Source: an uncultured Planctomycetota bacterium
Lineage (GTDB): Bacteria; Planctomycetota; Phycisphaerae; UBA1845; UTPLA1
Length of the DNA: 64,000 nucleotides
NCBI GenBank assembly: GCA_900696465.1
Contig: CAADGE010000017.1
Location: 1 to 64,000 of the forward strand
Direction: 5' to 3'
Shown: piece after piece, positions 1-64,000 of the stretch
Numbering within the stretch: position 1 is the first letter of the stretch
Layout of the letters: each line of letters begins with the position of its first letter
Notes under the pieces: generated by a model
Databases searched by the model: none
The model's input: the letters and a program-made list of their open reading frames with translations, nothing else
Told to the model about the DNA's origin: nothing
Translations under genes and position numbers: made by a program

Positions 1-157
1 CCCGACCAGCCACTCGCAGGGCCATCCTGGCCAACGCCTTCGGCGATCGCGTCATGCTTCGTTGAGTGCTCATGAGTCATATAACGGCCTTCAATAGGCA
101 CAAAGTTGAAGGATTTCTACAGGGCAAATTGACATTTCAGAGTGAGAAATGCGACGC

Positions 158-198
158 GCGGAAGCCAATGGATTGCAATTCATTTCATTGGCTTCCGC
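158..198. terminator. Hairpin downstream of the VWA gene
   Basis: A 13-bp perfect inverted repeat (arms 158-170 and 186-198, GCGGAAGCCAATG and its complement) encloses a 15-nt loop. It lies about 40 nt past the stop of the minus-strand VWA gene. No clean T-tract follows on either side, so terminator function is inferred from position and stem strength only. The rest of 1-239 shows nothing else I can support. Confidence 0.45.
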
Positions 199-239
199 AC
201 TCTTGATCTTGGCGTTTTGACTTCTGGGCGTTTCGCCGT

Positions 240-2549
240 TTACCTCCGGCCCGAGAGGGTCTGGGCCTTGCGGACGAGATCGACGAACTCGGCCCGCTGG
301 CCCGATGCGTCGCGGCCCATTGCGCTCACCGCCATGTTGATCACGGTCTCGTACGTCAACTCGCCTTTGTGCGGGCTGTCGCGCAGAAGCATACCGAAAC
401 CGGCGACGCTTGCGGCGAAGCGTGTATCGATCGACGCGCCTTCGAAGCTCGACACTGCTTCGCCCGCGGCCATCGGCACTTCGATGAGCGTGCTCACGTC
501 GCCTTCGGGCTGCTTGTAGCGCAGCTTGACGGTGAGCAGCTCGTTGCTGTGCGGCCGTTCCGCGGCGTCGGCTGGCTGGTCCGCCGTCTGATACTTCAGC
601 GGGTCAACACCTGCGAGCCGCGCGTGCGCCGGCACGATTTCGTACAGCGCCGTCACGCGATGGCCTGCGCCGATCTCGCCGGCATCCTTCTTGTCATCGT
701 TGAAGTCGCGGGCAGCGAGGATGCGGTTCTCGTAGCCGATGAGGCGATAGGCGGCGACCTGTGCCGGGTTGAATTCGATCTGAATCTTCACATCCTTGGC
801 GATGGTAATCAGTGTGCCAGATTGCTCATCGATGAGGACCTTTTTCGCCTCGGCGAAGGTGTCGATGTAGGCGTAGTGGCCGTTGCCCTTGTTGGAAAGC
901 TGTTCGAGCGTGGCATCCTTGAGGTTGTCCATGCCGAAGCCGAGGACGGAAAGAAATACGCCGCTCTGGGCCTGCTTCTCCACGAGCTTGACCAGTTCGT
1001 TTCGATCAGTGATGCCGACGTTGAAGTCGCCGTCGGTGCAGAGGATCACACGGTTGACGCCTCCCTGGATGAAGTGCTGCGTCGCCGTTGCGTAGGCAAG
1101 CTGGATGCCCTCGCCGCCGTTGGTGCTGCCGCCGGCCTTGAGACGGTCCAGTGCGTCTAGGATCGTCTGCTTATCTGAGGCGGGTGTTGATGGCAGTGCC
1201 ATACCGGTTTCACCGGCATAGACCACGATGGCCACGCGGTCTTCGGCGGTGAGCTGATTCACCAGCACGGCCAGGCCCTGCTTGACGAGCGGCAGGCGAT
1301 TGGCCGGCGACATCGAACCGGACACGTCGATGAGAAAGACGAGATTGCACGCCGGTCGTTTCTCGGGCTTTACCTCGCGGCCGGCCAGGGCGATGCGCAC
1401 CAGTTGATGCTCCCGCGCCCAGGGGCACTCAGCAGTCTCCAGGTTCACGCTGAAAGGGTGTTCGCCGTCGGGCTGCGGGTAGTCGAATGCGAAGTAGTTG
1501 ATCATCTCCTCGATCCGCACGGCGGCGGCCGGCGGGAGTCGGCTGGCGTTCAACATGCGGCGGATGTTCGAGTACGAGGCCGTGTCCACATCGATGGAGA
1601 AGGTGGACAGCGGATTCTGCAGTGCCGGCAGGAAGGGGTTGTCGACGAGAGCATCGTAGGCCTCTCCGGCCTGTTCGTGAATGGGTCGCTGACCGTCGCG
1701 CGGAAAGTTCCACCAGTCGTCGCGGTCGGCATCTCTGCCAGTCTGTTCGAGCTCGATCGCCCGGCCGCGGTTCTTCGGGACGTGAATTTCGCCGCCAGGA
1801 ACCATATAGGTATCAACTCTGCCGCTGGACTGATTTTGATTGGCATAGCTAAGACTCGCTTCGTCATCTTTCAGGCCGGTACCACGCGAAAGGTCCCACC
1901 CGCCGCCGAGCCCGCCGGTTCGACTGGGCGCTTGGGCGACAGTCGCAGGCCGCAGATCCATCGCGAGAAGGTCCGCGCTGGTGTCGCCGGCCTGCTCGCT
2001 CGCAGGTGATGGAGCAGTGAACTGCATCGGAGTCGTATTGTTCTCTTGGACCTTAGCCCAGAGTTCGTTCCCCTCGCCTTGGACAGCGCCGCCTCCCTGC
2101 ACTTTGCGATCGCCCCTGCTGGTGGCCTGGCTGGGCAGCGCGGCGATGGCTGTTTCTGGCGATTCGGCTGGTTCGTCGGCCGGTACCATCTGCACCACGC
2201 GAGTTGCTTCGGACGACGGTGTTGCATCGCCAAGTTGCGAGACGGGCTGCCGCCAGAGCATGGTGCCGACGGCAAGGAAGAGCGAGGCCGCGAGGGCGAC
2301 GGGCACCCAGCGGCGGATTTTTGCGGCGATAAGGTAAACCTCGGCGGTTTGCTGTTTACCGTTGTCGCCGGGGACCGGCTCGGCGGCCAGTTCACGCGTG
2401 AGCGCCGCTGCGGCCGTGCGGATGGCTTCGACTTCCGCCCGGGCGACGGGTGAATCGGCGAGCAGCCGCTCGACGTCGCCGCACTCGGCGTCGTCGAGTT
2501 CGTCCAGGGCGTAGGCCGTCAGTTTCGGGTCGTTGATGTCGATGTTCAT
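240..2549 (-). CDS. YfbK-type von Willebrand factor A protein with anti-sigma-like N-terminus
   Basis: A 769-aa membrane-anchored protein. Residues 1-55 resemble the short helical anti-sigma/zinc-finger-like segment that often follows ECF sigma factors, residues 81-99 form one membrane helix, and 100-300 are low-complexity linker. The YfbK N-terminal region (about 300-390, core TFSIDVDTASYSNIRRML) is followed by a VWA domain from about 401 with the metal-binding DVSGS at 408-412, and the tail matches the DUF3520 region of the same family. I chose the ATG at 2549 because the longer frame (2591) would overlap the upstream sigma gene, while this start leaves a 16-nt gap. The pair sigma factor plus YfbK-like protein is familiar in planctomycetes. 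The N-terminal segment suggests it could restrain the sigma factor; that is inference. The biochemical role of the family is unknown. Confidence 0.88.
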   Translation of the reverse strand: MNIDINDPKLTAYALDELDDAECGDVERLLADSPVARAEVEAIRTAAAALTRELAAEPVPGDNGKQQTAEVYLIAAKIRRWVPVALAASLFLAVGTMLWRQPVSQLGDATPSSEATRVVQMVPADEPAESPETAIAALPSQATSRGDRKVQGGGAVQGEGNELWAKVQENNTTPMQFTAPSPASEQAGDTSADLLAMDLRPATVAQAPSRTGGLGGGWDLSRGTGLKDDEASLSYANQNQSSGRVDTYMVPGGEIHVPKNRGRAIELEQTGRDADRDDWWNFPRDGQRPIHEQAGEAYDALVDNPFLPALQNPLSTFSIDVDTASYSNIRRMLNASRLPPAAAVRIEEMINYFAFDYPQPDGEHPFSVNLETAECPWAREHQLVRIALAGREVKPEKRPACNLVFLIDVSGSMSPANRLPLVKQGLAVLVNQLTAEDRVAIVVYAGETGMALPSTPASDKQTILDALDRLKAGGSTNGGEGIQLAYATATQHFIQGGVNRVILCTDGDFNVGITDRNELVKLVEKQAQSGVFLSVLGFGMDNLKDATLEQLSNKGNGHYAYIDTFAEAKKVLIDEQSGTLITIAKDVKIQIEFNPAQVAAYRLIGYENRILAARDFNDDKKDAGEIGAGHRVTALYEIVPAHARLAGVDPLKYQTADQPADAAERPHSNELLTVKLRYKQPEGDVSTLIEVPMAAGEAVSSFEGASIDTRFAASVAGFGMLLRDSPHKGELTYETVINMAVSAMGRDASGQRAEFVDLVRKAQTLSGRR

Positions 2550-2565
2550 GACTCGATCTCGATTC

Positions 2566-3096
2566 TCACCGGCAAGATGCCGGTGCCACACTCATTCTCT
2601 CACGCAACTTTTTGATTGCCGTATGAAGCAGCACGCCGACGTTGCTCACGCTGTGGCCGGTCACTTCGCTGATCTCCTTGTAACTCAACCCCTCCTGGAA
2701 TTTCAGCCGCAGGACTTCCTGCTGGCTCTCTGGTAATTTCGCGAGTATCGCCAGCATTCCGCCGACTGTTTCGCGACGCTCCAGCGTTTCGGACGGCCCG
2801 TCGCGGCCATCTGTCATGGTGTCAAACGCGATGTCACCGATGGCCTGCATTCTTCGATCCTTTCTGCGGCACTCGATCGCCCGATTGCGGCACACCGTGT
2901 AGAGCCACGGCAGCAGCCGACCGTTCAAGCTCGCAGGTTCCTGCCCGCACAATCGCGCAAAGGTCTCCTGCACGACGTCTCGCGCCGTCTCCATGTCGCC
3001 CGTCACCCGCGCGGCGTAGCGCACGAGCCGGTTTTCGTATTGCGTGATGGCTTCCCGGACCCAGTGGCCTGGAAGCGTTCGATCGGGGAGATTCAT
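2566..3096 (-). CDS. RNA polymerase sigma factor, ECF subfamily
   Basis: A 176-aa ECF-type sigma factor. Region 2 is seen in AARVTGDMETARDVVQETF and the LPWLYTVCRNRAIECRRK stretch; region 4 is LPESQQEVLRLKFQEGLSYKEISEVTGHSVSNVGVLLHTAIKKLRE, a classical helix-turn-helix for the -35 element. I prefer the ATG at 3096 because GGAGG sits four bases upstream; an in-frame ATG at 3144 is also possible. The gene is followed after 16 nt by the VWA protein with an anti-sigma-like N-terminus, so the two are probably co-transcribed and functionally linked. The target regulon cannot be read from the sequence. Confidence 0.9.
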   Translation of the reverse strand: MNLPDRTLPGHWVREAITQYENRLVRYAARVTGDMETARDVVQETFARLCGQEPASLNGRLLPWLYTVCRNRAIECRRKDRRMQAIGDIAFDTMTDGRDGPSETLERRETVGGMLAILAKLPESQQEVLRLKFQEGLSYKEISEVTGHSVSNVGVLLHTAIKKLRERMSVAPASCR

Positions 3097-3295
3097 GCGG
3101 CCTCCATCTTCTGATACCGGCCAGTTGCCATCCGGTTCTGCCATGGTCCCCGTTCATACAGTATGACGCGCCGGGGGACGGTTTATTAGGCAGGGAATTG
3201 GAAATCAGACGGGGTGCCCTTCATCCCAGCTTGAACGATGCACCGCCACCGAGCTGATATGCTTCCAACCCTGACGGCGGATATGATCTGCATGC

Positions 3296-4654
3296 ATGGA
3301 CCTGTTCGCCGAAAAGCGTGAAGCGGCCTTCAAGGGTGTGCGGCCGCTGGCGGTGCGGATGCGACCGCAGTCGCTGGAGGAGTTCGTCGGTCAGCAGCAT
3401 TTCCTCGGGCCGGGCAAACTGTTGCGACGATTGCTCGACGCGGATCGACTGGCCAGCGCAATCTTTTACGGCCCGCCCGGCACCGGCAAAACGACGCTCG
3501 CGGAGATCATCGCCCACCGTACGCAGGCGGCTTTTGAGGCGGTGAACGCCGCGGCGATCGGTGTGAAGGAGGTGCGTGAGATTCTGCAACGGGCACGCGA
3601 CCGGCTGGAGGAGAGCGGCCGGCGGACCGTGCTCTTCCTCGATGAGATTCACCGGTTCAACCGTGCGCAGCAGGATGTCTTGCTCGGCGACGTGGAAGAT
3701 GGAATCGTCATCCTGATCGGCGCGACGACGGAAAATCCTTTCTTCAGCGTGAATGCCCCGCTGGTCTCGCGGAGCCAGATTTTTCAGTTCGAGCCGCTCT
3801 GCGAGGATGATCTCAAGGTGTTGATGCAGCGGGCGCTGACGGACGAATCACGCGGACTGGGGCAGTTTCAAACGACGATCGCCGATGAAGCCCTGGCGTT
3901 TCTGGCGACGACGAGCGACGGCGATGCCCGGCGGGCCCTTACGGCGATCGAGGTCGCGGTCCTCTCGCAACTGCCGGAGGCGTCCGGCGCGAAGAAATCC
4001 AAGATCCAAAATCTCAAATCCAAAATTGAAATCACGCTGGCGGTCGCTCAGGATTCCATCCAGCGCAAGGCGATCGTCTATGACGGCACGGGCGATGAAC
4101 ACTACGACGCCGCCAGCGCGCTGATCAAATCCATGCGCGGCAGCGATCCGGACGCGACGGTTTACTGGCTGGCGCGGATGCTGGAAGCGGGCGAGGACCC
4201 GCGGTTCCTTGCCCGGCGGATTGCAATTTGCGCGGCCGAAGACGTGGGCAATGCCGACCCGATGGCACTCGTATTGGCCAACGCCGCCGCACAGGTGACG
4301 ATGCTCGTGGGCATGCCGGAGTGCCAGCTTCCTCTGGCCCAGGCAGCGATCTACATCGCCTGTGCCCCGAAAAGCAACGCCAGTGCGATGGCGATCTGGA
4401 ACGCCGGCAGCGACGTGAAGCACGGTCGCACGATTCCCGTGCCACGACACCTGCGGGATGCGCACTACAAGAGTTCCAAGCGCCTCGGTCACGGGGAGGG
4501 TTACCAGTACGCTCACGATGCACCGGATGGCATCGTGGCCCAGGATTATCTCGGCGTGGACAAAACATATTACGTTCCCACCGACCGCGGGCATGAGAAA
4601 GTGATGGCGGCGTATCTGGAGAAATTCAAACAACTGCGAGCCGGGCCGTCCTAG
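3296..4654 (+). CDS. rarA: Replication-associated recombination protein A (RarA/MgsA), AAA+ ATPase
   Basis: A 452-aa member of the RarA/MgsA/WRNIP1 family, AAA+ ATPases that act at stalled replication forks. Walker A GPPGTGKTT is at residues 59-67 and Walker B LFLDEIHRF at about 113-121, with the arginine-rich RPQSLEEFVGQQHFLG start typical of clamp-loader-like ATPases. The C-terminal half carries the family signature GSDPDATVYWLARMLEAGEDPRFLARR and the GYQYAHD and YYVPTDRG segments. Length is normal apart from a small SKIQNLKSKI insertion around residues 236-245, which coincides with a short A/C-rich DNA repeat. It stands alone on the plus strand. Confidence 0.95.
   Translation: MDLFAEKREAAFKGVRPLAVRMRPQSLEEFVGQQHFLGPGKLLRRLLDADRLASAIFYGPPGTGKTTLAEIIAHRTQAAFEAVNAAAIGVKEVREILQRARDRLEESGRRTVLFLDEIHRFNRAQQDVLLGDVEDGIVILIGATTENPFFSVNAPLVSRSQIFQFEPLCEDDLKVLMQRALTDESRGLGQFQTTIADEALAFLATTSDGDARRALTAIEVAVLSQLPEASGAKKSKIQNLKSKIEITLAVAQDSIQRKAIVYDGTGDEHYDAASALIKSMRGSDPDATVYWLARMLEAGEDPRFLARRIAICAAEDVGNADPMALVLANAAAQVTMLVGMPECQLPLAQAAIYIACAPKSNASAMAIWNAGSDVKHGRTIPVPRHLRDAHYKSSKRLGHGEGYQYAHDAPDGIVAQDYLGVDKTYYVPTDRGHEKVMAAYLEKFKQLRAGPS
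3994..4030 (+). repeat. Short degenerate repeat inserted in frame in rarA
   Basis: The stretch reads as iterations of a unit close to TCCAAAATC and codes for SKIQNLKSKI inside RarA, at the junction between the ATPase lid and the C-terminal domain. This kind of short repeat is known as a dispersed element in several bacterial groups. Here it remains in frame and leaves the flanking conserved blocks intact. Confidence 0.5.
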
Positions 4655-4741
4655 CGCAATCCCCCGCACGTCACAAATGTACCCCGACGCCTTGGCGCTT
4701 GCAGTTTCTCCAGTCGGCTCTCCGATGCATCATGAAGAGCC

Positions 4742-6208
4742 ATGAAACCCGCTGATCGAATAACTGAGCGTCCGTCGAGCACATGGTGGCACGGCCCGCT
4801 GGTGCTCATTTTTTTTGTCGGGCTGCGACTGCTCTTCGTACCGGCCACGGAGCCCGTGCTGCATCCTGACTCTTACGTATATATGTCGGAGGCGAATCAA
4901 TCTTACTCCGATTTGTTGGCGTCTTTTGCCGGCAAACCCACCTGGCGACCTGCCACCTACCCGCTCTTCCTCAAGCTCTGCGGCGTACAGGAAGCGACGG
5001 ATGTGAACGAGCTACGTCGTGTGATTCTGCTGCAAGTGCTGATCACCAGCTTTGCCTTTGCGGTCTTCTCGCTGGCAATGGCACGGCATGGTTGTCGAAC
5101 GCGCGGCGGACGAATCATGATGATCTGCCTCCTCGCGCTGCTGTCGTTGACGATCTTTGCGGGCCCGTGGGACGGCGCTATTCTGAGCGAGTCGCTCTCG
5201 CTGGCACTTCTGCTGATCATCTGCACGGCCATCGTGTCGCTGCGCGGTACACGCCCCGTGCCACCGACTGTGGAAGCTGATGCAGTTGAGTGCGAATCGA
5301 ACGGCACGAATGCAACATCGCCGCGATATCTTGTTGTCCTACTGATCCTGTGCGTGCTGATCGCGCTGTTTCAACAGCTTCGTGATGCAAATGTCCCGAT
5401 CGTGGCCTGTCTGTCGTCCCTGATGGTGATTTACTTCGCCGCCCGGTTTCGCCGCTGGTCGCGTCCGACTCGTATTGCGACGGCGCTCTGGCTGGCGATT
5501 CTCGCAGGTCTGTCGCTGGCGCAGTCGCGGGCGGCGATCGCCTCCGGTCGTGCGGACTGGCCGCTGACGAATGCTCTCTCGCTGCGCGTCTGGCAGATGC
5601 CCGGGGGCTTTGAAACATTTACAAGCGACTATGGACTACCTGCGACGCTACAGCCGCTCGTGGGTCGATTCGTCTGGGATGGCTGGCGGGATCAGCCGGA
5701 ATACATGAACTGGCTGGCCGAACGGGGGCGGCGGTCGTATCTGCAGTTTCTCTATTCAAACCCAGCATATATCTGGCAGGAGGCGAACGCGGCATTCCGC
5801 TTCGCCGCGGAGGACGCAACGGGCAACGAGCTTGAGCGGTACTTTCATCCATCCGAGGGCTCGCCGCCGCTGCGCCTGCATCTGGCCAGAGCGACGACGG
5901 ATCTGCTGACGCTGCCGCAGCGACTGCTCACGGCGGCGCTCGGGCACCACTTTTTCTGGCCGATACTCGGCTGTCTGATCATACTGGCAGCCGTCATCCT
6001 GCTTCGCGAGCAACAGATCGGCTTGCTTGCCGCTGGTACGGTCCTCGCCCTGCTGCTGATCGTGCAGGTTCTCACGACCATGTTTCTCGATGCCTGTGAG
6101 GACAGCCGTCATAACGTGCTCGCCTACTTTGTGATGGTGCTGCTGTTCTGGTCGCCGGTGGTAATCCTGATTGACGATATCGCAGCACGCCGTGAGGCGG
6201 CGGACTGA
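4742..6208 (+). CDS. Polytopic membrane protein of unknown function, GT-C-like layout
   Basis: A 488-aa integral membrane protein. Hydrophobic helices are visible near residues 17-37, 95-115, 125-165, 195-235, 243-262 and several more in the last 100 residues. An acidic motif HPDSYVYMSEA lies in the first extracytoplasmic loop, followed by a WRPATYPLFLKL stretch. The layout of a first helix, an acidic loop and many further helices resembles GT-C type glycosyltransferases or mannosyltransferase-like proteins, but I recognise no diagnostic family motif. It lies between rarA and a convergent radical SAM gene and is probably monocistronic. Confidence 0.75.
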   Translation: MKPADRITERPSSTWWHGPLVLIFFVGLRLLFVPATEPVLHPDSYVYMSEANQSYSDLLASFAGKPTWRPATYPLFLKLCGVQEATDVNELRRVILLQVLITSFAFAVFSLAMARHGCRTRGGRIMMICLLALLSLTIFAGPWDGAILSESLSLALLLIICTAIVSLRGTRPVPPTVEADAVECESNGTNATSPRYLVVLLILCVLIALFQQLRDANVPIVACLSSLMVIYFAARFRRWSRPTRIATALWLAILAGLSLAQSRAAIASGRADWPLTNALSLRVWQMPGGFETFTSDYGLPATLQPLVGRFVWDGWRDQPEYMNWLAERGRRSYLQFLYSNPAYIWQEANAAFRFAAEDATGNELERYFHPSEGSPPLRLHLARATTDLLTLPQRLLTAALGHHFFWPILGCLIILAAVILLREQQIGLLAAGTVLALLLIVQVLTTMFLDACEDSRHNVLAYFVMVLLFWSPVVILIDDIAARREAAD

Positions 6209-6268
6209 GCGCAAACCATGTAAGGTGCAGTTCATCAATCGAACGGCGAGGTCTCCGTGACATAACCG

Positions 6269-7741
6269 CTAGATCGCCGAGGCAATCTTCCGAAAGTGAT
6301 GGCCGGTGATGGCGAGGTTCATCGCTTCGGCGAATGCGCGGCGGTGGAAGATCAGGGCTTTGGTGAGGAATTTCCAGTACTCCCGTCGGCCCTGCGTCGC
6401 CACGCCCATAACCCAGAGGGAGCGGAGAAAGGCCCGGATGTCCGATCCGCTTATGCGCGTGCTCGGTCCCGTGGGGCGATACTCCCGGAGAAACGTGAGA
6501 ATTCGCTGGTAGTAATTCCGAGGCGCATAGAGACGCTGCACGAGGTTTCGATAGCCATCGACGAGCACCTGGCGATCGAGCCGGGGGACAAAGTTCAGGA
6601 CGGCGTCGAGGTTGTTGCCGGTGCTGTGGCCCAGCAGGCGCCCTTCGCGCTGCAGCCGCTTGTAGAGCTGGGTCTCGGGAAGGGCCGTGAGCAGCCCGAC
6701 CATCGCAGCGACGACGCCGGATTCCTGGATGAAGCGCCACTGCCGTTCGAAGATGGATTCCTTGTCATTGTCGAAGCCGACGATGAAACCGCCCATGACC
6801 TCCATGCCGGCCTTCTGAATCTTTTTCACATCGGCGACGAGATCGCGGTCGGCATTCTGCACCTTCGAGCATTCGTCGAGACTTTCCTCCACCGGGCTTT
6901 CGATGCCGATGAAGACTCGCTTGAAACCGGCGCGGATCATCAGGTCCACGAGTTCGTCGTCATCGGCGAGATTCATCGAGGCTTCGGTGAAGAACGTCAC
7001 CCTCGGGTTTCGGCGCTTGCGCCAGGCGACCATCTCCCGCAGCAGCGTTTTGACGCGGACTTTGTTGCCGATGAAGTTGTCATCAACGATGAAGATGGAA
7101 CCTTCCCAGCCGGCGGCAACGAGCGACTCGATTTCGGCGATCATCTGTGAGGGCGACTTGATCCTCGGCAGGCGGCCGTTCATGACGATGATGTCGCAGA
7201 ATTCGCAATTGAACGGACAGCCGCGCGAGAACTGCAGCGACATCGTCGCGTAATCCTTCAGTTGGATCAGGTCCCATCTCGGAATCGGCGTGCGGGTAAC
7301 ATCCGGCTTGCGTGTCGACTGGTAGCAGGGTTTGAGCAGGCCGTTTTCCATGTCGGCGACCACTTGCGGCATCAGCTCCTCCGCCTCGCCGAGCACGAAG
7401 TGATCGATCTCGGGAAAGCGTTCGGACCCGGTGGTAAAGAGCGGCCCCCCGGCAATAACCGTCGTACCCAGCGAACTGCATCGCGCGACGACCTCCCGCG
7501 CCGAACGCTCATGGACGATCATCGCCGAGATGAGCACATAGTCCGCCCAGGCGATGTCGGCGTCGCGCAGTCGCGTAACGTTCAGGTCGATGAGCTTCAA
7601 GTTCCACTCGCGCGGCAGCATCGCGGCCACGGTCAACAGCCCCAGCGGCGGGAAGGCCGCCTTGCGGGCGATGAACGGCATGACGTGGCTGAAACTCCAG
7701 AAGGTATCCGGTGTGGCTGGCCAGATCAGAAGGATATTCAT
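6269..7741 (-). CDS. Cobalamin-binding domain radical SAM protein (DUF4070-type, HpnP-like layout)
   Basis: A 490-aa class B radical SAM protein. Residues 1-140 form a Rossmann-like cobalamin-binding domain (PPLGLLTVAAMLP, VIAGGPLFT). The [4Fe-4S] cluster motif is RGCPFNCEFCD with Cys175, Cys179 and Cys182, followed by the TIM-barrel marker FIVDDNFIGN and GIESPVEESL. The C-terminal 150 residues match the DUF4070 layout seen in hopanoid methylase HpnP and relatives. Family knowledge points to methyl transfer or related chemistry on a lipid or pigment precursor. No hopanoid or other pathway genes flank it, so the substrate is unknown and HpnP itself is not claimed. Confidence 0.88.
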   Translation of the reverse strand: MNILLIWPATPDTFWSFSHVMPFIARKAAFPPLGLLTVAAMLPREWNLKLIDLNVTRLRDADIAWADYVLISAMIVHERSAREVVARCSSLGTTVIAGGPLFTTGSERFPEIDHFVLGEAEELMPQVVADMENGLLKPCYQSTRKPDVTRTPIPRWDLIQLKDYATMSLQFSRGCPFNCEFCDIIVMNGRLPRIKSPSQMIAEIESLVAAGWEGSIFIVDDNFIGNKVRVKTLLREMVAWRKRRNPRVTFFTEASMNLADDDELVDLMIRAGFKRVFIGIESPVEESLDECSKVQNADRDLVADVKKIQKAGMEVMGGFIVGFDNDKESIFERQWRFIQESGVVAAMVGLLTALPETQLYKRLQREGRLLGHSTGNNLDAVLNFVPRLDRQVLVDGYRNLVQRLYAPRNYYQRILTFLREYRPTGPSTRISGSDIRAFLRSLWVMGVATQGRREYWKFLTKALIFHRRAFAEAMNLAITGHHFRKIASAI

Positions 7742-7755
7742 GCGGGACTCCGTAA

Positions 7756-9270
<1,515 letters not shown>

Positions 9271-9897
9271 GTGACGAATGCACGAGGCCCTGATTTGATC
9301 GAATCATCCGCCAACCCGCCCCCGACAGCAACGCCGGACGAGGCCCCCGCTTCGTCGCTGGGTCATCGGCTGATGTTCCTGGCGTTGACGACACTGGCCT
9401 TTGCAGTCTTCGCCCCCACCATACTGCTGCCGATTGTGCGGGATTACTGCGAGCTTCTGGCGGAAGAGGCGAGACTAACCGATCACATCACCGAAGTGGA
9501 GCTGGAGTTGGCCCGACGGGAGGAATTGACCTACGCTTTTGAAAACGACGCGGTCATCAACGAGCGGCTCGCAGTCCTCGACCTGCGCTACAAGCGGCCG
9601 GACGAGGTCATCGTGCCGATTCTCAGCACAAGCCCCATGATCCACACCGAGCGCGCGCCCCGGAACGATCCTCCGCTGCGAAGCGCCCTGTGTCTGCCCG
9701 ATGACTGGCCCGCTTGGGCGCTGGACGCCGAGGCGTGGGCGGATGAGAAAGGATTGATCTCGCTCTTTCTCGATCCGAGTCTGCGACCCGTGTTTCTGCT
9801 GCTCAGCGGCGGCCTGGTGATTGCTGCATTTGTGCTGTTTGCTCCGCGCCCGGCTCGTAAGAAGACGGCCGCTCTTGTCTCGTCGCAGACGGCGTAA
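9271..9897 (+). CDS. Coiled-coil membrane protein behind enolase, possible FtsB/DivIC-like
   Basis: A 208-aa protein beginning at a GTG directly after the eno stop. It has a proline-rich cytoplasmic N-terminus, a membrane helix near residues 30-51, a short charged helix (LAEEARLTDHITEVELELARREELTYAF) able to form a coiled coil at about 60-90, a soluble loop, and a second helix at about 172-190. A single helix followed by a short coiled coil, placed next to eno, recalls the eno-ftsB arrangement of many bacteria. FtsB lacks the second helix, and overall similarity is too weak to assign the name. Confidence 0.7.
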   Translation: MTNARGPDLIESSANPPPTATPDEAPASSLGHRLMFLALTTLAFAVFAPTILLPIVRDYCELLAEEARLTDHITEVELELARREELTYAFENDAVINERLAVLDLRYKRPDEVIVPILSTSPMIHTERAPRNDPPLRSALCLPDDWPAWALDAEAWADEKGLISLFLDPSLRPVFLLLSGGLVIAAFVLFAPRPARKKTAALVSSQTA

Positions 9898-9983
9898 TGC
9901 TGGCCGCTTTTCCTCGACGCTGCTTTTTGTGAATCGTGGGGGATTCCGGACTGGCTCCGAGTTCGATCAGTGCTGCATGGGTT

Positions 9984-11945
9984 ATGGCTGCAATCGTTCT
10001 TCAAAACCTCGCCAAGTCCTACGGCGGACAGGTGGTCCTTGACGGCATCACGCTCGATCTTCACAAGGGCGAGAAGGCCGGCTTGATCGGCGCCAACGGC
10101 AGTGGAAAGACCACGCTCTTCAAACTGATGGTCGGACTCGAACAACCCGATCACGGCACCCTCACGATCAGTGGCGGCACGACGATCGGCTACCTGCCGC
10201 AGGAGCCGGACCTTCCCCAGGGCGCCCGGCTGATCGACGCAGTTGCTGAGGTGTTCGACCAGCATCGGGGCATTGAAGCCCAGCTTTCGGAGCTTTCACA
10301 TCAGATCTCCGAGGCGCATGGCACGCCGGAGGAAGCCGCGCTGTTCGAAAAGTACGATCGCCTGCGAGCGAGATTCGAGGCCGCGGGTGGCTACGACTAT
10401 GAGATACGCATGCGTGAAGTGCTTGGCGGCCTCGGATTCTCGCCGGATGAATACGCCCAGCCGGTTGCGCAGCTCTCCGGCGGCCAGAAGTGCCGCGCCG
10501 CGCTGGCCCGGCTGCTGCTTTCGGATGCCGACTTTCTGCTGCTCGACGAACCGACAAATCACTTGGATATCGACGCGACACGCTGGCTGGAGAAGTACCT
10601 GGCCGCCTATCACGGCGGCGCGCTCATCATTTCTCATGATCGCTACCTGCTGGACCGCGTCGTCGGCAAGATCATCGAGCTTGAAGATCACGGCGCTACC
10701 GTCTACCCGACGAATTACACAAACTATGCACAGGCCAAGCGGATCCGCCAGTTGCAGGCAGTTCGCGAGTACGAAAAACAAAGCGAATGGCTCGCCCATC
10801 AACGCGACTACATCTCGCGTGTGAAGTACGCGAAGGACTCCGCCAAGCAGGCCCGCGGTCGGCAGAAGTATCTGGACCGCATGGAAGCCGAGGGCAAGGT
10901 GCTCAAGAAGCCCAAGGGCGCAGCTTCACGACTGAAGCTGAACTTCGGCGACGAAGCACGCGGCGGAGAGATGGTGGTCCGCTGCGAACTGGCGGGCAAG
11001 GCGTACGGCGACGTCGTTCTGATCCGCGGGCTCGACTTCGAGATGACTCGCGGCGAGAAGGTCGGCATCATCGGGCCGAACGGCGTCGGCAAGACAACGC
11101 TGCTGCGCATGCTGCTCGGGCAGACGCCACCGACCGAGGGAAAAGTTCGCCTCTTCGAAAACCTGACTGTGGGCTACTACGATCAGGAACACCGCGACCT
11201 GGATGGATCACTCAGCGTACTGGAAGCCGTCCGGCAGATACGACCGGAGGTCAGCGAGGCCGAGGCGCGGTCTTTCCTCGCTCTGTTTCTCTTTCGCGGC
11301 GACTCCGTCTTCAAGCGTGTCGGTTCGCTGTCCGGAGGAGAACAGTCGCGCGTGCTCCTGGCCAGACTCGTATGGCAGAGCCCACAGGTGCTGATCCTCG
11401 ACGAACCGACAAACCATCTGGACATCCCGGCGCGAGAGGCACTGGAAGAGGCGCTGACGCTGTTTCCCGGCAGCATCCTGATGGTCAGCCACGACCGCTA
11501 TTTCCTCGATCGCATTGCCGAGCGACTGCTGGTGCTGCCGGAACGCGGTCGGCATGAGCTGGTGACGGGCAACTGGTCGGCATATGCGGAATTGCTGGCG
11601 AAGCGTGAAGCGGCGGCGCGCGCGGAGAAGGAACGGCTAAGGTCGGAGTCCCGACCGACGGCAGGCCAAGGTCATGCCGATCGGCGCACGGAAGGCCATT
11701 CCGCAGGCACGAGATCAGTTGCGAAGTCACGCTCGAAGTACGCCGTGAAGCGTATCGAGGAATTGGAGAGCAGGATCATCGCCTGCGAATCGCGGATGAA
11801 GGAACTGGAGACGGCCTTCGCGGATGCGGGCATGATGAAAGACGCGGCGAAATCAAAACAGCTTCATGAGGAATATCACGGGCTGCGATCAGAACTGGAG
11901 AATCTGAACACAGAGTGGGAAGCCGCGATCGACGCACAGGCCTGA
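9984..11945 (+). CDS. ABC-F family ATP-binding protein (Uup/EttA-like)
   Basis: A 653-aa soluble protein with two ABC domains on one chain and no membrane segments, the hallmark of ABC-F translation factors. Domain 1 has Walker A GANGSGKTT, signature LSGGQKCRAALARLL and Walker B FLLLDEPTNHLD. Domain 2 has GPNGVGKTT, LSGGEQSRVLLARL and VLILDEPTNHLD. The linker between them is the basic YEKQSEWLAHQRDYI segment, and the C-terminal 80 residues form a coiled coil (KRIEELESRIIACESRMKEL) as in Uup. I use the ATG at 9984, which starts MAAIVLQNLAKSYGG; an upstream GTG at 9936 would add 16 unconserved residues. The likely role is in ribosome function; the exact subfamily is not certain. Confidence 0.93.
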   Translation: MAAIVLQNLAKSYGGQVVLDGITLDLHKGEKAGLIGANGSGKTTLFKLMVGLEQPDHGTLTISGGTTIGYLPQEPDLPQGARLIDAVAEVFDQHRGIEAQLSELSHQISEAHGTPEEAALFEKYDRLRARFEAAGGYDYEIRMREVLGGLGFSPDEYAQPVAQLSGGQKCRAALARLLLSDADFLLLDEPTNHLDIDATRWLEKYLAAYHGGALIISHDRYLLDRVVGKIIELEDHGATVYPTNYTNYAQAKRIRQLQAVREYEKQSEWLAHQRDYISRVKYAKDSAKQARGRQKYLDRMEAEGKVLKKPKGAASRLKLNFGDEARGGEMVVRCELAGKAYGDVVLIRGLDFEMTRGEKVGIIGPNGVGKTTLLRMLLGQTPPTEGKVRLFENLTVGYYDQEHRDLDGSLSVLEAVRQIRPEVSEAEARSFLALFLFRGDSVFKRVGSLSGGEQSRVLLARLVWQSPQVLILDEPTNHLDIPAREALEEALTLFPGSILMVSHDRYFLDRIAERLLVLPERGRHELVTGNWSAYAELLAKREAAARAEKERLRSESRPTAGQGHADRRTEGHSAGTRSVAKSRSKYAVKRIEELESRIIACESRMKELETAFADAGMMKDAAKSKQLHEEYHGLRSELENLNTEWEAAIDAQA

Positions 11946-11964
11946 CGTAGCCGTGGGATCATTG

Positions 11965-13317
11965 TTATCGAAGCAGCGGCTCGCGTCGGCCGTAAGCAGC
12001 ACATCGCCACAGCCATTCAGCGGGACCGAAACGAAACGCTCGCAGCCACAACGGGCTGACGATCAGTTGCATAGCGAATACGGTGAAGACCACGAGCAAC
12101 CCCTGCCAATATGTAATTCGTCCAAAAAAGCCGAACCCGTAGGCGTGAAAGAGCAAAGCTGCAAGGATGGAATGCGTGAGATAATTCGTCAGGGCCATTC
12201 GGCCGACGGCGGCGACAGGTTTCATGCGAAGACGCCAGTTATCCTTCAGGCACATCAGCGCCACCGCACCGGCGTAGGCCGCGCTGAAGCCCAGACTGCC
12301 CAGGTACAGGCAGGTAAAGTTCACGATGAGTAATCCGAATTCCCGCGAATTGCCGAAGTGCGTCCACAACGCCACCGCCTGGAGCGGCAGGCCGATAGCC
12401 AGCCCAACGGCAATCAGTCTGCGATACAACGGTGCATGTTCAGCGCGATCCATGAACAATCCGGCGCGTACCGCACAGATGCCGAGCAGAAACAGCGCCA
12501 GACAACGCCAACTGAACATGAGCAGACAGACGAAGAACAACACAATCAGATAAGTGACCGCTCGATGGGCAGTGATCTCGCTCCAACTGCCTGATTGATA
12601 GATCTCCTTCTCACGGGCCATCCATTCGTAGAAGCGTACCATCGGATCGTCATCGTGTGATGCGGACTGCGTCGTCACCGTCTCCTCGCCCGACTTTGCG
12701 ACAGCCGGGGCGCTGGTTTGAGAACGCTCGACCTGACGGCGGGCCGCTTCGGCGAGTTCTGCCCACGAAGAATTCTGACCTTTCATCGCCTCCGGAAAGG
12801 CGATGCCGCAGCCGCCGACGCCGACAACCGGAACGAGCATCAGGATGATCGCCGTGATGAGGAGGCGTTTCGTGGAGACGTTACGGCAGGCGTAGGTGAT
12901 GAAGCCGAGAATCGCATACGTCGCGAGGATGTCTCCGTACCAGAGCAGAAATCCATGCGCCAGGCCGAGGGCCAGCAGGAGGAACAGGCGGCGAATATAG
13001 ACGCGGCCCAGTGGACGCTGCCGCGCTTCGGCGCGCTGATGCTGAATAGCCAGTCCCATGCCGAAGAGCAACGAAAAGAGCGTGATGAATTTCATCTCGC
13101 CGAAGAAAGTGATAAATCCTCGCGCCAGACCGTCGGCCGGACTCAGATCGCTCCACGACCAGTCCTGTGCCTCGTGCGTGGTGTAGGCCATGAAGAGGAT
13201 GTTGACGATGAAGATGCCCAGCACGGAGACACCGCGCAGCACGTCGAGCGTGTAGGCGCGCTCCTGCTCCTGGACCGGTGAAAGCTCAAGCGTCCTCGCG
13301 ATGGGTGCTTCGGCCAT
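11965..13317 (-). CDS. DUF418 domain-containing membrane protein (YeiB-like)
   Basis: A 450-aa integral membrane protein. The opening YTLDVLRGVSVLGIFIVNILFMAY is the characteristic first helix of YeiB/DUF418 proteins, followed by FFGEMKFITLFSLLFGMGLAIQ and, in the C-terminal half, the DUF418 block with GRMALTNYLTHSILAALLF and FGPAEWLWR. About ten membrane helices are apparent. Members are widespread and have no settled function. It is convergent with the ABC-F gene and monocistronic as far as I can see. Confidence 0.92.
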   Translation of the reverse strand: MAEAPIARTLELSPVQEQERAYTLDVLRGVSVLGIFIVNILFMAYTTHEAQDWSWSDLSPADGLARGFITFFGEMKFITLFSLLFGMGLAIQHQRAEARQRPLGRVYIRRLFLLLALGLAHGFLLWYGDILATYAILGFITYACRNVSTKRLLITAIILMLVPVVGVGGCGIAFPEAMKGQNSSWAELAEAARRQVERSQTSAPAVAKSGEETVTTQSASHDDDPMVRFYEWMAREKEIYQSGSWSEITAHRAVTYLIVLFFVCLLMFSWRCLALFLLGICAVRAGLFMDRAEHAPLYRRLIAVGLAIGLPLQAVALWTHFGNSREFGLLIVNFTCLYLGSLGFSAAYAGAVALMCLKDNWRLRMKPVAAVGRMALTNYLTHSILAALLFHAYGFGFFGRITYWQGLLVVFTVFAMQLIVSPLWLRAFRFGPAEWLWRCAAYGRREPLLR

Positions 13318-13377
13318 GGAGATTGCTACCCGCTGCTACTGCCGAACGATCGGCCGAAGATTCGGTTTGGACATTGC

Positions 13378-14199
13378 CTATGGCCGAGCTGTCCTTACGA
13401 ACTCCGCCACCTTTCGCGGATCGATCTGGGCCGTTGTCCGCCCGCCTCGCTTCAGGCAGGTGCCCACGATCACGCCGTCGGCAATCTTGAGGTATTCGGC
13501 GACCGTCGCGGCCGTTACGCCGGAGCCGATCCAGAGCGGTACATCCGGCACGGCCTGCCGCACACGCCGCACCTCGGCCAGATCCGTCGCTTTTCCGGTG
13601 CCTGCTCCGCTGACGATCAAAATATCCGCCCCGGCACGATGCGCTGTTTCCTCGGCGGCAAGTGCGATGTCGGGCTGGCTCAGCGGCACGGCGTGTTTGA
13701 CATGAACATCCGCGGCGATTCTGACCTGCGGCGCGAGCGCGGCGCGGCGACGGGCAAGCTCACGGGCACGACCGGTGATCAGCCCCTGATCCGTGGCGCA
13801 GGTTCCCGACAGCACGTTGACGCGAATAAACTGCGCATCGGTCGTCGCAGCGATCGACAGTGCTGCCAGTGCGTCGTTGCGCAGCACGTTCACGCCGACC
13901 GGCACGCGAACAGCTCGGACAACGTGATCAACGACGATGCTCATGGCAGCGATCGTCTCCGGCGGCACGGAATCCGCAGCAAACGGCGTGTCGCCGAAGT
14001 TCTCCACGACTACTGCGTCAAAGCCCGCCTTCGCCAGCAGCTTCGCCTCCATGACCGCGCGATCGATGATGGCGTGCATCTTCAGCCGAGAACCGGCTGA
14101 TCCCGGCAGCGCTGGCAGGTGTACCATGCCGATAAGTCGCCATTGCGACCGGGGACTACCTCGAGCTTTGGTTGATCCGGCGGGTTGACGAGTAGCCAT
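13378..14199 (-). CDS. BtpA/SgcQ family protein
   Basis: A 273-aa TIM-barrel-type protein of the BtpA family. Diagnostic stretches are IGMVHLPALPGS near the start, GFDAVVVENFGDTPF, the VGVNVLRNDALAALSIA block, FIRVNVLSGTCATDQGLI and the C-terminal GSGVTAATVAEYLKIADGVIVGT. BtpA was described as a photosystem I biogenesis factor in cyanobacteria, but most bacterial homologues have no photosynthetic context and unknown function. No neighbour suggests a pathway. Confidence 0.92.
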   Translation of the reverse strand: MATRQPAGSTKARGSPRSQWRLIGMVHLPALPGSAGSRLKMHAIIDRAVMEAKLLAKAGFDAVVVENFGDTPFAADSVPPETIAAMSIVVDHVVRAVRVPVGVNVLRNDALAALSIAATTDAQFIRVNVLSGTCATDQGLITGRARELARRRAALAPQVRIAADVHVKHAVPLSQPDIALAAEETAHRAGADILIVSGAGTGKATDLAEVRRVRQAVPDVPLWIGSGVTAATVAEYLKIADGVIVGTCLKRGGRTTAQIDPRKVAEFVRTARP

Positions 14200-14290
14200 G
14201 GTGCTGATCCGTTTTTGTAGAACCCGGCGTGGACAATCAAGGCGCCGACGCGTGGGTTATCCCATGCCGAGCTGCCGGTATCAAGAACGT

Positions 14291-15301
14291 CTACGACTTT
14301 GTCTTGCCGTCCCGCCAGAGTTCACACGGAGCAAGACGCCTGCCCTTGGCTTCGTTGAGCGTAACATTGACCGGTTCGGTAAGGTGCATCACATGAGGGC
14401 AGTCGGGTGCATGATAGATATATGTGTGTTTACCAACAGTCACTTCGACGCGGCCCGCAGCGCCCTCCAACCGCTTCCAGATGCCGCGTTGTGCCCATGC
14501 AGCATCGTCCTCCCGCGATAGATAGACGCCTTTCCTCACGCAGTTCGCCTGTCGTTCGACCCAGGCGAGTCCATCTGCAAGCATCGTAGCGGCGGGGTCG
14601 GGTTCGTCGGTGCCGATCTGCACATATGCAGGGATGCGCCCCAACAGGTCGCGTTGAGGTCGATCTTCCTCATCGAGCTGCCACTCCAGCCGAACCTTCC
14701 GGCCCTTAAGTCGGGTCAGCAGAAACGACGTCGAGTCCTCGCAGAAAACCTGACCATTGAACGGGCAACCGACACCTGCAAGCCGGATCCGTTCGCCGTC
14801 ATCCAGCACGATGGTGCCGCCAGGCAGCACGTTTCGTACAACCTGCGATCGCGTGACGGTTCGCCGTGTAGTGGTCGCCTGTGGCGCATCCGGTGACGTC
14901 ACCGGCAAACCGGGCTGATCAGGAGCATGCTTCGCCTGTTTTTGCTTCGGCTTTGAACGCTGCGGCGGCCCATTGTTCGGATCGGATTTGGACGGCTTGG
15001 CTGCATCGCCCTGCTTGGCATCGATCTTCGCGCAGAATTTACAAATGCGGCGGGCTTCATCCTCCGCCTCCTGTGCAGATTCGAAAGTAATACGGTTGTC
15101 GGGATCGATGTTTCGTGCAGCCGCGCATCGGTCCGGACGAGTGTGGTAGACCTTGCTCTTGGCCGCAGCGACTACCAATTCGGCCTCGGCAGCCGATTGC
15201 GGAATGGCAAGCAGCAACGTCAGCCCGAAGAATATGCCCAGCCAATGCCTGCCGTAGGAAGAAGCTATGATGCCGCGCACGACCGGCCCTCCCGTACCCA
15301 C
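14291..15301 (-). CDS. Secreted staphylococcal-nuclease-fold protein with two Cys/His arms
   Basis: A 336-aa exported protein. An N-terminal hydrophobic segment (HWLGIFFGLTLLLAIPQSAAEA) looks like a signal peptide. The central domain (about residues 140-275) matches the SNase/thermonuclease fold: RNVLPGGTIVLDDGERIRLAGVGCPF, ARLEWQL-like strands and MLADGLAWVERQ. Flanking it are two similar short metal-binding-like arms, KVYHTRPDRC...ICKFC before and YIYHAPDCPHV...LAPCELW after. The first half also has a Lys/Pro-rich linker. Nuclease activity is not certain because I cannot confidently place the full set of catalytic Arg/Glu/Asp residues. Confidence 0.82.
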   Translation of the reverse strand: MGTGGPVVRGIIASSYGRHWLGIFFGLTLLLAIPQSAAEAELVVAAAKSKVYHTRPDRCAAARNIDPDNRITFESAQEAEDEARRICKFCAKIDAKQGDAAKPSKSDPNNGPPQRSKPKQKQAKHAPDQPGLPVTSPDAPQATTTRRTVTRSQVVRNVLPGGTIVLDDGERIRLAGVGCPFNGQVFCEDSTSFLLTRLKGRKVRLEWQLDEEDRPQRDLLGRIPAYVQIGTDEPDPAATMLADGLAWVERQANCVRKGVYLSREDDAAWAQRGIWKRLEGAAGRVEVTVGKHTYIYHAPDCPHVMHLTEPVNVTLNEAKGRRLAPCELWRDGKTKS

Positions 15302-15488
15302 CTCGGTACGACAGTCGGAAGTCTAACCCAACACGAGGTCAAGCCGAACAGCGAAGCTTGAATGGGGCATGTCGCGGAGAACGTCTGCCGTTGCGCCTGG
15401 CGCACACGAAGTACTACACATAACTTCTTATGCCATCGACAGTAAGAATACATGTCCGGCGGGAAGAAGCCGGCCGGATAGTTTTAAT

Positions 15489-15518
15489 TTGACAGCGCTC
15501 TGATTCATCCGATATCTT
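15489..15518 (+). promoter_or_regulatory. Sigma-70-type promoter for fusA
   Basis: A perfect TTGACA (15489-15494) is followed after 18 bp by TATCTT (15513-15518), giving a good housekeeping promoter about 210 nt upstream of the fusA start. The gap 15302-15731 holds no gene; the leader between promoter and start is GC-rich and contains nothing else I can name. Confidence 0.55.
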
Positions 15519-15731
15519 AAGGGGCTCGGCGCTTTTTTCGCGGCCCTTGCCCGTTCGCGCTTTCCCGCCGGAAAGCTGCAATCTCCCCCTTACGGAGACC
15601 CGGGAAGCAGGTCGTCGATCCGCCCAGTGCGGACCGGCGTGTCGCGGTCCACGTGCGGACGCGCGGACCGCCGGAAGTGCCTGTTCTAGATGAGGAGCAT
15701 GCCACGGAAGGCATGTGGAGCGTAAACGATC

Positions 15732-17864
15732 ATGAGTATGACGACTCGTGTAAAGACCTTGAACCTTGGTGATGAAATGAACGCGTCGCCCCTTTCGCGC
15801 CTGCGAAACGTCGGCATCTCCGCCCATATCGACTCCGGCAAGACCACCCTGACGGAGCGCATCCTGTTCTACGCCGGCCGGATCCACAAGATCCAGGAGG
15901 TCAAAGGCAAGGACGGCGAAGGCGCCACCATGGACTACATGGAACTCGAGAAGGAGCGCGGCATTACCATCACGTCTGCCGCAACACAGGTGGAGTGGAA
16001 CGATCACCCGATCAACATCATCGACACGCCCGGTCACGTCGACTTCACCGTCGAAGTCGAGCGTTCGCTGCGCGTCCTGGACGGCGCGATCCTCGTACTC
16101 TGCGGCGTCGCGGGCGTGCAGTCACAGTCCATCACGGTGGACCGGCAGATGAAGCGCTATCGCGTTCCGCGCATCTGCTTCATTAACAAGCTGGATCGTC
16201 AGGGCGCCGACCCGGTCAACGTCATCAAGGGTCTGGAAGAGAAGCTCGGCTTAACAACCATTCAGCTTCAACTTCCGATCGGCGTCGGTGCCAGTCTGGA
16301 GGGCATCGTCGATCTTGTCGGCATGAAGGCCGCATATTTCGACGGCGAGAAAGGCGAGCGCATCCGCTGGGAAGAGATTCCCGCGAACATGGCCGACGAG
16401 GCACGCAGCGCCAGGACCGGCATGCTCGATGCCCTGAGTCTTTACGACGACGAGCTTCTTTCGATCATGCTGGAGGACAAGCCCGTCCCTGAAGATCTGA
16501 TTCACTCGATCGTGCGGCGCGGCTGTATCGCGGGCGACCTGGCACCGGTCCTGATGGGCTCGGCTTACAAGAACAAGGGCGTACAGTTGCTCCTGGATGC
16601 GATGGTCCGCTACCTGCCGAGTCCGCTGGATCGTGAAATGTTCGCGTATGACGTGGACAACGGCGAGGCCGAAGTCCCGCTTGAATCCAACCCGGATGCG
16701 CCGTTCGTCGGTCTGGCTTTCAAGCTGGTTGACGAGACCTTCGGGCAACTCACCTACATGCGCATCTACCAAGGCAAGATGACCCGCGGCGAGCGCTACA
16801 TCAACAGTCGCACGCGAAAGCCCGCCCGATTCGGTCGCATTCTTCGCATGCACGCAAACGACCGTGAGGATATCGAATCGGCTGGTGCAGGTGACATCGT
16901 CGCCGTTGTCGGAATCGACTGCGTATCCGGCGATACATTCTGCTCAGATGGCGCGAACTACACACTGGAGTCCATGCACGTGATGGACCCGGTGATCTCC
17001 CTCGCCGTGTCGCCGGCCAAGACCGCCGACCGGGACAAGTTCTCGAAGGCGCTCGGCCGCTTCGCCAAGGAAGACCCGACGTTTCACGTATCCAGTGACC
17101 CCGAGACCGGTGACACGATCATCTCCGGCATGGGCGAACTGCATCTGGATGTTTATTGCGAACGCATTCGCCGCGAATACAAGGTCGAGCTGAACGTCGG
17201 CCAGCCGAAAGTCAGCTACCGCGAGTCCCCCTCGCAGGCCGTCCCCTACAACTACAAGCATAAGAAGCAGACCGGTGGATCGGGCCAGTACGCCCACGTC
17301 GTCGGCAAGCTTGAACCGCTCCCCGAAGAGCACGAGTCCGGCTACGAGTTTGAAAACAAAGTATTCGGCGGGCGCATCCCCACGGAATACATCCCCTCGG
17401 TGGACAAGGGCTTCCAGTCAGTTCTAGGAAAGGGTCCGGTGGCGGGTTTCCCGATCACCGGCGTGAAGATGATCCTTGAAGACGGTTCGTCGCACGCGGT
17501 GGACTCGTCCGACATGGCGTTCCAGATCTGTGCACGAGACGCCTTCAAGGAGGCGTTTCTCGCCAGCAAGCCCGTTCTGCTGGAGCCGATCATGAAGGTA
17601 CAGGTCGAGACGCCGACGGAGTTTCAGGGCTCGATCATCGGCGATCTTTCGAGCCGCCGCGGACTTGTCCTGGGTACGGAAAATCGCGGTCCGCTGACGG
17701 TCATTGATGCCGAGGTGCCGCTGGCCCGCATGTTCGGCTACGCAACGGACGTGCGCTCCATGTCGCAGGGCAAGGCGTCCTTTACCATGGAGTTTCTAAA
17801 GTACAAACGCGTCCCCGCGGCGATCCAACTGGAGATCGTCGAAGCGGCGAAGAAGAAGAAGTAG
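15732..17864 (+). CDS. fusA: Elongation factor G
   Basis: A 710-aa EF-G, the GTPase that drives ribosomal translocation. G1 is AHIDSGKTT at about 31-39 (the HIDSGK form typical of mitochondrial EF-G1 and its bacterial relatives, rather than HVDAGK), switch I has [18 protein letters not shown]3 [17 protein letters not shown] and G4 NKLDRQGAD. Domain II-V blocks follow, including [25 protein letters not shown] and the C-terminal [26 protein letters not shown]. Length is normal. It has its own promoter; no tuf or ribosomal protein genes adjoin it, so this may be one of several EF-G paralogues. Confidence 0.96.
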
Positions 17865-17988
17865 TAAGCGTATCGAGCGGGACGGCGCGGGATTTGCGGT
17901 CGCTCATCGACAGACTGCTATGCCGCTTCAGGCGCCGATTCCGATTTTTTGAATCTTTTGACGTTTCACGCTCCGGAGGATTGCCCCC

Positions 17989-18705
17989 ATGCATGAACGA
18001 TTCAGCGATCGCGCCCGCCGGGCCATGGCCCTGGCAAATCTGGAAGCCATTCGACTGCATCACGACCATCTGGCGCCGGTACACATCATGGTCGGCCTCC
18101 TCGGCATGAGCGAGAGCATTGCCATGTTTGCGCTTCACAATCTGGACATCGACATCGAAGCCCTGCGGACCGACCTTTCCCGCCGAATCGAGCCGGGCGA
18201 CAAGGAATTGCACCAGACCAAGATGGCCCAGAGCGACGAGACACGGCAGGTCATCCAGTTCGCCATTGAGGAGGCCCGCAAACTCGGCCACAAGTACGTC
18301 GGCACGGAGCATCTTCTGCTGGGCATCATCCGCGAAGGCACGAACCACGCCGCAAAAGTTCTCGCCGAGCGCGGCGTGAAAATCGAATCCCTCCGTGAAG
18401 AGATTCTGACAATCCTCCGCTCCAGCACCGACGAAGGACATACGCCGACCGCCGCCGGACACGACGGCCACGAGTGGATTCATCAGCAGGAACTGGCCAA
18501 GGCCTTCCGCTCACCGAAGTTCTGGCATCGCCTGATTCTTGCCGTCGATTCCGCCAACCGTCTCGGAAGCGGCGAGATCAAAGACGAACATCTGCTGCTT
18601 GCTCTGTTGCGAGAGCCCGACGGCTTTGTGGCACAGATGCTCGCGGAAAAAGGCGTTACGCTGGATTGGGTGCGCGACCGCATCACTCGCGCCGCGGCAC
18701 TGTAG
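17989..18705 (+). CDS. Clp N-terminal repeat-only protein
   Basis: A 238-aa soluble protein made of three Clp-N half-repeats: residues 1-70 (FSDRARRAMALANLEA...HIMVGLLG), 71-143 (TRQVIQFAIEEARKLGHKYVGTEHLLLGII) and 163-236 (WHRLILAVDSANRLGSGEIKDEHLLLALL). A standard ClpA/ClpC N-domain has two such repeats and is followed by AAA+ modules; none is present here. GGAGG lies upstream of the ATG. Such proteins may bind ClpC adaptors or substrates, which is inference. The genes on either side (fusA, ppc) give no further clue. Confidence 0.85.
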   Translation: MHERFSDRARRAMALANLEAIRLHHDHLAPVHIMVGLLGMSESIAMFALHNLDIDIEALRTDLSRRIEPGDKELHQTKMAQSDETRQVIQFAIEEARKLGHKYVGTEHLLLGIIREGTNHAAKVLAERGVKIESLREEILTILRSSTDEGHTPTAAGHDGHEWIHQQELAKAFRSPKFWHRLILAVDSANRLGSGEIKDEHLLLALLREPDGFVAQMLAEKGVTLDWVRDRITRAAAL

Positions 18706-18818
18706 AAATTCAATCACCCCCCACCCGCAACCTGCGAATCACGTGTCCGGCCCCCCGCCGGAATGAGAGCGCGAGCGCAGGTCAAGATCCTTCCTGATAT
18801 CAATCCCCGCTTATCGCA

Positions 18819-21563
18819 TTACCCAGTGCTCTGCATGGCGGAGGCGATGGCGTTAATGCTGCGCTGCAACGGTAGCCGCAGCGACTCCCGGTGATCCGCA
18901 GGCGCTGCGTCGTAGCGGTGCAGCAGTTCTACCTGCAGCAGATTGAGCAGATCGGTCGCGGGATTGCGAAATCGGATAAGCGACTGGATGACGGGGTTGT
19001 TATCCAGCAGGGCCTTCTGTTCGGTAATCGACAGGACGGCGCGGCGCGCCCGTTCGAACTCTTCGACGATGCGCGCGTGGAAGTCGCCGGTGTCGCCCGC
19101 TCGATCGGCATAAAGCGATGCTGCCGGCAGTCGGGCACGGGCCATTTCCTGCTGTGCATTGTCGATCAGCGTGCGGAAGAACTCCCACGAGCGATAGAGC
19201 TGCCGCAATCGATCAAGCGCATCCGGCCGGGATGCTGCCAATGCCTCGACACCTGCGCCCAGCCCGTACCAGCCGGGCACGGTGTATCGCATCTGTGTCC
19301 AGGCAAATACCCAGGGGATGGCCCGCAGGTTGTCGAAGTCGACTTCTCCTACGCCGCGAGCAACCGGCCGCGAAGCAATCGGCAGACTGCTGATGTGTTC
19401 GATCGGGCTGACGCGCGTGAACCAGGGCCAGAAGTCGGCATCGTGTACAAGCGAGCGATAGACGGCCATCGATCGCTGCGCCAGTTCATTCATCAGTTCA
19501 TATCGCTCGGTCTGAACCGAATCGGCGGCGGCCTCCGATGTACCCGACCTCGCGGGCAACTCATTTGGAGCCCGTGCCGTGCCCAGAATCATGGCGCTGA
19601 CGATTTGCTCCAGATGTCGGCGGGTGATGGCGGGCAGGCCGTAGCGGAAGGTGACGACTTCACCCTGCTCGGTAAACCGGATACGGCCGCTTCGACTCTC
19701 CGGCGGTGACGCAAGGATGGCACGGTTGGCACGGCCGCCGCCGCGACCGATGGTACCGCCACGACCGTGGAAAAAGCGTAGCTGGACACCGGCACGTCGG
19801 CAGACGCCGGCAATAACGAACTGGGCATTTTGAAGCATCCAGTTCGACATGCAGTAGCCGCCGTCTTTGTTGCTGTCGGAGTAACCGAGCATGACTTCCT
19901 GCATCTGCTCCCGGGCAGCCAGATGCTTCCGATAAACTTCGACGGAAAAAAGCCGCTCCAGCAGGTCCGCGGCATGTTGAAGATCCTCTATTGTTTCAAA
20001 GAGCGGAGCGACATCCATCATCGTCCGTACCTGGCCATTCTGCAGTTTCCAGAGACCCGTCTCTTTCATGAGCAAGAGGACTTCGAGAACGTCACTTACT
20101 TCATGGGTCATACTGACGATGTAACTACCCAGCGCGGACGGATCACGCCGCGCGGCATCCGCAAAAACCGTCAGCCGATCGAGAATCGCCCGCGAGGAGG
20201 CCGACAATTGAAGATCCGACGTGCGAAGTGGGCGCGGCGTGGACAGCTCGCGTTGAAGGAGATCGATCCTTGCCGCTTCGTCACAGGCCAGGTACTCACC
20301 ACAGACGCCGGCCGCCTTGAAGAGTTCCGCTAAGGCCACTTCGTGTCGGGCACTGTGCTGGCGCAAATCGAGCGCGGCCAGATGAAAGCCAAACGTCTCT
20401 GCACGGACGATGCACCGAGCCAGTTCGCCCTGCATGGCCAGTTCATCAAGGCCGGCGGCGGACAAGGACGACTGCAAGACGCGCAGATCATCGAGGAATT
20501 GCAAGGCCGTATGGTCGGTTCCACCGTCACGAATTCGCCGGAGCTTCTCAATCATGCAGGCGATCTTCAGCCGGCAGGATTCACTCGCGAAACGCTTCTG
20601 CCGCTCCGCGTTGACCAATCCCGCGGACAGATCGTCAGCGATGGATTTCATCAACTGCGCTGACGGCGGGACGCGCCGATCGGAGATACTCAACTCGGGT
20701 CCGAGGCGCTCCAGTGATTCGAGGTGCAGATCAATTGCCGCCTCGCGAAGCAGATCGAGCGCTTGACGGGTGACCTCCGGCGTCACGTTCGGATTGCCGT
20801 CTGCATCGCCGCCGATCCAGGTGCGGTAGCGCAGCACAATCGGCAGTCGGCCGCTCCAGCCGTAGGCGCTGCGCAGGGCTTCTGCAAGGTCTTCATAGAG
20901 CCGGGGCACGGTTTCCCAGATGGAGGTTCGCAGGAAGTGAAGTCCGTTTCGCACTTCGTCGAGCACGCCGGGGCGCTGACTTCGAACGTGATCGGTGATG
21001 TAGAGCAGCAACACGAGGTGCTCCATATGCCGTACGAGCTCTCGATTCTGCTGGGGTGTCAGATCATCTCGATCCTGCGCGAGAAGGTCTTCGGCGATGG
21101 CCTTCTGCTTGTCGAGGATCGAATTTCTTCGCGCCTCCGTGGGGTGCGCCGTGAGCGTCGGTTCAATGTCGAGGCGACGGAGCACGGCGAGGATCTCCGC
21201 TTCCGTACGACCTTCCGATTTGAGTGCGTACACGGCTTCTGCGATAGATTCGCGTGGCGGCCGATCCAGCGCGGCAGTTCGCTCGCGGCTCTGGTTGACA
21301 CGGATAATCTGAGCTTTCTCCGCCTGGTTAAGCAGCCAGAAGCGGAGCGTCAGGCAGTCCAGGAGAACGTGAATGTCATCCAGCGATAATGCACGAATGC
21401 AACCCAGTAATCGAGCTGTTGCGTTTGGTCCGGCTTCAAGGGCCCCGCCGGTGCACGCATCGAGCAACTCGTGATAGAGCCGTTGAGGCGCGGCACCTGC
21501 TCGACGCGCGACGACGCGATCCAGCATGGTATCCATCAACTCGAAGCTTTGCCACAAGTCCAT
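18819..21563 (-). CDS. ppc: Phosphoenolpyruvate carboxylase
   Basis: A 914-aa PEP carboxylase, which makes oxaloacetate from PEP and bicarbonate to refill the TCA cycle. The catalytic histidine motif LTAHPTEARRNS is at about 134-145, the second signature VMLGYSDSNKDGGY at about 553-566, and the glycine-rich loop FHGRGGTIGRGGG and RFTEQGEVV follow. The C-terminus ends close to the family pattern but with MQSTG rather than the usual NTG. SD-like AGAGGA precedes the ATG at 21563. It marks the end of the core-chromosome segment before the mobile region. Confidence 0.95.
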   Translation of the reverse strand: MDLWQSFELMDTMLDRVVARRAGAAPQRLYHELLDACTGGALEAGPNATARLLGCIRALSLDDIHVLLDCLTLRFWLLNQAEKAQIIRVNQSRERTAALDRPPRESIAEAVYALKSEGRTEAEILAVLRRLDIEPTLTAHPTEARRNSILDKQKAIAEDLLAQDRDDLTPQQNRELVRHMEHLVLLLYITDHVRSQRPGVLDEVRNGLHFLRTSIWETVPRLYEDLAEALRSAYGWSGRLPIVLRYRTWIGGDADGNPNVTPEVTRQALDLLREAAIDLHLESLERLGPELSISDRRVPPSAQLMKSIADDLSAGLVNAERQKRFASESCRLKIACMIEKLRRIRDGGTDHTALQFLDDLRVLQSSLSAAGLDELAMQGELARCIVRAETFGFHLAALDLRQHSARHEVALAELFKAAGVCGEYLACDEAARIDLLQRELSTPRPLRTSDLQLSASSRAILDRLTVFADAARRDPSALGSYIVSMTHEVSDVLEVLLLMKETGLWKLQNGQVRTMMDVAPLFETIEDLQHAADLLERLFSVEVYRKHLAAREQMQEVMLGYSDSNKDGGYCMSNWMLQNAQFVIAGVCRRAGVQLRFFHGRGGTIGRGGGRANRAILASPPESRSGRIRFTEQGEVVTFRYGLPAITRRHLEQIVSAMILGTARAPNELPARSGTSEAAADSVQTERYELMNELAQRSMAVYRSLVHDADFWPWFTRVSPIEHISSLPIASRPVARGVGEVDFDNLRAIPWVFAWTQMRYTVPGWYGLGAGVEALAASRPDALDRLRQLYRSWEFFRTLIDNAQQEMARARLPAASLYADRAGDTGDFHARIVEEFERARRAVLSITEQKALLDNNPVIQSLIRFRNPATDLLNLLQVELLHRYDAAPADHRESLRLPLQRSINAIASAMQSTG

Positions 21564-21652
21564 CGCATCCTCTTTGCCAGACGTGCCTCATCGTAACAAT
21601 GGAGACGAAAGAGGGCCAACCGAGGCGATCAGACCGCAGCGTAAGAACGCTC

Positions 21653-21953
21653 TGACCTTCCCCCCAGAAACGGATCCAGGTCTTTCGTTAGGATTGGGGT
21701 CTGGATCATGGAGGAAAGGTGATGAGCAGGAAGCGGTTCAAGTCGGAGGAGATCGTCAACTAGCTGCGCGAGGCGGATGTGCTGATCGCGCAGGGACGGA
21801 CGGTGGCCCATGCGTGCAAGCAGATCGGCGTGACGGAGCAGACGTATTATCGTTGGCGGAAGGAGTACGGCGGTCTGAAGACGGATCAGGCGAAGCGGCT
21901 CAAGGAGCTGGAGCGTGAGAACGCTCGGCTCAAACGGCTGGTGGCCGATGCGG
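21653..21953 (+). mobile_element. IS3-family left-end relic
   Basis: The segment begins with TGACCTTCCCCCCAGAAACG, which looks like an IS3-family terminal inverted repeat, and contains a truncated first transposase frame. After GTGGCCGATGCGGAA (about 21941-21955) similarity to an IS3 OrfA is lost and unrelated sequence begins. No OrfB integrase domain or right end is present. This is a fragment sitting at the junction between ppc and the defence island. Confidence 0.65.
21722..21953 (+). pseudogene. IS3 transposase OrfA, broken by a stop and truncated
   Basis: Starting from an ATG at 21722 with GGAGGAAAGG upstream, the frame reads MSRKRFKSEEIVN, then TAG at 21761-21763, then resumes LREADVLIAQGRTVAHACKQ and the helix-turn-helix core TEQTYYRWRKEYGGL, followed by the leucine-zipper-like KRLKELERENARLKRLVADAE. 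That is a textbook IS3/IS407-type OrfA with a nonsense codon where a lysine or similar is expected, and it ends at the deletion point. It cannot be functional without suppression. Confidence 0.8.
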
Positions 21954-22307
21954 AAACCCATCCGATTTGCGGGCTACTCCATCGGCTACAAGCGTGGCGT
22001 GGACCGTCGCTGGCACGTCTCGGTGCGAATCGCTCCCGACGAATACCTGCGGCTCAAGAGCTACCTGGTCGGCCTTGCGGCTCATCGCTCGGTCGAGAAT
22101 ATCATCGTAGAGTTTCAGCGGGTCCCGTTCGATCCATACGCTCCCATCCGCCGCCAACTTCTCAACATCCTTCGCGCTGTAAACCGGGCACGAAAAGAAG
22201 CGGGTTTCGAGCCGGTGCCGTTTACGGCGCTCCGTCTGCGTCGGCGAATTGTCAAACCATTCAAGGCCGAGGAGCGCGAGCATGTAGTGAGTGTACGCGC
22301 TGCGTAG
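21948..22307 (+). pseudogene. Unrecognised gene fragment fused to the IS relic
   Basis: From about 21955 the +3 frame reads a plausible protein (VSVRIAPDEYLRLKSYLV, ENIIVEFQRVPFDPYAPIRRQ, ILRAVNRARKEAGFEPVPF) to a stop at 22307. The first few residues come from the IS sequence, so the original start is missing. I do not recognise the family. It is probably the 3' remainder of a gene cut by the IS or deletion event; a short functional protein cannot be excluded. Confidence 0.4.
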
Positions 22308-22337
22308 GGCCGTGCTTGAGTATCTGTTCCGAGAGCG

Positions 22338-25300
22338 TCAAGCTGCCGCCCAATCTTGGCAGAGCAATTCGGCCTGCTCCAAGACTGTCTGAGTAGCCTT
22401 TTCCTGCTTGTCAGGTGGATACCCGTATTTCCGAAGTATCCGCTTGACCATTGACCGAAGTCTCGCTCGAACCGTCTCCTTCACCGTCCAGTCGATAGTC
22501 ACATTGCGGCGGACCATATCGACAAGCTCACGGGCTATGTTTCGCAGCGTATCGTCGCCGAGCACCTTCACCGCGCTATCGTTGACTTCGAGTGCGTCAT
22601 AGAAGGCAATTTCATCCTCGGAAAGGCCAGTTTGCTCGCCTCGCCTGTTCGCATCTCGCATCTGCTTCGCAAGTGCAATTAGCTCCTCGATGACCTGGGC
22701 CGTCTGGATGGCACGGTTCTGATACCCGCGAATCGACTTCTCCAGCATTTCGGCGAACGACCGCGATTGAACCAGGTTCTTCTTTGAGCGAGTCTTGATT
22801 TCATCATTCAAGAGCTTTCGCAGTAGCTCAACCGCTAGGTTCCGGTGCGGAAGCTCGCGTACATCGGCGAGAAACTCGTCGGAGAGAATGGAGATATCAG
22901 GGTTCTTGAGTCCCGCAGCGGAGAAGATATCGACGACCTCATCCGAAGCCACAGCTTTCGACACAAGCTGACGAATCGCGGCGTCCAGTTCGTCGGGAGC
23001 CTTGCCGATTCCGGTGGTTGTCTTCGCCAAGGCAGCACGAACGGCTTGGAAGAACGCCACGTCGTCGCGGATTCGGATTGCTTCGGGGTGGGGGACCGCG
23101 AGTGCGAATGCCTTTGACAAATCAGAAACCGCCTTCAGGTAACGAGTCTTTCCGTCATCCTGAGCAAGAATGTGCTCCTGTGCCGGCGGAAGAAGGCGTA
23201 GTCGGTCTGCTGGAGTGCCTACCGTCCACGCCGTCCAGTCGAACCCGTGGAACATGTCGCAACAAATCTCGTACTTCTCCAACATGACGGCGACGGCCTC
23301 TTCCTGGTCGATGGCCGTGTCGCCCTTGCCGCCGCTCTCCGTGTAATCGCGAAGGGCATGTTTCAATTGGTCGGCGAGTCCTAAGTAATCGACGACAAGT
23401 CCGCCGGGCTTGTCACGGAACACGCGGTTGACGCGGGCGATGGCCTGCATCAAGCCATGACCTCGCATCGGCTTGTCCACGTACATCGTGTGTAGGCACG
23501 GAGCATCGAAGCCCGTAAGCCACATATCGCGGACGATGACAATCTTCAGCGGGTCGGCGGCCTGCTTGAACCGTTTCGCAAGCGCCTCACGTCTCGGCTT
23601 GTTGCGAATATGGTCTTGCCATTCAAGCGGGTCCGATGCAGAGCCGGTCATGACGATTTTGATGGCCCCCTTGTCGTCGGCCACGTCGTGCCAGTCGGGT
23701 CGGAGCTTTACGATGGCCTTATAGAGGTCCACGCAGATTCGGCGGCTCATGCAAACGATGAGGGCCTTGCCGTCCATCGCCTCCAGGCGGCGTTCGAAAT
23801 GCTCGACCAGGTCGTCTGCGATTAGATTGATACGCTTCTCCGCCCCGACGATGGCCTCCAGCGCCGCCCATTTCGTCTTGAGCTTCTCTTTCTTCGCTTC
23901 CTCTTCACCCTCGGTGACTTCCTCAAACTCCTCGTCGAGTCGCGGCTTTTCCTCCTCGGGTAGCTCTAACTTCGCAAGGCGGCTCTCGTAATAAATGGGA
24001 ACGGTCGCTCCGTCCTGAACAGCCCGCTGAATGTCGTAGATGCTGATGTAGTCGCCGAATACCGCTCGCGTGTTCTTGTCGGTCAGTTCAATCGGCGTGC
24101 CGGTAAAACCGATGAACGATGCGCTCGGCAGCGCATCGCGGATGTGGCGTGCAAATCCGTCGATGAAATCGTATTGGCTGCGATGGGCTTCGTCGGCGAT
24201 GACGACGATGTTGCGCCGGTCGGAAAGCTGCGGGTATGTGTCGCCCTTTTCTTCGGGAAAGAACTTCTGAATCGTCGTGAAGACGACGCCGCCGGAAGCG
24301 ACGGCAAGCAAGCTGCGAAGGTGCGCCCTGTCCTTCGCCTGCTCGGGCTTCTGACGCAAGAGTTCGTGGCAGCGAGCGAATGTGCCGAAGAGTTGGTCGT
24401 CGAGGTCATTGCGGTCGGTAAGCATAACAAGCGTCGGGTTCTGCATCGGGGGATGCAAAATCACACGTCCGGCATAAAACGCCATCGTCAGACTCTTGCC
24501 CGACCCCTGCGTGTGCCAGACGACGCCGCAACGTTTGTCGCCATTGGGGCCAGCGGCCTCGGCTGTCGCCGCGACGGCACGGTTGACGGCGTGGAACTGG
24601 TGATAACCGGCGAGCTTCTTGCTCACCGTGCCGTCCGCTTCCTCCTCGAACACGATGAAGTGCCGCACAAAGTCGAGAAAGCGTCGCCTCTCGAACAAGC
24701 CCTGAATGAGCACCTCCAGTTGCGGCATTGTGGACGGGGCGAGTTCTTCGCCTTCGATGGTCTTCCACGGCATGAACCACTCGCGGTCGGCCGTGAGCGA
24801 GCCGACGCGGGCCTCCAGGCCGTCCGAGATAATGAGCACCGCGTTGTATGCGCAAAACGTCGATATCTGCTGCTTGTACGTCTGAAGCTGATTGAAGGCG
24901 GACCAAATCGTCGCGTTCTCATCGGCGGGGTTCTTCAACTCGATGAGTCCAAGCGGCAGGCCGTTAGCGAACACGACCACATCGGGGCGGCGGTTGTGCT
25001 GACCCTCGACCACGGTGAACTGATTCACCACAAGGAAGTCATTGTTGTCCGGGTTGTCGAAGTCCAGCAGCCGAACGCGGTCGCCTGCGATAGAGCCGTC
25101 CTCGCGTCGGTACTCGACCTCGACGCCGTCCACGAGCATTCTATGAAATGAGCGATTGTTGGCAACGAGCGTCGGCGATTCGAGCCGGAGCACCTTGCGA
25201 ATCGCCTCGTCCTGGGCCTGCGGGGGAACTGCTGGATTCAGCCGGGCGACGGCGTCTCGGAGACGCTGCGGTAAAACGACCTGCTCATAAGAATCGCGCT

Positions 25301-25403
25301 CGGCTCCCGGTACGTTCCGTGCGATGTCTGGTCCAAAGCGCAGGTCGTAGCCGAGAGTCTTGAACCAACTCAGCGTCGCCAGTTCAACCGATTGCTCATG
25401 CAC
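22338..25403 (-). CDS. hsdR: Type I restriction endonuclease subunit R
   Basis: A 1021-aa HsdR, the motor and nuclease subunit of a type I restriction-modification complex. The PD-(D/E)xK nuclease core is [20 protein letters not shown] at about 140-157. The SF2 motor has Walker A HTQGSGKS at about 295-302, the DEAH box [12 protein letters not shown] at about 399-410, motif [11 protein letters not shown], and a helicase C-terminal half with [22 protein letters not shown] chose GTG at 25403 because it overlaps the HIRAN stop by 8 nt and is preceded by GGGAG; the frame is open to an ATG at 25436. It is last in the hsdM-hsdS-kinase-HIRAN-hsdR operon. Confidence 0.95.
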
Positions 25404-26178
25404 GCGCGACTCCCGGAGTCCGTAGCGGTACATCAACGATCGGCTGGAATTCCTCGCCGCTGCATGGGCGGAAGTCCTCCGGCCAGCACGCGTTCATCCG
25501 GCAAAGGACGCGCTGCTGAAGCGGTGCGTCGGGATTGACCCGCTCGACGTGCAACGCGACAAAATCCTGCTGGCATTGTGCGCAAAGCTGCCAGACATCC
25601 TTCGCCAGGTAGCGCGGTACATAGCCGATCATGCATCGGTCGCCGCCATTGTTCGTGCGTACCGCGACCGCGTACGGGTCGTGCTTATTTGAGATGTCGA
25701 GCATCAACCCGAGTTCCTCTTCCGACTGCAATCGCGCGATGCGTTCCAGCGCCGCAGGCGGCATCCACCGGACGCCGTGCAGGAAGAACTTGTTCAGATA
25801 GCATCCCGTCGCGTCAGGCAGCGGACAGGGGAAGACCTCAACCGAGTCGGTCTGCCGCCGCCCCTCGGTCACCCCCAGCAGGGCCAACGGTTCCGGCGGA
25901 TCATCCGGATCGAACCCGCCCCACGTCAGGTACGCCTCGTATTCCGGCCGCGACTTGGCCAGCAGTCGGTTGGCCAGCAATGGAAACAACTCGGCGGATT
26001 CGTACACCGTTTCCAGTTCGTTCATGCCGACAAACGGCTGGAATCCTTCCAGCGACCGCGCCCCCTTCGTATAGACAAAACGGTACACGTCGCCTTCATG
26101 GTCCACCCGCGCCACCGGCCCCCATCGGCCGGCCGCGTCATCGCCGGATCGCCACGCAATAAAAACGGAAGTCGTCAT
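25396..26178 (-). CDS. HIRAN domain protein paired with a HipA-like kinase
   Basis: A 260-aa protein. Residues 1-90 ([57 protein letters not shown]) match the N-terminal region common to HIRAN proteins that partner HipA-like kinases. Residues 130-225 are the HIRAN domain ([45 protein letters not shown]), a fold associated with recognising DNA ends or stalled forks. Its start overlaps the kinase stop by 4 nt and its stop overlaps hsdR, so the three are translated as a unit inside the restriction operon. Partnership with the kinase is inferred from this coupling and from the common pairing. Confidence 0.88.
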
Positions 26179-27089
26179 TCGTCCTCGTTCGCCATAAGTC
26201 GTCGCCGGTTTTCAATCAAAAGGGCGGTCGTGAAGTCCCGGCAAGTCTGCGACATCCGGTGCGTCGGAACCTCTTCCACAACCCCTCTGATTGTATCGTC
26301 GCTAATCCCGCCGAGTCTGGCAAGCCAGGCCGCCCCGGCCGCTGAGGACATGCCGGAAAAGGCCCTCCATGCCTCGACGGTCGTCAGCGGACGTTGTGCC
26401 GCCACGTCCGGGTAAAACGCCGATCTCGCCCGCCGTACGAACCGCCCGATGGACCGGCCCACATCTCGCGTGGCCAGCCGGTCCTGCCGCTCCTCGTCCG
26501 TCAGGTTCCGTGCCAGCGATGCGCCGTGGTCAAAAGTTGGCGCGAGATGCAGCGATCTTTCCACAAGCAGCACTCCCCAGTTCTCGTGGTGGCGGTCCTG
26601 GTTGGCAATCCATGCATCCAGCATGGCATAACCCGTGAACACGTCCAGCGCCGATCGGGCGCCGTCCGGCACACCCTCCATCCACCGTGCGGGCGGCGGC
26701 TGGAGAAGACGCACGGCCTCCGCGACCGCAGCGACCGTATGCTCGCGTACCTTGTATCGGCGCGCCGCGTCCGCCGGGTAGCTTGAATCAATGGCCAGCA
26801 GCAACTGATTACCGAGAACCAGCGCGGCGGGCGGCGGGGCGCACGTCTCGCACACCACGCCCGGCGTGCGGCTCTGCGATTCTTCCGCGAGGTTGTAACG
26901 CACGTGAGGCAGGCCGAGCAACCGACAGAGTTCACACGCGATCTTTTCGGCCCAATCCTCGCCCGTGCCCCGCTCCTCGGCCTTGAACAGCATCCGCCGC
27001 TCACCGTCGCGAAACCAGAACTTCCGCTTCGTGCCCAGCGGTTCGTGATCGAGCTTCTGATTCGGATCAACGGGAAGGATCGGGTACAT
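26175..27089 (-). CDS. HipA-like serine/threonine kinase
   Basis: A 304-aa protein with the HipA/phosphatidylinositol-kinase-like fold. An ATP-binding Lys lies in RMLFKAEERGTGEDWAEKIACEL. The catalytic segment is MLDAWIANQDRHHENWGVL (Asp and Asn of the NxDRHxxN type), followed by the metal-binding Asp of APTFDHGASL. It lacks the N-terminal HipA subdomain; a matching region sits on the neighbouring HIRAN protein, so the two may form a split system. It starts 3 nt after hsdS and overlaps the HIRAN gene by 4 nt. HipA-family kinases are usually growth-arresting toxins; a defence role here is inferred from its place in a restriction operon. Confidence 0.85.
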   Translation of the reverse strand: MYPILPVDPNQKLDHEPLGTKRKFWFRDGERRMLFKAEERGTGEDWAEKIACELCRLLGLPHVRYNLAEESQSRTPGVVCETCAPPPAALVLGNQLLLAIDSSYPADAARRYKVREHTVAAVAEAVRLLQPPPARWMEGVPDGARSALDVFTGYAMLDAWIANQDRHHENWGVLLVERSLHLAPTFDHGASLARNLTDEERQDRLATRDVGRSIGRFVRRARSAFYPDVAAQRPLTTVEAWRAFSGMSSAAGAAWLARLGGISDDTIRGVVEEVPTHRMSQTCRDFTTALLIENRRRLMANEDE

Positions 27090-27092
27090 CGG

Positions 27093-28865
27093 TTATCCGG
27101 CTCGCGCGGCGAAGGCTTTGGAGTTGTGAATGCGAATCTCGCCGGAAAGGAGCTTGGGGAGCAAGGCGTCACGTAACGCTGCCAATGTGCGGGATTGCAC
27201 ACTCCTCTGCCAAGTACTCTCAAGAATGGGTGAAATAATCTGGTTCATGCTGCGAAGGGTTGGCATTGGAGGAATCGCCAATTTGGCCTGCGTAAGGTGG
27301 TGCCGCTGGATATGGCCCATTGTCGTTGCTTTCCCTGCTGCTATATGGCGAAAATCGTCAAGGTGCTGGTGTACGGCTAGATAGCACAACCATTTCGGGT
27401 ACGTCGATGAGGTCACTTTGAATAGATGCTGATTTAGTGCCCCGCGGCCCCCAGCCCAATAGACGCACTCTAGCGACCCGGACCACGAAAATAGTATGTC
27501 GCCGTCGTCAACTATGTAATCGTTGGGGATACTGTCACTGGCTCGGTCCGCCCCGACTGTGTGGCCCGCACGAAGCTGAGCAATTTTGATGACAGGTAGC
27601 CAGTTGTCGCCGCTTGGAGGGTACTTCTGCAAGGCTAATCCGTTTAGAAAGCGTGCTATCTCATCTAGGCTCAGAACGTTCCACCCCTTCGGAATTTGAC
27701 CAAGCGGCGAATCCTCGAAGTCATCGGGGAACAATCGGTCGAGTTCTCCGACCGAACCCTCACCCCGACCGTCTCCCAGAGGGAGAGGGCGATGAACGGG
27801 CGATGGGGCGACGACCCCGGCGATGGCGGACAGGACCGATTCCGGGTCGTCCATGACCCGTTCGTTGGGGAAACGCAAGACAACAAGACCCTGCGCCGCC
27901 ATCCAGGCATCGCGTTTGAGGTCTTTCTTCTGCCGCGCGCGGTGAACGCCGCCGTCAAGTTCAATGACCAGCCGGTGTTCGTGGCAATAAAAATCCGCGA
28001 CGTAATCACCCAACTGATGCTGCCGTCGGAATTTCAAGTCCATGAACCGTCGGCCCCGAACCAGTTCCCAGAAGATTTTCTCGGCGGAGGTCTGCTGCTT
28101 CCGCAACGCGCGCGCCGTCTCCACCAGTCCCGCAAAATCGTACCCTCCGCGATAGCTCCTCTCCCCCTTTCCCGCGAATCTGGCACCCTGACCCCCACTC
28201 CCTCTCCCACTGGGAGAGGGTGGCCGAAGGCCGGGTGAGGGTTGATTTCGAGCACGGGCGGCGTTGCGCCGCACGGGATCGAAATCAATGAACCACGACT
28301 TGAAAATCGCCTGGGCAATTTCCTCCAGCGTCTTGTTCATTCGCCGGTTCAACTCGATCTTGTCGTCCAGCGTGCCGAGCACGTGGGCAATGGCTCGCTG
28401 CTCGTCTTTGCTCTTTGGAACACGAAGCGGTGCGCTAGTCATCGTCGATGCACTGGCGTTGGGTTGGGCTGACTTGTCGCCGAGAACTCCGCGTATGTAG
28501 GTCCAGAACTCGTCCGATTTGAGGTAATACGCGAGGAATCGAGGCTCAACTCCGGCTTTCGCTTTGAGCCGCACTAGATAGGACGCGAAGACGGCTCGTG
28601 GGGGAGACTTTATGTAAGCACTTGCTCCTGTGCTCGCCCCCGTTCTCGCGAGCACGATATCACCATGGTGTAGTTGGTACTTCGATGTCGTGTCTTCGTC
28701 AGCGGTAACGTATGGCACTGTGTCCCAATTGATGTGGCCGGAAACGATGTCTGTGATACGAAGGAAGCGCGGCCCAACGGCATCGCTTGACGCGGAGTCA
28801 GTAAGGCCGTAGTCAATTGACTCGCAAGCGTCTGCGAGCTTGCAACTGGTCCAGTCAGAGGCCAT
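27093..28865 (-). CDS. hsdS: Type I restriction specificity subunit S with an inserted DUF559 domain
   Basis: A 590-aa S subunit. TRD1 spans about 1-160, followed by the central conserved helix [44 protein letters not shown] (157-199). TRD2 begins at [11 protein letters not shown]-like sequence near 378 and ends with the distal helix [20 protein letters not shown]. Between them, residues about 207-371 are foreign: proline/glycine-rich ends ([13 protein letters not shown] and [18 protein letters not shown]) around a DUF559 domain ([41 protein letters not shown]). The insertion keeps the frame and coincides with a TIR-bounded DNA element. The start overlaps hsdM by 11 nt. Whether the S subunit still folds and specifies DNA binding is open. 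Confidence 0.9.
27755..28243. mobile_element. 489-bp in-frame element with inverted ends, encoding a DUF559 domain
   Basis: The ends are an 11-bp perfect inverted repeat, AACCCTCACCC at 27755-27765 and GGGTGAGGGTT at 28233-28243. Just inside each is a palindromic CTCCC/GGGAG hairpin (around 27772-27788 and 28200-28220). The unit is 489 bp, exactly 163 codons, has no stop in the hsdS frame and codes for a complete DUF559 (very-short-patch-repair-like nuclease fold) domain with short low-complexity arms. No target-site duplication is obvious. It behaves like a protein-coding palindromic element inserted into a gene. Confidence 0.7.
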
Positions 28866-30492
28866 AGCCCAACTCCTTCAGGTTGGACCGGATGGCCTTC
28901 TCCAGTTTGGCCGATTCTGCGAATTGTCCGGAGAGTGTCGCCGTGAGCCGCTGCATCCTCTCGGCGAACGGCTCGTCATCGTCGGCCACGTCTTCGGCCC
29001 CGACGAAGCGGCCGGGCGTGAGCACAAATGAGTGTGTCTCAATCTCGTCCGTTGTCGCGGATTTACAGAATCCGGGGATGTCCTCGTACGTGCCCGCTTC
29101 CTTGCCTGCCTGCCGCGTCGCTCCGCTTTGCGGCGCAGGCGGGTCGCCTCGCCAGGCGTGATACGTGCCCGCGATGCGGGCGATGTCGTCGTCAGTCAGT
29201 TCCCGATGCACGCGGTCGATGAGTGTGCCCATCTTGCGGGCGTCGATGAAGAGCGTCTGCCTGCGGCGGTCCCTGCCTGCGCCGCGCTGCGCTTGTGGCG
29301 CGGCAGACAGGGCGGAAGCTCGCTTGTCGCGGGCGAGGAACCAAAGGCAGACGGGAATCTGCGTCGAATAGAAAAGCTGGCCGGGCAGCGCGACCATGCA
29401 ATCGACAAGGTCGGCTTCGACAATCGCCTTGCGAATCTCGCCCTCGCCGGACTGATTGCTTGACATGCTGCCGTTGGCGAGCACGAAGCCGGCAAGGCCG
29501 GTCGGCGCAAGGTGATGGATGAAGTGCTGGACCCAAGCGAAGTTGGCGTTGCCAACGGGCGGCGTGCCGTATTTCCAGCGCACGTCTTCGCGGAGCCGCT
29601 CGCCGCCCCAATCGCTGTCGTTGAAGGGTGGGTTGGCAAGGACGTAATCGGCTTTGAGGTCTTTATGCAAATCGCGGTGGAAGCTGTCCGCGTGCTCGGG
29701 GCCGAGATTGCCGTCGATTCCGCGAAGGGCGAGGTTCATCTTCGCGAGCCGCCACGTTGTCGCGTTCGATTCCTGGCCGTATACGCTGATGTCGCCGACT
29801 CGCCCGCCGTGGGCTTCGACGAATTTCTCGCTCTGGACGAACATCCCGCCGGAGCCGCAGCAAGGGTCGTACACGCGGCCCTTGTACGGGGCCAGCATTT
29901 CGACGAGCAAGCGGACGACGCAACGGGGCGTGTAGAACTGTCCGCCCTTCTTGCCCTCGGCACTGGCGAACTCGGAGAGGAAATACTCGTACACGCGACC
30001 CAGGATGTCTTTCGAGCGGTGCTCGGCGTCGCCCATCGCAATCGTGCCAATGAGGTCAATCAATTCGCCAAGTCGCTGCTTGTCGAGGTCAGGACGGGCG
30101 TAGTCCTTTGGAAGCACACCCTTAAGCGTCTTGTTGTCGCGTTCGATTGCAACCATCGCATCGTCGATGAGCTTACCGATGGTCGGCTGCTTCGCGTTAT
30201 CTTGAAGGTGCTTCCAGCGTGCGGGCTTGGGAACCCAAAAGACGTTGCTGCCGCGATACTCGTCCGGGTCTTCGGGGTCGGCCCCCTGGGCCTTCTCTGC
30301 CAGCAACTGAGCGTGCCGCTCTTCGAAGGCGTCGCTGATGTATTTCAGGAAAATGAGGCCGAGCACGACGTGCTTGTAAACGGCCGCGTCCATGTTGTTA
30401 CGGAGCTTGTCGGCTGCAAGCCAGAGCTTCGCCTCGAAGCCGATGTTGGCTCCGTTGTTGGCGGTAGCGGGCTTCTTGTTGTTTTTAGCCAT
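28855..30492 (-). CDS. hsdM: Type I restriction-modification DNA methyltransferase subunit M
   Basis: A 545-aa N6-adenine methyltransferase. The N-terminal HsdM helical domain ([37 protein letters not shown]) is followed by the SAM-binding motif [11 protein letters not shown] at about 208-217 and the catalytic NPPF at about 285-288; the C-terminus carries [27 protein letters not shown] and FIDARKMG. Two short palindromic DNA segments interrupt loops of the C-terminal half in frame. It opens the operon and its stop overlaps hsdS. M2S methylates host DNA; with hsdR it restricts unmodified DNA. Confidence 0.95.
29102..29143. repeat. In-frame palindromic repeat in hsdM, copy 1
   Basis: A GC-rich imperfect palindrome (TTGCCTGCCTGCCGCG at one arm, CGGCGCAGGCGGG at the other, TCCGCTTTG loop) that codes for part of a non-conserved loop reading [15 protein letters not shown] in HsdM. 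It resembles the second copy at 29271-29312 in both sequence and hairpin form. Confidence 0.5.
29271..29312. repeat. In-frame palindromic repeat in hsdM, copy 2
   Basis: A hairpin with arms CCCTGCCTGCGCCGCG and GGCGCGGCAGACAGGG around TGCGCTTGT. It codes for [15 protein letters not shown] inside HsdM, between conserved LARDK and [13 protein letters not shown], where other HsdM proteins have a much shorter loop. It shares the CTGCCTGC arm and the GC(T)TTG loop with copy 1. Confidence 0.5.
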
Positions 30493-30649
30493 GAGTCCCC
30501 TGGGCTGTTCCGGCCGTCAGTTGCTTTGCGAGACCTTGAAGCTTGGTGATATCCCGTTGGGTGATGGCAATGCGAATACGGGGATTGCCGTTAATGCTTG
30601 GTGGCCTGGTTTGGAATGGGTTGTTCTGCATAGAGTGAATTCCCTGTCG

Positions 30650-31767
30650 TCAGATAGAAATCCTCTCGACGATATTCCTCGTTACGGCTCGCTTTCGCCG
30701 GTCGTAGAGCCGCGCGTCGTCCTCGGGTCGGCGTGGCCTGCCAGGTACTGAACATCCTCCAGCGGCACGCCCTGGTCAAGCAAATCCGTGATGGTCGTCG
30801 CCCGGAAGGAATGGCAGGTGAGCCGGTTCGCCGGAAGCCCTGCATCCTTGAAGCGACGTTTGACCATCCTGAGCACGTCGTTCTCCGACATGCCATTTTC
30901 GCTGAGCCGCTTGGTCCGGCGAATCGCCGAGCGGAAGAGGGGAGCGTCGTCGCCTGTGATGTCCGAAGCGGCGAGATACTCCCGCACGAAGCCTTCGAGG
31001 TCGTGCCTTGCCGGGATGTCGCGGACCTTGCCGTTCTTCTCATCAAAACGAAAGACGGATTGCCGGCCGTCGGCGAAGAAGTCTCGGCGGCGAAGCTTGG
31101 CGACGGCTCCGGCTCGAACCGCAGTATAAACCATGACCGCGATGATGGCACGGTCGCGAAGGCCGACCGGGTCTCGCGTGTCGATGCTCGCGAGCAACTG
31201 GCGGGCCTGCTTCACGGTGAGGGCCGGGGTCTTGCCTTCGGTGACGCTGTGCCTCGGGCCGTGAACGGAGAGGGCCGGATTGAGCACGACGGCGTGGCGC
31301 TGAACGAGACGGTCGAAGAAATTGCGGATTCCGGCCAAGTGGAGCTTCTTGGTCGGCTTCGATACGGGCCGGGGGGTTGTGAGGCCGCCCTTGGCCCTGC
31401 GAGGCTCCGTGGTGAGCCGACGGACGTATTCGCCGACAATCGCCGGGCTGACTTGCTGAAGCTCAAGGCCGAGCCGCTCGCAGTGTGCGAGGAAGCGATG
31501 GACGGCCTTGCGATATGCCCGTCGCGTGTGGTCGTTCTCGATTTCGGCACTGAAGAATTCCTCATAAGCGAATCGGGCGTTGTTGCCCGCCTCTCGGATG
31601 ATGGCTGGCGGCTCGACCAGGCCGGAGCGTGCAACAGCCGCCGCATCGTGCTCGACCACGTCGTGTATGCGGCGATTCGGTCGGTCCTTGATGGACGGCA
31701 TGTCTGGCGTTCGAAAGTGCTCGTAGCGGGGCGGCTCCCCTGCCTCCGGTTTAGTGCATGATAACAT
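30650..31767 (-). pseudogene. Tyrosine recombinase, frameshifted before the catalytic tyrosine
   Basis: The intact frame (30682-31767, 361 aa) is a tyrosine recombinase with SAM-like core-binding domain (FSAEIENDHTRRAYRKAVHRFLAHCERLGLEL) and catalytic boxes TAVRAGAVAKL, CHSFRATTITDLL and LAGHADPRTTR. It then reads GSTTGESEP and stops. Shifting frame at the CGCG run near 30712 restores RLYDRRKRAVTRNIVERISI ending at 30650, closely like the C-terminus of the integrase at 45621-46610. The nucleophilic tyrosine is thus out of frame, so strand cleavage should be lost unless the ribosome shifts. A neighbouring palindrome covers the start codon. Confidence 0.85.
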
Positions 31768-31780
31768 CCTTTATCATGCA
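31755..31780. promoter_or_regulatory. Palindrome over the recombinase start codon
   Basis: Arms TGCATGATAA (31755-31764) and TTATCATGCA (31771-31780) are a perfect 10-bp inverted repeat with a 6-bp spacer. The minus-strand start codon of the frameshifted recombinase lies in the spacer (31765-31767). It could be an operator or an mRNA hairpin that limits initiation; neither is proved. Confidence 0.5.
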
Positions 31781-31838
31781 TTAAGCCCAATGGGAAGGGG
31801 GCTTCGACCTGGTGTTCGTCCGGCCCTCGTTGAGCGAA

Positions 31839-31870
31839 CCCGTATTGGGTACAAACGGACCCAATATGGG
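31839..31870. promoter_or_regulatory. Inverted repeat between recombinase and vapC
   Basis: Arms CCCGTATTGGGT (31839-31850) and ACCCAATATGGG (31859-31870) match at 11 of 12 positions around an 8-bp spacer. It lies in the 150-bp gap between the recombinase start and the end of the PIN toxin gene. It may be a terminator for vapBC, an operator, or a recombinase core-type site; the sequence alone does not decide. Confidence 0.4.
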
Positions 31871-31919
31871 TTCGAAGTCCCTGTTGAGGCCCGGTTTGAG
31901 GCAATTCGGTAGGTCGTGC

Positions 31920-32381
31920 CTATCGTGCTGTGGCGAGAAGTTCGGCGGGCGTGAGGGCGACGATTCCTTCGTCCCGATAGCGGGCGAAGTCCTGCTTGTT
32001 CAAGGTCAGCAACTCCGAGAGCGAGTGCGTCAGCATGAGCGCGACGGTCCGGGCGTCATGCACATGGACGCCCTTGACGCCGTGTTTGCGGACGAGCGTC
32101 GTCCAGATGTCCGGTGTGAGCGGCGTTTCCGTGATGACCTTCACGCCGCGACGCACGCGCTCAAGCCGCTTTGTCGCCTCATCCAGCGGCAGATTGAATC
32201 CGCCGCGTTCACCGGGCGGACGCGTGCTTACGTTCCAAAACTCGGCAAGGTGTTGAAGGCCTGTAAAGAGCGGCATGTCCCGCTTGAAGAGTTCGCGAGC
32301 GGCGGCGCGAACATCCGTGTAAAAAGGGTCTGTGCGATGGATGGCTCGAAGCAATATGCCCGAATCGATGAAGACAGCCAT
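31920..32381 (-). CDS. vapC: PIN-domain toxin, VapC-like
   Basis: A 153-aa PIN-domain ribonuclease. It begins MAVFIDSGILLRA with the first acidic residue, has the central conserved ELFK and AEFWNV segments, and the C-terminal acidic cluster VHVHDARTVALMLTHSLSELLTLNKQDFARY that completes the metal site. The ATG at 32381 shares one base with the antitoxin stop (TGATG), the usual coupling of toxin-antitoxin pairs; a TTG at 32384 is an alternative. Toxic activity is inferred from family and operon form. Confidence 0.87.
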   Translation of the reverse strand: MAVFIDSGILLRAIHRTDPFYTDVRAAARELFKRDMPLFTGLQHLAEFWNVSTRPPGERGGFNLPLDEATKRLERVRRGVKVITETPLTPDIWTTLVRKHGVKGVHVHDARTVALMLTHSLSELLTLNKQDFARYRDEGIVALTPAELLATAR

Positions 32382-32623
32382 CAATCGTGGTCCGCGTAGA
32401 TGTCCTTGGTAGAGAAGTCACGAGGAAGCGGCGGTAGATTGGGCAGGCCCTCGGAAAGTTCATCAAGCCAAGCGTCCGCGTTATCGACGCGGGATGCCCC
32501 GTTTGTTCCGCCAAAATGTTTCTGAAGGAACTGGGGAACCGACAAGCCCAGGCTCGCGGCATAATTGGCCAGGGCCTCAGCGGTCTGGGGGTCGAGTTGA
32601 ATTGTCTGGGGTAGCGTGGCCAT
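32381..32623 (-). CDS. vapB: Antitoxin of the PIN-toxin pair
   Basis: An 80-aa protein preceding and coupled to the PIN toxin. Its first half (TIQLDPQTAEALANYAASLGLSVPQFLQKHF) has the length and pattern of a small ribbon-helix-helix or similar DNA-binding unit, and the acidic tail (WLDELSEGLPNLPPLPRDFSTKDIYADHD) would wrap the toxin. I base the antitoxin call on position, size and this two-part form rather than on a named family match. The interval 32624-32871 upstream shows no gene. Confidence 0.75.
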   Translation of the reverse strand: MATLPQTIQLDPQTAEALANYAASLGLSVPQFLQKHFGGTNGASRVDNADAWLDELSEGLPNLPPLPRDFSTKDIYADHD

Positions 32624-32871
32624 ATTCTCACCGATGCATCAATCATAGCATATTGCGGGGGACGAGGCGAGACGTGGATTCGGTCGTCCGACAACCTCGG
32701 CCCCCCGTCTCCGGTGACGGTTTGCCAGGGGCGTCGGAGAGGAGCCATGTACGCAATCTGCGTCGAATCATACGTAACCTGCGTACGTCCCGACCCCGAT
32801 GCCCGCTTGGTGAAAACGAGGCCGGCGATGCTCGCCGTCATGCTCCCGCTCACGATTGCGATGTTCGCCCA

Positions 32872-33855
32872 TCAGCCTCGCTGAAGCCGTGCCCTCACCC
32901 ATTCGACCACTTCTCGATATTCCGGCCGCACCGTTCGCATGTAGGTGTCGGCCACGTCCGAGCCGGCGGCATGGCCGAGCCAGCGTCGCACGTCGCTGAT
33001 GGAAGCCCCTGGACGCGATGCGAACTCGGTCGCCCCAAGATGGCGAAGCGTATAGAAGCCGGGGAGCGTCTCCTTGCTCTCCCCTACCCTCTTCCGAAGC
33101 TTATCCCACCATTGCGTCACGGCATTCGATGTCGATTGAACGAGCGGCACGCCGTTACGGGTCACGAAGAGAAGCTGTCCTGCCGGCCGCTTCTCTCGCT
33201 GCTGGTAGAGCGAGACGTAACGCCAGACGCGAGGCGGCGTGGTCCCGTACCTCTCGACGCCAGTCTTCGCACGCCGAAGGTCGTAGGCGTCTTCCACAAT
33301 CTGCCCGACGCGAATCGCTGCCATGTCTTTGGCACCGAATCCAAGCCCGATGCCGAGCCAAATCATCGTCCGGCCTCGAAGGTCGGCCCCTCGAAGCATC
33401 CTGACAAGCTGCTTCCTCGTCGGAAGGACTCGCTCGCCTGGCGGCGTGCCGTGAGAAACGTCTCGGGAATCCCAGTTCCAGGTGAGCAACTGCTTGCCGT
33501 GCTCCGGACGGCCGGCCCGGTCGATGATGGCCTTGATAAGCTGCAAACGCTTGACGACCTGGGAATCGGAGAAGCCCCGCTTCACAAGGATGCGGTTGTA
33601 CGCTTCAATGTCCTCCATCGTGAGGTCGGCAAGCCGGAGTTTGCCGACCGCCCCTGCTCCGTGTTGCAGATTCAAGAACTCCAAGAAGTCTCGGACTTGT
33701 TTCTTGCGGTCGCGGTAAACAGGCTCGATGATGGTTCCGCGTCGTCTCGGCTCGTGGCTGCTCCTCGTTCGGAGCTTCTCGCTTTCAAGGAAGCCGCTCG
33801 CGATTTCGAGAAGGCATCCGGCGAGTACCGGCGCTTGCTTGGCTCGTGGTTTCAT
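32872..33855 (-). CDS. Tyrosine-type site-specific integrase (left island)
   Basis: A 327-aa tyrosine recombinase. The core-binding region holds VYRDRKKQVRDFLEFLNLQHG and DLTMEDIEAYNRIL, and the catalytic half contains IGLGFGAKDMAAIRVGQ, FYTLRHLGATEFAS (box II with Tyr where His is commoner, a pattern I associate with planctomycete integrases), RRWLGHAAGSDVADTYM with the likely nucleophile near the end. It overlaps by 4 nt the small gene before it. It is transcribed away from the tRNA-Gly and probably served the defence island. Confidence 0.85.
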   Translation of the reverse strand: MKPRAKQAPVLAGCLLEIASGFLESEKLRTRSSHEPRRRGTIIEPVYRDRKKQVRDFLEFLNLQHGAGAVGKLRLADLTMEDIEAYNRILVKRGFSDSQVVKRLQLIKAIIDRAGRPEHGKQLLTWNWDSRDVSHGTPPGERVLPTRKQLVRMLRGADLRGRTMIWLGIGLGFGAKDMAAIRVGQIVEDAYDLRRAKTGVERYGTTPPRVWRYVSLYQQREKRPAGQLLFVTRNGVPLVQSTSNAVTQWWDKLRKRVGESKETLPGFYTLRHLGATEFASRPGASISDVRRWLGHAAGSDVADTYMRTVRPEYREVVEWVRARLQRG

Positions 33856-34085
33856 TCGTGGCGCAGCTTGGTCGGCAGGACATGGTTGCCGCTGCCGCCG
33901 AGTTGCTCAAGAATCCATGAATGATAAAGCACGCGGGCCTCGGCTTCGCGTTCTCGCTCGATGATGTTGAAGCGATGCTTTCTTGGCGAGCCGCTGATGC
34001 GGTCTCGGAACGTGACGTGCCAACCAAGGTCACGGGCGGTGGAGAAACGGAGCCTCGGAATTCGTCGTTTGGAGTGCTTGGACAT
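33852..34085 (-). CDS. Small basic protein coupled to the integrase
   Basis: A 77-aa basic protein (MSKHSKRRIPRLRFSTARDLGWHVTFRDRISG...) starting at 34085 behind a strong GGAGGAACCGC ribosome-binding site and overlapping the integrase start by 4 nt. I recognise no family. Size, charge and tight coupling would suit an excisionase or a DNA-binding partner of the integrase, but that is only inference. Its promoter region contains the three TGTAGTGCA repeats. Confidence 0.65.
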   Translation of the reverse strand: MSKHSKRRIPRLRFSTARDLGWHVTFRDRISGSPRKHRFNIIEREREAEARVLYHSWILEQLGGSGNHVLPTKLRHE

Positions 34086-34118
34086 GCGGTTCCTCCGGGG
34101 TAGAATCCCGGTCGAAAA

Positions 34119-34181
34119 TGTAGTGCACGGACCCTCAAAAACTGTGCATTTGTAGTGCAAGATTTTGAGAATTGTAGTGCA
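34119..34181. repeat. Three TGTAGTGCA direct repeats next to tRNA-Gly
   Basis: Exact copies of TGTAGTGCA occur at 34119-34127, 34151-34159 and 34173-34181, all in the same orientation, between the small integrase-linked gene and the tRNA. Repeats of this size beside an integrase and an integration target look like arm-type recombinase sites or operators. The last copy ends 12 bp before the tRNA. Confidence 0.6.
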
Positions 34182-34193
34182 AAAACCGCACTC

Positions 34194-34265
<72 letters not shown>

Positions 34266-34343
34266 GTTGACTATAATTCCGTGGCTGATCGCAAGTTAGC
34301 GAGCCTTTCCGCGTCGGAAAGTGCAGCCCGAAGGTTCGAGCGC

Positions 34344-34363
34344 AAAACGGTACATACCGTTTT
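34344..34363. promoter_or_regulatory. Palindromic operator before the right-hand integrase
   Basis: A perfect 9+2+9 palindrome (arms AAAACGGTA and TACCGTTTT) lies 24 nt upstream of the integrase start, with a TATAAT-like box at 34272-34277 further upstream. A repressor site for the integrase is the simplest reading. Confidence 0.5.
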
Positions 34364-34387
34364 GGCTCCGCCTGAAGGAGCTGCACA

Positions 34388-35560
34388 ATGCCGAAACTCA
34401 CCAAGAAACTCCCGTCATATCGTCTTCACAAGGTGTCCGGCCATGCCGTCGTTACGCTCGCCGGCAAGGACCATTATCTCGGCACGCACGGCTCGCCCGA
34501 GAGCATCGACGCCTACAAGCGCTTGATTTCGGAATGGACAACGGCAGGTCCAGCAGTTGCGGCGGCAAGCAACGCGGCAACGAAGTCCGGCGCCGACTTC
34601 CGAATCTGCGAACTGCTCGCCGCGTACTACGAGCACGCCGACCGCTACTACGTGAAGGACGGCGAGCCAACCGGCGAGGCGAAGAACATCAAGGATGCTA
34701 CGCGCCTCTTGCAGGCGCTCTACGGCATGACGCCGGTCGCCGAGTTCGGGCCGATGGCGCTCAAGGCCGTGCGGCAGAAGTTCATCGATGCCAGGCTCTC
34801 GCGGCGCGTCATCAACTACCGCGTCAATCGCATCCGCCGCGTGTTCAAATGGGGCGTCGAGAATCAGCTTGTCGCTCCCGGCGTGCTTCATGCCCTCCAG
34901 GCCGTCGCGGCGCTTCGCGCCGGCCGCACCGAGGCCCGCGAGACCGGGCCGGTCCGTCCTGTCTCTGAGGAAAGCGTGAGCGCGATCCTGCCGTTCGTGA
35001 CTCCGCAGGTGCGAGCGATGATCGAGCTTCAGCAATTGACCGGCATGCGGCCCAACGAAGTGACGGCCATGCGGCCGATCGACATCGACCGCAGCCAGGC
35101 GACGTGGATCTATCGGCCCGCCCGGCACAAGACCGAGCATCACGGTATCGAGCGGATGGTCTATCTCGGCCCCAGGGCACAGGCGATCATCACACCGTAC
35201 CTGCTACGGCCGGCCGAGGCGTACCTGTTCAGCCCGAAGGACGCCGTGAAGCAGTCCCGCGACCGCCTGCGAAGGGGCAACAACCCGCCGAAGAAGCGCC
35301 GGCCGTCGCCGAAACGCCTCCCAGGCAACCGCTACACGCGGCGCAGCTATTACAGCGCCATCAAGCGAGGTTGCGAAAAGGCCGCCATCGAGGTGTGGGG
35401 ACCGAACCGGCTGCGGCACTCGGCGGCGACGTATCTGCGGAAGCGCTTCGGCATCGAAGCGGCCCGCGTCGTTCTGGGGCATCGCTCCAGCGCCGTCACC
35501 GAGGTGTACGCGGAACTGGACCGCACGAAGGCAGCTGATATCATGGCGGAGGTTGGATAG
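34388..35560 (+). CDS. Tyrosine-type integrase of the tRNA-Gly element
   Basis: A 390-aa tyrosine recombinase with an N-terminal Arm-like region (YRLHKVSGHAVVTLAGKDHYLGTHGSPESIDAYKRLI), a core-binding domain around 90-170, and catalytic boxes LQQLTGMRPNEVTAMR (Arg), NRLRHSAATYLRKRFG (His/Arg) and VVLGHRSSAVTEVYAELD (His and Tyr nucleophile). AAGGAGC precedes the ATG. Position directly behind tRNA-Gly, transcribed into the element, is the standard arrangement for an ICE or integrated plasmid. GC-rich codon use matches its neighbours on the right. Confidence 0.93.
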   Translation: MPKLTKKLPSYRLHKVSGHAVVTLAGKDHYLGTHGSPESIDAYKRLISEWTTAGPAVAAASNAATKSGADFRICELLAAYYEHADRYYVKDGEPTGEAKNIKDATRLLQALYGMTPVAEFGPMALKAVRQKFIDARLSRRVINYRVNRIRRVFKWGVENQLVAPGVLHALQAVAALRAGRTEARETGPVRPVSEESVSAILPFVTPQVRAMIELQQLTGMRPNEVTAMRPIDIDRSQATWIYRPARHKTEHHGIERMVYLGPRAQAIITPYLLRPAEAYLFSPKDAVKQSRDRLRRGNNPPKKRRPSPKRLPGNRYTRRSYYSAIKRGCEKAAIEVWGPNRLRHSAATYLRKRFGIEAARVVLGHRSSAVTEVYAELDRTKAADIMAEVG

Positions 35561-35741
35561 GCGCCCAATGGGATCAAGCAACGAACCTTGGCCAAGAACC
35601 GGGGCTTCCAACCCACCGCTTGAACCGAGCCGGCTTTGCGGTACGATTCAGGCTGCCGGTTCGTGGACGAGGCAGAGTTCGCTTGGCTCGGACGGCTGTT
35701 CAGTCGTCGAATACAGGGCTTTCCAATCAGGAGACACGCCC

Positions 35742-35957
35742 ATGACGAACGAAACGAATTCCCAAACGCCTGTTTCCCCGACTCAAGATTCGACTGCACC
35801 AGGGCAAGGTAGGTCGGTGCTCGCGAGAATTCAGTCCGAAGTCGAAGAGGAGGCCAAGGAATGGGCTGGCGGCTCAGCCAACCTCGCAGCCTCCGCAAAA
35901 TGTGGTTTCGACAAGCACACGCAATCGTTCAACAAGTGCAGAAGCCGTTCTCCTTAA
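35742..35957 (+). CDS. Candidate RiPP precursor peptide for the adjacent radical SAM enzyme
   Basis: A 71-aa peptide starting at an ATG with AGGAGA eight bases upstream. Residues 1-50 look like a leader: a polar Ser/Thr/Gln/Pro start, then a helix SVLARIQSEVEEEAKEWAGG. Residues 51-71 form a short core, AKCGFDKHTQSFNKCRSRSP, in which two aromatic-X-Lys triplets (F56-D57-K58 and F63-N64-K65) are spaced seven residues apart between C54 and C66. The next gene, 33 nt downstream, is a radical SAM/SPASM enzyme. Small size, leader-core layout, repeated aromatic tripeptides and neighbour all point to a ribosomally made, post-translationally modified peptide. I recognise no named precursor family. Confidence 0.72.
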   Translation: MTNETNSQTPVSPTQDSTAPGQGRSVLARIQSEVEEEAKEWAGGSANLAASAKCGFDKHTQSFNKCRSRSP

Positions 35958-35990
35958 CCTGGTCTGCGATCTTTCGATTGGGTGTCTCAA

Positions 35991-37547
35991 ATGCCTAGGG
36001 CATTTCACGGAATCGGTCCGCTCGGATGTAGAGCGCTGCTTCCGCCTCCACAAGCTGCCGCTCTGCGAACCCTTGAGACCTTCGATCTTCGCGAAAAACG
36101 AAAACTCGCTGAGTCGAGATTGAAGTGGACACCGGAGATGACGGCTTTTGTTGAGCGTGAAACAAAGCGCTTCTTTTCGCTTTGTTATCTAGCACCACAA
36201 ATATCTCATAGTCCCTGCTACAGCGTTGACGAATTCTGGCACATCTTACTCGAAGATGCCGAGGTCTATCGTAGCCTGTGTGAGCCTCTTGGCGGCGGTA
36301 TTGCCCACATTCCAAATACAGAATCAGAATCACATCCTGAAGAGGCTGGCGGAAGCCAAACCGTCGCAGAATATCGACGCGTATTCGGTCGTGTGCCTCG
36401 ACTATGGTTCTTAGATCATGTTGTGCGCAACGAAGAGCCCGTTTTTAGCACGCCTTCTTTTGTGATTAAACTAACGCACACCTGTAATATAGACTGCACG
36501 TACTGTTACATGTTCCAATCGCCGGGTGCGAAATACAAGCAGCTTCCAGCAATGATGAAATACGAAACAGCGACAGATGCCATTAGCAGAATTGTCGAGT
36601 TCTCGAAACACAACGGGATACTTCGCCCGTTCATTGTGTTGCATGGCGGCGAACCGCTATTGGTTGGGTACGATTTCGTTCGAAGGCTTCTACTATTCTC
36701 AAGAGACTTTTGTGAACAATGTGGAATCGAGCCGCGTTTCTCCGTTCAGACAAACGGGGCGCTGCTTGATGAAGAATGGGTGGCGATTTTTTCGCAGTAC
36801 AATGTTTCCGTCGGCGTAAGTCTTGACGGCCCTGCTTCCGTGAATGACGCGCACCGGATCGATCACAAAGGGTTGGGAACATATGATCGAGTCTTGGCGG
36901 CGATGTCCAAGTCAGGAATTCCGATCAGCCAACTTGGCGTGATTGCTGTGGTGAAACCGCAAGCCGACGGTGCGGAAGTACTTCAGCATCTATGTAATTT
37001 GGGCTTCAAGAGTATCTCGTTCTTGCTTAGCGATGCGTCACATGATGCTTCGCCGGCACCAGACTTTGATGGTTGCAGCCGCTATCTCAAGTCCGCATTC
37101 GATTTGTTCTGGCGATCAGACGATGCAGCTCTCAAAGTTGATCCCTTTGAAGGCATGATAAAGCTCCTCATTGGCGGCGTTGCAGATGCTGATGGACTCG
37201 GCCTCGGCTCCGTTGCCCACGTCATTATTGAGTCCGACGGCGGAATCGCTCCGCTAGATTCACTTCGCGTTTGTGGCGCCGACGTGTATCGGTCGAAAGG
37301 AAACGTCAGCACAGACGCGATTGGCGAGCTATTTACAGATCCTCTATACATGAGCGGGCTTTGGAAAGACGCTTTGCTCAGCAGGGAATGCCTTGAATGC
37401 CCGGTGGGCGGCGTTTGCGGAGGCGGGTATATTGCGCATCGCTACAGCCGTGCCAAAGGATTTCGCAACCCGTCCGTGTATTGCCGCGTTCTCCTTGACC
37501 TTATTCAGCATATTCAGTCTTCAGTTGAAGCGAGCCACGCCAACTAA
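35991..37547 (+). CDS. Radical SAM/SPASM peptide maturase with an N-terminal VDxFWH domain
   Basis: A 518-aa enzyme. Residues 60-140 carry VDEFWHILLEDAEVYRSLC and IAHIPN, then VAEYRRVFG, resembling the VDxxWH...Y..C...HxP pattern of small glycine-rich-domain proteins. The radical SAM core starts with LTHTCNIDCTYCYMF (C165, C169, C172) and has HGGEPLL and QTNGALLDEEW. The C-terminal SPASM region ends CLECPVGGVCGGGYIAHRYSRAKGFRNPSVYC, like FxsB/Xye-type maturases. In those families such enzymes crosslink residues in a short precursor, so the peptide just upstream is the likely substrate. The start is uncertain (ATG 35991 or GTG 35982). GC content is visibly lower than in flanking genes, suggesting separate acquisition. 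No protease or transporter adjoins. Confidence 0.88.
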   Translation: MPRAFHGIGPLGCRALLPPPQAAALRTLETFDLREKRKLAESRLKWTPEMTAFVERETKRFFSLCYLAPQISHSPCYSVDEFWHILLEDAEVYRSLCEPLGGGIAHIPNTESESHPEEAGGSQTVAEYRRVFGRVPRLWFLDHVVRNEEPVFSTPSFVIKLTHTCNIDCTYCYMFQSPGAKYKQLPAMMKYETATDAISRIVEFSKHNGILRPFIVLHGGEPLLVGYDFVRRLLLFSRDFCEQCGIEPRFSVQTNGALLDEEWVAIFSQYNVSVGVSLDGPASVNDAHRIDHKGLGTYDRVLAAMSKSGIPISQLGVIAVVKPQADGAEVLQHLCNLGFKSISFLLSDASHDASPAPDFDGCSRYLKSAFDLFWRSDDAALKVDPFEGMIKLLIGGVADADGLGLGSVAHVIIESDGGIAPLDSLRVCGADVYRSKGNVSTDAIGELFTDPLYMSGLWKDALLSRECLECPVGGVCGGGYIAHRYSRAKGFRNPSVYCRVLLDLIQHIQSSVEASHAN

Positions 37548-37574
37548 ATATGATACCGGCAGGCAACTGCTGTG

Positions 37575-37610
37575 CAGGCTCCGGCCGTCCTTCCGGGCAG
37601 CCGGAGCCTG
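37575..37610 (+). terminator. Hairpin terminator after the RiPP pair
   Basis: Perfect 11-bp arms CAGGCTCCGGC (37575-37585) and GCCGGAGCCTG (37600-37610) enclose a 14-nt loop, 28 nt after the maturase stop. The following AATCGTTTATT is only partly T-rich. It may serve both the maturase and the convergent DUF1580 gene. Confidence 0.65.
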
Positions 37611-37635
37611 AATCGTTTATTGACGGAGCGCGGCA

Positions 37636-37977
37636 CTATCGCGCAGCGGAATCGTGTGGGTGTCGGTCAAGGCCCAGCGCCATTGCGACCGCTGCATTCG
37701 CCTGTTCAATTCGCCGTTGCCGCCCGCGACTGACAGGATTAACGAGTTGCGGGGACGATTCAGGCCCGGCTAGCCGCTCCGAGAATCGTTGAATCGCCTC
37801 CCGACTCGTGTACGTCGTGCCGCCGATCTTTACGGTTTCAAGCCGCACACCCCTCACGCCGCGAAGCGTCCAGCGATAGACGGCGCTGATATGCAGCCGC
37901 TTGCCGTTCGGCCGCGGCGGCAAGCACCGCGGCACGTCGCGCAGGGGAATCAGGTTTTCAACGCCCGTATCAATCAT
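37636..37977 (-). CDS. DUF1580 domain-containing protein
   Basis: A 113-aa protein. The segment LIPLRDVPRCLPPRPNGKRLHISAVYRWTLRGVRGVRLETVKIGGTTYTSREAIQRFSERL matches DUF1580, a family I know from planctomycetes such as Rhodopirellula. The pattern (LPPR, HISAVYRW, GVRGVRLE, TSREAIQRF) is that of a MerR/excisionase-like winged helix, so it is plausibly a small DNA-binding protein, perhaps directing excision or transfer. It overlaps the upstream small membrane gene by 8 nt. Confidence 0.85.
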   Translation of the reverse strand: MIDTGVENLIPLRDVPRCLPPRPNGKRLHISAVYRWTLRGVRGVRLETVKIGGTTYTSREAIQRFSERLAGPESSPQLVNPVSRGRQRRIEQANAAVAMALGLDRHPHDSAAR

Positions 37978-38209
37978 GGTCTTGCCGTTGCGAGCGTGGT
38001 GCCACGTTGAGTGATGAGGCGCACACCTCAGCGATGTGCCCGGCAGTCGCGTCGCAGCGCTCCCGCTGTAGATAGCTTGCGACGACGCGCACGACAGCGC
38101 CGATCATGCGAAGAACGAGCCGAATCGCCGGATAGATGCCGTGACGGACGAAGCAGTAGAGCATCCACAACGTCATCACGAACGCGAGGCAATCAATGAC
38201 CGTGTTCAT
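37970..38209 (-). CDS. Small membrane protein of unknown function
   Basis: A 79-aa protein with one long hydrophobic stretch (VIDCLAFVMTLWMLYCFVRHGIYPAIRLVLRMIGAVVRVVASYL) followed by a polar tail. The ATG at 38209 has GGTGG eight bases upstream; a GTG at 38221 is also in frame. It is coupled to the DUF1580 gene by overlap. No family is recognised. Confidence 0.6.
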   Translation of the reverse strand: MNTVIDCLAFVMTLWMLYCFVRHGIYPAIRLVLRMIGAVVRVVASYLQRERCDATAGHIAEVCASSLNVAPRSQRQDHD

Positions 38210-38268
38210 GTTCTTTTCCACCGGATAAGCTCGCCGAAATTACCAGACAGTTTGAGCCGCGACAATGC

Positions 38269-39279
38269 TCAGGAAGCTTCGCAGCGGGCTTTGAGCCGTT
38301 CGTAGGCGGATTGCAGAGTGACCGTCAGCTGGGTCGCAAGTGCCTGAAATTCCTTCGGCACCTGCCCGAATCGATCGGGGTGACACTCGGATATCTTGCG
38401 GCGATAGGCAGCCTTGATGTCGCTCAGAGAAGCGTCGTGCGAGACGCCCAACGTCTCCCAAGGATCATCGAGCGCGAGTCCCAACTCCTTCGCGATCGAC
38501 GGCCAGGCAGATTCCGCCACTTCGAAGGCTAAGGCGCTCTCGCGAATGATCGACAACTCGGCCGCTGTTACGGCACCGTCACTCTTGGCGATCTTTGCCA
38601 GAAGCCCGAGCAGATCGTTGGCTGTCAGCACGAAAAACCGGAACCAAACGCGCTTTGCCAAAGACCTCACGTCGCCCCCTCGCGATCTTTTCATCGCATC
38701 GCGAAAGGCGATGACTTCCGTTGTAGTCAACTCAAATTCACGGATAAACAACTCTTTAAGCTGCCTAATTTTTTCTGGCACCGCGCTCCCTTCCGCGCGC
38801 ACCACGATCATGCCGAGTTCGATCAAGGGCGCCGCGTAGTCCACCTTGTCCCAAGGCCTTGGCGATGGCAAAGGAATCTTCCACGTGTAGCGACCCAGAG
38901 AGTTCCCATCGCGGATTACCGCAACGCTAAGGGTGTATTCGCCGGCTCTTGGATAACTTAGTGCTGAAAACGGCAAATACATTAGGCACTCGTCTCCGAG
39001 GAAAGGGCGTCCGAGCCGGAATTCGCCATTTTCATCCGCGAAATTGCTAATCGCGTTCACTGCGACTCCGCGCGACGAGTTCAATCTCACCCAGGCCTGA
39101 TTGCCGTCGCCTACGGCGTGCGGCATCGTCACGCAAAGGCATCGCCCGCATTCGTCATCTTCATATCGCAAGAAAAGTTCAACCTCAGGACTTGCTGCTT
39201 CATTGCCGAGTTTTCCCGCCAGCCAGTCGTCAGCCCTGCGGCATAACCAGTCCATCGCCATTTCAGCTATTCTGTCCAT
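38269..39279 (-). CDS. TerB-like/J-domain protein, DjlA-like layout
   Basis: A 336-aa protein. Residues 20-140 form an unrecognised beta-rich domain (VELFLRYEDDECGRCLCVTMP, GEYTLSVAVIRDGNSLGRYTWKIPLP). Residues 150-265 resemble a TerB-like helical domain (LIELGMIVVRAEGSAVPEKIRQLKELF, LLGLLAKIAKSDGAVTAAELSIIRE). The C-terminal 65 residues are a J-domain, WETLGVSHDASLSDIKAAYRRKISECHPDRF, with the HPD motif that stimulates Hsp70 ATPase. TerB plus J is the DjlA arrangement, though DjlA has a membrane anchor instead of the N-terminal domain here. ATG at 39279 is preceded by GGAG. Role in the element is unknown. Confidence 0.82.
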   Translation of the reverse strand: MDRIAEMAMDWLCRRADDWLAGKLGNEAASPEVELFLRYEDDECGRCLCVTMPHAVGDGNQAWVRLNSSRGVAVNAISNFADENGEFRLGRPFLGDECLMYLPFSALSYPRAGEYTLSVAVIRDGNSLGRYTWKIPLPSPRPWDKVDYAAPLIELGMIVVRAEGSAVPEKIRQLKELFIREFELTTTEVIAFRDAMKRSRGGDVRSLAKRVWFRFFVLTANDLLGLLAKIAKSDGAVTAAELSIIRESALAFEVAESAWPSIAKELGLALDDPWETLGVSHDASLSDIKAAYRRKISECHPDRFGQVPKEFQALATQLTVTLQSAYERLKARCEAS

Positions 39280-39401
39280 CACACAACTCCAGAGTTTTGA
39301 CCGCTAGCGCTACGCCAATTCCGATCCACGCTCTTACGAAAGCTGATTACGACAAGTAACCGAGCAGCGCAATTTACGAACAAAACCGTTGCTATTCGCG
39401 A

Positions 39402-39689
39402 CTACTCCCTTTCCGGTTCCCGCGGCTCCGGTTCGTGAACGGCTGCTTCGCGCTCCGCCTGCTTGAGACGCTCACCGAGGATCGACGGCTTTTCGTCGGG
39501 GTCGCGCGTTTCTCCCAGTCGCTCTTGCATTACCTCGCCGGGCGTGCGATTTCCCCACATGCCCACATCGGGCTGTTGAGCGACGTTTGATTCCGGATAT
39601 AGCGCGGCGCGGAGTTCCCTCCAGCCGGTACGAATCCATGCGGAAAATGAACCCGCACCGATTTTCGGACTAGGTTCTTTACTAGCCAT
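39402..39689 (-). CDS. Small hydrophilic protein of unknown function
   Basis: A 95-aa charged protein (MASKEPSPKIGAGSFSAWIR... ending EPEPREPERE). The ATG at 39689 has AGAGG upstream; the frame is open further but would overlap the next gene. It contains a GMWGNRTPGEVMQERLGE segment and an acidic/proline-rich tail. No family is recognised. It lies 25 nt after a membrane protein gene and is likely part of the coupling-protein gene set. Confidence 0.6.
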   Translation of the reverse strand: MASKEPSPKIGAGSFSAWIRTGWRELRAALYPESNVAQQPDVGMWGNRTPGEVMQERLGETRDPDEKPSILGERLKQAEREAAVHEPEPREPERE

Positions 39690-39714
39690 GAGATTTCCTC
39701 TCTTCGATTGCAGA

Positions 39715-40305
39715 TCAATCCCCGCGCATGTCGCGGAACCGTTCCGCAACGCCGCGCTGTTCCAGATAGGCGTCGTGCATGTCGGAGACACGCCGCCGTT
39801 CGTATTCGGCCGCCAGGCCGTTCGATATCAGCAGACCGGCGGCTGCAATCATCAGGTAGCCGCCCAGGGGAGGGCTGAATTCAAGCATCACACCTCCGAC
39901 GGCGAACGTCAGGAACGGTTCGACGATTTGCTTGGCCTTCACTTCATCCATGCGTCGGAACCGCCGTAACAACCCGGGACAGCCGCTGTACCGTGTGTGA
40001 GGCTGCGGCAGGCCGCGCTTCCGCCGGAGCTGCAACCGCGCCCGAATGACAACGCAGGCAAGGCAATACGCTCCTGCGTAGATGAGCATCGGTGTCGCAT
40101 CGTGATGCGGCTCGCACATCACCGGCCAGAAGAAGATCAGCAGCAGCGCCGCGCCGGCCTGTAGGCCGAGATATCGCTCGCCGAAGGAACCGGGCTCGTG
40201 CAGAAAAACAACAACTGAGGACTCGAATGCCCTTGCGACAAATGCGACGCCGCCGAGGAATCTGCGGAGTCCGTCGAATGGTCCTGCTGACTGGTTGTCG
40301 TGCAT
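39715..40305 (-). CDS. Membrane protein next to the coupling ATPase
   Basis: A 196-aa protein with hydrophobic segments near 47-61, 70-90 and 130-165 (LGLQAGAALLLIFFWPVM, MLIYAGAYCLACVVIRARL, FLTFAVGGVMLEFSPPLGGYLMIAAAGLLIS), separated by a basic loop. No family is recognised. It follows the T4CP gene by 15 nt on the same strand, which suggests a role beside it at the membrane. Confidence 0.65.
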   Translation of the reverse strand: MHDNQSAGPFDGLRRFLGGVAFVARAFESSVVVFLHEPGSFGERYLGLQAGAALLLIFFWPVMCEPHHDATPMLIYAGAYCLACVVIRARLQLRRKRGLPQPHTRYSGCPGLLRRFRRMDEVKAKQIVEPFLTFAVGGVMLEFSPPLGGYLMIAAAGLLISNGLAAEYERRRVSDMHDAYLEQRGVAERFRDMRGD

Positions 40306-40320
40306 GACGATGCCCTCTGC

Positions 40321-41826
40321 CTATGGCCTCTGCCTGAATGCCGTCTTGAGCCAGGTGCGGCCCGACACGGCGAACGTGCGGCCGTTCTGAAACACGATGC
40401 CGTCCACGATCCAGCCGTTCGCGGGACCGCCCGTGCGAAGCCGCGTGAACTCCCGCGGCTGTACTTCGAACTCGAAAGTCTCGGAGAAACCTGCGGAGGT
40501 GGAGCCGCCGCCATCCAGCCAGTCAAGGCCGACGGCCGCCGCCCAGCGTTGATCGTTGTCGAATGAGCTGTTGCCGCTGGCCATGAATTGGCGCGAGCGG
40601 CCGATGAGCGAGGCAGCCCACTCGTTCGTCACCGGGTCGCCGTTCGCATGAAAGATCTTTGTATTGAGATTGGCGAAGAGCGAGTCTGCTTCCGCGCGAC
40701 CCTTGTCGCCGCCGCCGAGCGCGGCATACACGTTACTGACGTTTTGTGTCAGATAGACCGTGGCCACGCGCGCGGCGCGACACGTCGTCTGAAACTGCAT
40801 GTCGTAGGACGTGATGAAATGCTGCGCCTCGTCGGCCCACAAGAAGACAGGGCGCGGACTCTCTGTGACGTTGCGTCGCTCGATACTCCGCTGGAAGCAA
40901 TACTTCCACAGAACCTGCGCGAACTGACCGACCTCCCCGAATTCCTTCACGGGCAGGTCGATGAGGATGATCTTGCCGTTCTCGACGGCCTGCGGCGTAA
41001 TCGTCGTGTCCGTGCAGAATAGCTCGCGCAGCACGCCCCGATTTAGCATGTCGGCCCAGCCCATCCAAGTCGCTTGAATTACAGACCTCGTGCGCTCCGC
41101 CAAGCGAGGCCATTCAAGCAGGAAGAAGTCGCACACAACGCCGAAGTCGTGCAGCTGCCGCGCACTCTTTGGCTTCTGATCCGCTGCCTTTAGGCACTGA
41201 AAGCAGAACGAACCGTCCTGAAACGTCCGATCCGAGACCTGCCCTGGCGACTGCGGCGAAGTGAGCACGACTCGTACAAGTTCAGGAACTGAGATGGAGT
41301 CGGTTGCGAGCGACACAAGATCGGTTGCGTTGCGCATGAGCTTCAACGCGCCCTGCTTCCAGAATTGCCCGTCCTCCCGGCCGCCACCGCTGCCGGTGTT
41401 TCGCTCCCGAATTTCCATGACCGTCGAGAACAAATTGACGATATTTTCGGTGAGTCCTCCGCCCATTCCGGCACGGTTCAATTCCGCATCCAGAAAATTC
41501 AGCCGCATTTTCGCGGCGGCGTCCACAATCACCAGATCGCCGCTTCTATTAGTTGCGCGGCAATAGGACTCCCAAAGTGCCCGCTCGTCGGACTTGGCCG
41601 TAAGCACGAGTCCGCCAAAGCCGATATTGAGCATCGCAATTGCAATCGTTCGCCCACTGCCGCTTGACTTACCGGAGCCGGTTGCGCCGCAGGCAAAAAC
41701 CCCCTCGGACGCATTGCCTAACGTCCAGGGGTCTTCCCGCGACCAGCGCAGGATTTCGTCCGTCAACTCCCATCTCTTTGGCCGAGCTGGCGGGACCGAC
41801 CTTGGTCGAAATAGTCGCCCGAGCAT
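40321..41826 (-). CDS. Type IV coupling protein (TraD/TraG-like, TraM-recognition domain)
   Basis: A 501-aa conjugative coupling ATPase that would feed the relaxase-DNA complex to a transfer channel. Walker A GATGSGKSS is at 47-55 and Walker B PVFLWADEAQHF in the C-terminal half, followed by the FQTTCRAARVATVYLTQNVSNVYAALGG stretch and ANLNTKIFHANGDPVTNEWAASLIG, typical of the TraM-recognition/TraD-like branch. There is no long N-terminal membrane anchor, so it may rely on the neighbouring small membrane proteins. ATG at 41826 shares one base with the preceding stop (TGATG), with GGAGG upstream. Confidence 0.9.
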   Translation of the reverse strand: MLGRLFRPRSVPPARPKRWELTDEILRWSREDPWTLGNASEGVFACGATGSGKSSGSGRTIAIAMLNIGFGGLVLTAKSDERALWESYCRATNRSGDLVIVDAAAKMRLNFLDAELNRAGMGGGLTENIVNLFSTVMEIRERNTGSGGGREDGQFWKQGALKLMRNATDLVSLATDSISVPELVRVVLTSPQSPGQVSDRTFQDGSFCFQCLKAADQKPKSARQLHDFGVVCDFFLLEWPRLAERTRSVIQATWMGWADMLNRGVLRELFCTDTTITPQAVENGKIILIDLPVKEFGEVGQFAQVLWKYCFQRSIERRNVTESPRPVFLWADEAQHFITSYDMQFQTTCRAARVATVYLTQNVSNVYAALGGGDKGRAEADSLFANLNTKIFHANGDPVTNEWAASLIGRSRQFMASGNSSFDNDQRWAAAVGLDWLDGGGSTSAGFSETFEFEVQPREFTRLRTGGPANGWIVDGIVFQNGRTFAVSGRTWLKTAFRQRP

Positions 41827-42206
41827 CACGCCGCCTCCTTCTGATCGTCGTCGTCGGAATCAGACGGTGACGCTTCGCCGCGCTTGGCGGCCAGGGATTG
41901 CTCAAACTCCGCTTCCTCCCACATGGTCCGTCGCTTGCGCTCGTTCATGGCGCCCTTCGCAGCGCCGATCGCACCGAGGATGTAGCCGATGTCGTCAAGC
42001 CATCCGATGCCGGGCACGACATCGGGCAGCACATCGACCGGCGAAGGCACCATCAGCAACAGCCCGCAGACGAGCGCCCACTTGGACATTTCCATTCCCA
42101 CCGACCGCAGCTTGGATTGCGGCAGGGACAGGAGCACCGTCGTTGCGACGAAGAACACGGTGCCACAGATCGCAAACACCTTCAGGAAGCTGAAGAACTC
42201 TGACAT
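41826..42206 (-). CDS. DUF1232 (YkvA-like) membrane protein
   Basis: A 126-aa protein with an N-terminal membrane helix, a second hydrophobic stretch, and the DUF1232 signature SPVDVLPDVVPGIGWLDDIGYILGAIGAA, followed by a charged tail. It is coupled to the coupling ATPase by a one-base overlap. DUF1232 proteins have no settled function; here the placement argues for a membrane partner of the T4CP. Confidence 0.85.
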   Translation of the reverse strand: MSEFFSFLKVFAICGTVFFVATTVLLSLPQSKLRSVGMEMSKWALVCGLLLMVPSPVDVLPDVVPGIGWLDDIGYILGAIGAAKGAMNERKRRTMWEEAEFEQSLAAKRGEASPSDSDDDDQKEAA

Positions 42207-42212
42207 GTGTCG

Positions 42213-42482
42213 TCACTCCTTTCCTACAGCGAGGGTCCTTAGTGATACAGATGGACGGCGGCGACTCACGCCGCGTCGTTTCGTTTGACATTTGGAACTT
42301 TTCTTCGCGATTTGTCTCGGTTCGGCAGTACCGCCACTGTCTGGCACGAAGTCTCTCCACTTCGTCTTGCCTGAGAATAGACGATAGGCGACCAAGCCAA
42401 TTGCGTAGTACTGAAAACCCACTACCGCCGCGGCACATATAGTCCAATGACCGAGCATCATGAGACCTTTTCCGACTTTCAT
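42213..42482 (-). CDS. Small membrane protein, tandem paralogue A
   Basis: An 89-aa protein: MKVGKGLMMLGHWTICAAAVVGFQYYAIGLVAYRLF, then a basic tail. The N-terminus lines up with the next upstream gene (MKGLKQLGEWTLCATVVVACQYAVIGWLGYEAIR): shared K-GL--LG-WT-CA--VV--QY--IG. The two are thus a tandem duplicate pair of one-helix proteins with positively charged tails. Function unknown. Confidence 0.65.
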   Translation of the reverse strand: MKVGKGLMMLGHWTICAAAVVGFQYYAIGLVAYRLFSGKTKWRDFVPDSGGTAEPRQIAKKSSKCQTKRRGVSRRRPSVSLRTLAVGKE

Positions 42483-42572
42483 CTTTCAACCTGCTTTCAT
42501 TTCGCTCGGCAGCAACAGAAACTCCTACACGACCAAGTCGACCGGGCTCAGTGCCACCGACGTATTGAGTAT

Positions 42573-42824
42573 TCAGGACCTGACCAAGCCAGATGACGCC
42601 AATCTCGCACTGGTCCGCGGCCGCCCGCGCTTCCGTGCTTTGCTCTTCGAGCGGCGATGGCTAGGCTCGATCGTCGTCGAGGAGGACGACTTCTTTCGTG
42701 GCCTAACCACCGCACGAATTGCCTCGTACCCGAGCCATCCGATAACGGCGTACTGACATGCAACGACAACTGTCGCACACAGTGTCCATTCTCCAAGTTG
42801 CTTGAGACCCTTCATCACACTCAT
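42573..42824 (-). CDS. Small membrane protein, tandem paralogue B
   Basis: An 83-aa protein related to the gene at 42213-42482, with one hydrophobic segment (residues 13-35) and a strongly basic tail (RPRKKSSSSTTIEP, RRSKSKARKRGRPR). The start overlaps the parB stop by 4 nt (ATGA), so it is translated together with ParB. Function unknown. Confidence 0.65.
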   Translation of the reverse strand: MSVMKGLKQLGEWTLCATVVVACQYAVIGWLGYEAIRAVVRPRKKSSSSTTIEPSHRRSKSKARKRGRPRTSARLASSGLVRS

Positions 42825-43687
42825 ACATCACCGCCTTTCACCTTGCGTAAGCCGACCGCGGACTCAGCGCTCTTGAGCAAAGCGCCCAAGTCTTTCACAG
42901 CTGCACCAGTCACACTGACGTGTCTGATTCGATTGACCAGGTCCTCTAACCACATGATGAGCGTTTCCACGCAAAGGCCGGGACCCACAATGGTGATTGC
43001 GCGGCCTTCGCCCAAGGGCACGGTCACGCGCTGCCGGGCCGGTCGAATCGAACGTCGCGGTCGCGACGGCTGATGATTCCGGCGCTTGATCGACTTGACG
43101 CGCTTGACGAGTCGGTCGCGCGGCAACCGGCCGGCGAGCACTTCGTCGATGAGGCGCTGACGTTCATCGGCGCTGGGGACGCCTGCGATAGCCGTAGCGC
43201 TGCTGATCGGAATCCGGCCGGCATCAACCAGGTCTTGCACCGCCTTTGGGAGTACAAGCAGCGTGAGCAGCCGCGAAATTGTGGCTTCCGATCCCATTCC
43301 GAGCTTTTGCGACACGTGAGCAGCCGACCATCCTGATTTCTGCATCAGGTCTTCAATCGCGCGGGCACGTTCACTGAACTTCAGGTCCGAGCGCATGCAG
43401 TTTTCAGAAAGCTGAAGAATCAGAATCTCTGCCGGCGTCGGAACGTGATCGAGGATGATCATCGGCACCGCGTCTCTTCCGGCGCGAGCCGCCGCGTCGA
43501 TTCGCCGATGCCCGATTACCGGAACAATCTTCGGTCCGTCCTCGTACCCGACGCACGGCGACAGGATTCCGTTTTCCGCGATGTTCGCGGCGAGCGCGAC
43601 CTGTTCGGCTTCCAGCAGCCGTTCACGCACGTTTGACCGAACTTCGATGCGGCTGATCGGTATCAGCCGGACTGCTTTGGTTTCCAA
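42821..43687 (-). CDS. ParB/Spo0J-family DNA-binding protein
   Basis: A 288-aa ParB-type protein. The N-terminal nuclease/CTPase-like domain shows ENGILSPCVGYEDG, PVIGHRRIDAAARAG (the GxRR box) and LQLSENCMRSDL, and the helix-turn-helix lies in WSAAHVSQKLGMGSEATISRLLTLLVLPK. No ParA is adjacent, so it is an orphan ParB or a transcription/stability factor. The closest ParA (55.0 kb) has its own small partner. It is coupled to the small membrane gene after it. Confidence 0.88.
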   Translation of the reverse strand: METKAVRLIPISRIEVRSNVRERLLEAEQVALAANIAENGILSPCVGYEDGPKIVPVIGHRRIDAAARAGRDAVPMIILDHVPTPAEILILQLSENCMRSDLKFSERARAIEDLMQKSGWSAAHVSQKLGMGSEATISRLLTLLVLPKAVQDLVDAGRIPISSATAIAGVPSADERQRLIDEVLAGRLPRDRLVKRVKSIKRRNHQPSRPRRSIRPARQRVTVPLGEGRAITIVGPGLCVETLIMWLEDLVNRIRHVSVTGAAVKDLGALLKSAESAVGLRKVKGGDV

Positions 43688-43705
43688 TGTTTGTCTCCGC
43701 GAGCG

Positions 43706-44320
43706 CTAGTCGCACCGACGAAAAACCTGCACGCACTTAAGGCACTGAGCGGCGAGATCAGGCACGGCGCAGCGAATGCTTGTGCCGCAGCCGCAGGTCC
43801 ATTTTTTTGATTTGGACTCTCCCTTTGTCCGCTGATCGCGCGGCGGGAATTCGTCGGTCGGAACCTCGACTCCGTTGCTGCGTAGCAGGTCTTTGAACCG
43901 ACTCGCTGCGGAGAAGCCCGTGATCCCACGGCGTCCAACGATGAGCCCGACCGATTCTGCCTTGCGCCGGAACTCGCCGTTGTGGTGATTGCCTTCGCTG
44001 GGCTTGCCGTGGACATGCTGCCATGCATGCAGGAGTTCGTGGACCAGAACGCCGAGTACCCGCCATTTTGGCAACGACGACACATACTTATGGTTGAGGG
44101 CGATTTCACCCTTGAGGCCAAAACCGTTGTGCCCCGGCCGAAAGTGACCCAGGCAGGATCGCGGAAGGTCGTCAACGCGTAGCACGACCTGCGGGATATC
44201 CAGTTCAAACTGAACGATGAACCGATCCGCCCACTCTTGCAGCCCGGTGATGAGATCTCGGCCGAACCAGTCTTCGCTTCGCTGATGGGTCGCCAGCTCG
44301 TGATAAATGCCGTCGTTCAT
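43706..44320 (-). CDS. SprT-like zinc metallopeptidase
   Basis: A 204-aa protein with the SprT-like core: VLVHELLHAWQHVHG carries the HExxH zinc-binding motif, and a downstream NHHNGEF gives a further histidine. The C-terminus is a zinc ribbon with CGCG and CAVPDLAAQCLKC pairs. SprT/Spartan proteins act on DNA-protein crosslinks, so a role in clearing relaxase or other crosslinked proteins during transfer is possible, though not shown. The promoter region carries the GTACA/TGTAC palindrome. Confidence 0.85.
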   Translation of the reverse strand: MNDGIYHELATHQRSEDWFGRDLITGLQEWADRFIVQFELDIPQVVLRVDDLPRSCLGHFRPGHNGFGLKGEIALNHKYVSSLPKWRVLGVLVHELLHAWQHVHGKPSEGNHHNGEFRRKAESVGLIVGRRGITGFSAASRFKDLLRSNGVEVPTDEFPPRDQRTKGESKSKKWTCGCGTSIRCAVPDLAAQCLKCVQVFRRCD

Positions 44321-44358
44321 CGGAATCGCTCAAAAAAAGGGGGCACGCTCCACCGACA

Positions 44359-44376
44359 GTACAAGTATACTTGTAC
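44359..44376. promoter_or_regulatory. 18-bp palindromic operator before the sprT-parB genes
   Basis: GTACAAGTATACTTGTAC is a perfect palindrome. It lies 39 nt upstream of the SprT-like start on the minus strand. A related GTACA/TGTAC pair stands at 45537-45556 before the integrase, so one regulator may act on both. Confidence 0.6.
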
Positions 44377-44440
44377 CTACAGAGAAGTCAAGCGATTCGC
44401 GGGTATTTTGCTGATTTCTTTAAGGTCGGACCTTGCAGCG

Positions 44441-45457
44441 CTAGCGTGACCGCCGAGGCTGTCCGTCGATGCCGGCACCCGCCTGAATTTGATCGGGCAT
44501 GAGTTTCAGGGATTCGGGGAAATCGGATGTGGTAACTGTCCGATGGGGCTTTCCCGATTCAGTGACTTCGAAATGGTATCGACCGATTCCAGGTCTTCCA
44601 CCTGGATGAGCCACCAGGAACGCCGGCGCACCAGTCTTCGGACATCTTATTGCTAATCCAAACCGCCTTAATTCCGAATTCACGAAACGGGCGACAATTT
44701 TCTTGCGGTCGTAATCCTGTTGCGGGAGTGATTTCGCCTTTTCTGTCAGAATCGATTCAAAAGCCTGCGCGATCGCCTCGCGCGTCACGTCAGAAATGTT
44801 TGCCAGCAGCGCTCTATTGCCAGCATAATCATCGCGCCGCAGGCCCTTCAGTGCGGATGAAAGTCCCTTCTTGAGGGCATCTATGCGAGTCTCTCCTAGC
44901 TCCATTGTTCTCTGGATCAGTTGTGTTTGTACAAAACGCCTGCACTCACGCTCTGCACTAGCATGATCATCGAATGAACGCAATTGAAACTCGCCATCGA
45001 ACTGTGATTGAAATATCGCCGATATTAGTCCAGGCCTATCCAGACCTGCGGAAGTCAATAAGACGTCGTCTGGACGCAAGTGCTCACGGCTCAGCCCAGG
45101 CAATTCCGGCATAGCCCGCATCCCTACTTTCATTACCACGTAGGACGCGTCCCTATCCAAGCCATGTGGCGACCTTGCTAGGAGTTCTCGTGTAATCAGT
45201 AGCATTTCAGCTTCGGATAGCTGGCCAGATTGAAACATGCTGCTCACGTCATACTTGAGTCCGAATGTCGCGCGACTGCTAGAGTCTCCTTTAGCGACGA
45301 GTGCTTCTGTCTCAATCTCATCTTGCCGACGAATAGTGACAGCGAACCGAACCGGATACTTTGAAATAGCGGCTTTCGCGCCGTCGTGCGTCCGCTTGTG
45401 TTTGCCCCTGATAGAACTTCTGTGGGTCTTGTCATTTGAATCACGTTTTTTCGCCAA
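44441..45457 (-). CDS. Hypothetical protein, 338 aa
   Basis: A soluble 338-aa protein I do not recognise. The N-terminus is basic (MAKKRDSNDKTHRSSIRGKHKRTHDGAK), the middle has an ordered alpha/beta pattern (FGLKYDVSSMFQSGQLSEAEMLLITRELLA, DDVLLTSAGLDRPGLISAIFQSQF) and the C-terminus ends with RRFGLAIRCPKTGAPAFLVAHPGGRPGIGRYHFE. GC content is lower than in the neighbouring conjugation genes. It is divergent from the integrase at 45621 and shares its GTACA operator region. It could be a regulator or nucleic-acid-binding protein, but no motif decides it. Confidence 0.65.
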   Translation of the reverse strand: MAKKRDSNDKTHRSSIRGKHKRTHDGAKAAISKYPVRFAVTIRRQDEIETEALVAKGDSSSRATFGLKYDVSSMFQSGQLSEAEMLLITRELLARSPHGLDRDASYVVMKVGMRAMPELPGLSREHLRPDDVLLTSAGLDRPGLISAIFQSQFDGEFQLRSFDDHASAERECRRFVQTQLIQRTMELGETRIDALKKGLSSALKGLRRDDYAGNRALLANISDVTREAIAQAFESILTEKAKSLPQQDYDRKKIVARFVNSELRRFGLAIRCPKTGAPAFLVAHPGGRPGIGRYHFEVTESGKPHRTVTTSDFPESLKLMPDQIQAGAGIDGQPRRSR

Positions 45458-45536
45458 CTCGATGCTCCCCGTTCAAGAAAACAAGCCAGGCCACCATTAA
45501 CACTTCATTTACGAATTCGTGGTACGGCTGTTCATG

Positions 45537-45556
45537 GTACACAAAAGTAGTTGTAC
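45537..45556. promoter_or_regulatory. GTACA/TGTAC inverted repeat between divergent genes
   Basis: Half-sites GTACA (45537-45541) and TGTAC (45552-45556) are spaced by 10 bp in the divergent promoter region of the 338-aa protein and the integrase. The same half-sites spaced by 8 bp form the palindrome at 44359-44376. Confidence 0.45.
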
Positions 45557-45620
45557 ACCAGTAGTTAACGCCCACTTCGCCGGTTAACGCTTCGTCAACG
45601 ATTCATGTCTCGGAGGTCGC

Positions 45621-46610
45621 TTGAGTGAAACTTTCATAATTCTTCAACCAGCACGCGAGTTGACGACACTCGACTCCGTCGAACCGCCGTTCATCGTCCA
45701 AGAAGCCGGCGGCAACGCCCGCTACGCCTACGCCGAATTCTTCGGCGACCAGATCGCGAGCGATTATACCCGCAAGGCGTACCGGCACGCCGTTCACCGA
45801 TTCCTGTCCTGGTGCGAAGCCGAAGGGCTTGAACTTGCACGCGTCCCGCCGGGCGGCGTCGGCCACTACATCCGCACGCTGACCACGGTAGACGGCAGGC
45901 CAGCGTCGAAACCGACACGTAAGCTCCACCTGGCTGCTATCCGAAAGTTCTTCGACGCGCTGGTACAGCGCCACGCCGTAGCGATCAATCCCGCTTCCAC
46001 TGTTCGCGGCCCCGTCGTTCGCAACGTCACCGGCAAGACGCCGGCGACCGACCCCACCCAGGCGCGCGCCTTGCTGCATTCTATCGACACGTCCGACGTG
46101 ATCGGTCTGCGTGATCGTACAATCCTCGCCATCCTGATGTACACGGCCTGCCGGGCCGGCGCGGTCTCGAAGCTGCGGCTTCGCGACTTCTACTCCGACG
46201 GCCGTCAGTATTACCTGCGATTCGACGAGAAGGGCGGCGCGGATCGGCAAATTCCGTGCCGGCATGACTTGCAGGGCTACATCGAGGAGTTCATCGCGGC
46301 CGCATCCTGCGGCCCTGACGCGCCGCTCTTTCGCGCAGCGCTCGGCCGGACGCTCAAAATCGGCGAGCGTCCGCTTCAGACTAAGGACATCCATCGCATG
46401 GTCAAACGCCGGCTAAAAAGCTCCGGGCTACCCTCAATCCTCACTTGTCATAGTTTCCGTGCGACGACAGCGACAGATTTGCTTGAACAGGGCGTCCCGC
46501 TGGAGGACGTGCAGGAGTTGCTCGGCCACGCCGATCCCCGCACGACGCGGCTCTACGATCGTCGGGATCGCACGGTCACCAGGAACGTGGTGGAGCGGAT
46601 TTCGATATGA
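45621..46610 (+). CDS. Tyrosine recombinase, intact relative of the frameshifted copy
   Basis: A 329-aa recombinase starting at TTG behind GGAGG. Core-binding domain: FGDQIASDYTRKAYRHAVHRFLSWCEAEGLEL. Catalytic boxes: YTACRAGAVSKLRLRD, CHSFRATTATDLLEQG and LLGHADPRTTRLYDRRDRT with the tyrosine nucleophile, ending VERISI. It aligns over its full length with the pseudogene at 30650-31767. As an internal recombinase away from the tRNA it may resolve multimers, mobilise an inner segment, or be the relic of an element that inserted here. The downstream pseudopilin gene converges on it. Confidence 0.9.
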   Translation: MSETFIILQPARELTTLDSVEPPFIVQEAGGNARYAYAEFFGDQIASDYTRKAYRHAVHRFLSWCEAEGLELARVPPGGVGHYIRTLTTVDGRPASKPTRKLHLAAIRKFFDALVQRHAVAINPASTVRGPVVRNVTGKTPATDPTQARALLHSIDTSDVIGLRDRTILAILMYTACRAGAVSKLRLRDFYSDGRQYYLRFDEKGGADRQIPCRHDLQGYIEEFIAAASCGPDAPLFRAALGRTLKIGERPLQTKDIHRMVKRRLKSSGLPSILTCHSFRATTATDLLEQGVPLEDVQELLGHADPRTTRLYDRRDRTVTRNVVERISI

Positions 46611-46688
46611 GGCGGGCGTAACAGTTCGACAGGATCGCAAACACCGCGGCCACGGCATACGCCGTTGGGTAGGCAGAAACGTCGGCTC

Positions 46689-47654
46689 CTACAGACCCGT
46701 AATAAATATCAGCGAACAGGCGCGTGTGTCGCTGTCGGGGCGGTATTCCGCTGACTTCTCGTCGCTGCTGGTCGCGCAATTGCCGTTCGCCGGTTCGTCC
46801 GGCGTGTACGACAACACTCCGCCGGTTCCGGGCCTCCCGTCGTCAATCTTCCGATCGATCGTTGATGCTTCCGTAGCTGCTATCGCGGGCCAGTTCGCGG
46901 GTCGGGAGATCGCCATGGGCGGCAGGCAAATCGTATCGGGCGGGCATGCTTCGGGGGGCGGTTCCGGCCGGCCAAATACAATGATGTGGCCGTATCTTGC
47001 TGCAAACGCGCCCGACTGTGCGCCTGTGTAGCGGCTGGCATGGTGAAATGTGAACCCGCTGCCGGTAACGCCGCTCTCCGGCATGTTCAGTCCGACATGC
47101 AGTCCACCCGGCGATGCGCCGGGTGCGGATGAGAACGCGCCACTGTATTGCCCTTCAATGAAACCGCTGTTGGATAGGTGCTGCCATATCCACGTCGGTT
47201 CGACACTGATATCGGCGACGCCGAATCCGCCACCCATACCCGAATCGATCACATTGATGTACATCGGGTTCCCCCGGCTGGTTCCGACAAAGCCGTCGCC
47301 GTTGCCGTCGCATGTGGCGCGCACTCGCTCCGTATTGGACGATGAAGGCGTCGGGCATCCCATATACGCGCCCCAAAACTCCGCGGCGCGCGGAAAGTCG
47401 CCGGGAAGGTACTTGTACTTGTCGCGGAACAGCTTCGCCGCATTCTTGTAGCGGTTGACGTCCGCGATCACCGATTGAAGCTCCGCACTCCGGATCATGT
47501 GCCGACCGACCTGCAACGCTCCAATGAGCAGCCCAACCAGCGTAATAACGATGACGATCTCGAACAGTGTAAATCCAGTGAATCGTGAATGCCACGGCGG
47601 AGACAATTGGGCGGGCAGAGTTGCTCGCGATAGATTTCCAGCCGAGGCGGTCAT
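46689..47654 (-). CDS. Prepilin-like protein, copy 1
   Basis: A 321-aa protein with a class III (type IV pilin) signal: basic start, then GFTLFEIVIVITLVGLLIGALQVGRHMI, cleavage expected after the Gly, with Glu at mature position 5. The ectodomain begins VNRYKNAAKLFRDKYKYLPGDFPRAAEFWG, and the middle has the Gly-rich and Asp-rich DGNGDGFVG loop. ATG at 47654 preferred (GTG at 47663 also possible). No prepilin peptidase, pilus ATPase or secretin is nearby. With the next gene it forms a pair of paralogous pseudopilins inside the mobile element. Confidence 0.87.
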   Translation of the reverse strand: MTASAGNLSRATLPAQLSPPWHSRFTGFTLFEIVIVITLVGLLIGALQVGRHMIRSAELQSVIADVNRYKNAAKLFRDKYKYLPGDFPRAAEFWGAYMGCPTPSSSNTERVRATCDGNGDGFVGTSRGNPMYINVIDSGMGGGFGVADISVEPTWIWQHLSNSGFIEGQYSGAFSSAPGASPGGLHVGLNMPESGVTGSGFTFHHASRYTGAQSGAFAARYGHIIVFGRPEPPPEACPPDTICLPPMAISRPANWPAIAATEASTIDRKIDDGRPGTGGVLSYTPDEPANGNCATSSDEKSAEYRPDSDTRACSLIFITGL

Positions 47655-47750
47655 TGGTCCCACTTCCCCATCACGTCAATGGCGACTTTGCTCAAGTGTG
47701 AGTATGACGGCCGGCAGCTTAAGAAAGCGTTAACGGCAGTGGGCGGCCGA

Positions 47751-48548
47751 TCAAAAAGCCGTGCGTATAGCGGGGGCGCACAGTCGGCGGAGGCTGGTCA
47801 GCACGGTCAGCGTCACGTTATAGCGGCCGTCGACGCTGCAAATAACCAGAGGGTCAGGGCTTTGCAATATGCAATCGCCAAAGTTACACTCCACTCCCTG
47901 GTAACGGACGCGATTACGGAATCCACCGCTGTCAGGGAGCCCATCATCCATCTTTACGTCAAGGGCATACGCATCGGCGGGACTATAGATGCCGTTGTTA
48001 ACATCCAGGGAATCGGCGCTGCTGCCGGTTAGGAACCAGTAATGCCCATGTCCCAAGTACTTCGTAAAGACATTTGATCCGACGACCCATATCCCGCCGG
48101 CCGGGTTCTGGTATAGTTCTGGTGGCCTTCCTTGCCCCCGTAACATGAGCGATGGAGAGTTTAACCCGGGAATCCTGCCCGCCTGGTAGCTTCCGTTGAC
48201 CATATTGGCGGCGCTCAGATGCACCCAGAAATTCTCCGATTCCGAGCTATCAATCCCGTCGGCCACAGGGTCTGCCGGCAAATCGATGGTGCCGTTACCA
48301 TTGCCATCTGCGCCGAACGCCAATTCCGCGGCGAACGGACAGTCTCCCGGCAGACACTTGTACTTCAGCTTGAAAGCATTAACTGCCACGTTCAGGCTCT
48401 CAATCTGCGTTGCCTGTCGCCGGATTTCAGCGATGTGGATCAGATCGCGGCCGACGAGAATTCCGCCGGCGATTAGCCCGATGATGACCAGCACGACGGC
48501 CATTTCGACGAGCGTGAAACCGGGACGGCGATGAGGCTGTGCACACAC
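47751..48548 (-). CDS. Prepilin-like protein, copy 2
   Basis: A 265-aa protein with the pilin signal RPGFTLVEMAVVLVIIGLIAGGILVGRDLI (cleavage after Gly, Glu5) and the same start of ectodomain, VNAFKLKYKCLPGDCPFAAELAFGADGNGNG, as copy 1. No ATG is near the start; GTG at 48548 or TTG at 48551 with GAGAAGG upstream. An unpaired Cys pair (CLPGDC) distinguishes it from copy 1. Assembly would need the host's own type IV pilus or type II secretion machinery. Confidence 0.85.
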   Translation of the reverse strand: MCAQPHRRPGFTLVEMAVVLVIIGLIAGGILVGRDLIHIAEIRRQATQIESLNVAVNAFKLKYKCLPGDCPFAAELAFGADGNGNGTIDLPADPVADGIDSSESENFWVHLSAANMVNGSYQAGRIPGLNSPSLMLRGQGRPPELYQNPAGGIWVVGSNVFTKYLGHGHYWFLTGSSADSLDVNNGIYSPADAYALDVKMDDGLPDSGGFRNRVRYQGVECNFGDCILQSPDPLVICSVDGRYNVTLTVLTSLRRLCAPAIRTAF

Positions 48549-48715
48549 CAAGTAGTGCCTTCTCGAAGAGCGGCTGCAATTCCTTCCATTATGCGTGCGG
48601 AATACTTAAGGAACTCTTAAGCCGCCGACTAATCCGATTCTGTCATCAAACTGTCACACAAATGATATATACTCTGGTTAGAACTCGAATAACACATCAA
48701 CAACCGAGAGGACAC

Positions 48716-48928
48716 ATGACCAACCCGAACCCGCTGCACCTTGCCAACACGGCGCAGAACATGGCGAGAAACGCGCCATCCGGCGACGCCACCGCCTTCC
48801 ACAAAATCGCGATGGTCTGCATGGGCGTGATGGCCGTGTCGTCAGTCGTGCAGATGCTCCACCCGCTCCTGCGCGACCTGCTGAAAAAAGATACGGAGCG
48901 CGATTCGCATCGCGGCCGGCATCGCTGA
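48716..48928 (+). CDS. Small one-helix membrane protein
   Basis: A 70-aa protein (MTNPNPLHLANTAQNMARN...) with one hydrophobic segment at about 32-50 (AMVCMGVMAVSSVVQMLHPLL) and a basic tail. GAGAGG precedes the ATG at 48716. An AT-rich stretch (ATGATATATACT, 48662-48673) upstream could serve as -10 region. It stands divergent from the pilins. Family unknown. Confidence 0.6.
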   Translation: MTNPNPLHLANTAQNMARNAPSGDATAFHKIAMVCMGVMAVSSVVQMLHPLLRDLLKKDTERDSHRGRHR

Positions 48929-48934
48929 GAATCG

Positions 48935-49345
48935 CTACCACTGAATCGAATCGACGACCGTCGCATTTCCCGCCGCCGAAAGGCTCTCACTATCCGGCAC
49001 TTCCCGAATCCACGGCACACGGTGACGGGTGAGGCCCTCGAAGAGCCGAATCGTCGGCTGCATTTCGGCGTTGAGGTTCCGACCCTTGAGTTGCACTTTA
49101 CCGCCTGAAACCGTGAGCACGATGCCTTCCGACGGATCGAACGCGAACCGCTCGATACCGTGATAGGGAATGGCGACAATGTTGCCGTTCGCCCGCCGCA
49201 GCTCGACGGCGAGAGCCCGGTCGCGAATGCCGCGAAGCCAGCCGAAGCAGCCCAGGTCGTCTATTTCAAGTTCGTCGGCGGTGTGTCCCGCCTCGCCGTT
49301 GCCGTTGGCACGGCCGACGTATTTTTCGAGAAGCCTACCGTTCAT
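48935..49345 (-). CDS. Hypothetical protein coupled to the relaxase
   Basis: A 136-aa protein overlapping the relaxase stop by 11 nt, so it is translated in the same operon. It reads as a beta-rich domain (VGRANGNGEAGHTADELEIDDLGCFGWLRGIRD, LAVELRRANGNIVAIPYHGIERFAFDPSEGIVLTVSGGKVQL). No family is recognised. A partner of the relaxase is the natural guess from position. Confidence 0.65.
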   Translation of the reverse strand: MNGRLLEKYVGRANGNGEAGHTADELEIDDLGCFGWLRGIRDRALAVELRRANGNIVAIPYHGIERFAFDPSEGIVLTVSGGKVQLKGRNLNAEMQPTIRLFEGLTRHRVPWIREVPDSESLSAAGNATVVDSIQW

Positions 49346-51977
49346 AGTCCTGCCTTTCCTGTTGCCGCTGTGCTTCGCTTGTGGCGACGGCCGGATGCAG
49401 TTGCTCCAGCCGCTCCATCGTCATCGCACGCTGCCGCGTTGAGCGGTCGTTGAGAAGCTCCGTGGCCGACAGCCTCGCGTCGGAGCGGTTGACCGCCGAC
49501 TTGAGCGCCGCTTTGTCGTCGGTGTAGATCGTGGCCCGTTCGCGGCCGCGCGATACTGACACATAGAACTGCTCGCGCGACGCCGCCGGGAAGCTCTGCG
49601 CCGATTCTCCGATCAGCACCCGCTGGACCGTGCGGCCCTGGCTGGCATGGCTCGTCACGACGTAGCCGTGCGTCAGGTGCCCGTAGTCCTTCGCAACCGT
49701 CCAGCCGTTGGCGAGGATGATGTTTCCGTTGCCGTCGAAGCCCTTCACGTTGAAGGTCGCGCCGTTGTTGAGCCGGTGCAGGCCGTCGGCGGTCTTGCCG
49801 TTCCGCGTGATGCGGATCAACTCGCCCGGCGCGATCGGCAACAGGCCGGGCTTGTAGAGCGTGTACTTGGCCGCATGTTCGACCGGCGGCGCTTCATCGC
49901 CGACCATGACGCGTTCGCCCTTGCCGTAGCCCTTGGCGTTCTGGTGGAACTCCAGCACGTCGCCGGCTTCGAGATTGATCGGGTCGCCGCGCTCGGATTC
50001 GGTGTAGTGCGTGTTGAAGAGCGTCAACACCTGCCGCTCGCGGCCCGCAAGCCGTTTCGATTGCTTGAGCTTGGCGCGGATTTCATCGGTGATCCATTCG
50101 CCTTCGCGGTGCGTCGGACTTACGACAAGCGCCGACTTGCCTTCCTCCAGGCTCGCGACGTAATCCTCCGCCATCAGTTTGTAGCGGTCCGTCTCCGTAA
50201 CCTCGCGCACCCAGCCCAGCCGGTCGAGCGCGTGAAGCCCCTCTTCCGTCCGGCCCTGCGAGAGCGACTTGACCGCTTCCTTGTAGGCGCCGCTCTGCCG
50301 CTGAATCTCCCGGATTTCCGCCGGAACCAGGCCGGCCTGTTCTTCGAGTAGCCGCAGCGCCGCGCCTCTTTCAACGCTTCCATGCTGCCTTCGGTCGCCG
50401 GATAGAATCACGCGGGCGTCGATTTGCTTCGCAAGTTCAAACACATGGCCCATTGTCTTCGTACCGAGCAGGCCCGCCTCGTCGATCCACAGCACCTGCC
50501 CTCTGGCCCGCGCCTGCAACTCGCCATCGACCAACAGCCGCGCCACGGTTTCCGCGTCCGCGAAGCCCTCATCCCTGAGCACGCCGCGGCTTGCGTCGGC
50601 CGACGGCGCGAACGTGAAGACATGCTTTCCGTTTTTCTCAATCGCTTCAACCGTTTCCGACATGAGGGAGGTCTTGCCCGTGCCCGCGCCGCCGCGAATC
50701 AGCATGACGCGGTCGGGCGAGTTGAGGACGTGCAGCACGGCGCTTCGCTGGTCGGCGTTGAGCCATTCGCGCGTGAAGACGTGCTCGCCGCTTGCGAGCC
50801 GCCGGCAGGTGCCCCTGCCCTGACGCGCGAAGTCGATGATACGCCGCTCTTCGGCGACTACGTCGCCGGTCGTGACGAGCTGCTCCCCGTCGCGCTCGCC
50901 GCGCACCAGGTTCGCCCGGCCGAGTTTCTGCAGGACGGTTTTGGCCGACGCCGCGCCGTACGAGCGCTTGAGCGCCGCTGTCACGAGCTTGCGCTCCGAC
51001 AGCACCGAGCTTCGCTCGAATGAATGCTCGATTGCCTTGGCGACCGCGTCGCTAGCGGCGCGGTCATCCTCCGCGATGCTGTCCAGCCCGACGCGTGCCT
51101 TGATTCCCTCTACCGCCGCCAGTTCCTCCGGCGTCAGCCGCGACTTCCATTCACGGCCGAGTTCATCGAAGGTCAGATCCTTGCGCTTGCGCTCGCGGGT
51201 CTTCGCCCCCAGTTCGCCCTTGGTCTCGGCATCGGTGATGCCCCTCTCCCGCGCCTGTTCTTCGATGAGCGCCGTTCGCCGCGAGAACTTGGAAAGTGCC
51301 GCCTTCGGCACGCCGGCCAGTTCCCAGCCGTGCCGCGTCCGCTGCACCGGAAGGCCCAGTTCCTCCATGCGCCGCGCCAGCCGCGAATGAAACACCGCCT
51401 CGAAGAACGGCGCATCGCGCTTGAGGCCGGCGAACTGGCCCGCCTTCCAACGCTCTTCGATGCCGTCCCAGGTCGTGTTGAACACGAAGCAGTGGGCGTG
51501 AAGATGCGGGTCCGGCACGCCGTCCACGGGACGCGCCGTCGTGTGGATGAACTCGCCCCAAACCATGCTTCCCGTCGTGCGGTCCTCATTCCTGCCGGCG
51601 AGCCGCACGCGGGTTTTCATTTCGTCTTCGATGTCCTGCATCGTTGCGTCAACGGATTCGCGGAACGCTTCGAGAATACGCTCGTCTTTCGTGAGGCCGT
51701 ACAGCACCGATACGCTTTTCGGCACATGGAAGTTGAAGTCGTATCCGACGCGCCGCCCGGAATTCTGCCGCGGCGTCAAGGCGTTGCCGGTATTCGGGTC
51801 GATGTTGTCGCAGAGCGCATCCCAGTCTTTTTGCTCGACTGCGCCGGACAGGCCGAGACGCTTCGCCCCGTCCCCGCGCCAGCGGCCGGTAAGCTCCTGA
51901 CCTTCCGAGTAATAGTCGGCAGTCGAATAGTAGCTCTTCGCGCCTTCCGGCGCGGTATTCTGATTGATGCGAAGCAT
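49335..51977 (-). CDS. MobF-family relaxase-helicase (TrwC/TraI-like)
   Basis: An 880-aa relaxase that would nick the transfer origin and unwind the strand. The N-terminal domain has tyrosine pairs in AKSYYSTADYYSEGQ (Y16/Y17, Y22/Y23), the FNFHVPKSVSVLYGL block and the metal triad PDPHLHAHCFVFN at about 155-165. The SF1 helicase has Walker A RGGAGTGKTSLM at about 427-438, LWIDEAGLLG, LSGDRRQHGSVERG, and the C-terminal THGYVVTSHASQGRTVQRVL. Length is slightly below TrwC. It is preceded by a 530-bp gene-free gap that may hold oriT and is followed by a coupled hypothetical gene. Confidence 0.94.
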   Translation of the reverse strand: MLRINQNTAPEGAKSYYSTADYYSEGQELTGRWRGDGAKRLGLSGAVEQKDWDALCDNIDPNTGNALTPRQNSGRRVGYDFNFHVPKSVSVLYGLTKDERILEAFRESVDATMQDIEDEMKTRVRLAGRNEDRTTGSMVWGEFIHTTARPVDGVPDPHLHAHCFVFNTTWDGIEERWKAGQFAGLKRDAPFFEAVFHSRLARRMEELGLPVQRTRHGWELAGVPKAALSKFSRRTALIEEQARERGITDAETKGELGAKTRERKRKDLTFDELGREWKSRLTPEELAAVEGIKARVGLDSIAEDDRAASDAVAKAIEHSFERSSVLSERKLVTAALKRSYGAASAKTVLQKLGRANLVRGERDGEQLVTTGDVVAEERRIIDFARQGRGTCRRLASGEHVFTREWLNADQRSAVLHVLNSPDRVMLIRGGAGTGKTSLMSETVEAIEKNGKHVFTFAPSADASRGVLRDEGFADAETVARLLVDGELQARARGQVLWIDEAGLLGTKTMGHVFELAKQIDARVILSGDRRQHGSVERGAALRLLEEQAGLVPAEIREIQRQSGAYKEAVKSLSQGRTEEGLHALDRLGWVREVTETDRYKLMAEDYVASLEEGKSALVVSPTHREGEWITDEIRAKLKQSKRLAGRERQVLTLFNTHYTESERGDPINLEAGDVLEFHQNAKGYGKGERVMVGDEAPPVEHAAKYTLYKPGLLPIAPGELIRITRNGKTADGLHRLNNGATFNVKGFDGNGNIILANGWTVAKDYGHLTHGYVVTSHASQGRTVQRVLIGESAQSFPAASREQFYVSVSRGRERATIYTDDKAALKSAVNRSDARLSATELLNDRSTRQRAMTMERLEQLHPAVATSEAQRQQERQDYER

Positions 51978-52133
51978 GCCTCAATTCTACTTCGCAATGG
52001 TTGAGAATTAGTTACTTCCTGCGCGACTCACGTGTTTCTTTCACGGCTTTCACGCAAGGAGTGGCAGGCCGCAGCCGCCCACGGTGAACAGCACTTGTTT
52101 CCCATTGACACGCAGGCGCGTCCGTCCCGCGTT

Positions 52134-52160
52134 GATGCACGGCATGCATCGGTTGCAACC
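52134..52160. other. Candidate oriT inverted repeats upstream of the relaxase
   Basis: The gap 51978-52507 has no gene. In it GATGCA (52134-52139) pairs with TGCATC (52145-52150), and directly after comes the perfect palindrome GGTTGCAACC (52151-52160). Relaxase genes of the MobF class usually sit next to their own oriT, which contains small inverted repeats beside the nick site. No nick consensus can be read, so this is only a candidate. Confidence 0.3.
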
Positions 52161-52507
52161 CTTGCCTGCGCGAGACGCATGACTCTTTGCGTGCGCGTCC
52201 AGACGCCCGCACTTCACTGCGCACCCGTCGCGTGCATCGGACTTCACTTGGCATTGCCGTCGTGCCTTGTCATCAGGGCTTCGTCTTTTCCTTTTCGTGC
52301 CAGCCCCGCCCCGCGGCCTTGCTGATGGGCACTTAAAGCCGCCGCCGGGCCGGTCAAGCAGAAAATCGTTTCCCCTGAAGGGACCCACCATTTTCCGCTG
52401 TGACCGGTGCGCTGCGCTTGGCTTCGCCCCCGGACTGTCGCGGCTTTCTTTGCAGTGCCATCAGGCCGCGATGGGCGCGGCCGGACACTTTGAAAAGGAG
52501 ACGAATC

Positions 52508-52720
52508 ATGACTGACGCCAAGAACACTTCCGGACAACCGTCCAAGACCCCGACGCACGTTGCGTACCAGGTGCGCGACCGCGAAGGCGCAAAGGCCATC
52601 TGGACCCGCATCGGCGCCGCCTGGGCGCACGCCGACGGCAAGGGCTTCAACCTTCAGATCGAAGCCGTGCCGCTCGACGGACGCATCACCCTGCGTGTCG
52701 TTTCGGAAAACAAGGAGTAA
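52508..52720 (+). CDS. Small conserved plasmid-type protein
   Basis: A 70-aa protein with AGGAGA before the ATG. The core HVAYQVRDREGAKAIWTRIGAAWAHADGKGFNLQIEAVPLDGRITLRV resembles short proteins common on proteobacterial plasmids and ICEs, whose function I do not know. It is followed by a strong hairpin with a T-tract. Confidence 0.75.
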   Translation: MTDAKNTSGQPSKTPTHVAYQVRDREGAKAIWTRIGAAWAHADGKGFNLQIEAVPLDGRITLRVVSENKE

Positions 52721-52733
52721 CCGCTGTTCAACC

Positions 52734-52763
52734 GGGGCGGGCTTCGCGGCCCGCCCCCTTTTT
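52734..52763 (+). terminator. Rho-independent terminator
   Basis: Nine-bp GC stem GGGGCGGGC (52734-52742) and GCCCGCCCC (52749-52757) with loop TTCGCG, followed by CTTTTT (52758-52763). It lies 13 nt after the stop of the 70-aa gene and 18 nt before the next start, so it probably ends or attenuates transcription into the downstream genes. Confidence 0.88.
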
Positions 52764-52781
52764 CGAGAAAGGATTCTCAAT

Positions 52782-53402
52782 ATGACACACTTCACCGTAG
52801 CGATACTCGTGCCGCAGTTCGTGGCCGACATTCCCGCTTTCATCGAACGCCAGATGCACCGTTTCTGCGAGCACATCGAAGTCCCGCCGTACGTCTGCTA
52901 CTCGCCGCAGGAAGCGGCGACGGAGATCGCCGACACCATCCGCCGGCTGGAACTGATCGTCAGCCGCAAGGAGCCGCACTACGACCTCGACAAGTGTCGG
53001 CAGGAAATCGAGGAACTCCGCCGCACGACGCCCGAGGAGCGCTACCGCGAGCGGCTGAAGGTCCACGAGCGTTTCAACGCCCGGGGCGAGCCGCTATCGA
53101 CGTACAACCCGGACAGCAAATGGGACTGGTACGTCATCGGCGGCCGATGGGACGGCTGGATCAACGACATCGAGACCGGCGGCGAGCGCGTCGAGGACAA
53201 CACGGCCACGACGCAGCAGGTCATCGAGCGCGGCAAGATACCGCACGCCATCATCACGCCCGATGGTGCATGGCATGAGCGCGGCCGCATGGGCTGGTGG
53301 GCCATCCTGTTGACCGAGAACGAGAACTGGGACGAACAGGCCCGCGCCATCTTCGAGTGCCATCCCGACTGCCGGGTGGTCATCGTCGATGCACACATTT
53401 AG
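52782..53402 (+). CDS. Hypothetical protein, 206 aa
   Basis: A soluble 206-aa protein: MTHFTVAILVPQFV, FIERQMHRFCEHIEVPPYVCYSPQEAATEI, then a helical region, and a C-terminal half with YNPDSKWDWYVIGGRWDGWINDIE and IITPDGAWHERGRMGWWAILLTENENWDEQARAIFECHPDCRVVIVDAHI. AAAGGA precedes the ATG. The WDWYVIGGRWDG and W-rich C-terminal region resemble phage/plasmid hypothetical proteins with this motif; no enzyme function is assigned. The next gene starts 10 nt later. Confidence 0.8.
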   Translation: MTHFTVAILVPQFVADIPAFIERQMHRFCEHIEVPPYVCYSPQEAATEIADTIRRLELIVSRKEPHYDLDKCRQEIEELRRTTPEERYRERLKVHERFNARGEPLSTYNPDSKWDWYVIGGRWDGWINDIETGGERVEDNTATTQQVIERGKIPHAIITPDGAWHERGRMGWWAILLTENENWDEQARAIFECHPDCRVVIVDAHI

Positions 53403-53412
53403 GGAGGCCGAC

Positions 53413-54135
53413 ATGACGATCAACCCCTTCTACACCCGTCGAATTCCGGCTTCCGTGCCGCGATTCACCCCGCCTCGCTATGCGAAACTCCCGCTCGCTC
53501 CGGTCAACCGCAGTCCGGTGCCCAGGCTCACCAGCCTGTATCACTTCGACCGCGCCGGCGAATACGGCGACCGCAGCTATCCCGGCAACTGCGGCGGCAA
53601 CCTGATCCGCGACCTGCTGCTCTACTTCAGGCCGCGAAGCGTGTTCGACCCGATGAGCGGCAGCGGCACCTGCCGCGACGTTTGCAGCGAACTGGAAATC
53701 CCGTGCGATTCCAGGGACATCCACGGCGGATTCGACGCCGCCGATCCGGCCCAATTGCCGGCCGAACGGTTCGACTTCGTGTGGATTCATCCGCCGTACT
53801 GGCGGCAGAAGCTCTACGCGGCGGATTCGCGCGACCTGTCGCGTACGCCGACGCTTGACGCGTTCCTTCAACGCTACGCGGCGGTGATCGCCAACTGCGC
53901 CAAGGCATTGACGCCCAACGGAAAACTCGCCGTCTTAATGGGGGATTATTGTGACCGCGAGGCCGGGTTCGTGTCCCTCGTCTATCACACGAAACGGCTT
54001 GCCTTCGATGCGGGCTTGAGGCAGTGTTGCACCGACATCATCCGCTTCAGCCACGGGGCGTCGAGCAGTCGCAAGGTGTACCGATCATCGTTCATCCCCG
54101 GCCTGCACGACGTGTGCATGGTGTTTGAGAGGTAA
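53413..54135 (+). CDS. SAM-dependent DNA methyltransferase
   Basis: A 240-aa enzyme with SAM-binding motif I VFDPMSGSGTCRDV and the catalytic FDFVWIHPPYW (PPY, N4/N6-type). Between them is DSRDIHGGFD as the second acidic SAM contact. The C-terminus TDIIRFSHGASSSRKVYRSSFIPGLHDVCMVFER fits a compact phage/plasmid methylase. GGGAGG precedes the ATG. No restriction enzyme is next to it, so it is a solitary methylase, probably protective during transfer. Target sequence unknown. Confidence 0.87.
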   Translation: MTINPFYTRRIPASVPRFTPPRYAKLPLAPVNRSPVPRLTSLYHFDRAGEYGDRSYPGNCGGNLIRDLLLYFRPRSVFDPMSGSGTCRDVCSELEIPCDSRDIHGGFDAADPAQLPAERFDFVWIHPPYWRQKLYAADSRDLSRTPTLDAFLQRYAAVIANCAKALTPNGKLAVLMGDYCDREAGFVSLVYHTKRLAFDAGLRQCCTDIIRFSHGASSSRKVYRSSFIPGLHDVCMVFER

Positions 54136-54139
54136 GCCC

Positions 54140-54406
54140 ATGACCGACAACAAAGAACGGACTTCCTACTATACGCAGGTGCGTGCCCGAGAGCTGACAC
54201 CCTCGGCCAGGTTTGTCTTCAACGAAGTGCTCGCCACGATGCAGGACGCCGAAGAACTCGGCGGCCCGGATGGTCAGGCATATCTCGACCTGATGCAGGC
54301 CATTATCGATGAGGCTGCCATGCGACAGCAGAACTACGCCGAAAGACTCGCCGACAAATCCAGATCAGACCATCCATGCGGATCGCAACGGTCGCGCCAG
54401 GCGTGA
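54140..54406 (+). CDS. Hypothetical protein, 88 aa
   Basis: An 88-aa protein four nt behind the methyltransferase stop and so part of the same unit. It is helical and charged (YYTQVRARELTPSARFVFNEVLATMQDAEELGG, DLMQAIIDEAAMRQQNYAERLADK). No family recognised. From 54407 to 54764 there is no gene; a hairpin of CGTCGGGT and ACCCGACG (54524-54531, 54549-54556) is the only structure I see there. Confidence 0.65.
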   Translation: MTDNKERTSYYTQVRARELTPSARFVFNEVLATMQDAEELGGPDGQAYLDLMQAIIDEAAMRQQNYAERLADKSRSDHPCGSQRSRQA

Positions 54407-54764
54407 CCGCGCCTGTCACGCCGCTTGCCCTTGAAATACAAAGAGAATCCCTCCGGCTCGGAGCCTGACCGGCAGATGGGTGCGGCGAAGGCGTGGCCAG
54501 GCGCCTCGCCTCCCGGCCGGTCGCGTCGGGTCCCAGCCGCCGGTGAGAACCCGACGGCGACGGCCTTATACGGCAGTCAATCCGGCCCTTCCCCATGTTC
54601 CAAAACGGAACGACCACCCGGCAATCCCTGCCTACCAACCGCCTGAAAACACGCTCTAATCAATCCAGTTTCCAACCGCTAGAGACCGTGGTACACCGAA
54701 TAAGCCCGCACGAAAAAATGTTGTCAGACATCTCCCCTTAGCGCTGCTAAGGACAAGTTTCACC

Positions 54765-55012
54765 GTGAAAGCCTGCATGAAAGCATGTCAGCTTGCCGTC
54801 CGGCTGGCATGACAGATTGCAGGACGGCAGGATAGCAAGATGGATGGAAAGCAATCAGTCTTGATTGCATGCTTGTAAGCAGACAAGCATGTCGGTTTGC
54901 CTGATTGCAGGTTGGTAATCAAGACAGATTGCTTGCAAGAAGGCGAGCTTGCATGCCGGCTGCAAATACTGCTTGCCAGCCTGCATGAAATCATGCTATC
55001 CATCATGCATGA
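54765..55012. repeat. Phased degenerate tetranucleotide array, candidate partition site
   Basis: Read in 4-base steps from 54765, 62 consecutive tetramers keep one phase up to the parA start codon. By hand count 52 of 62 have G at position 3, 30 of 62 end in GC, and TTGC alone occurs nine times. The phase is lost immediately on both sides. Type Ib partition systems of the ParF-ParG kind have centromere/operator sites made of degenerate tetramer boxes upstream of parA, bound by the small ribbon-helix-helix partner. Here the array sits exactly there, which supports a centromere and autoregulatory operator. The parA ribosome-binding site is not recognisable within it. Confidence 0.75.
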
Positions 55013-55671
55013 TTATCGTCGTAGCGAATTCCAAAGGCGGTGTCGGCAAGTCAACGCTTGCCGTCCACCTTGCCGCGTGGCTCCACGAGCAGGGCCACAA
55101 GGTGACGCTCGCCGACTGCGACACGCAACAGTCATCGTCGGAATGGATACGCGAGGCGATACCGGAGATTAAGGCGGTCCGCCTCGACAACCCCGACATC
55201 ATATTGAATGAACTGCCGATTCTGGCCCAGGATGCCGACTACGTCGTCGCCGACGGGCCGGGCAGCCAGACCGAGACGAGCCGTGCGTTGTTGCTGCGCG
55301 GCGACCTTGCGATTGTTCCCTGCAAAGCCAGCATGTTAGAAGTCCGCGCGCTGGCCAAGGCGACCGAGGTTTTGCGGCAGGCCCAGGACATCCGCGGCGG
55401 AATCCCAAAGGCCGTCATCGTCTTGAGTATGGTCGGAAAAAACTACCGGCTGACGCAGGACATGAAGGATGCCGCGGCGGCGCTATCGCTGCCGATGGCG
55501 ACGACGGCGATGACGCTGCGGCAGATTTACGCCGACGCGCCGGGGCAGGGGTCGGTCGTCTGGAACTTGGGCTCCCGCGCCCGCGAGGCCGCGCACGAAG
55601 CTGAAGCGCTCTTCCGCGAGATTCTGCCGGACGCCGTCGCGCCGGCAGCACGCCAGGCCGTGAAGGCATAG
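55009..55671 (+). CDS. parA: ParA-family partition ATPase (short type Ib)
   Basis: A 220-aa ParA without an N-terminal DNA-binding domain, as in type Ib systems. It starts MIIVVANSKGGVGKSTLAVHLAAWL with the deviant Walker A KGGVGKST, then VTLADCDTQQSSSEW (motif A'), DADYVVADGPGSQTETSRALLLRGDLAIVPCKAS (Walker B region). An in-frame ATG at 54949 lies inside the repeat array; the start at 55009 gives the standard N-terminus. It is followed after 12 nt by a small basic protein, completing the partition cassette. Confidence 0.93.
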   Translation: MIIVVANSKGGVGKSTLAVHLAAWLHEQGHKVTLADCDTQQSSSEWIREAIPEIKAVRLDNPDIILNELPILAQDADYVVADGPGSQTETSRALLLRGDLAIVPCKASMLEVRALAKATEVLRQAQDIRGGIPKAVIVLSMVGKNYRLTQDMKDAAAALSLPMATTAMTLRQIYADAPGQGSVVWNLGSRAREAAHEAEALFREILPDAVAPAARQAVKA

Positions 55672-55683
55672 GACGTGATCGCA

Positions 55684-55983
55684 ATGGCCGAACGACGCAC
55701 ACTCACGCAAGGACTCAAGGAAACGCCGCCTCCGATCGACAATGCCAAAGAAAAGGCATTCGTGTTCGGTGACAAGGAATCACCCAAGCCGGCCGCGCCC
55801 GTCGTTGCCGCGGCAACACTCAATCGTGTGCCGATCAGCACGCGCATCCGTGACGACTTCGCGCGGGCGCTCAAGCGCGCGTCGCTGGAGCGACAGCTTG
55901 AGGGCAGGGAGCCGAACACGCTTCAGGATATTCTTGAAGAAGCCATCGAGCCGTGGCTCAAGGCCAACGGCTACCTGTCTTGA
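55684..55983 (+). CDS. Small DNA-binding partner of ParA, ribbon-helix-helix-like
   Basis: A 99-aa protein with a disordered N-terminus (residues 1-50) and a C-terminal DNA-binding-like segment NRVPISTRIRDDFARALKRASLERQLEGREPNTLQDILEEAIEPWLKANGYL. This matches the layout of ParG-like or similar partners: flexible arm that touches ParA and a ribbon-helix-helix that binds the centromere. It starts at ATG 55684 (GTG 55675 in frame) and its 3' end overlaps the convergent rep gene by 13 nt. The RHH call rests on pattern, not on a named match. Confidence 0.78.
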   Translation: MAERRTLTQGLKETPPPIDNAKEKAFVFGDKESPKPAAPVVAAATLNRVPISTRIRDDFARALKRASLERQLEGREPNTLQDILEEAIEPWLKANGYLS

Positions 55984-56630
55984 CCGCCTTCGAGGGCCGG
56001 TCCCACAATCACAGGCACATCCGCAGTATCCGAAATAGTCGGGGGCGAGGATGCCGCCGATTCGAGCGGGAGTTCCTGCTGCCGGCCGGCGCCCTTCAAG
56101 TGATACGTCCGCACGAAGGCGAGCCGGTCGCCGTTGAACATGAACCGGATGTTGACGAAGAACACGCCGTCGCTGGGGCTGCGGTACAGGAATTCCTTTT
56201 CGAGCAGCTCGCGCACACCCCGCTGATAGGTGCGGTCGCTGATGCCGTGATCCTTGGCGACGTACTGATTCAACTTGATTTCGTCGGAGCCGGGATTGGC
56301 CCGCATTTCGTGGTAGACGAGTTCGAACACCTGCAAGCCCGTCTTGGACAGGTCCGCCGCCTGCTTGATGCCATCGAGAAACATCTTCACGAACCGGCTG
56401 CTGTCCACTTCCTCTTCCCACCAGAATCCCATGCCACCGATGCCTTTGATCTCGCCGCTGCTGTTGTCAACGATGACCGAACCTCTGCCGCCCGGCACCT
56501 GAAACCGCTTGGTCCGGGTAGTCAAGCCGTTGGTCGTCGGCACGCTTGGATTGGTTCGATACACGGGGAATCCGCGCTTGGTTGTGACCTGGTTATCCGG
56601 CATCGCCGCAATCTGTCGCACTTCCGTCAT
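55971..56630 (-). CDS. RepL-like plasmid replication initiator
   Basis: A 219-aa protein. The ATG at 56630 has a near-perfect GGAGGT site. The C-terminal part (LQVFELVYHEMRANPGSDEIKLNQYVAKDHGISDRTYQRGVRELLEKEFLYRSPSDGVFFVNIRFMFNGDRLAF) reads as a winged helix with the FFVNIRFMFNGDR strand typical of RepL-type initiators of Gram-positive and other plasmids. Upstream are a TTGTCTGT/ACAGACAA palindrome, TGACG repeats and a DnaA box. This gene indicates that the element can, or once could, replicate as a plasmid. Confidence 0.75.
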   Translation of the reverse strand: MTEVRQIAAMPDNQVTTKRGFPVYRTNPSVPTTNGLTTRTKRFQVPGGRGSVIVDNSSGEIKGIGGMGFWWEEEVDSSRFVKMFLDGIKQAADLSKTGLQVFELVYHEMRANPGSDEIKLNQYVAKDHGISDRTYQRGVRELLEKEFLYRSPSDGVFFVNIRFMFNGDRLAFVRTYHLKGAGRQQELPLESAASSPPTISDTADVPVIVGPALEGGQDR

Positions 56631-56645
56631 TTTCCACCTCCAAAT

Positions 56646-56663
56646 TTGTCTGTAAACAGACAA
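56646..56663. promoter_or_regulatory. Palindromic operator upstream of the rep gene
   Basis: Arms TTGTCTGT and ACAGACAA with an AA spacer, 16 nt upstream of the rep start. An autorepression or copy-control site is a reasonable guess; nothing further is shown. Confidence 0.5.
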
Positions 56664-56698
56664 CACACTGGCAGACTAGCGACAGAAGCGCAAGTGTT

Positions 56699-56960
56699 TT
56701 TTGACGGTTCACCGACCGATCGTGACGGTCGCCCGTCAATTCGTGACGTTTCCGATTCAGGAAAATCAACGACTTGCGCCCTTGCTCTTTCTTACTACTA
56801 AATAGGGCACATGAACCGCCGACGGCGCGCGCCCCCAAAGCGCTGGCGACGGCGGCGGCCCGCTGCAACCATGACAAGAACCGCCCCGAAACGGGACGAA
56901 CCTGTGGATAAGTCAGTAAATAAAGCAACAATAATCGCAACGAGTAGGCGACACCGATAT
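56699..56960. other. Candidate replication origin with DnaA box
   Basis: Within the gene-free stretch 56631-57365 are four copies of TGACG/CGTCA (56702-56706, 56723-56727, 56734-56738 reversed, 56744-56748), a perfect DnaA box TGTGGATAA (56903-56911) and just after it an AT-rich run (GTCAGTAAATAAAGCAACAA). Next to a RepL-like gene this is what a plasmid origin looks like. Strand opening and replication activity are not demonstrated. The remaining part of the gap holds only the direct repeat at 57050-57092. Confidence 0.5.
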
Positions 56961-57049
56961 GACAGGTGTTGCGCGATTGACACAAGAGCCGTGACTTCGA
57001 GCTTGCGGAAAGGCCCATTGGGCATTCAGGAGAAGGTTCGAGCCAGTCG

Positions 57050-57092
57050 AACCGCCTTCATTCGCAATAGGAAGCCCGTACAGACGCGAAAG
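57050..57092 (+). repeat. 43-bp direct repeat, left copy
   Basis: Matches the copy at 62811-62853 at 39 of 43 positions by hand alignment (core CATTCGCAATARGAAGCCCG). The two copies bracket a 5.7-kb module carrying the 95-aa gene and the methylase-helicase. Whether it is a recombination site, an old duplication or a dispersed repeat is unknown. Confidence 0.7.
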
Positions 57093-57365
57093 ACCCTATC
57101 AGCGATGTCAGCGGTGACGAATACCGATGTCGCTTTTCAATTGCGCTGATTCGCGGAGCGTGTTATCCGACAGTTGAGTATTCACGATTCGGGAACACGC
57201 ATGACGCGAGCCTGCCAGAGCATGGCAAATCAACCCCGCTGCCAGGAACGGCCGTAGGCATGGCCCGCCGGCTGCGTCCCCCACAAGGTCCGCTCCTGCC
57301 GTTCCCGTCATCCGACGACCCTCCCGTTGCCCTCGAAGAACCCCCGAAATCCAAAGGAGATCACG

Positions 57366-57653
57366 ATGCAGTACAAGACGATCGTCCTCGAACTCATCCG
57401 CCAGCGACCCAGACTCCACGCCAGGCTCCGCCGCAAGCGCCAGCTGCTGGCCGAAGTGAATCGCCTCGCCGGCGACCTCAAGGCTCGCCACGAGGAACTG
57501 ACGACGACGCTGACGAAGGGCCGGGCCGCCATCGATCCGGTGCAGGCGCCGGGCGCGGCGCTGGAGATCGGCCTGAAGGAAGTCGAGCATCGTTTGCGGC
57601 TCATGTCGCAGGCCCGCAGACCGCGCGTCCGCAAACGCACGCGGCGCGGCTGA
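57366..57653 (+). CDS. Small conserved plasmid protein before the methylase-helicase
   Basis: A 95-aa helical protein with AAAGGAGAT before the ATG. MQYKTIVLELIRQRPRLHARLRRKRQLLAEVNRLAGDLKARHEEL is the opening typical of short hypothetical proteins that precede this kind of giant methylase-helicase on proteobacterial plasmids. Its stop lies about 120 nt before the first plausible start of the giant gene. Function unknown. Confidence 0.8.
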   Translation: MQYKTIVLELIRQRPRLHARLRRKRQLLAEVNRLAGDLKARHEELTTTLTKGRAAIDPVQAPGAALEIGLKEVEHRLRLMSQARRPRVRKRTRRG

Positions 57654-57772
57654 AATGGGTTCGAGAGGCAACGCTATTCGACCTGTCTCCAACTTCAAAT
57701 GAGACGCCGCATCCGACGCCAAAGGCCGATCCGCAGGCCCCGGCAACAGAACCGGCGGAACGTCCTGCGCCA

Positions 57773-60700
57773 GTGCAGATCGCAAGCGGCGAGAAGGAGA
57801 AGGCCCGCGACTTGATCGCGGCCATCCGAACGCTTCAGACCGTAGAGCGGGAAGCGAGGCCGGCCACGCCCGACGAAAAAAACGTTATGGCGAGGTTCGC
57901 CAGCTTCGGTCCCGTGGCGCTGTCGATATTCCCCGACCCTCTGAAGGGCCGCTACAAGGATGCCGGCTGGGAGAAACTCGGCAACGAACTGAAATCGCTG
58001 CTGACGCCTTCCGAGTACGACAGTGCCAAGCGCACGACATTCAACGCCTTCTACACATCCCCGATCGTCATCGGCGCCATTCATGACGCCATCACGCGGC
58101 TCGGAGCGCCGCAGGACGGGCTGATCCTCGAACCCGGCTGCGGCATCGGCAATTTCATGGGCCAGGGGAGCAGCCGCCATCGCTTCATCGGCGTCGAGCT
58201 GGACTCGATCTCCGGGCGCATCGCCAGAGCGCTGCATCCCGATCAGGACATTCGCATCGAGAGCTTCCGCGACACGAAGCTGCCGGACGGAATCGACGCC
58301 GTCGTCGGCAACGTGCCGTTCGCCGACCTGCGTCTCGATTACCAGGGACAGAAGCTCGCGCTGCACGATTACTTCCTCGCCAAGTCCGTGGATGCACTGA
58401 AGCCCGGCGGCGTCATGGCGATGGTCACGTCGCACTTCACGCTCGACAAGCAGAACGCCGCCGTTCGCGAGTATCTCTCATCCAAAGCCGACTTCGTCGG
58501 GGCGATACGCCTGCCGTCCGACGCCTTCAAGCGTGAAGGCACGGCGGTCGTTACCGACATCATCTTTCTGCGCAAACGCGCTCCCGGCGAGCCGGAACAT
58601 CACGCGGATACCGACTGGCTGCGCGTCGCCCCGCTTGCAATCGAAGGCGTCGAAGTCCCGGTCAATCGCTACTTTCTCAATCACGCGGAAATGGTGCTCG
58701 GCCGGTGGAGCCGCAAGGACACGCTCTACGGCGGAGAAGGCTACAGCCTCCAGGGCGACGGAGATCTGTCCGCGAAACTGAAGGATGCAATCGGCCGACT
58801 GCCGGAGTTCTCGCCGGCACAGTCAACGAAAGCGGCCGAGACGGACGCGCCCGCATTCACGCCGCCGCCGCCCGAAAAGCACGTCGGCGAGGGGAGCTTC
58901 TTCGTCGGAAAGAACCAAAGCATCCATCAGCTGATAAGCGGCAAACCCGTGCCGGTCGTTTACGGCGGCACCGCGCTCAAGGCGGACGGGACGATGACCG
59001 GCAGACGGATGGCCGGGCTGATCGGCCTGCGCGACTGTGCGCGACGAGTATTGCAATCCCAGAACGAAGACTGGCCGAGCGAACACCGCGACGAGGCGAG
59101 GCGCGACTTGAACCGCGTGTATGACCGGTTCGTCCGAGCCTACGGCCCGATCAACAAGACCAGCTTCAGTGAAACCAGAGACGGCAGCGTCGTCCGCCGC
59201 CGCCCCAACCTGGTCAAGTTCATCGAGGACCCCGACGCAATGCTGGTGATGTCCCTCGAAGACTACGACGAGGTGACGGAGAAAGCGGCGAAGGCCGCGA
59301 TCATGAGCCGGGACGTGGTCGGGCGAACGCCGCCCGTCACGCAGGTCCGAAGCGCCGAGGAAGGACTGCTCGTGGCCTTGAATCAAAAGGGCAGGGTGGA
59401 CCTGCCGGTTATCGCCGAACTGTACGGCAAGCCCGAGAAGCAGATCATCGCTGAGCTGGGCGACCTGATCTACCGCGACCCCGAGTCGAAGGAGTGGAAG
59501 ACGGCGGACGATTACCTCTCCGGCAACGTCCGCGCCAGGCTCGCCCGCGCCGAGAAGGCCGGCCCGAAGTACGCCCGCAACGCCGAAGCCCTGCGCCGCG
59601 TGCAGCCCGAGGACGTTCTGCCCGGCGATATCGACGCCAATCTCGGCGCGCCGTGGATTCCTGCGTCCGATGTGCAGCGGTTCGCAGCAGAGTTGTTTCA
59701 GGTTCCGCCCGAGGCCGTACCGGTTTCTCATCTCGAAAAGGACGCCGTCTGGAGTCTCGACGCCGGCTATGCCGCCAGGCAATCGGTCGCCGCGACTTCC
59801 GATTACGGTACGGCACGCGCCAACGGCACAACGCTGCTCGAACTGGCGCTCAACATGAAGTCGCCGGTCATCTACGACGTGATCGACCGCGGCGACAAAG
59901 AAGAGCGTGTCGTCAACCAGGAGGAGACGCTCGCCGCCAAGGAAAAGCAGAAGCTCATCAAGGAGCGGTTCCGCGCATGGGTCTTCACCGATCCTGAGCG
60001 CACGGAGCGGCTCGTCCGCATCTACAACGATACCTACAACAACCTCCGTCCCCGCGTATTCGACGGATCGCACCTCGACTTCCCCGGCATGAACCAGACG
60101 GTGAAGCTCCGGCCGCATCAGACGGCCGCCGTGTGGCGCGGCATGAGTGCCGGCAACACGCTGCTGGCGCACTGCGTCGGCGCCGGCAAGACATTCACGA
60201 TGGCCGCCACCGGCATGAAGATGAAGCAGGCCGGACTCATCAAGAAGCCGATGTACGTCGTGCCCAATCACCTGCTGGAGCAGTTCGCACGCGAATTCAT
60301 GCAGCTCTATCCCAACGCGAAACTGCTCGTCGCCGGCAAGGAGGACCTCTCGCGCGACCGCCGAAAGCTGCTGACCGCCAAGATCGCCAGCGGCCACTGG
60401 GACGGCATCCTCGTCACGCATTCCTCGTTCGAGCGGATCGGCATGTCACGCAAATACCAGGAGAAATTCCTGACCGAGCAGATCGCCGAGTATGACGACC
60501 TGCTGTTGGAGCACGCCGGCGCGAAGGGATCGAACCGCAACATCATCAAGCAGATCGAGAAACAGAAGGCCGCGAGGGCGGAACGGCTCAAGAACCTGCT
60601 CGCCGAGGAGAAGAAAGACGACGGTCTCGTGTTCGACGAACTCGGCGTCGATCACGTGTTCATCGACGAAGCGCACTACTTCAAGAATCTGGAGACGCCG

Positions 60701-62761
60701 ACCAAGATGGATCGCGTCGCCGGCATCCAGACCGGCGGCAGTGAACGCGCCTTCGACGTGTTCATGAAAGCCAACTACCTGGGCGAGCAGCACGCCGGCC
60801 ACGGCGTCACGTTCGCCACCGGCACGCCCGTGTCAAACACGATGGTCGAGATGTACACGATGCAGCGGTTCCTCGATCCGGCCGGACTCAGGAGCCGCGG
60901 CCTCGAACACTTCGACGCCTGGGCGGCTACATTCGGCGAGGTGATCGACACGATGGAGATTTCGCCCGACGGGGCATCGCTCCGCCCGCGCAGCCGCTTT
61001 GCGAAATTCACCAACCTCCCGGAACTGCAGCAGATGTTCCGGGCATTCTCCGACGTTCAGACGGCCGCAATGCTCAAACTGCCGACGCCGAGGCTGGAGA
61101 CGGGAAAGGCGATCATCGTCGCGTGTCCTATGTCCGCCGAGCAGCACGCGCTGCAGGACGAGCTGGTCAAACGCTACGAACGCCTGCGAAAGGAAAAGGT
61201 GGACCCGCGCGAGGACAACGCGCTCAACATCACAACCGACGGCCGCAAGCTCGCCACCGACGCACGATTGCTCACCGCTTCCGCGACCGATTACCCCGGC
61301 TCGAAGGTGAACCGCCTGGTCGAAAACGTCCATGCCATCTGGGAGCGAACCGCCGCGAAGCGCGGCACGCAGATGATCTTCTGCGACATGGGCGTGCATA
61401 AGACATCGTGGGGCTATTCCGCCTACGACGACGTGACAGAGAAGCTCGTCAAGGCCGGCATACCCCGTTCACAGATTGCCGCCATCGGCGAAGCCGATTC
61501 CGATGCCAAGAAACAGGCGCTCTTCGAGAAGGTCCGCAACGGTTCGGTGCGCGTGCTGATCGGCAGCACGCAAAAGATGGGCACCGGGACGAACGTGCAG
61601 CAGCGGTTGACTGCCCTGCACCATCTCGACGCCCCGTGGAAGCCGGCGGAAGTTGAACAGCGCGAAGGCCGCATCCTGCGGCAAGGGAACACCAACGAGG
61701 AAGTCGCGGTGTATCGATACGTCACCGAAGGATCGTTCGACGCCTACATGTGGCAGGCCCTTGAAACCAAGGCACGATTCATCGGCCAGGTCATAACCGG
61801 CGACAACGCCGCCCGCCGCGCCGAGGATGTCGGCGGACAGGAGCTGTCCTACGCCGAGGTCAAGGCCATCGCTTCCGGCAACCCGGCTGTGCTGACTCTC
61901 GCCGAGGCCGACGCAGAGTTGCAGCGGCTGGCGCTGCTCAAGAAAAACCACGTCGATGAGCAGTATGTCGCCCGCCGCAGCGTGAAGGACCTGCCCGAGA
62001 AGATCGACCGGCTCAAAGGGCGGTTGTCAAATCTCACGGCCGACCAATCGACAGTGACCGCGCACGCGCGCGACCCGGTCACGATCAGCACGCGAGAGTA
62101 CGCGAAGGACGAGGCCGTCGCTGCGCTGGGCGCGCAGCTGGACAAACTCCCGCGCGACGTGCGTGAAGCGCAGCAATTTCCGATCGGCACGTATCGCGGC
62201 CTGCGCTTCGGACTCGTGCTGCATCGGGACTTCCCGCCCGAAGCTTACATTGAGGGGGAGACAACGCGCTACGACCGTCTCCTCCGCGGCAATCACGGCC
62301 CGCGCGCAGTACTTAACTCGCTGGAGCGGCTGTGCAACGCATACGGCAGCGAGATTGTCGGTGTGAAGCTAGACCATTCAATCGCAGAGTCCCAGCTACG
62401 AGATTACCAGCACCGGATCGGAAAGCCGTTTGCCTACGAGAAATACCAGGCCGAACTGACCGCGCTCCGCGACCAACTCAAGGCCTCCCTCGCAGGGATC
62501 GCCGCGGAACCGGGGACCTCCGCGCCCCCGTCCGCCGCTGAGATTGCCGAGAGAATCCAGACGCTTACCGATTCGAACAACGTTGAAGCCGCGCCGGAGC
62601 GGACCGGCCTTCGCCGGTTCGACACCGAGGAACCTGTCACCACCCGCATCCGCCGCCGCCATGCAGCGGACGCGACCGCGATTGCGGATGAGAAATCGCG
62701 TAGCACGTTCCAGGGCAGAGTCCACACGCCGAAGGCGAATGCCCCGTCAATCGGGTTTTGA
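57773..62761 (+). CDS. N12-class DNA methylase fused to SNF2-type helicase (DarB-like)
   Basis: A giant mobile-element protein, about 1660 aa from the GTG at 57773. The N-terminal half is an N6-methylase: LILEPGCGIGNFMG (SAM motif I), VELDSISGRIARAL, and VVGNVPFAD in place of the usual NPPF catalytic motif. The C-terminal half is an SF2 helicase: RPHQTAAVWRGM, Walker A VGAGKTFTMA, VFIDEAHYFKN, FATGTPVSNTM, QMIFCDMG, and VLIGSTQKMGTGTNVQQ with AEVEQREGRILRQGN. The frame stays open upstream to 57260, but that would overlap the 95-aa gene and has no conserved content; frame 57656-57772 also reads plausibly (LFDLSP), so the 5' end is uncertain. Relatives such as phage P1 DarB protect incoming DNA against restriction; that role is inferred here. 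Confidence 0.88.
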   Translation: MQIASGEKEKARDLIAAIRTLQTVEREARPATPDEKNVMARFASFGPVALSIFPDPLKGRYKDAGWEKLGNELKSLLTPSEYDSAKRTTFNAFYTSPIVIGAIHDAITRLGAPQDGLILEPGCGIGNFMGQGSSRHRFIGVELDSISGRIARALHPDQDIRIESFRDTKLPDGIDAVVGNVPFADLRLDYQGQKLALHDYFLAKSVDALKPGGVMAMVTSHFTLDKQNAAVREYLSSKADFVGAIRLPSDAFKREGTAVVTDIIFLRKRAPGEPEHHADTDWLRVAPLAIEGVEVPVNRYFLNHAEMVLGRWSRKDTLYGGEGYSLQGDGDLSAKLKDAIGRLPEFSPAQSTKAAETDAPAFTPPPPEKHVGEGSFFVGKNQSIHQLISGKPVPVVYGGTALKADGTMTGRRMAGLIGLRDCARRVLQSQNEDWPSEHRDEARRDLNRVYDRFVRAYGPINKTSFSETRDGSVVRRRPNLVKFIEDPDAMLVMSLEDYDEVTEKAAKAAIMSRDVVGRTPPVTQVRSAEEGLLVALNQKGRVDLPVIAELYGKPEKQIIAELGDLIYRDPESKEWKTADDYLSGNVRARLARAEKAGPKYARNAEALRRVQPEDVLPGDIDANLGAPWIPASDVQRFAAELFQVPPEAVPVSHLEKDAVWSLDAGYAARQSVAATSDYGTARANGTTLLELALNMKSPVIYDVIDRGDKEERVVNQEETLAAKEKQKLIKERFRAWVFTDPERTERLVRIYNDTYNNLRPRVFDGSHLDFPGMNQTVKLRPHQTAAVWRGMSAGNTLLAHCVGAGKTFTMAATGMKMKQAGLIKKPMYVVPNHLLEQFAREFMQLYPNAKLLVAGKEDLSRDRRKLLTAKIASGHWDGILVTHSSFERIGMSRKYQEKFLTEQIAEYDDLLLEHAGAKGSNRNIIKQIEKQKAARAERLKNLLAEEKKDDGLVFDELGVDHVFIDEAHYFKNLETPTKMDRVAGIQTGGSERAFDVFMKANYLGEQHAGHGVTFATGTPVSNTMVEMYTMQRFLDPAGLRSRGLEHFDAWAATFGEVIDTMEISPDGASLRPRSRFAKFTNLPELQQMFRAFSDVQTAAMLKLPTPRLETGKAIIVACPMSAEQHALQDELVKRYERLRKEKVDPREDNALNITTDGRKLATDARLLTASATDYPGSKVNRLVENVHAIWERTAAKRGTQMIFCDMGVHKTSWGYSAYDDVTEKLVKAGIPRSQIAAIGEADSDAKKQALFEKVRNGSVRVLIGSTQKMGTGTNVQQRLTALHHLDAPWKPAEVEQREGRILRQGNTNEEVAVYRYVTEGSFDAYMWQALETKARFIGQVITGDNAARRAEDVGGQELSYAEVKAIASGNPAVLTLAEADAELQRLALLKKNHVDEQYVARRSVKDLPEKIDRLKGRLSNLTADQSTVTAHARDPVTISTREYAKDEAVAALGAQLDKLPRDVREAQQFPIGTYRGLRFGLVLHRDFPPEAYIEGETTRYDRLLRGNHGPRAVLNSLERLCNAYGSEIVGVKLDHSIAESQLRDYQHRIGKPFAYEKYQAELTALRDQLKASLAGIAAEPGTSAPPSAAEIAERIQTLTDSNNVEAAPERTGLRRFDTEEPVTTRIRRRHAADATAIADEKSRSTFQGRVHTPKANAPSIGF

Positions 62762-62810
62762 GGCCCCAGGGAAGCGTAAAACATCGATTGATGGGGAGAG
62801 GAACCCACCA

Positions 62811-62853
62811 AACCGTCTTCATTCGCAATAAGAAGCCCGTACAGGCGAGAAAG
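62811..62853 (+). repeat. 43-bp direct repeat, right copy
   Basis: The partner of 57050-57092, located 50 nt after the methylase-helicase stop, with four mismatches. It is the last recognisable mobile-element sequence before the host-like repeat protein gene and may mark a module boundary. The rest of 62762-62920 contains nothing else I can name. Confidence 0.7.
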
Positions 62854-62920
62854 CTCGGTTCAGCGTGCCAGGGGAGCATGAATCCACTTACGATGCCTTC
62901 CTGAGCCATCCTATTCGACA

Positions 62921-64000
62921 TCAGTGATTCAATAGCGCCTGCACGAAGCCCTCCGTGTCACCGACATCAATGATTCCGTTCGAAGAGAAGTCGGCGTGGT
63001 AAAGATCACCCGGCGTGCTTGAACCCGCGAACAGCGCCGCTGTGAAGGGCGAAATGTCAAGTCCATCGACTTCACCATCGCCATTCACGTCACCATCGGG
63101 CAGGTGAAACGGGTAGGTCCAGGTGTCGCTGGAATTCCCGCCAGTCCAACCGCCGAAGGCGATTGTATTCAGCCGAGTACTGTCGTAAGACATGACGTGC
63201 CCATTGCGCGCGCAAGGCGCTTCGCCGGACGAGACATTGGTCCAGATGATGCCGTCCCACTCCCACGTGTCGGACAGCAGACCGGAAGCTCCGACTCCCC
63301 CGTATATCCTTGTGCCTTCTCGAAAAGCGTCATAAACCATCGCTTGGCGAGAGCGAGCGGAGGGGCTAATCGCGGGGCCGCGCTGTATCCAATTGGTTCC
63401 GTCCCACTCCCAGGTATCGCCAAAGTATGTTGCAGCCTCGCCTCCAAACAGCACTGTGACGCCGCGACCACTATCGAAGGCAAGGCTGTGCCCTGATCTG
63501 GAAGGAGGCTTGTTCGCAGGGCTTCGTTGTGTCCACGTCGTGCCGTTCCATTCCCAGGTGTCGTCCAGTATTGGACTCCCATTACCGCCGCCGCCAAAAA
63601 GCACGGTAACGTTTCTTGCAGAATCGAATGCCATCGAGTGAAGCCATCGCGCGGACGGCTTCACCGCGGGATTTCGCAGCGTCCAATTTGTTCCGTTCCA
63701 CTCCCATGTTTCGTTGTTCCCGCCTCCAATTCCTCCTCCTCCGAAAAGCACAACGACACTCCGGGCGCTGTCAAAGGCCAGCGCTGACCATCGGCGAGCG
63801 GATGGACTCGCAGCGGGAGCGCGAAGAGTCCATATGCGCCCATCCCACTCCCATGTATCCGAGAATATGACACCGGTATTGATGTTGTAGCCACCAAAGA
63901 GCACACCGCGCCCGCGGGCGTCATCGTAGGCCATCGAGTGCTGCGACCGTGCCGGGGGTGCATCCGGCACTCTGAGCGCCCAATCGCTGCCGTTCCATTC
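62921..64000 (-). CDS. Secreted kelch-like repeat protein with dockerin-like C-terminus (5' end outside window)
   Basis: At least 359 codons are present and the frame runs off the window at 64000, so the start and any signal peptide are missing. It is built of tandem units of about 50 residues with the pattern DTWEWDGxxWT-R-PA-SPSAR-xHxMAYDxAR--VVLFGG, a kelch-type beta-propeller series (at least six units seen). The C-terminal 70 residues read DGDVNGDGEVDGLDISPFTAALF and DFSSNGIIDVGDTEGFVQALL, two Asp-rich calcium-binding-like loops, a dockerin type I-like tail common in planctomycete secreted proteins. An extracellular or cell-surface role is inferred. Confidence 0.85.
   Translation of the reverse strand, partial: EWNGSDWALRVPDAPPARSQHSMAYDDARGRGVLFGGYNINTGVIFSDTWEWDGRIWTLRAPAASPSARRWSALAFDSARSVVVLFGGGGIGGGNNETWEWNGTNWTLRNPAVKPSARWLHSMAFDSARNVTVLFGGGGNGSPILDDTWEWNGTTWTQRSPANKPPSRSGHSLAFDSGRGVTVLFGGEAATYFGDTWEWDGTNWIQRGPAISPSARSRQAMVYDAFREGTRIYGGVGASGLLSDTWEWDGIIWTNVSSGEAPCARNGHVMSYDSTRLNTIAFGGWTGGNSSDTWTYPFHLPDGDVNGDGEVDGLDISPFTAALFAGSSTPGDLYHADFSSNGIIDVGDTEGFVQALLNH

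Follow-up and report, generated by a model that had tools for sequence, protein, structure and literature searches.

A 64,000-nucleotide stretch of DNA from an uncultured Planctomycetota bacterium, here called the window, holds a gene for a 71-residue peptide (P0001) directly ahead of a gene for a radical SAM/SPASM enzyme (P0002). This raises the question of whether the two belong together as precursor and maturase and, if so, which residues would be modified and by which bond. We consider it probable that P0001 is a RiPP precursor in which the maturase P0002 makes two Phe-Lys three-residue cyclophanes, at F56-K58 and F63-K65. Taken by itself, the pairing of a precursor with its own cyclophane maturase is very probable, and judged by the sequence FDK and FNK are the likeliest modification sites. 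The cassette comprises the following features:

35729..35733, + strand: AGGAG ribosome-binding site of P0001, from the sequence, with the ATG 8 nt downstream
35742..35957, + strand: putative precursor peptide gene P0001, encoding 71 aa (ORF reading)
35814..35864, + strand: leader helix of P0001, residues 25-41, SVLARIQSEVEEEAKEW, YhhA-like (HMM of six YhhA peptides, 11.8 bits)
35901..35939, + strand: core of P0001, C54-GFDKHTQSFNK-C66 (gapless alignment with the YhhA core YDRMHHRHNR)
35907..35915, + strand: FDK triplet, residues 56-58, predicted Phe-Lys cyclophane 1 (from the YhhA position and the aromatic/His-x-Lys triplets of relatives)
35928..35936, + strand: FNK triplet, residues 63-65, predicted Phe-Lys cyclophane 2 (same grounds)
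35991..37547, + strand: GRDP-like/radical SAM/SPASM fusion enzyme P0002, 518 aa, intact ORF
36033..36416, + strand: N-terminal GRDP-like domain of P0002, about residues 15-142, VDEFWH...C...H.P..FG..P (sequence and profile comparison)
36456..37532, + strand: radical SAM and SPASM domains, residues 156-514 (PF04055, 48 bits; ChlB, E 1.5e-50)
36483..36506, + strand: CX3CX2C of the SAM [4Fe-4S] cluster, C165, C169 and C172, all three invariant across 12 aligned enzymes
37389..37484, + strand: SPASM cysteines C467, C470, C476 and C498, invariant in the same alignment
37575..37610, + strand: G+C-rich stem-loop 3' of the P0002 gene (inverted repeat I5), a possible terminator by pattern only

The peptide gene and its leader

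The preliminary description had placed a 71-residue peptide 33 nt ahead of a radical SAM/SPASM gene, with C54, F56-D57-K58, F63-N64-K65 and C66 in its core; coordinates and residue positions all agree, and a ribosome-binding site precedes the peptide gene. The frame of P0001 stays open 5' of the ATG as part of a TTG ORF (35553-35957), and its start is therefore a predicted one. The homologue search that the same description had called for returned none in the 397 class genomes, viral contigs or plasmids, which leaves the exact FDK and FNK sites without direct conservation; NCBIfam, Pfam and PDB gave no match either. The lack of homologues and the predicted start would also fit a chance ORF or an unrelated gene, with P0002 acting on another peptide or protein. 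We regard this as improbable in view of the AGGAG at correct spacing, the short gap, the leader resemblance and the doubled triplet (a pattern, F-x-K(4)F-x-K, that 5 of 9,090 ORFs of 40-120 aa contain), and in view of the small precursor-like upstream ORF that most relatives of the enzyme keep.

With an HMM built from six YhhA peptides, from which P0001 was left out, the leader scored 11.8 bits over residues 25-41, a value reached by none of 2,000 shuffles (highest 5.1). Among the 9,090 ORFs, P0001 ranked right behind seven true YhhA peptides, and the next ORF scored 7.8. Depending on the model, 1-4 of 10,054 fragments of long ORFs scored as high as P0001 or higher; one of these, L131, was in the set because the YhhA model had matched it falsely. 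As far as sequences can tell, the resemblance to YhhA is real, with a significance of roughly 1e-4 to 4e-4 for a short match of 17 residues. The NCBIfam model of YhhA (NF041705, cut-off 36 bits) gave no hit to P0001 at E<=1 and was silent in its own genome. Across 294 Planctomycetota genomes, this model gave one true weak match, L130, and a false one, L131, which is a recombinase. L130 is a YhhA-like peptide (..CATYSRMHHRHSRS) ahead of a 927-aa radical SAM enzyme (L132); the stretch occurs in G199 and G435, two genomes of different families, perhaps owing to transfer or shared contamination.

The enzyme, its relatives and the predicted cyclophanes

P0002 retains all seven cysteine ligands of its clusters. 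In the NCBIfam ranking YhhB (NF041707) came first with 276 bits, under the cut-off of 445, followed by FxsB (TIGR04269; 252.5 bits, cut-off 370) and XyeB (169 bits, cut-off 450), whereas the PapB ranthipeptide and SCIFF maturases reached 107 and 85 bits; P0002 attained the cut-off of none of the models. The FxsB/Xye-like C-terminus noted earlier is present in its letters, CGGGYIAHRYS and NPSVYC, but membership of FxsB/Xye was rejected on the cut-offs, and YhhB scores best. Among solved structures, the SAM domain of ChlB, a multiple-cyclophane synthase, is the best match by sequence (E 1.5e-50), and the predicted structure of P0002, largely confident in its SAM and SPASM parts, retrieved the ChlB:ChlA crystal complex as top Foldseek match (E 2.8e-28, TM 0.89 by target length); the modelled fold is that of ChlB. 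These comparisons support P0002 as a cyclophane-type radical SAM/SPASM maturase modelled best by YhhB rather than FxsB/Xye. Since neither gene reaches the YhhA/YhhB cut-offs, the pair is a divergent relative rather than a filed member of that family. Together with the YhhA-like leader and the gapless core, the ChlB match bears out the earlier proposal of a cyclophane-type maturase with an adjacent precursor. As expected of a triceptide system, the enzyme has the CX3CX2C and SPASM cysteines, and the neighbouring peptide has aromatic-x-x motifs, FDK and FNK, in its core.

The core of P0001 aligns with that of YhhA without gaps (FDKHTQSFNK/YDRMHHRHNR), so that FDK takes the place of YDR and FNK that of HNR, the first and third crosslinked positions, while the middle triplet HHR is lost. 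P0001 thus shares the leader helix pattern, the ten-residue core geometry and two triplet positions with YhhA/YhhB triceptides including ChlA/ChlB (PDB 9gm3, 9gmc; the ChlA chain in 9gmc is a YhhA-type peptide), and P0002 shares the radical SAM/SPASM fold and cluster ligands. P0001 differs in having Phe where YhhA has Tyr/His, and Lys where YhhA has Arg, as well as an 11-residue insert ahead of the core and two cysteines. In published work (PMC11002830), the ring atoms that YhhB links to the Arg C-beta are Tyr C3 and His C2, and Phe is the ring donor for XncB, OscB and MscB. FxsB/MscB, XyeB/XncB and GrrM/OscB belong to the same enzyme superfamily as P0002, but their acceptors are Ser, Asn, Asp and Arg, whereas Lys is predicted for P0001, and P0002 stays under their cut-offs. 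Precedent for an aromatic-x-Lys C-C bond comes from darobactin, for which a Trp-Lys bond is described (PMC9055067); DarE is distant from P0002 (75 bits), however, uses Trp rather than Phe and makes an additional ether bond. We found no Phe-x-Lys cyclophane in the open papers that we consulted.

Further indications come from the enzymes nearest to P0002, with which it shares only 30-38% identity. A tree of 28 enzymes places P0002 outside both YhhB clades and near L003, L121 and the L006/L008-L012 (Burkholderiales/Azospirillum) group; the node has a support of 89/95 and was drawn open, and this grouping is therefore not firmly resolved. Most relatives also have a small precursor-like ORF directly 5' of the enzyme gene. 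That of L121, on a Polymorphobacter plasmid, contains FHAKGSFSKSEHTK, which reads as HAK, FSK and HTK, and that of L003 (Snuella) contains WHIKASHDKTSHIK, which reads as HIK, HDK and HIK, one triplet per five residues in both. Two aromatic/His-x-Lys triplets occur in 64 and three in 6 of 9,575 ORFs, counts that include these peptides. The triplets of L121 and L003 are the best outside support for aromatic-x-Lys as target of enzymes near P0002, and, with the alignment to the YhhA core, they back the earlier suggestion that the two F-x-K triplets are the likely sites. Both systems resemble P0001/P0002 in triplets ending in Lys and in a minimal cassette, plasmid-borne near recombinases in L121. 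They differ in their leaders, which are not YhhA-like, in having three triplets every five residues and in lacking a GRDP-like domain and cysteines.

Other radical SAM chemistry, or other residues of P0001, could be involved: a thioether as in ranthi- or sactipeptides at C54/C66, His59-x-Gln61 in place of one Phe site, or epimerisation. The two cysteines flanking the core occur in no core that we read among the relatives, PapB and SCIFF models also match P0002, and His is used by YhhB enzymes (PMC11002830). We nevertheless think this unlikely: P0002 is far nearer to cyclophane enzymes, as the leading bit scores and ChlB indicate, and Lys triplets are present in relatives free of cysteine. In the favoured pathway to two Phe-Lys cyclophanes, P0002 would bind the helical leader (residues ~25-41), and the 5'-deoxyadenosyl radical would lead to a bond between an aromatic-ring carbon of F56 and the beta-carbon of K58; P0002 would likewise join an aromatic-ring carbon of F63 to the beta-carbon of K65. 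The result would be two three-residue cyclophanes, each with a loss of 2 Da. If true, this would add Phe-x-Lys to the known cyclophane chemistry, with amines left free for bioactivity or conjugation, and would point towards a precursor family with aromatic/His-x-Lys triplets. A two-gene system is also compact enough for direct co-expression.

Viral contigs hold two distant relatives of P0002 and phages weak ones only; the L121 and L003 enzymes as queries found no match in viral contigs. On plasmids, cyclophane radical SAM genes were seen near caspase-like, NACHT and Piwi genes (L146, L128, L124).

The N-terminal GRDP-like domain

Residues 1-155 of P0002 lie outside the radical SAM enzyme proper. 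They matched no Pfam family, and the gathering score of PF07173 was not reached. Five Planctomycetota proteins match this part (best E 5e-8), among them one PF07173 GRDP-like protein and one GRDP-like/TIGR04222 fusion, and hhalign against six relatives, one of which passes PF07173, gave 98.7% (E 2e-16) with the conserved pattern E..., WH, Y, C, H.P, FG, P. AlphaFold modelled the domain poorly, with a pLDDT below 50 when aligned with relatives that miss it and a mean of 45 alone.

The GRDP-like domain was found in 24 of 392 Planctomycetota genomes, in most cases with Cys/Gly-rich C-terminal tails. GRDP-like proteins (PF07173, including the TIGR04222 fusions) have the domain in common with P0002 (~15-142), but there it usually precedes such tails and not a radical SAM domain. 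None of the GRDP-like proteins of the 392 genomes besides P0002 is fused to radical SAM, and the domain is absent from all enzyme relatives of P0002. Long YhhB forms carry a fused HExxH hydroxylase, which P0002 lacks. The combination of P0001 with a GRDP-like/radical SAM fusion was not met elsewhere in this search. The kind of chemistry is already known; new would be the peptide and the extra front domain together, the chemistry itself being predicted.

We found no description of a bacterial role for the GRDP-like domain in the literature. In P0002 we infer a role in peptide handling, most likely positioning of P0001, and the fusion would offer a handle on the domain. A farther-reaching proposal is that the GRDP-like domain handles the Cys-framed core, that P0002, as the first of its class, makes both Phe-Lys cyclophanes and also joins or protects C54 and C66, and that GRDP-like domains serve RiPP-like systems generally as a peptide-handling module that has gone unrecognised. 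We consider this doubtful; the C54-C66 bond is unsupported, as such cysteines are absent from the cores of relatives.

Several GRDP-like loci are worth recording in their own right. In L117/L135, a GRDP-like gene adjoins a B12-type radical SAM gene, and in L135:4167-7861 genes for a B12-type radical SAM protein, a GRDP-like protein and an HExxH-motif protein are consecutive. The E. coli plasmid pMb3362_3 (L138:1557-4782) and about 24 like plasmids of 7.9 kb encode a GRDP-like protein whose tail reads SVCGCSGKGCGAGCSCNSR; genes for an ABC transporter and a cupin protein come next. The tie to the GRDP-like domain is E 0.02 plus a common motif, and the set has the appearance of a RiPP-like operon, so far undescribed, in which the GRDP-like domain would serve as leader. 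A search of viral contigs with the E. coli protein as query found no GRDP-like loci. In three Planctomycetota genomes (L161, L170, L183), a small GRDP-like gene recurs as a pair with a conserved neighbour of ~375-380 aa, which in L161 (identical to L116) ends in CGGGCGGGCSS.

The mobile island and the fate of the product

The cassette lies in an integrated mobile island of ~61 kb at tRNA-Gly, which also holds ParA/ParB and the following features:

34194-34265: tRNA-Gly(ccc), followed by the integrase gene
34224..34268, + strand: left attachment repeat at the 3' end of tRNA-Gly(ccc), with a perfect 45-bp copy at contig 94894-94938, beyond the window
34388..35560, + strand: tyrosine integrase (PF00589)
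40321..41829, - strand: TraG/VirD4-like coupling protein (PF12696)
49335..51977, - strand: TrwC-type relaxase (PF08751)

The locus had been taken for an ICE. Integrase, att repeats, relaxase and TraG-like protein are in place, but VirB4 (PF03135) was not found in the genome, which is 97% complete, although a control was detected. A full ICE was therefore rejected; the island is probably mobilisable rather than self-transmissible, and IME-like is the safer label. A third copy of the att repeat (91%) lies at contig 87606-87650, and the three tRNA-Gly ends (34224-34268; contig 87606-87650 and 94894-94938) suggest two tandem islands.

Neither an ABC/C39 exporter nor a protease was found beside the P0001-P0002 pair, and the same 97% complete genome yielded no C39 peptidase, whereas control genomes gave detections. 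The lack of a transporter and the mobile location had been called unusual, which is overstated, as both recur among relatives: the plasmid loci L121 and L128 are transporter-free cassettes near recombinases. P0001 has G43-G44, and cleavage at a double Gly would be possible on paper. Host proteins might export the product and remove the leader, or the product might work intracellularly. The missing exporter and C39 peptidase and the divergence of the cassette could also speak for a degenerate, non-functional import; we judge this very improbable given two intact frames, the retention of every cysteine ligand and the possible terminator.

The G+C content of the cassette is 51-55% compared to 61% for the window, and at third positions 51% for P0002 compared to 83% for the integrase, which indicates that P0001 and P0002 were probably acquired as one unit, apart from their surroundings. 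The cassette is bracketed by inverted copies of ACGATTCAGGC at 35643-35653 and 37606-37616, with a third copy, in direct orientation, downstream at 37755-37765.
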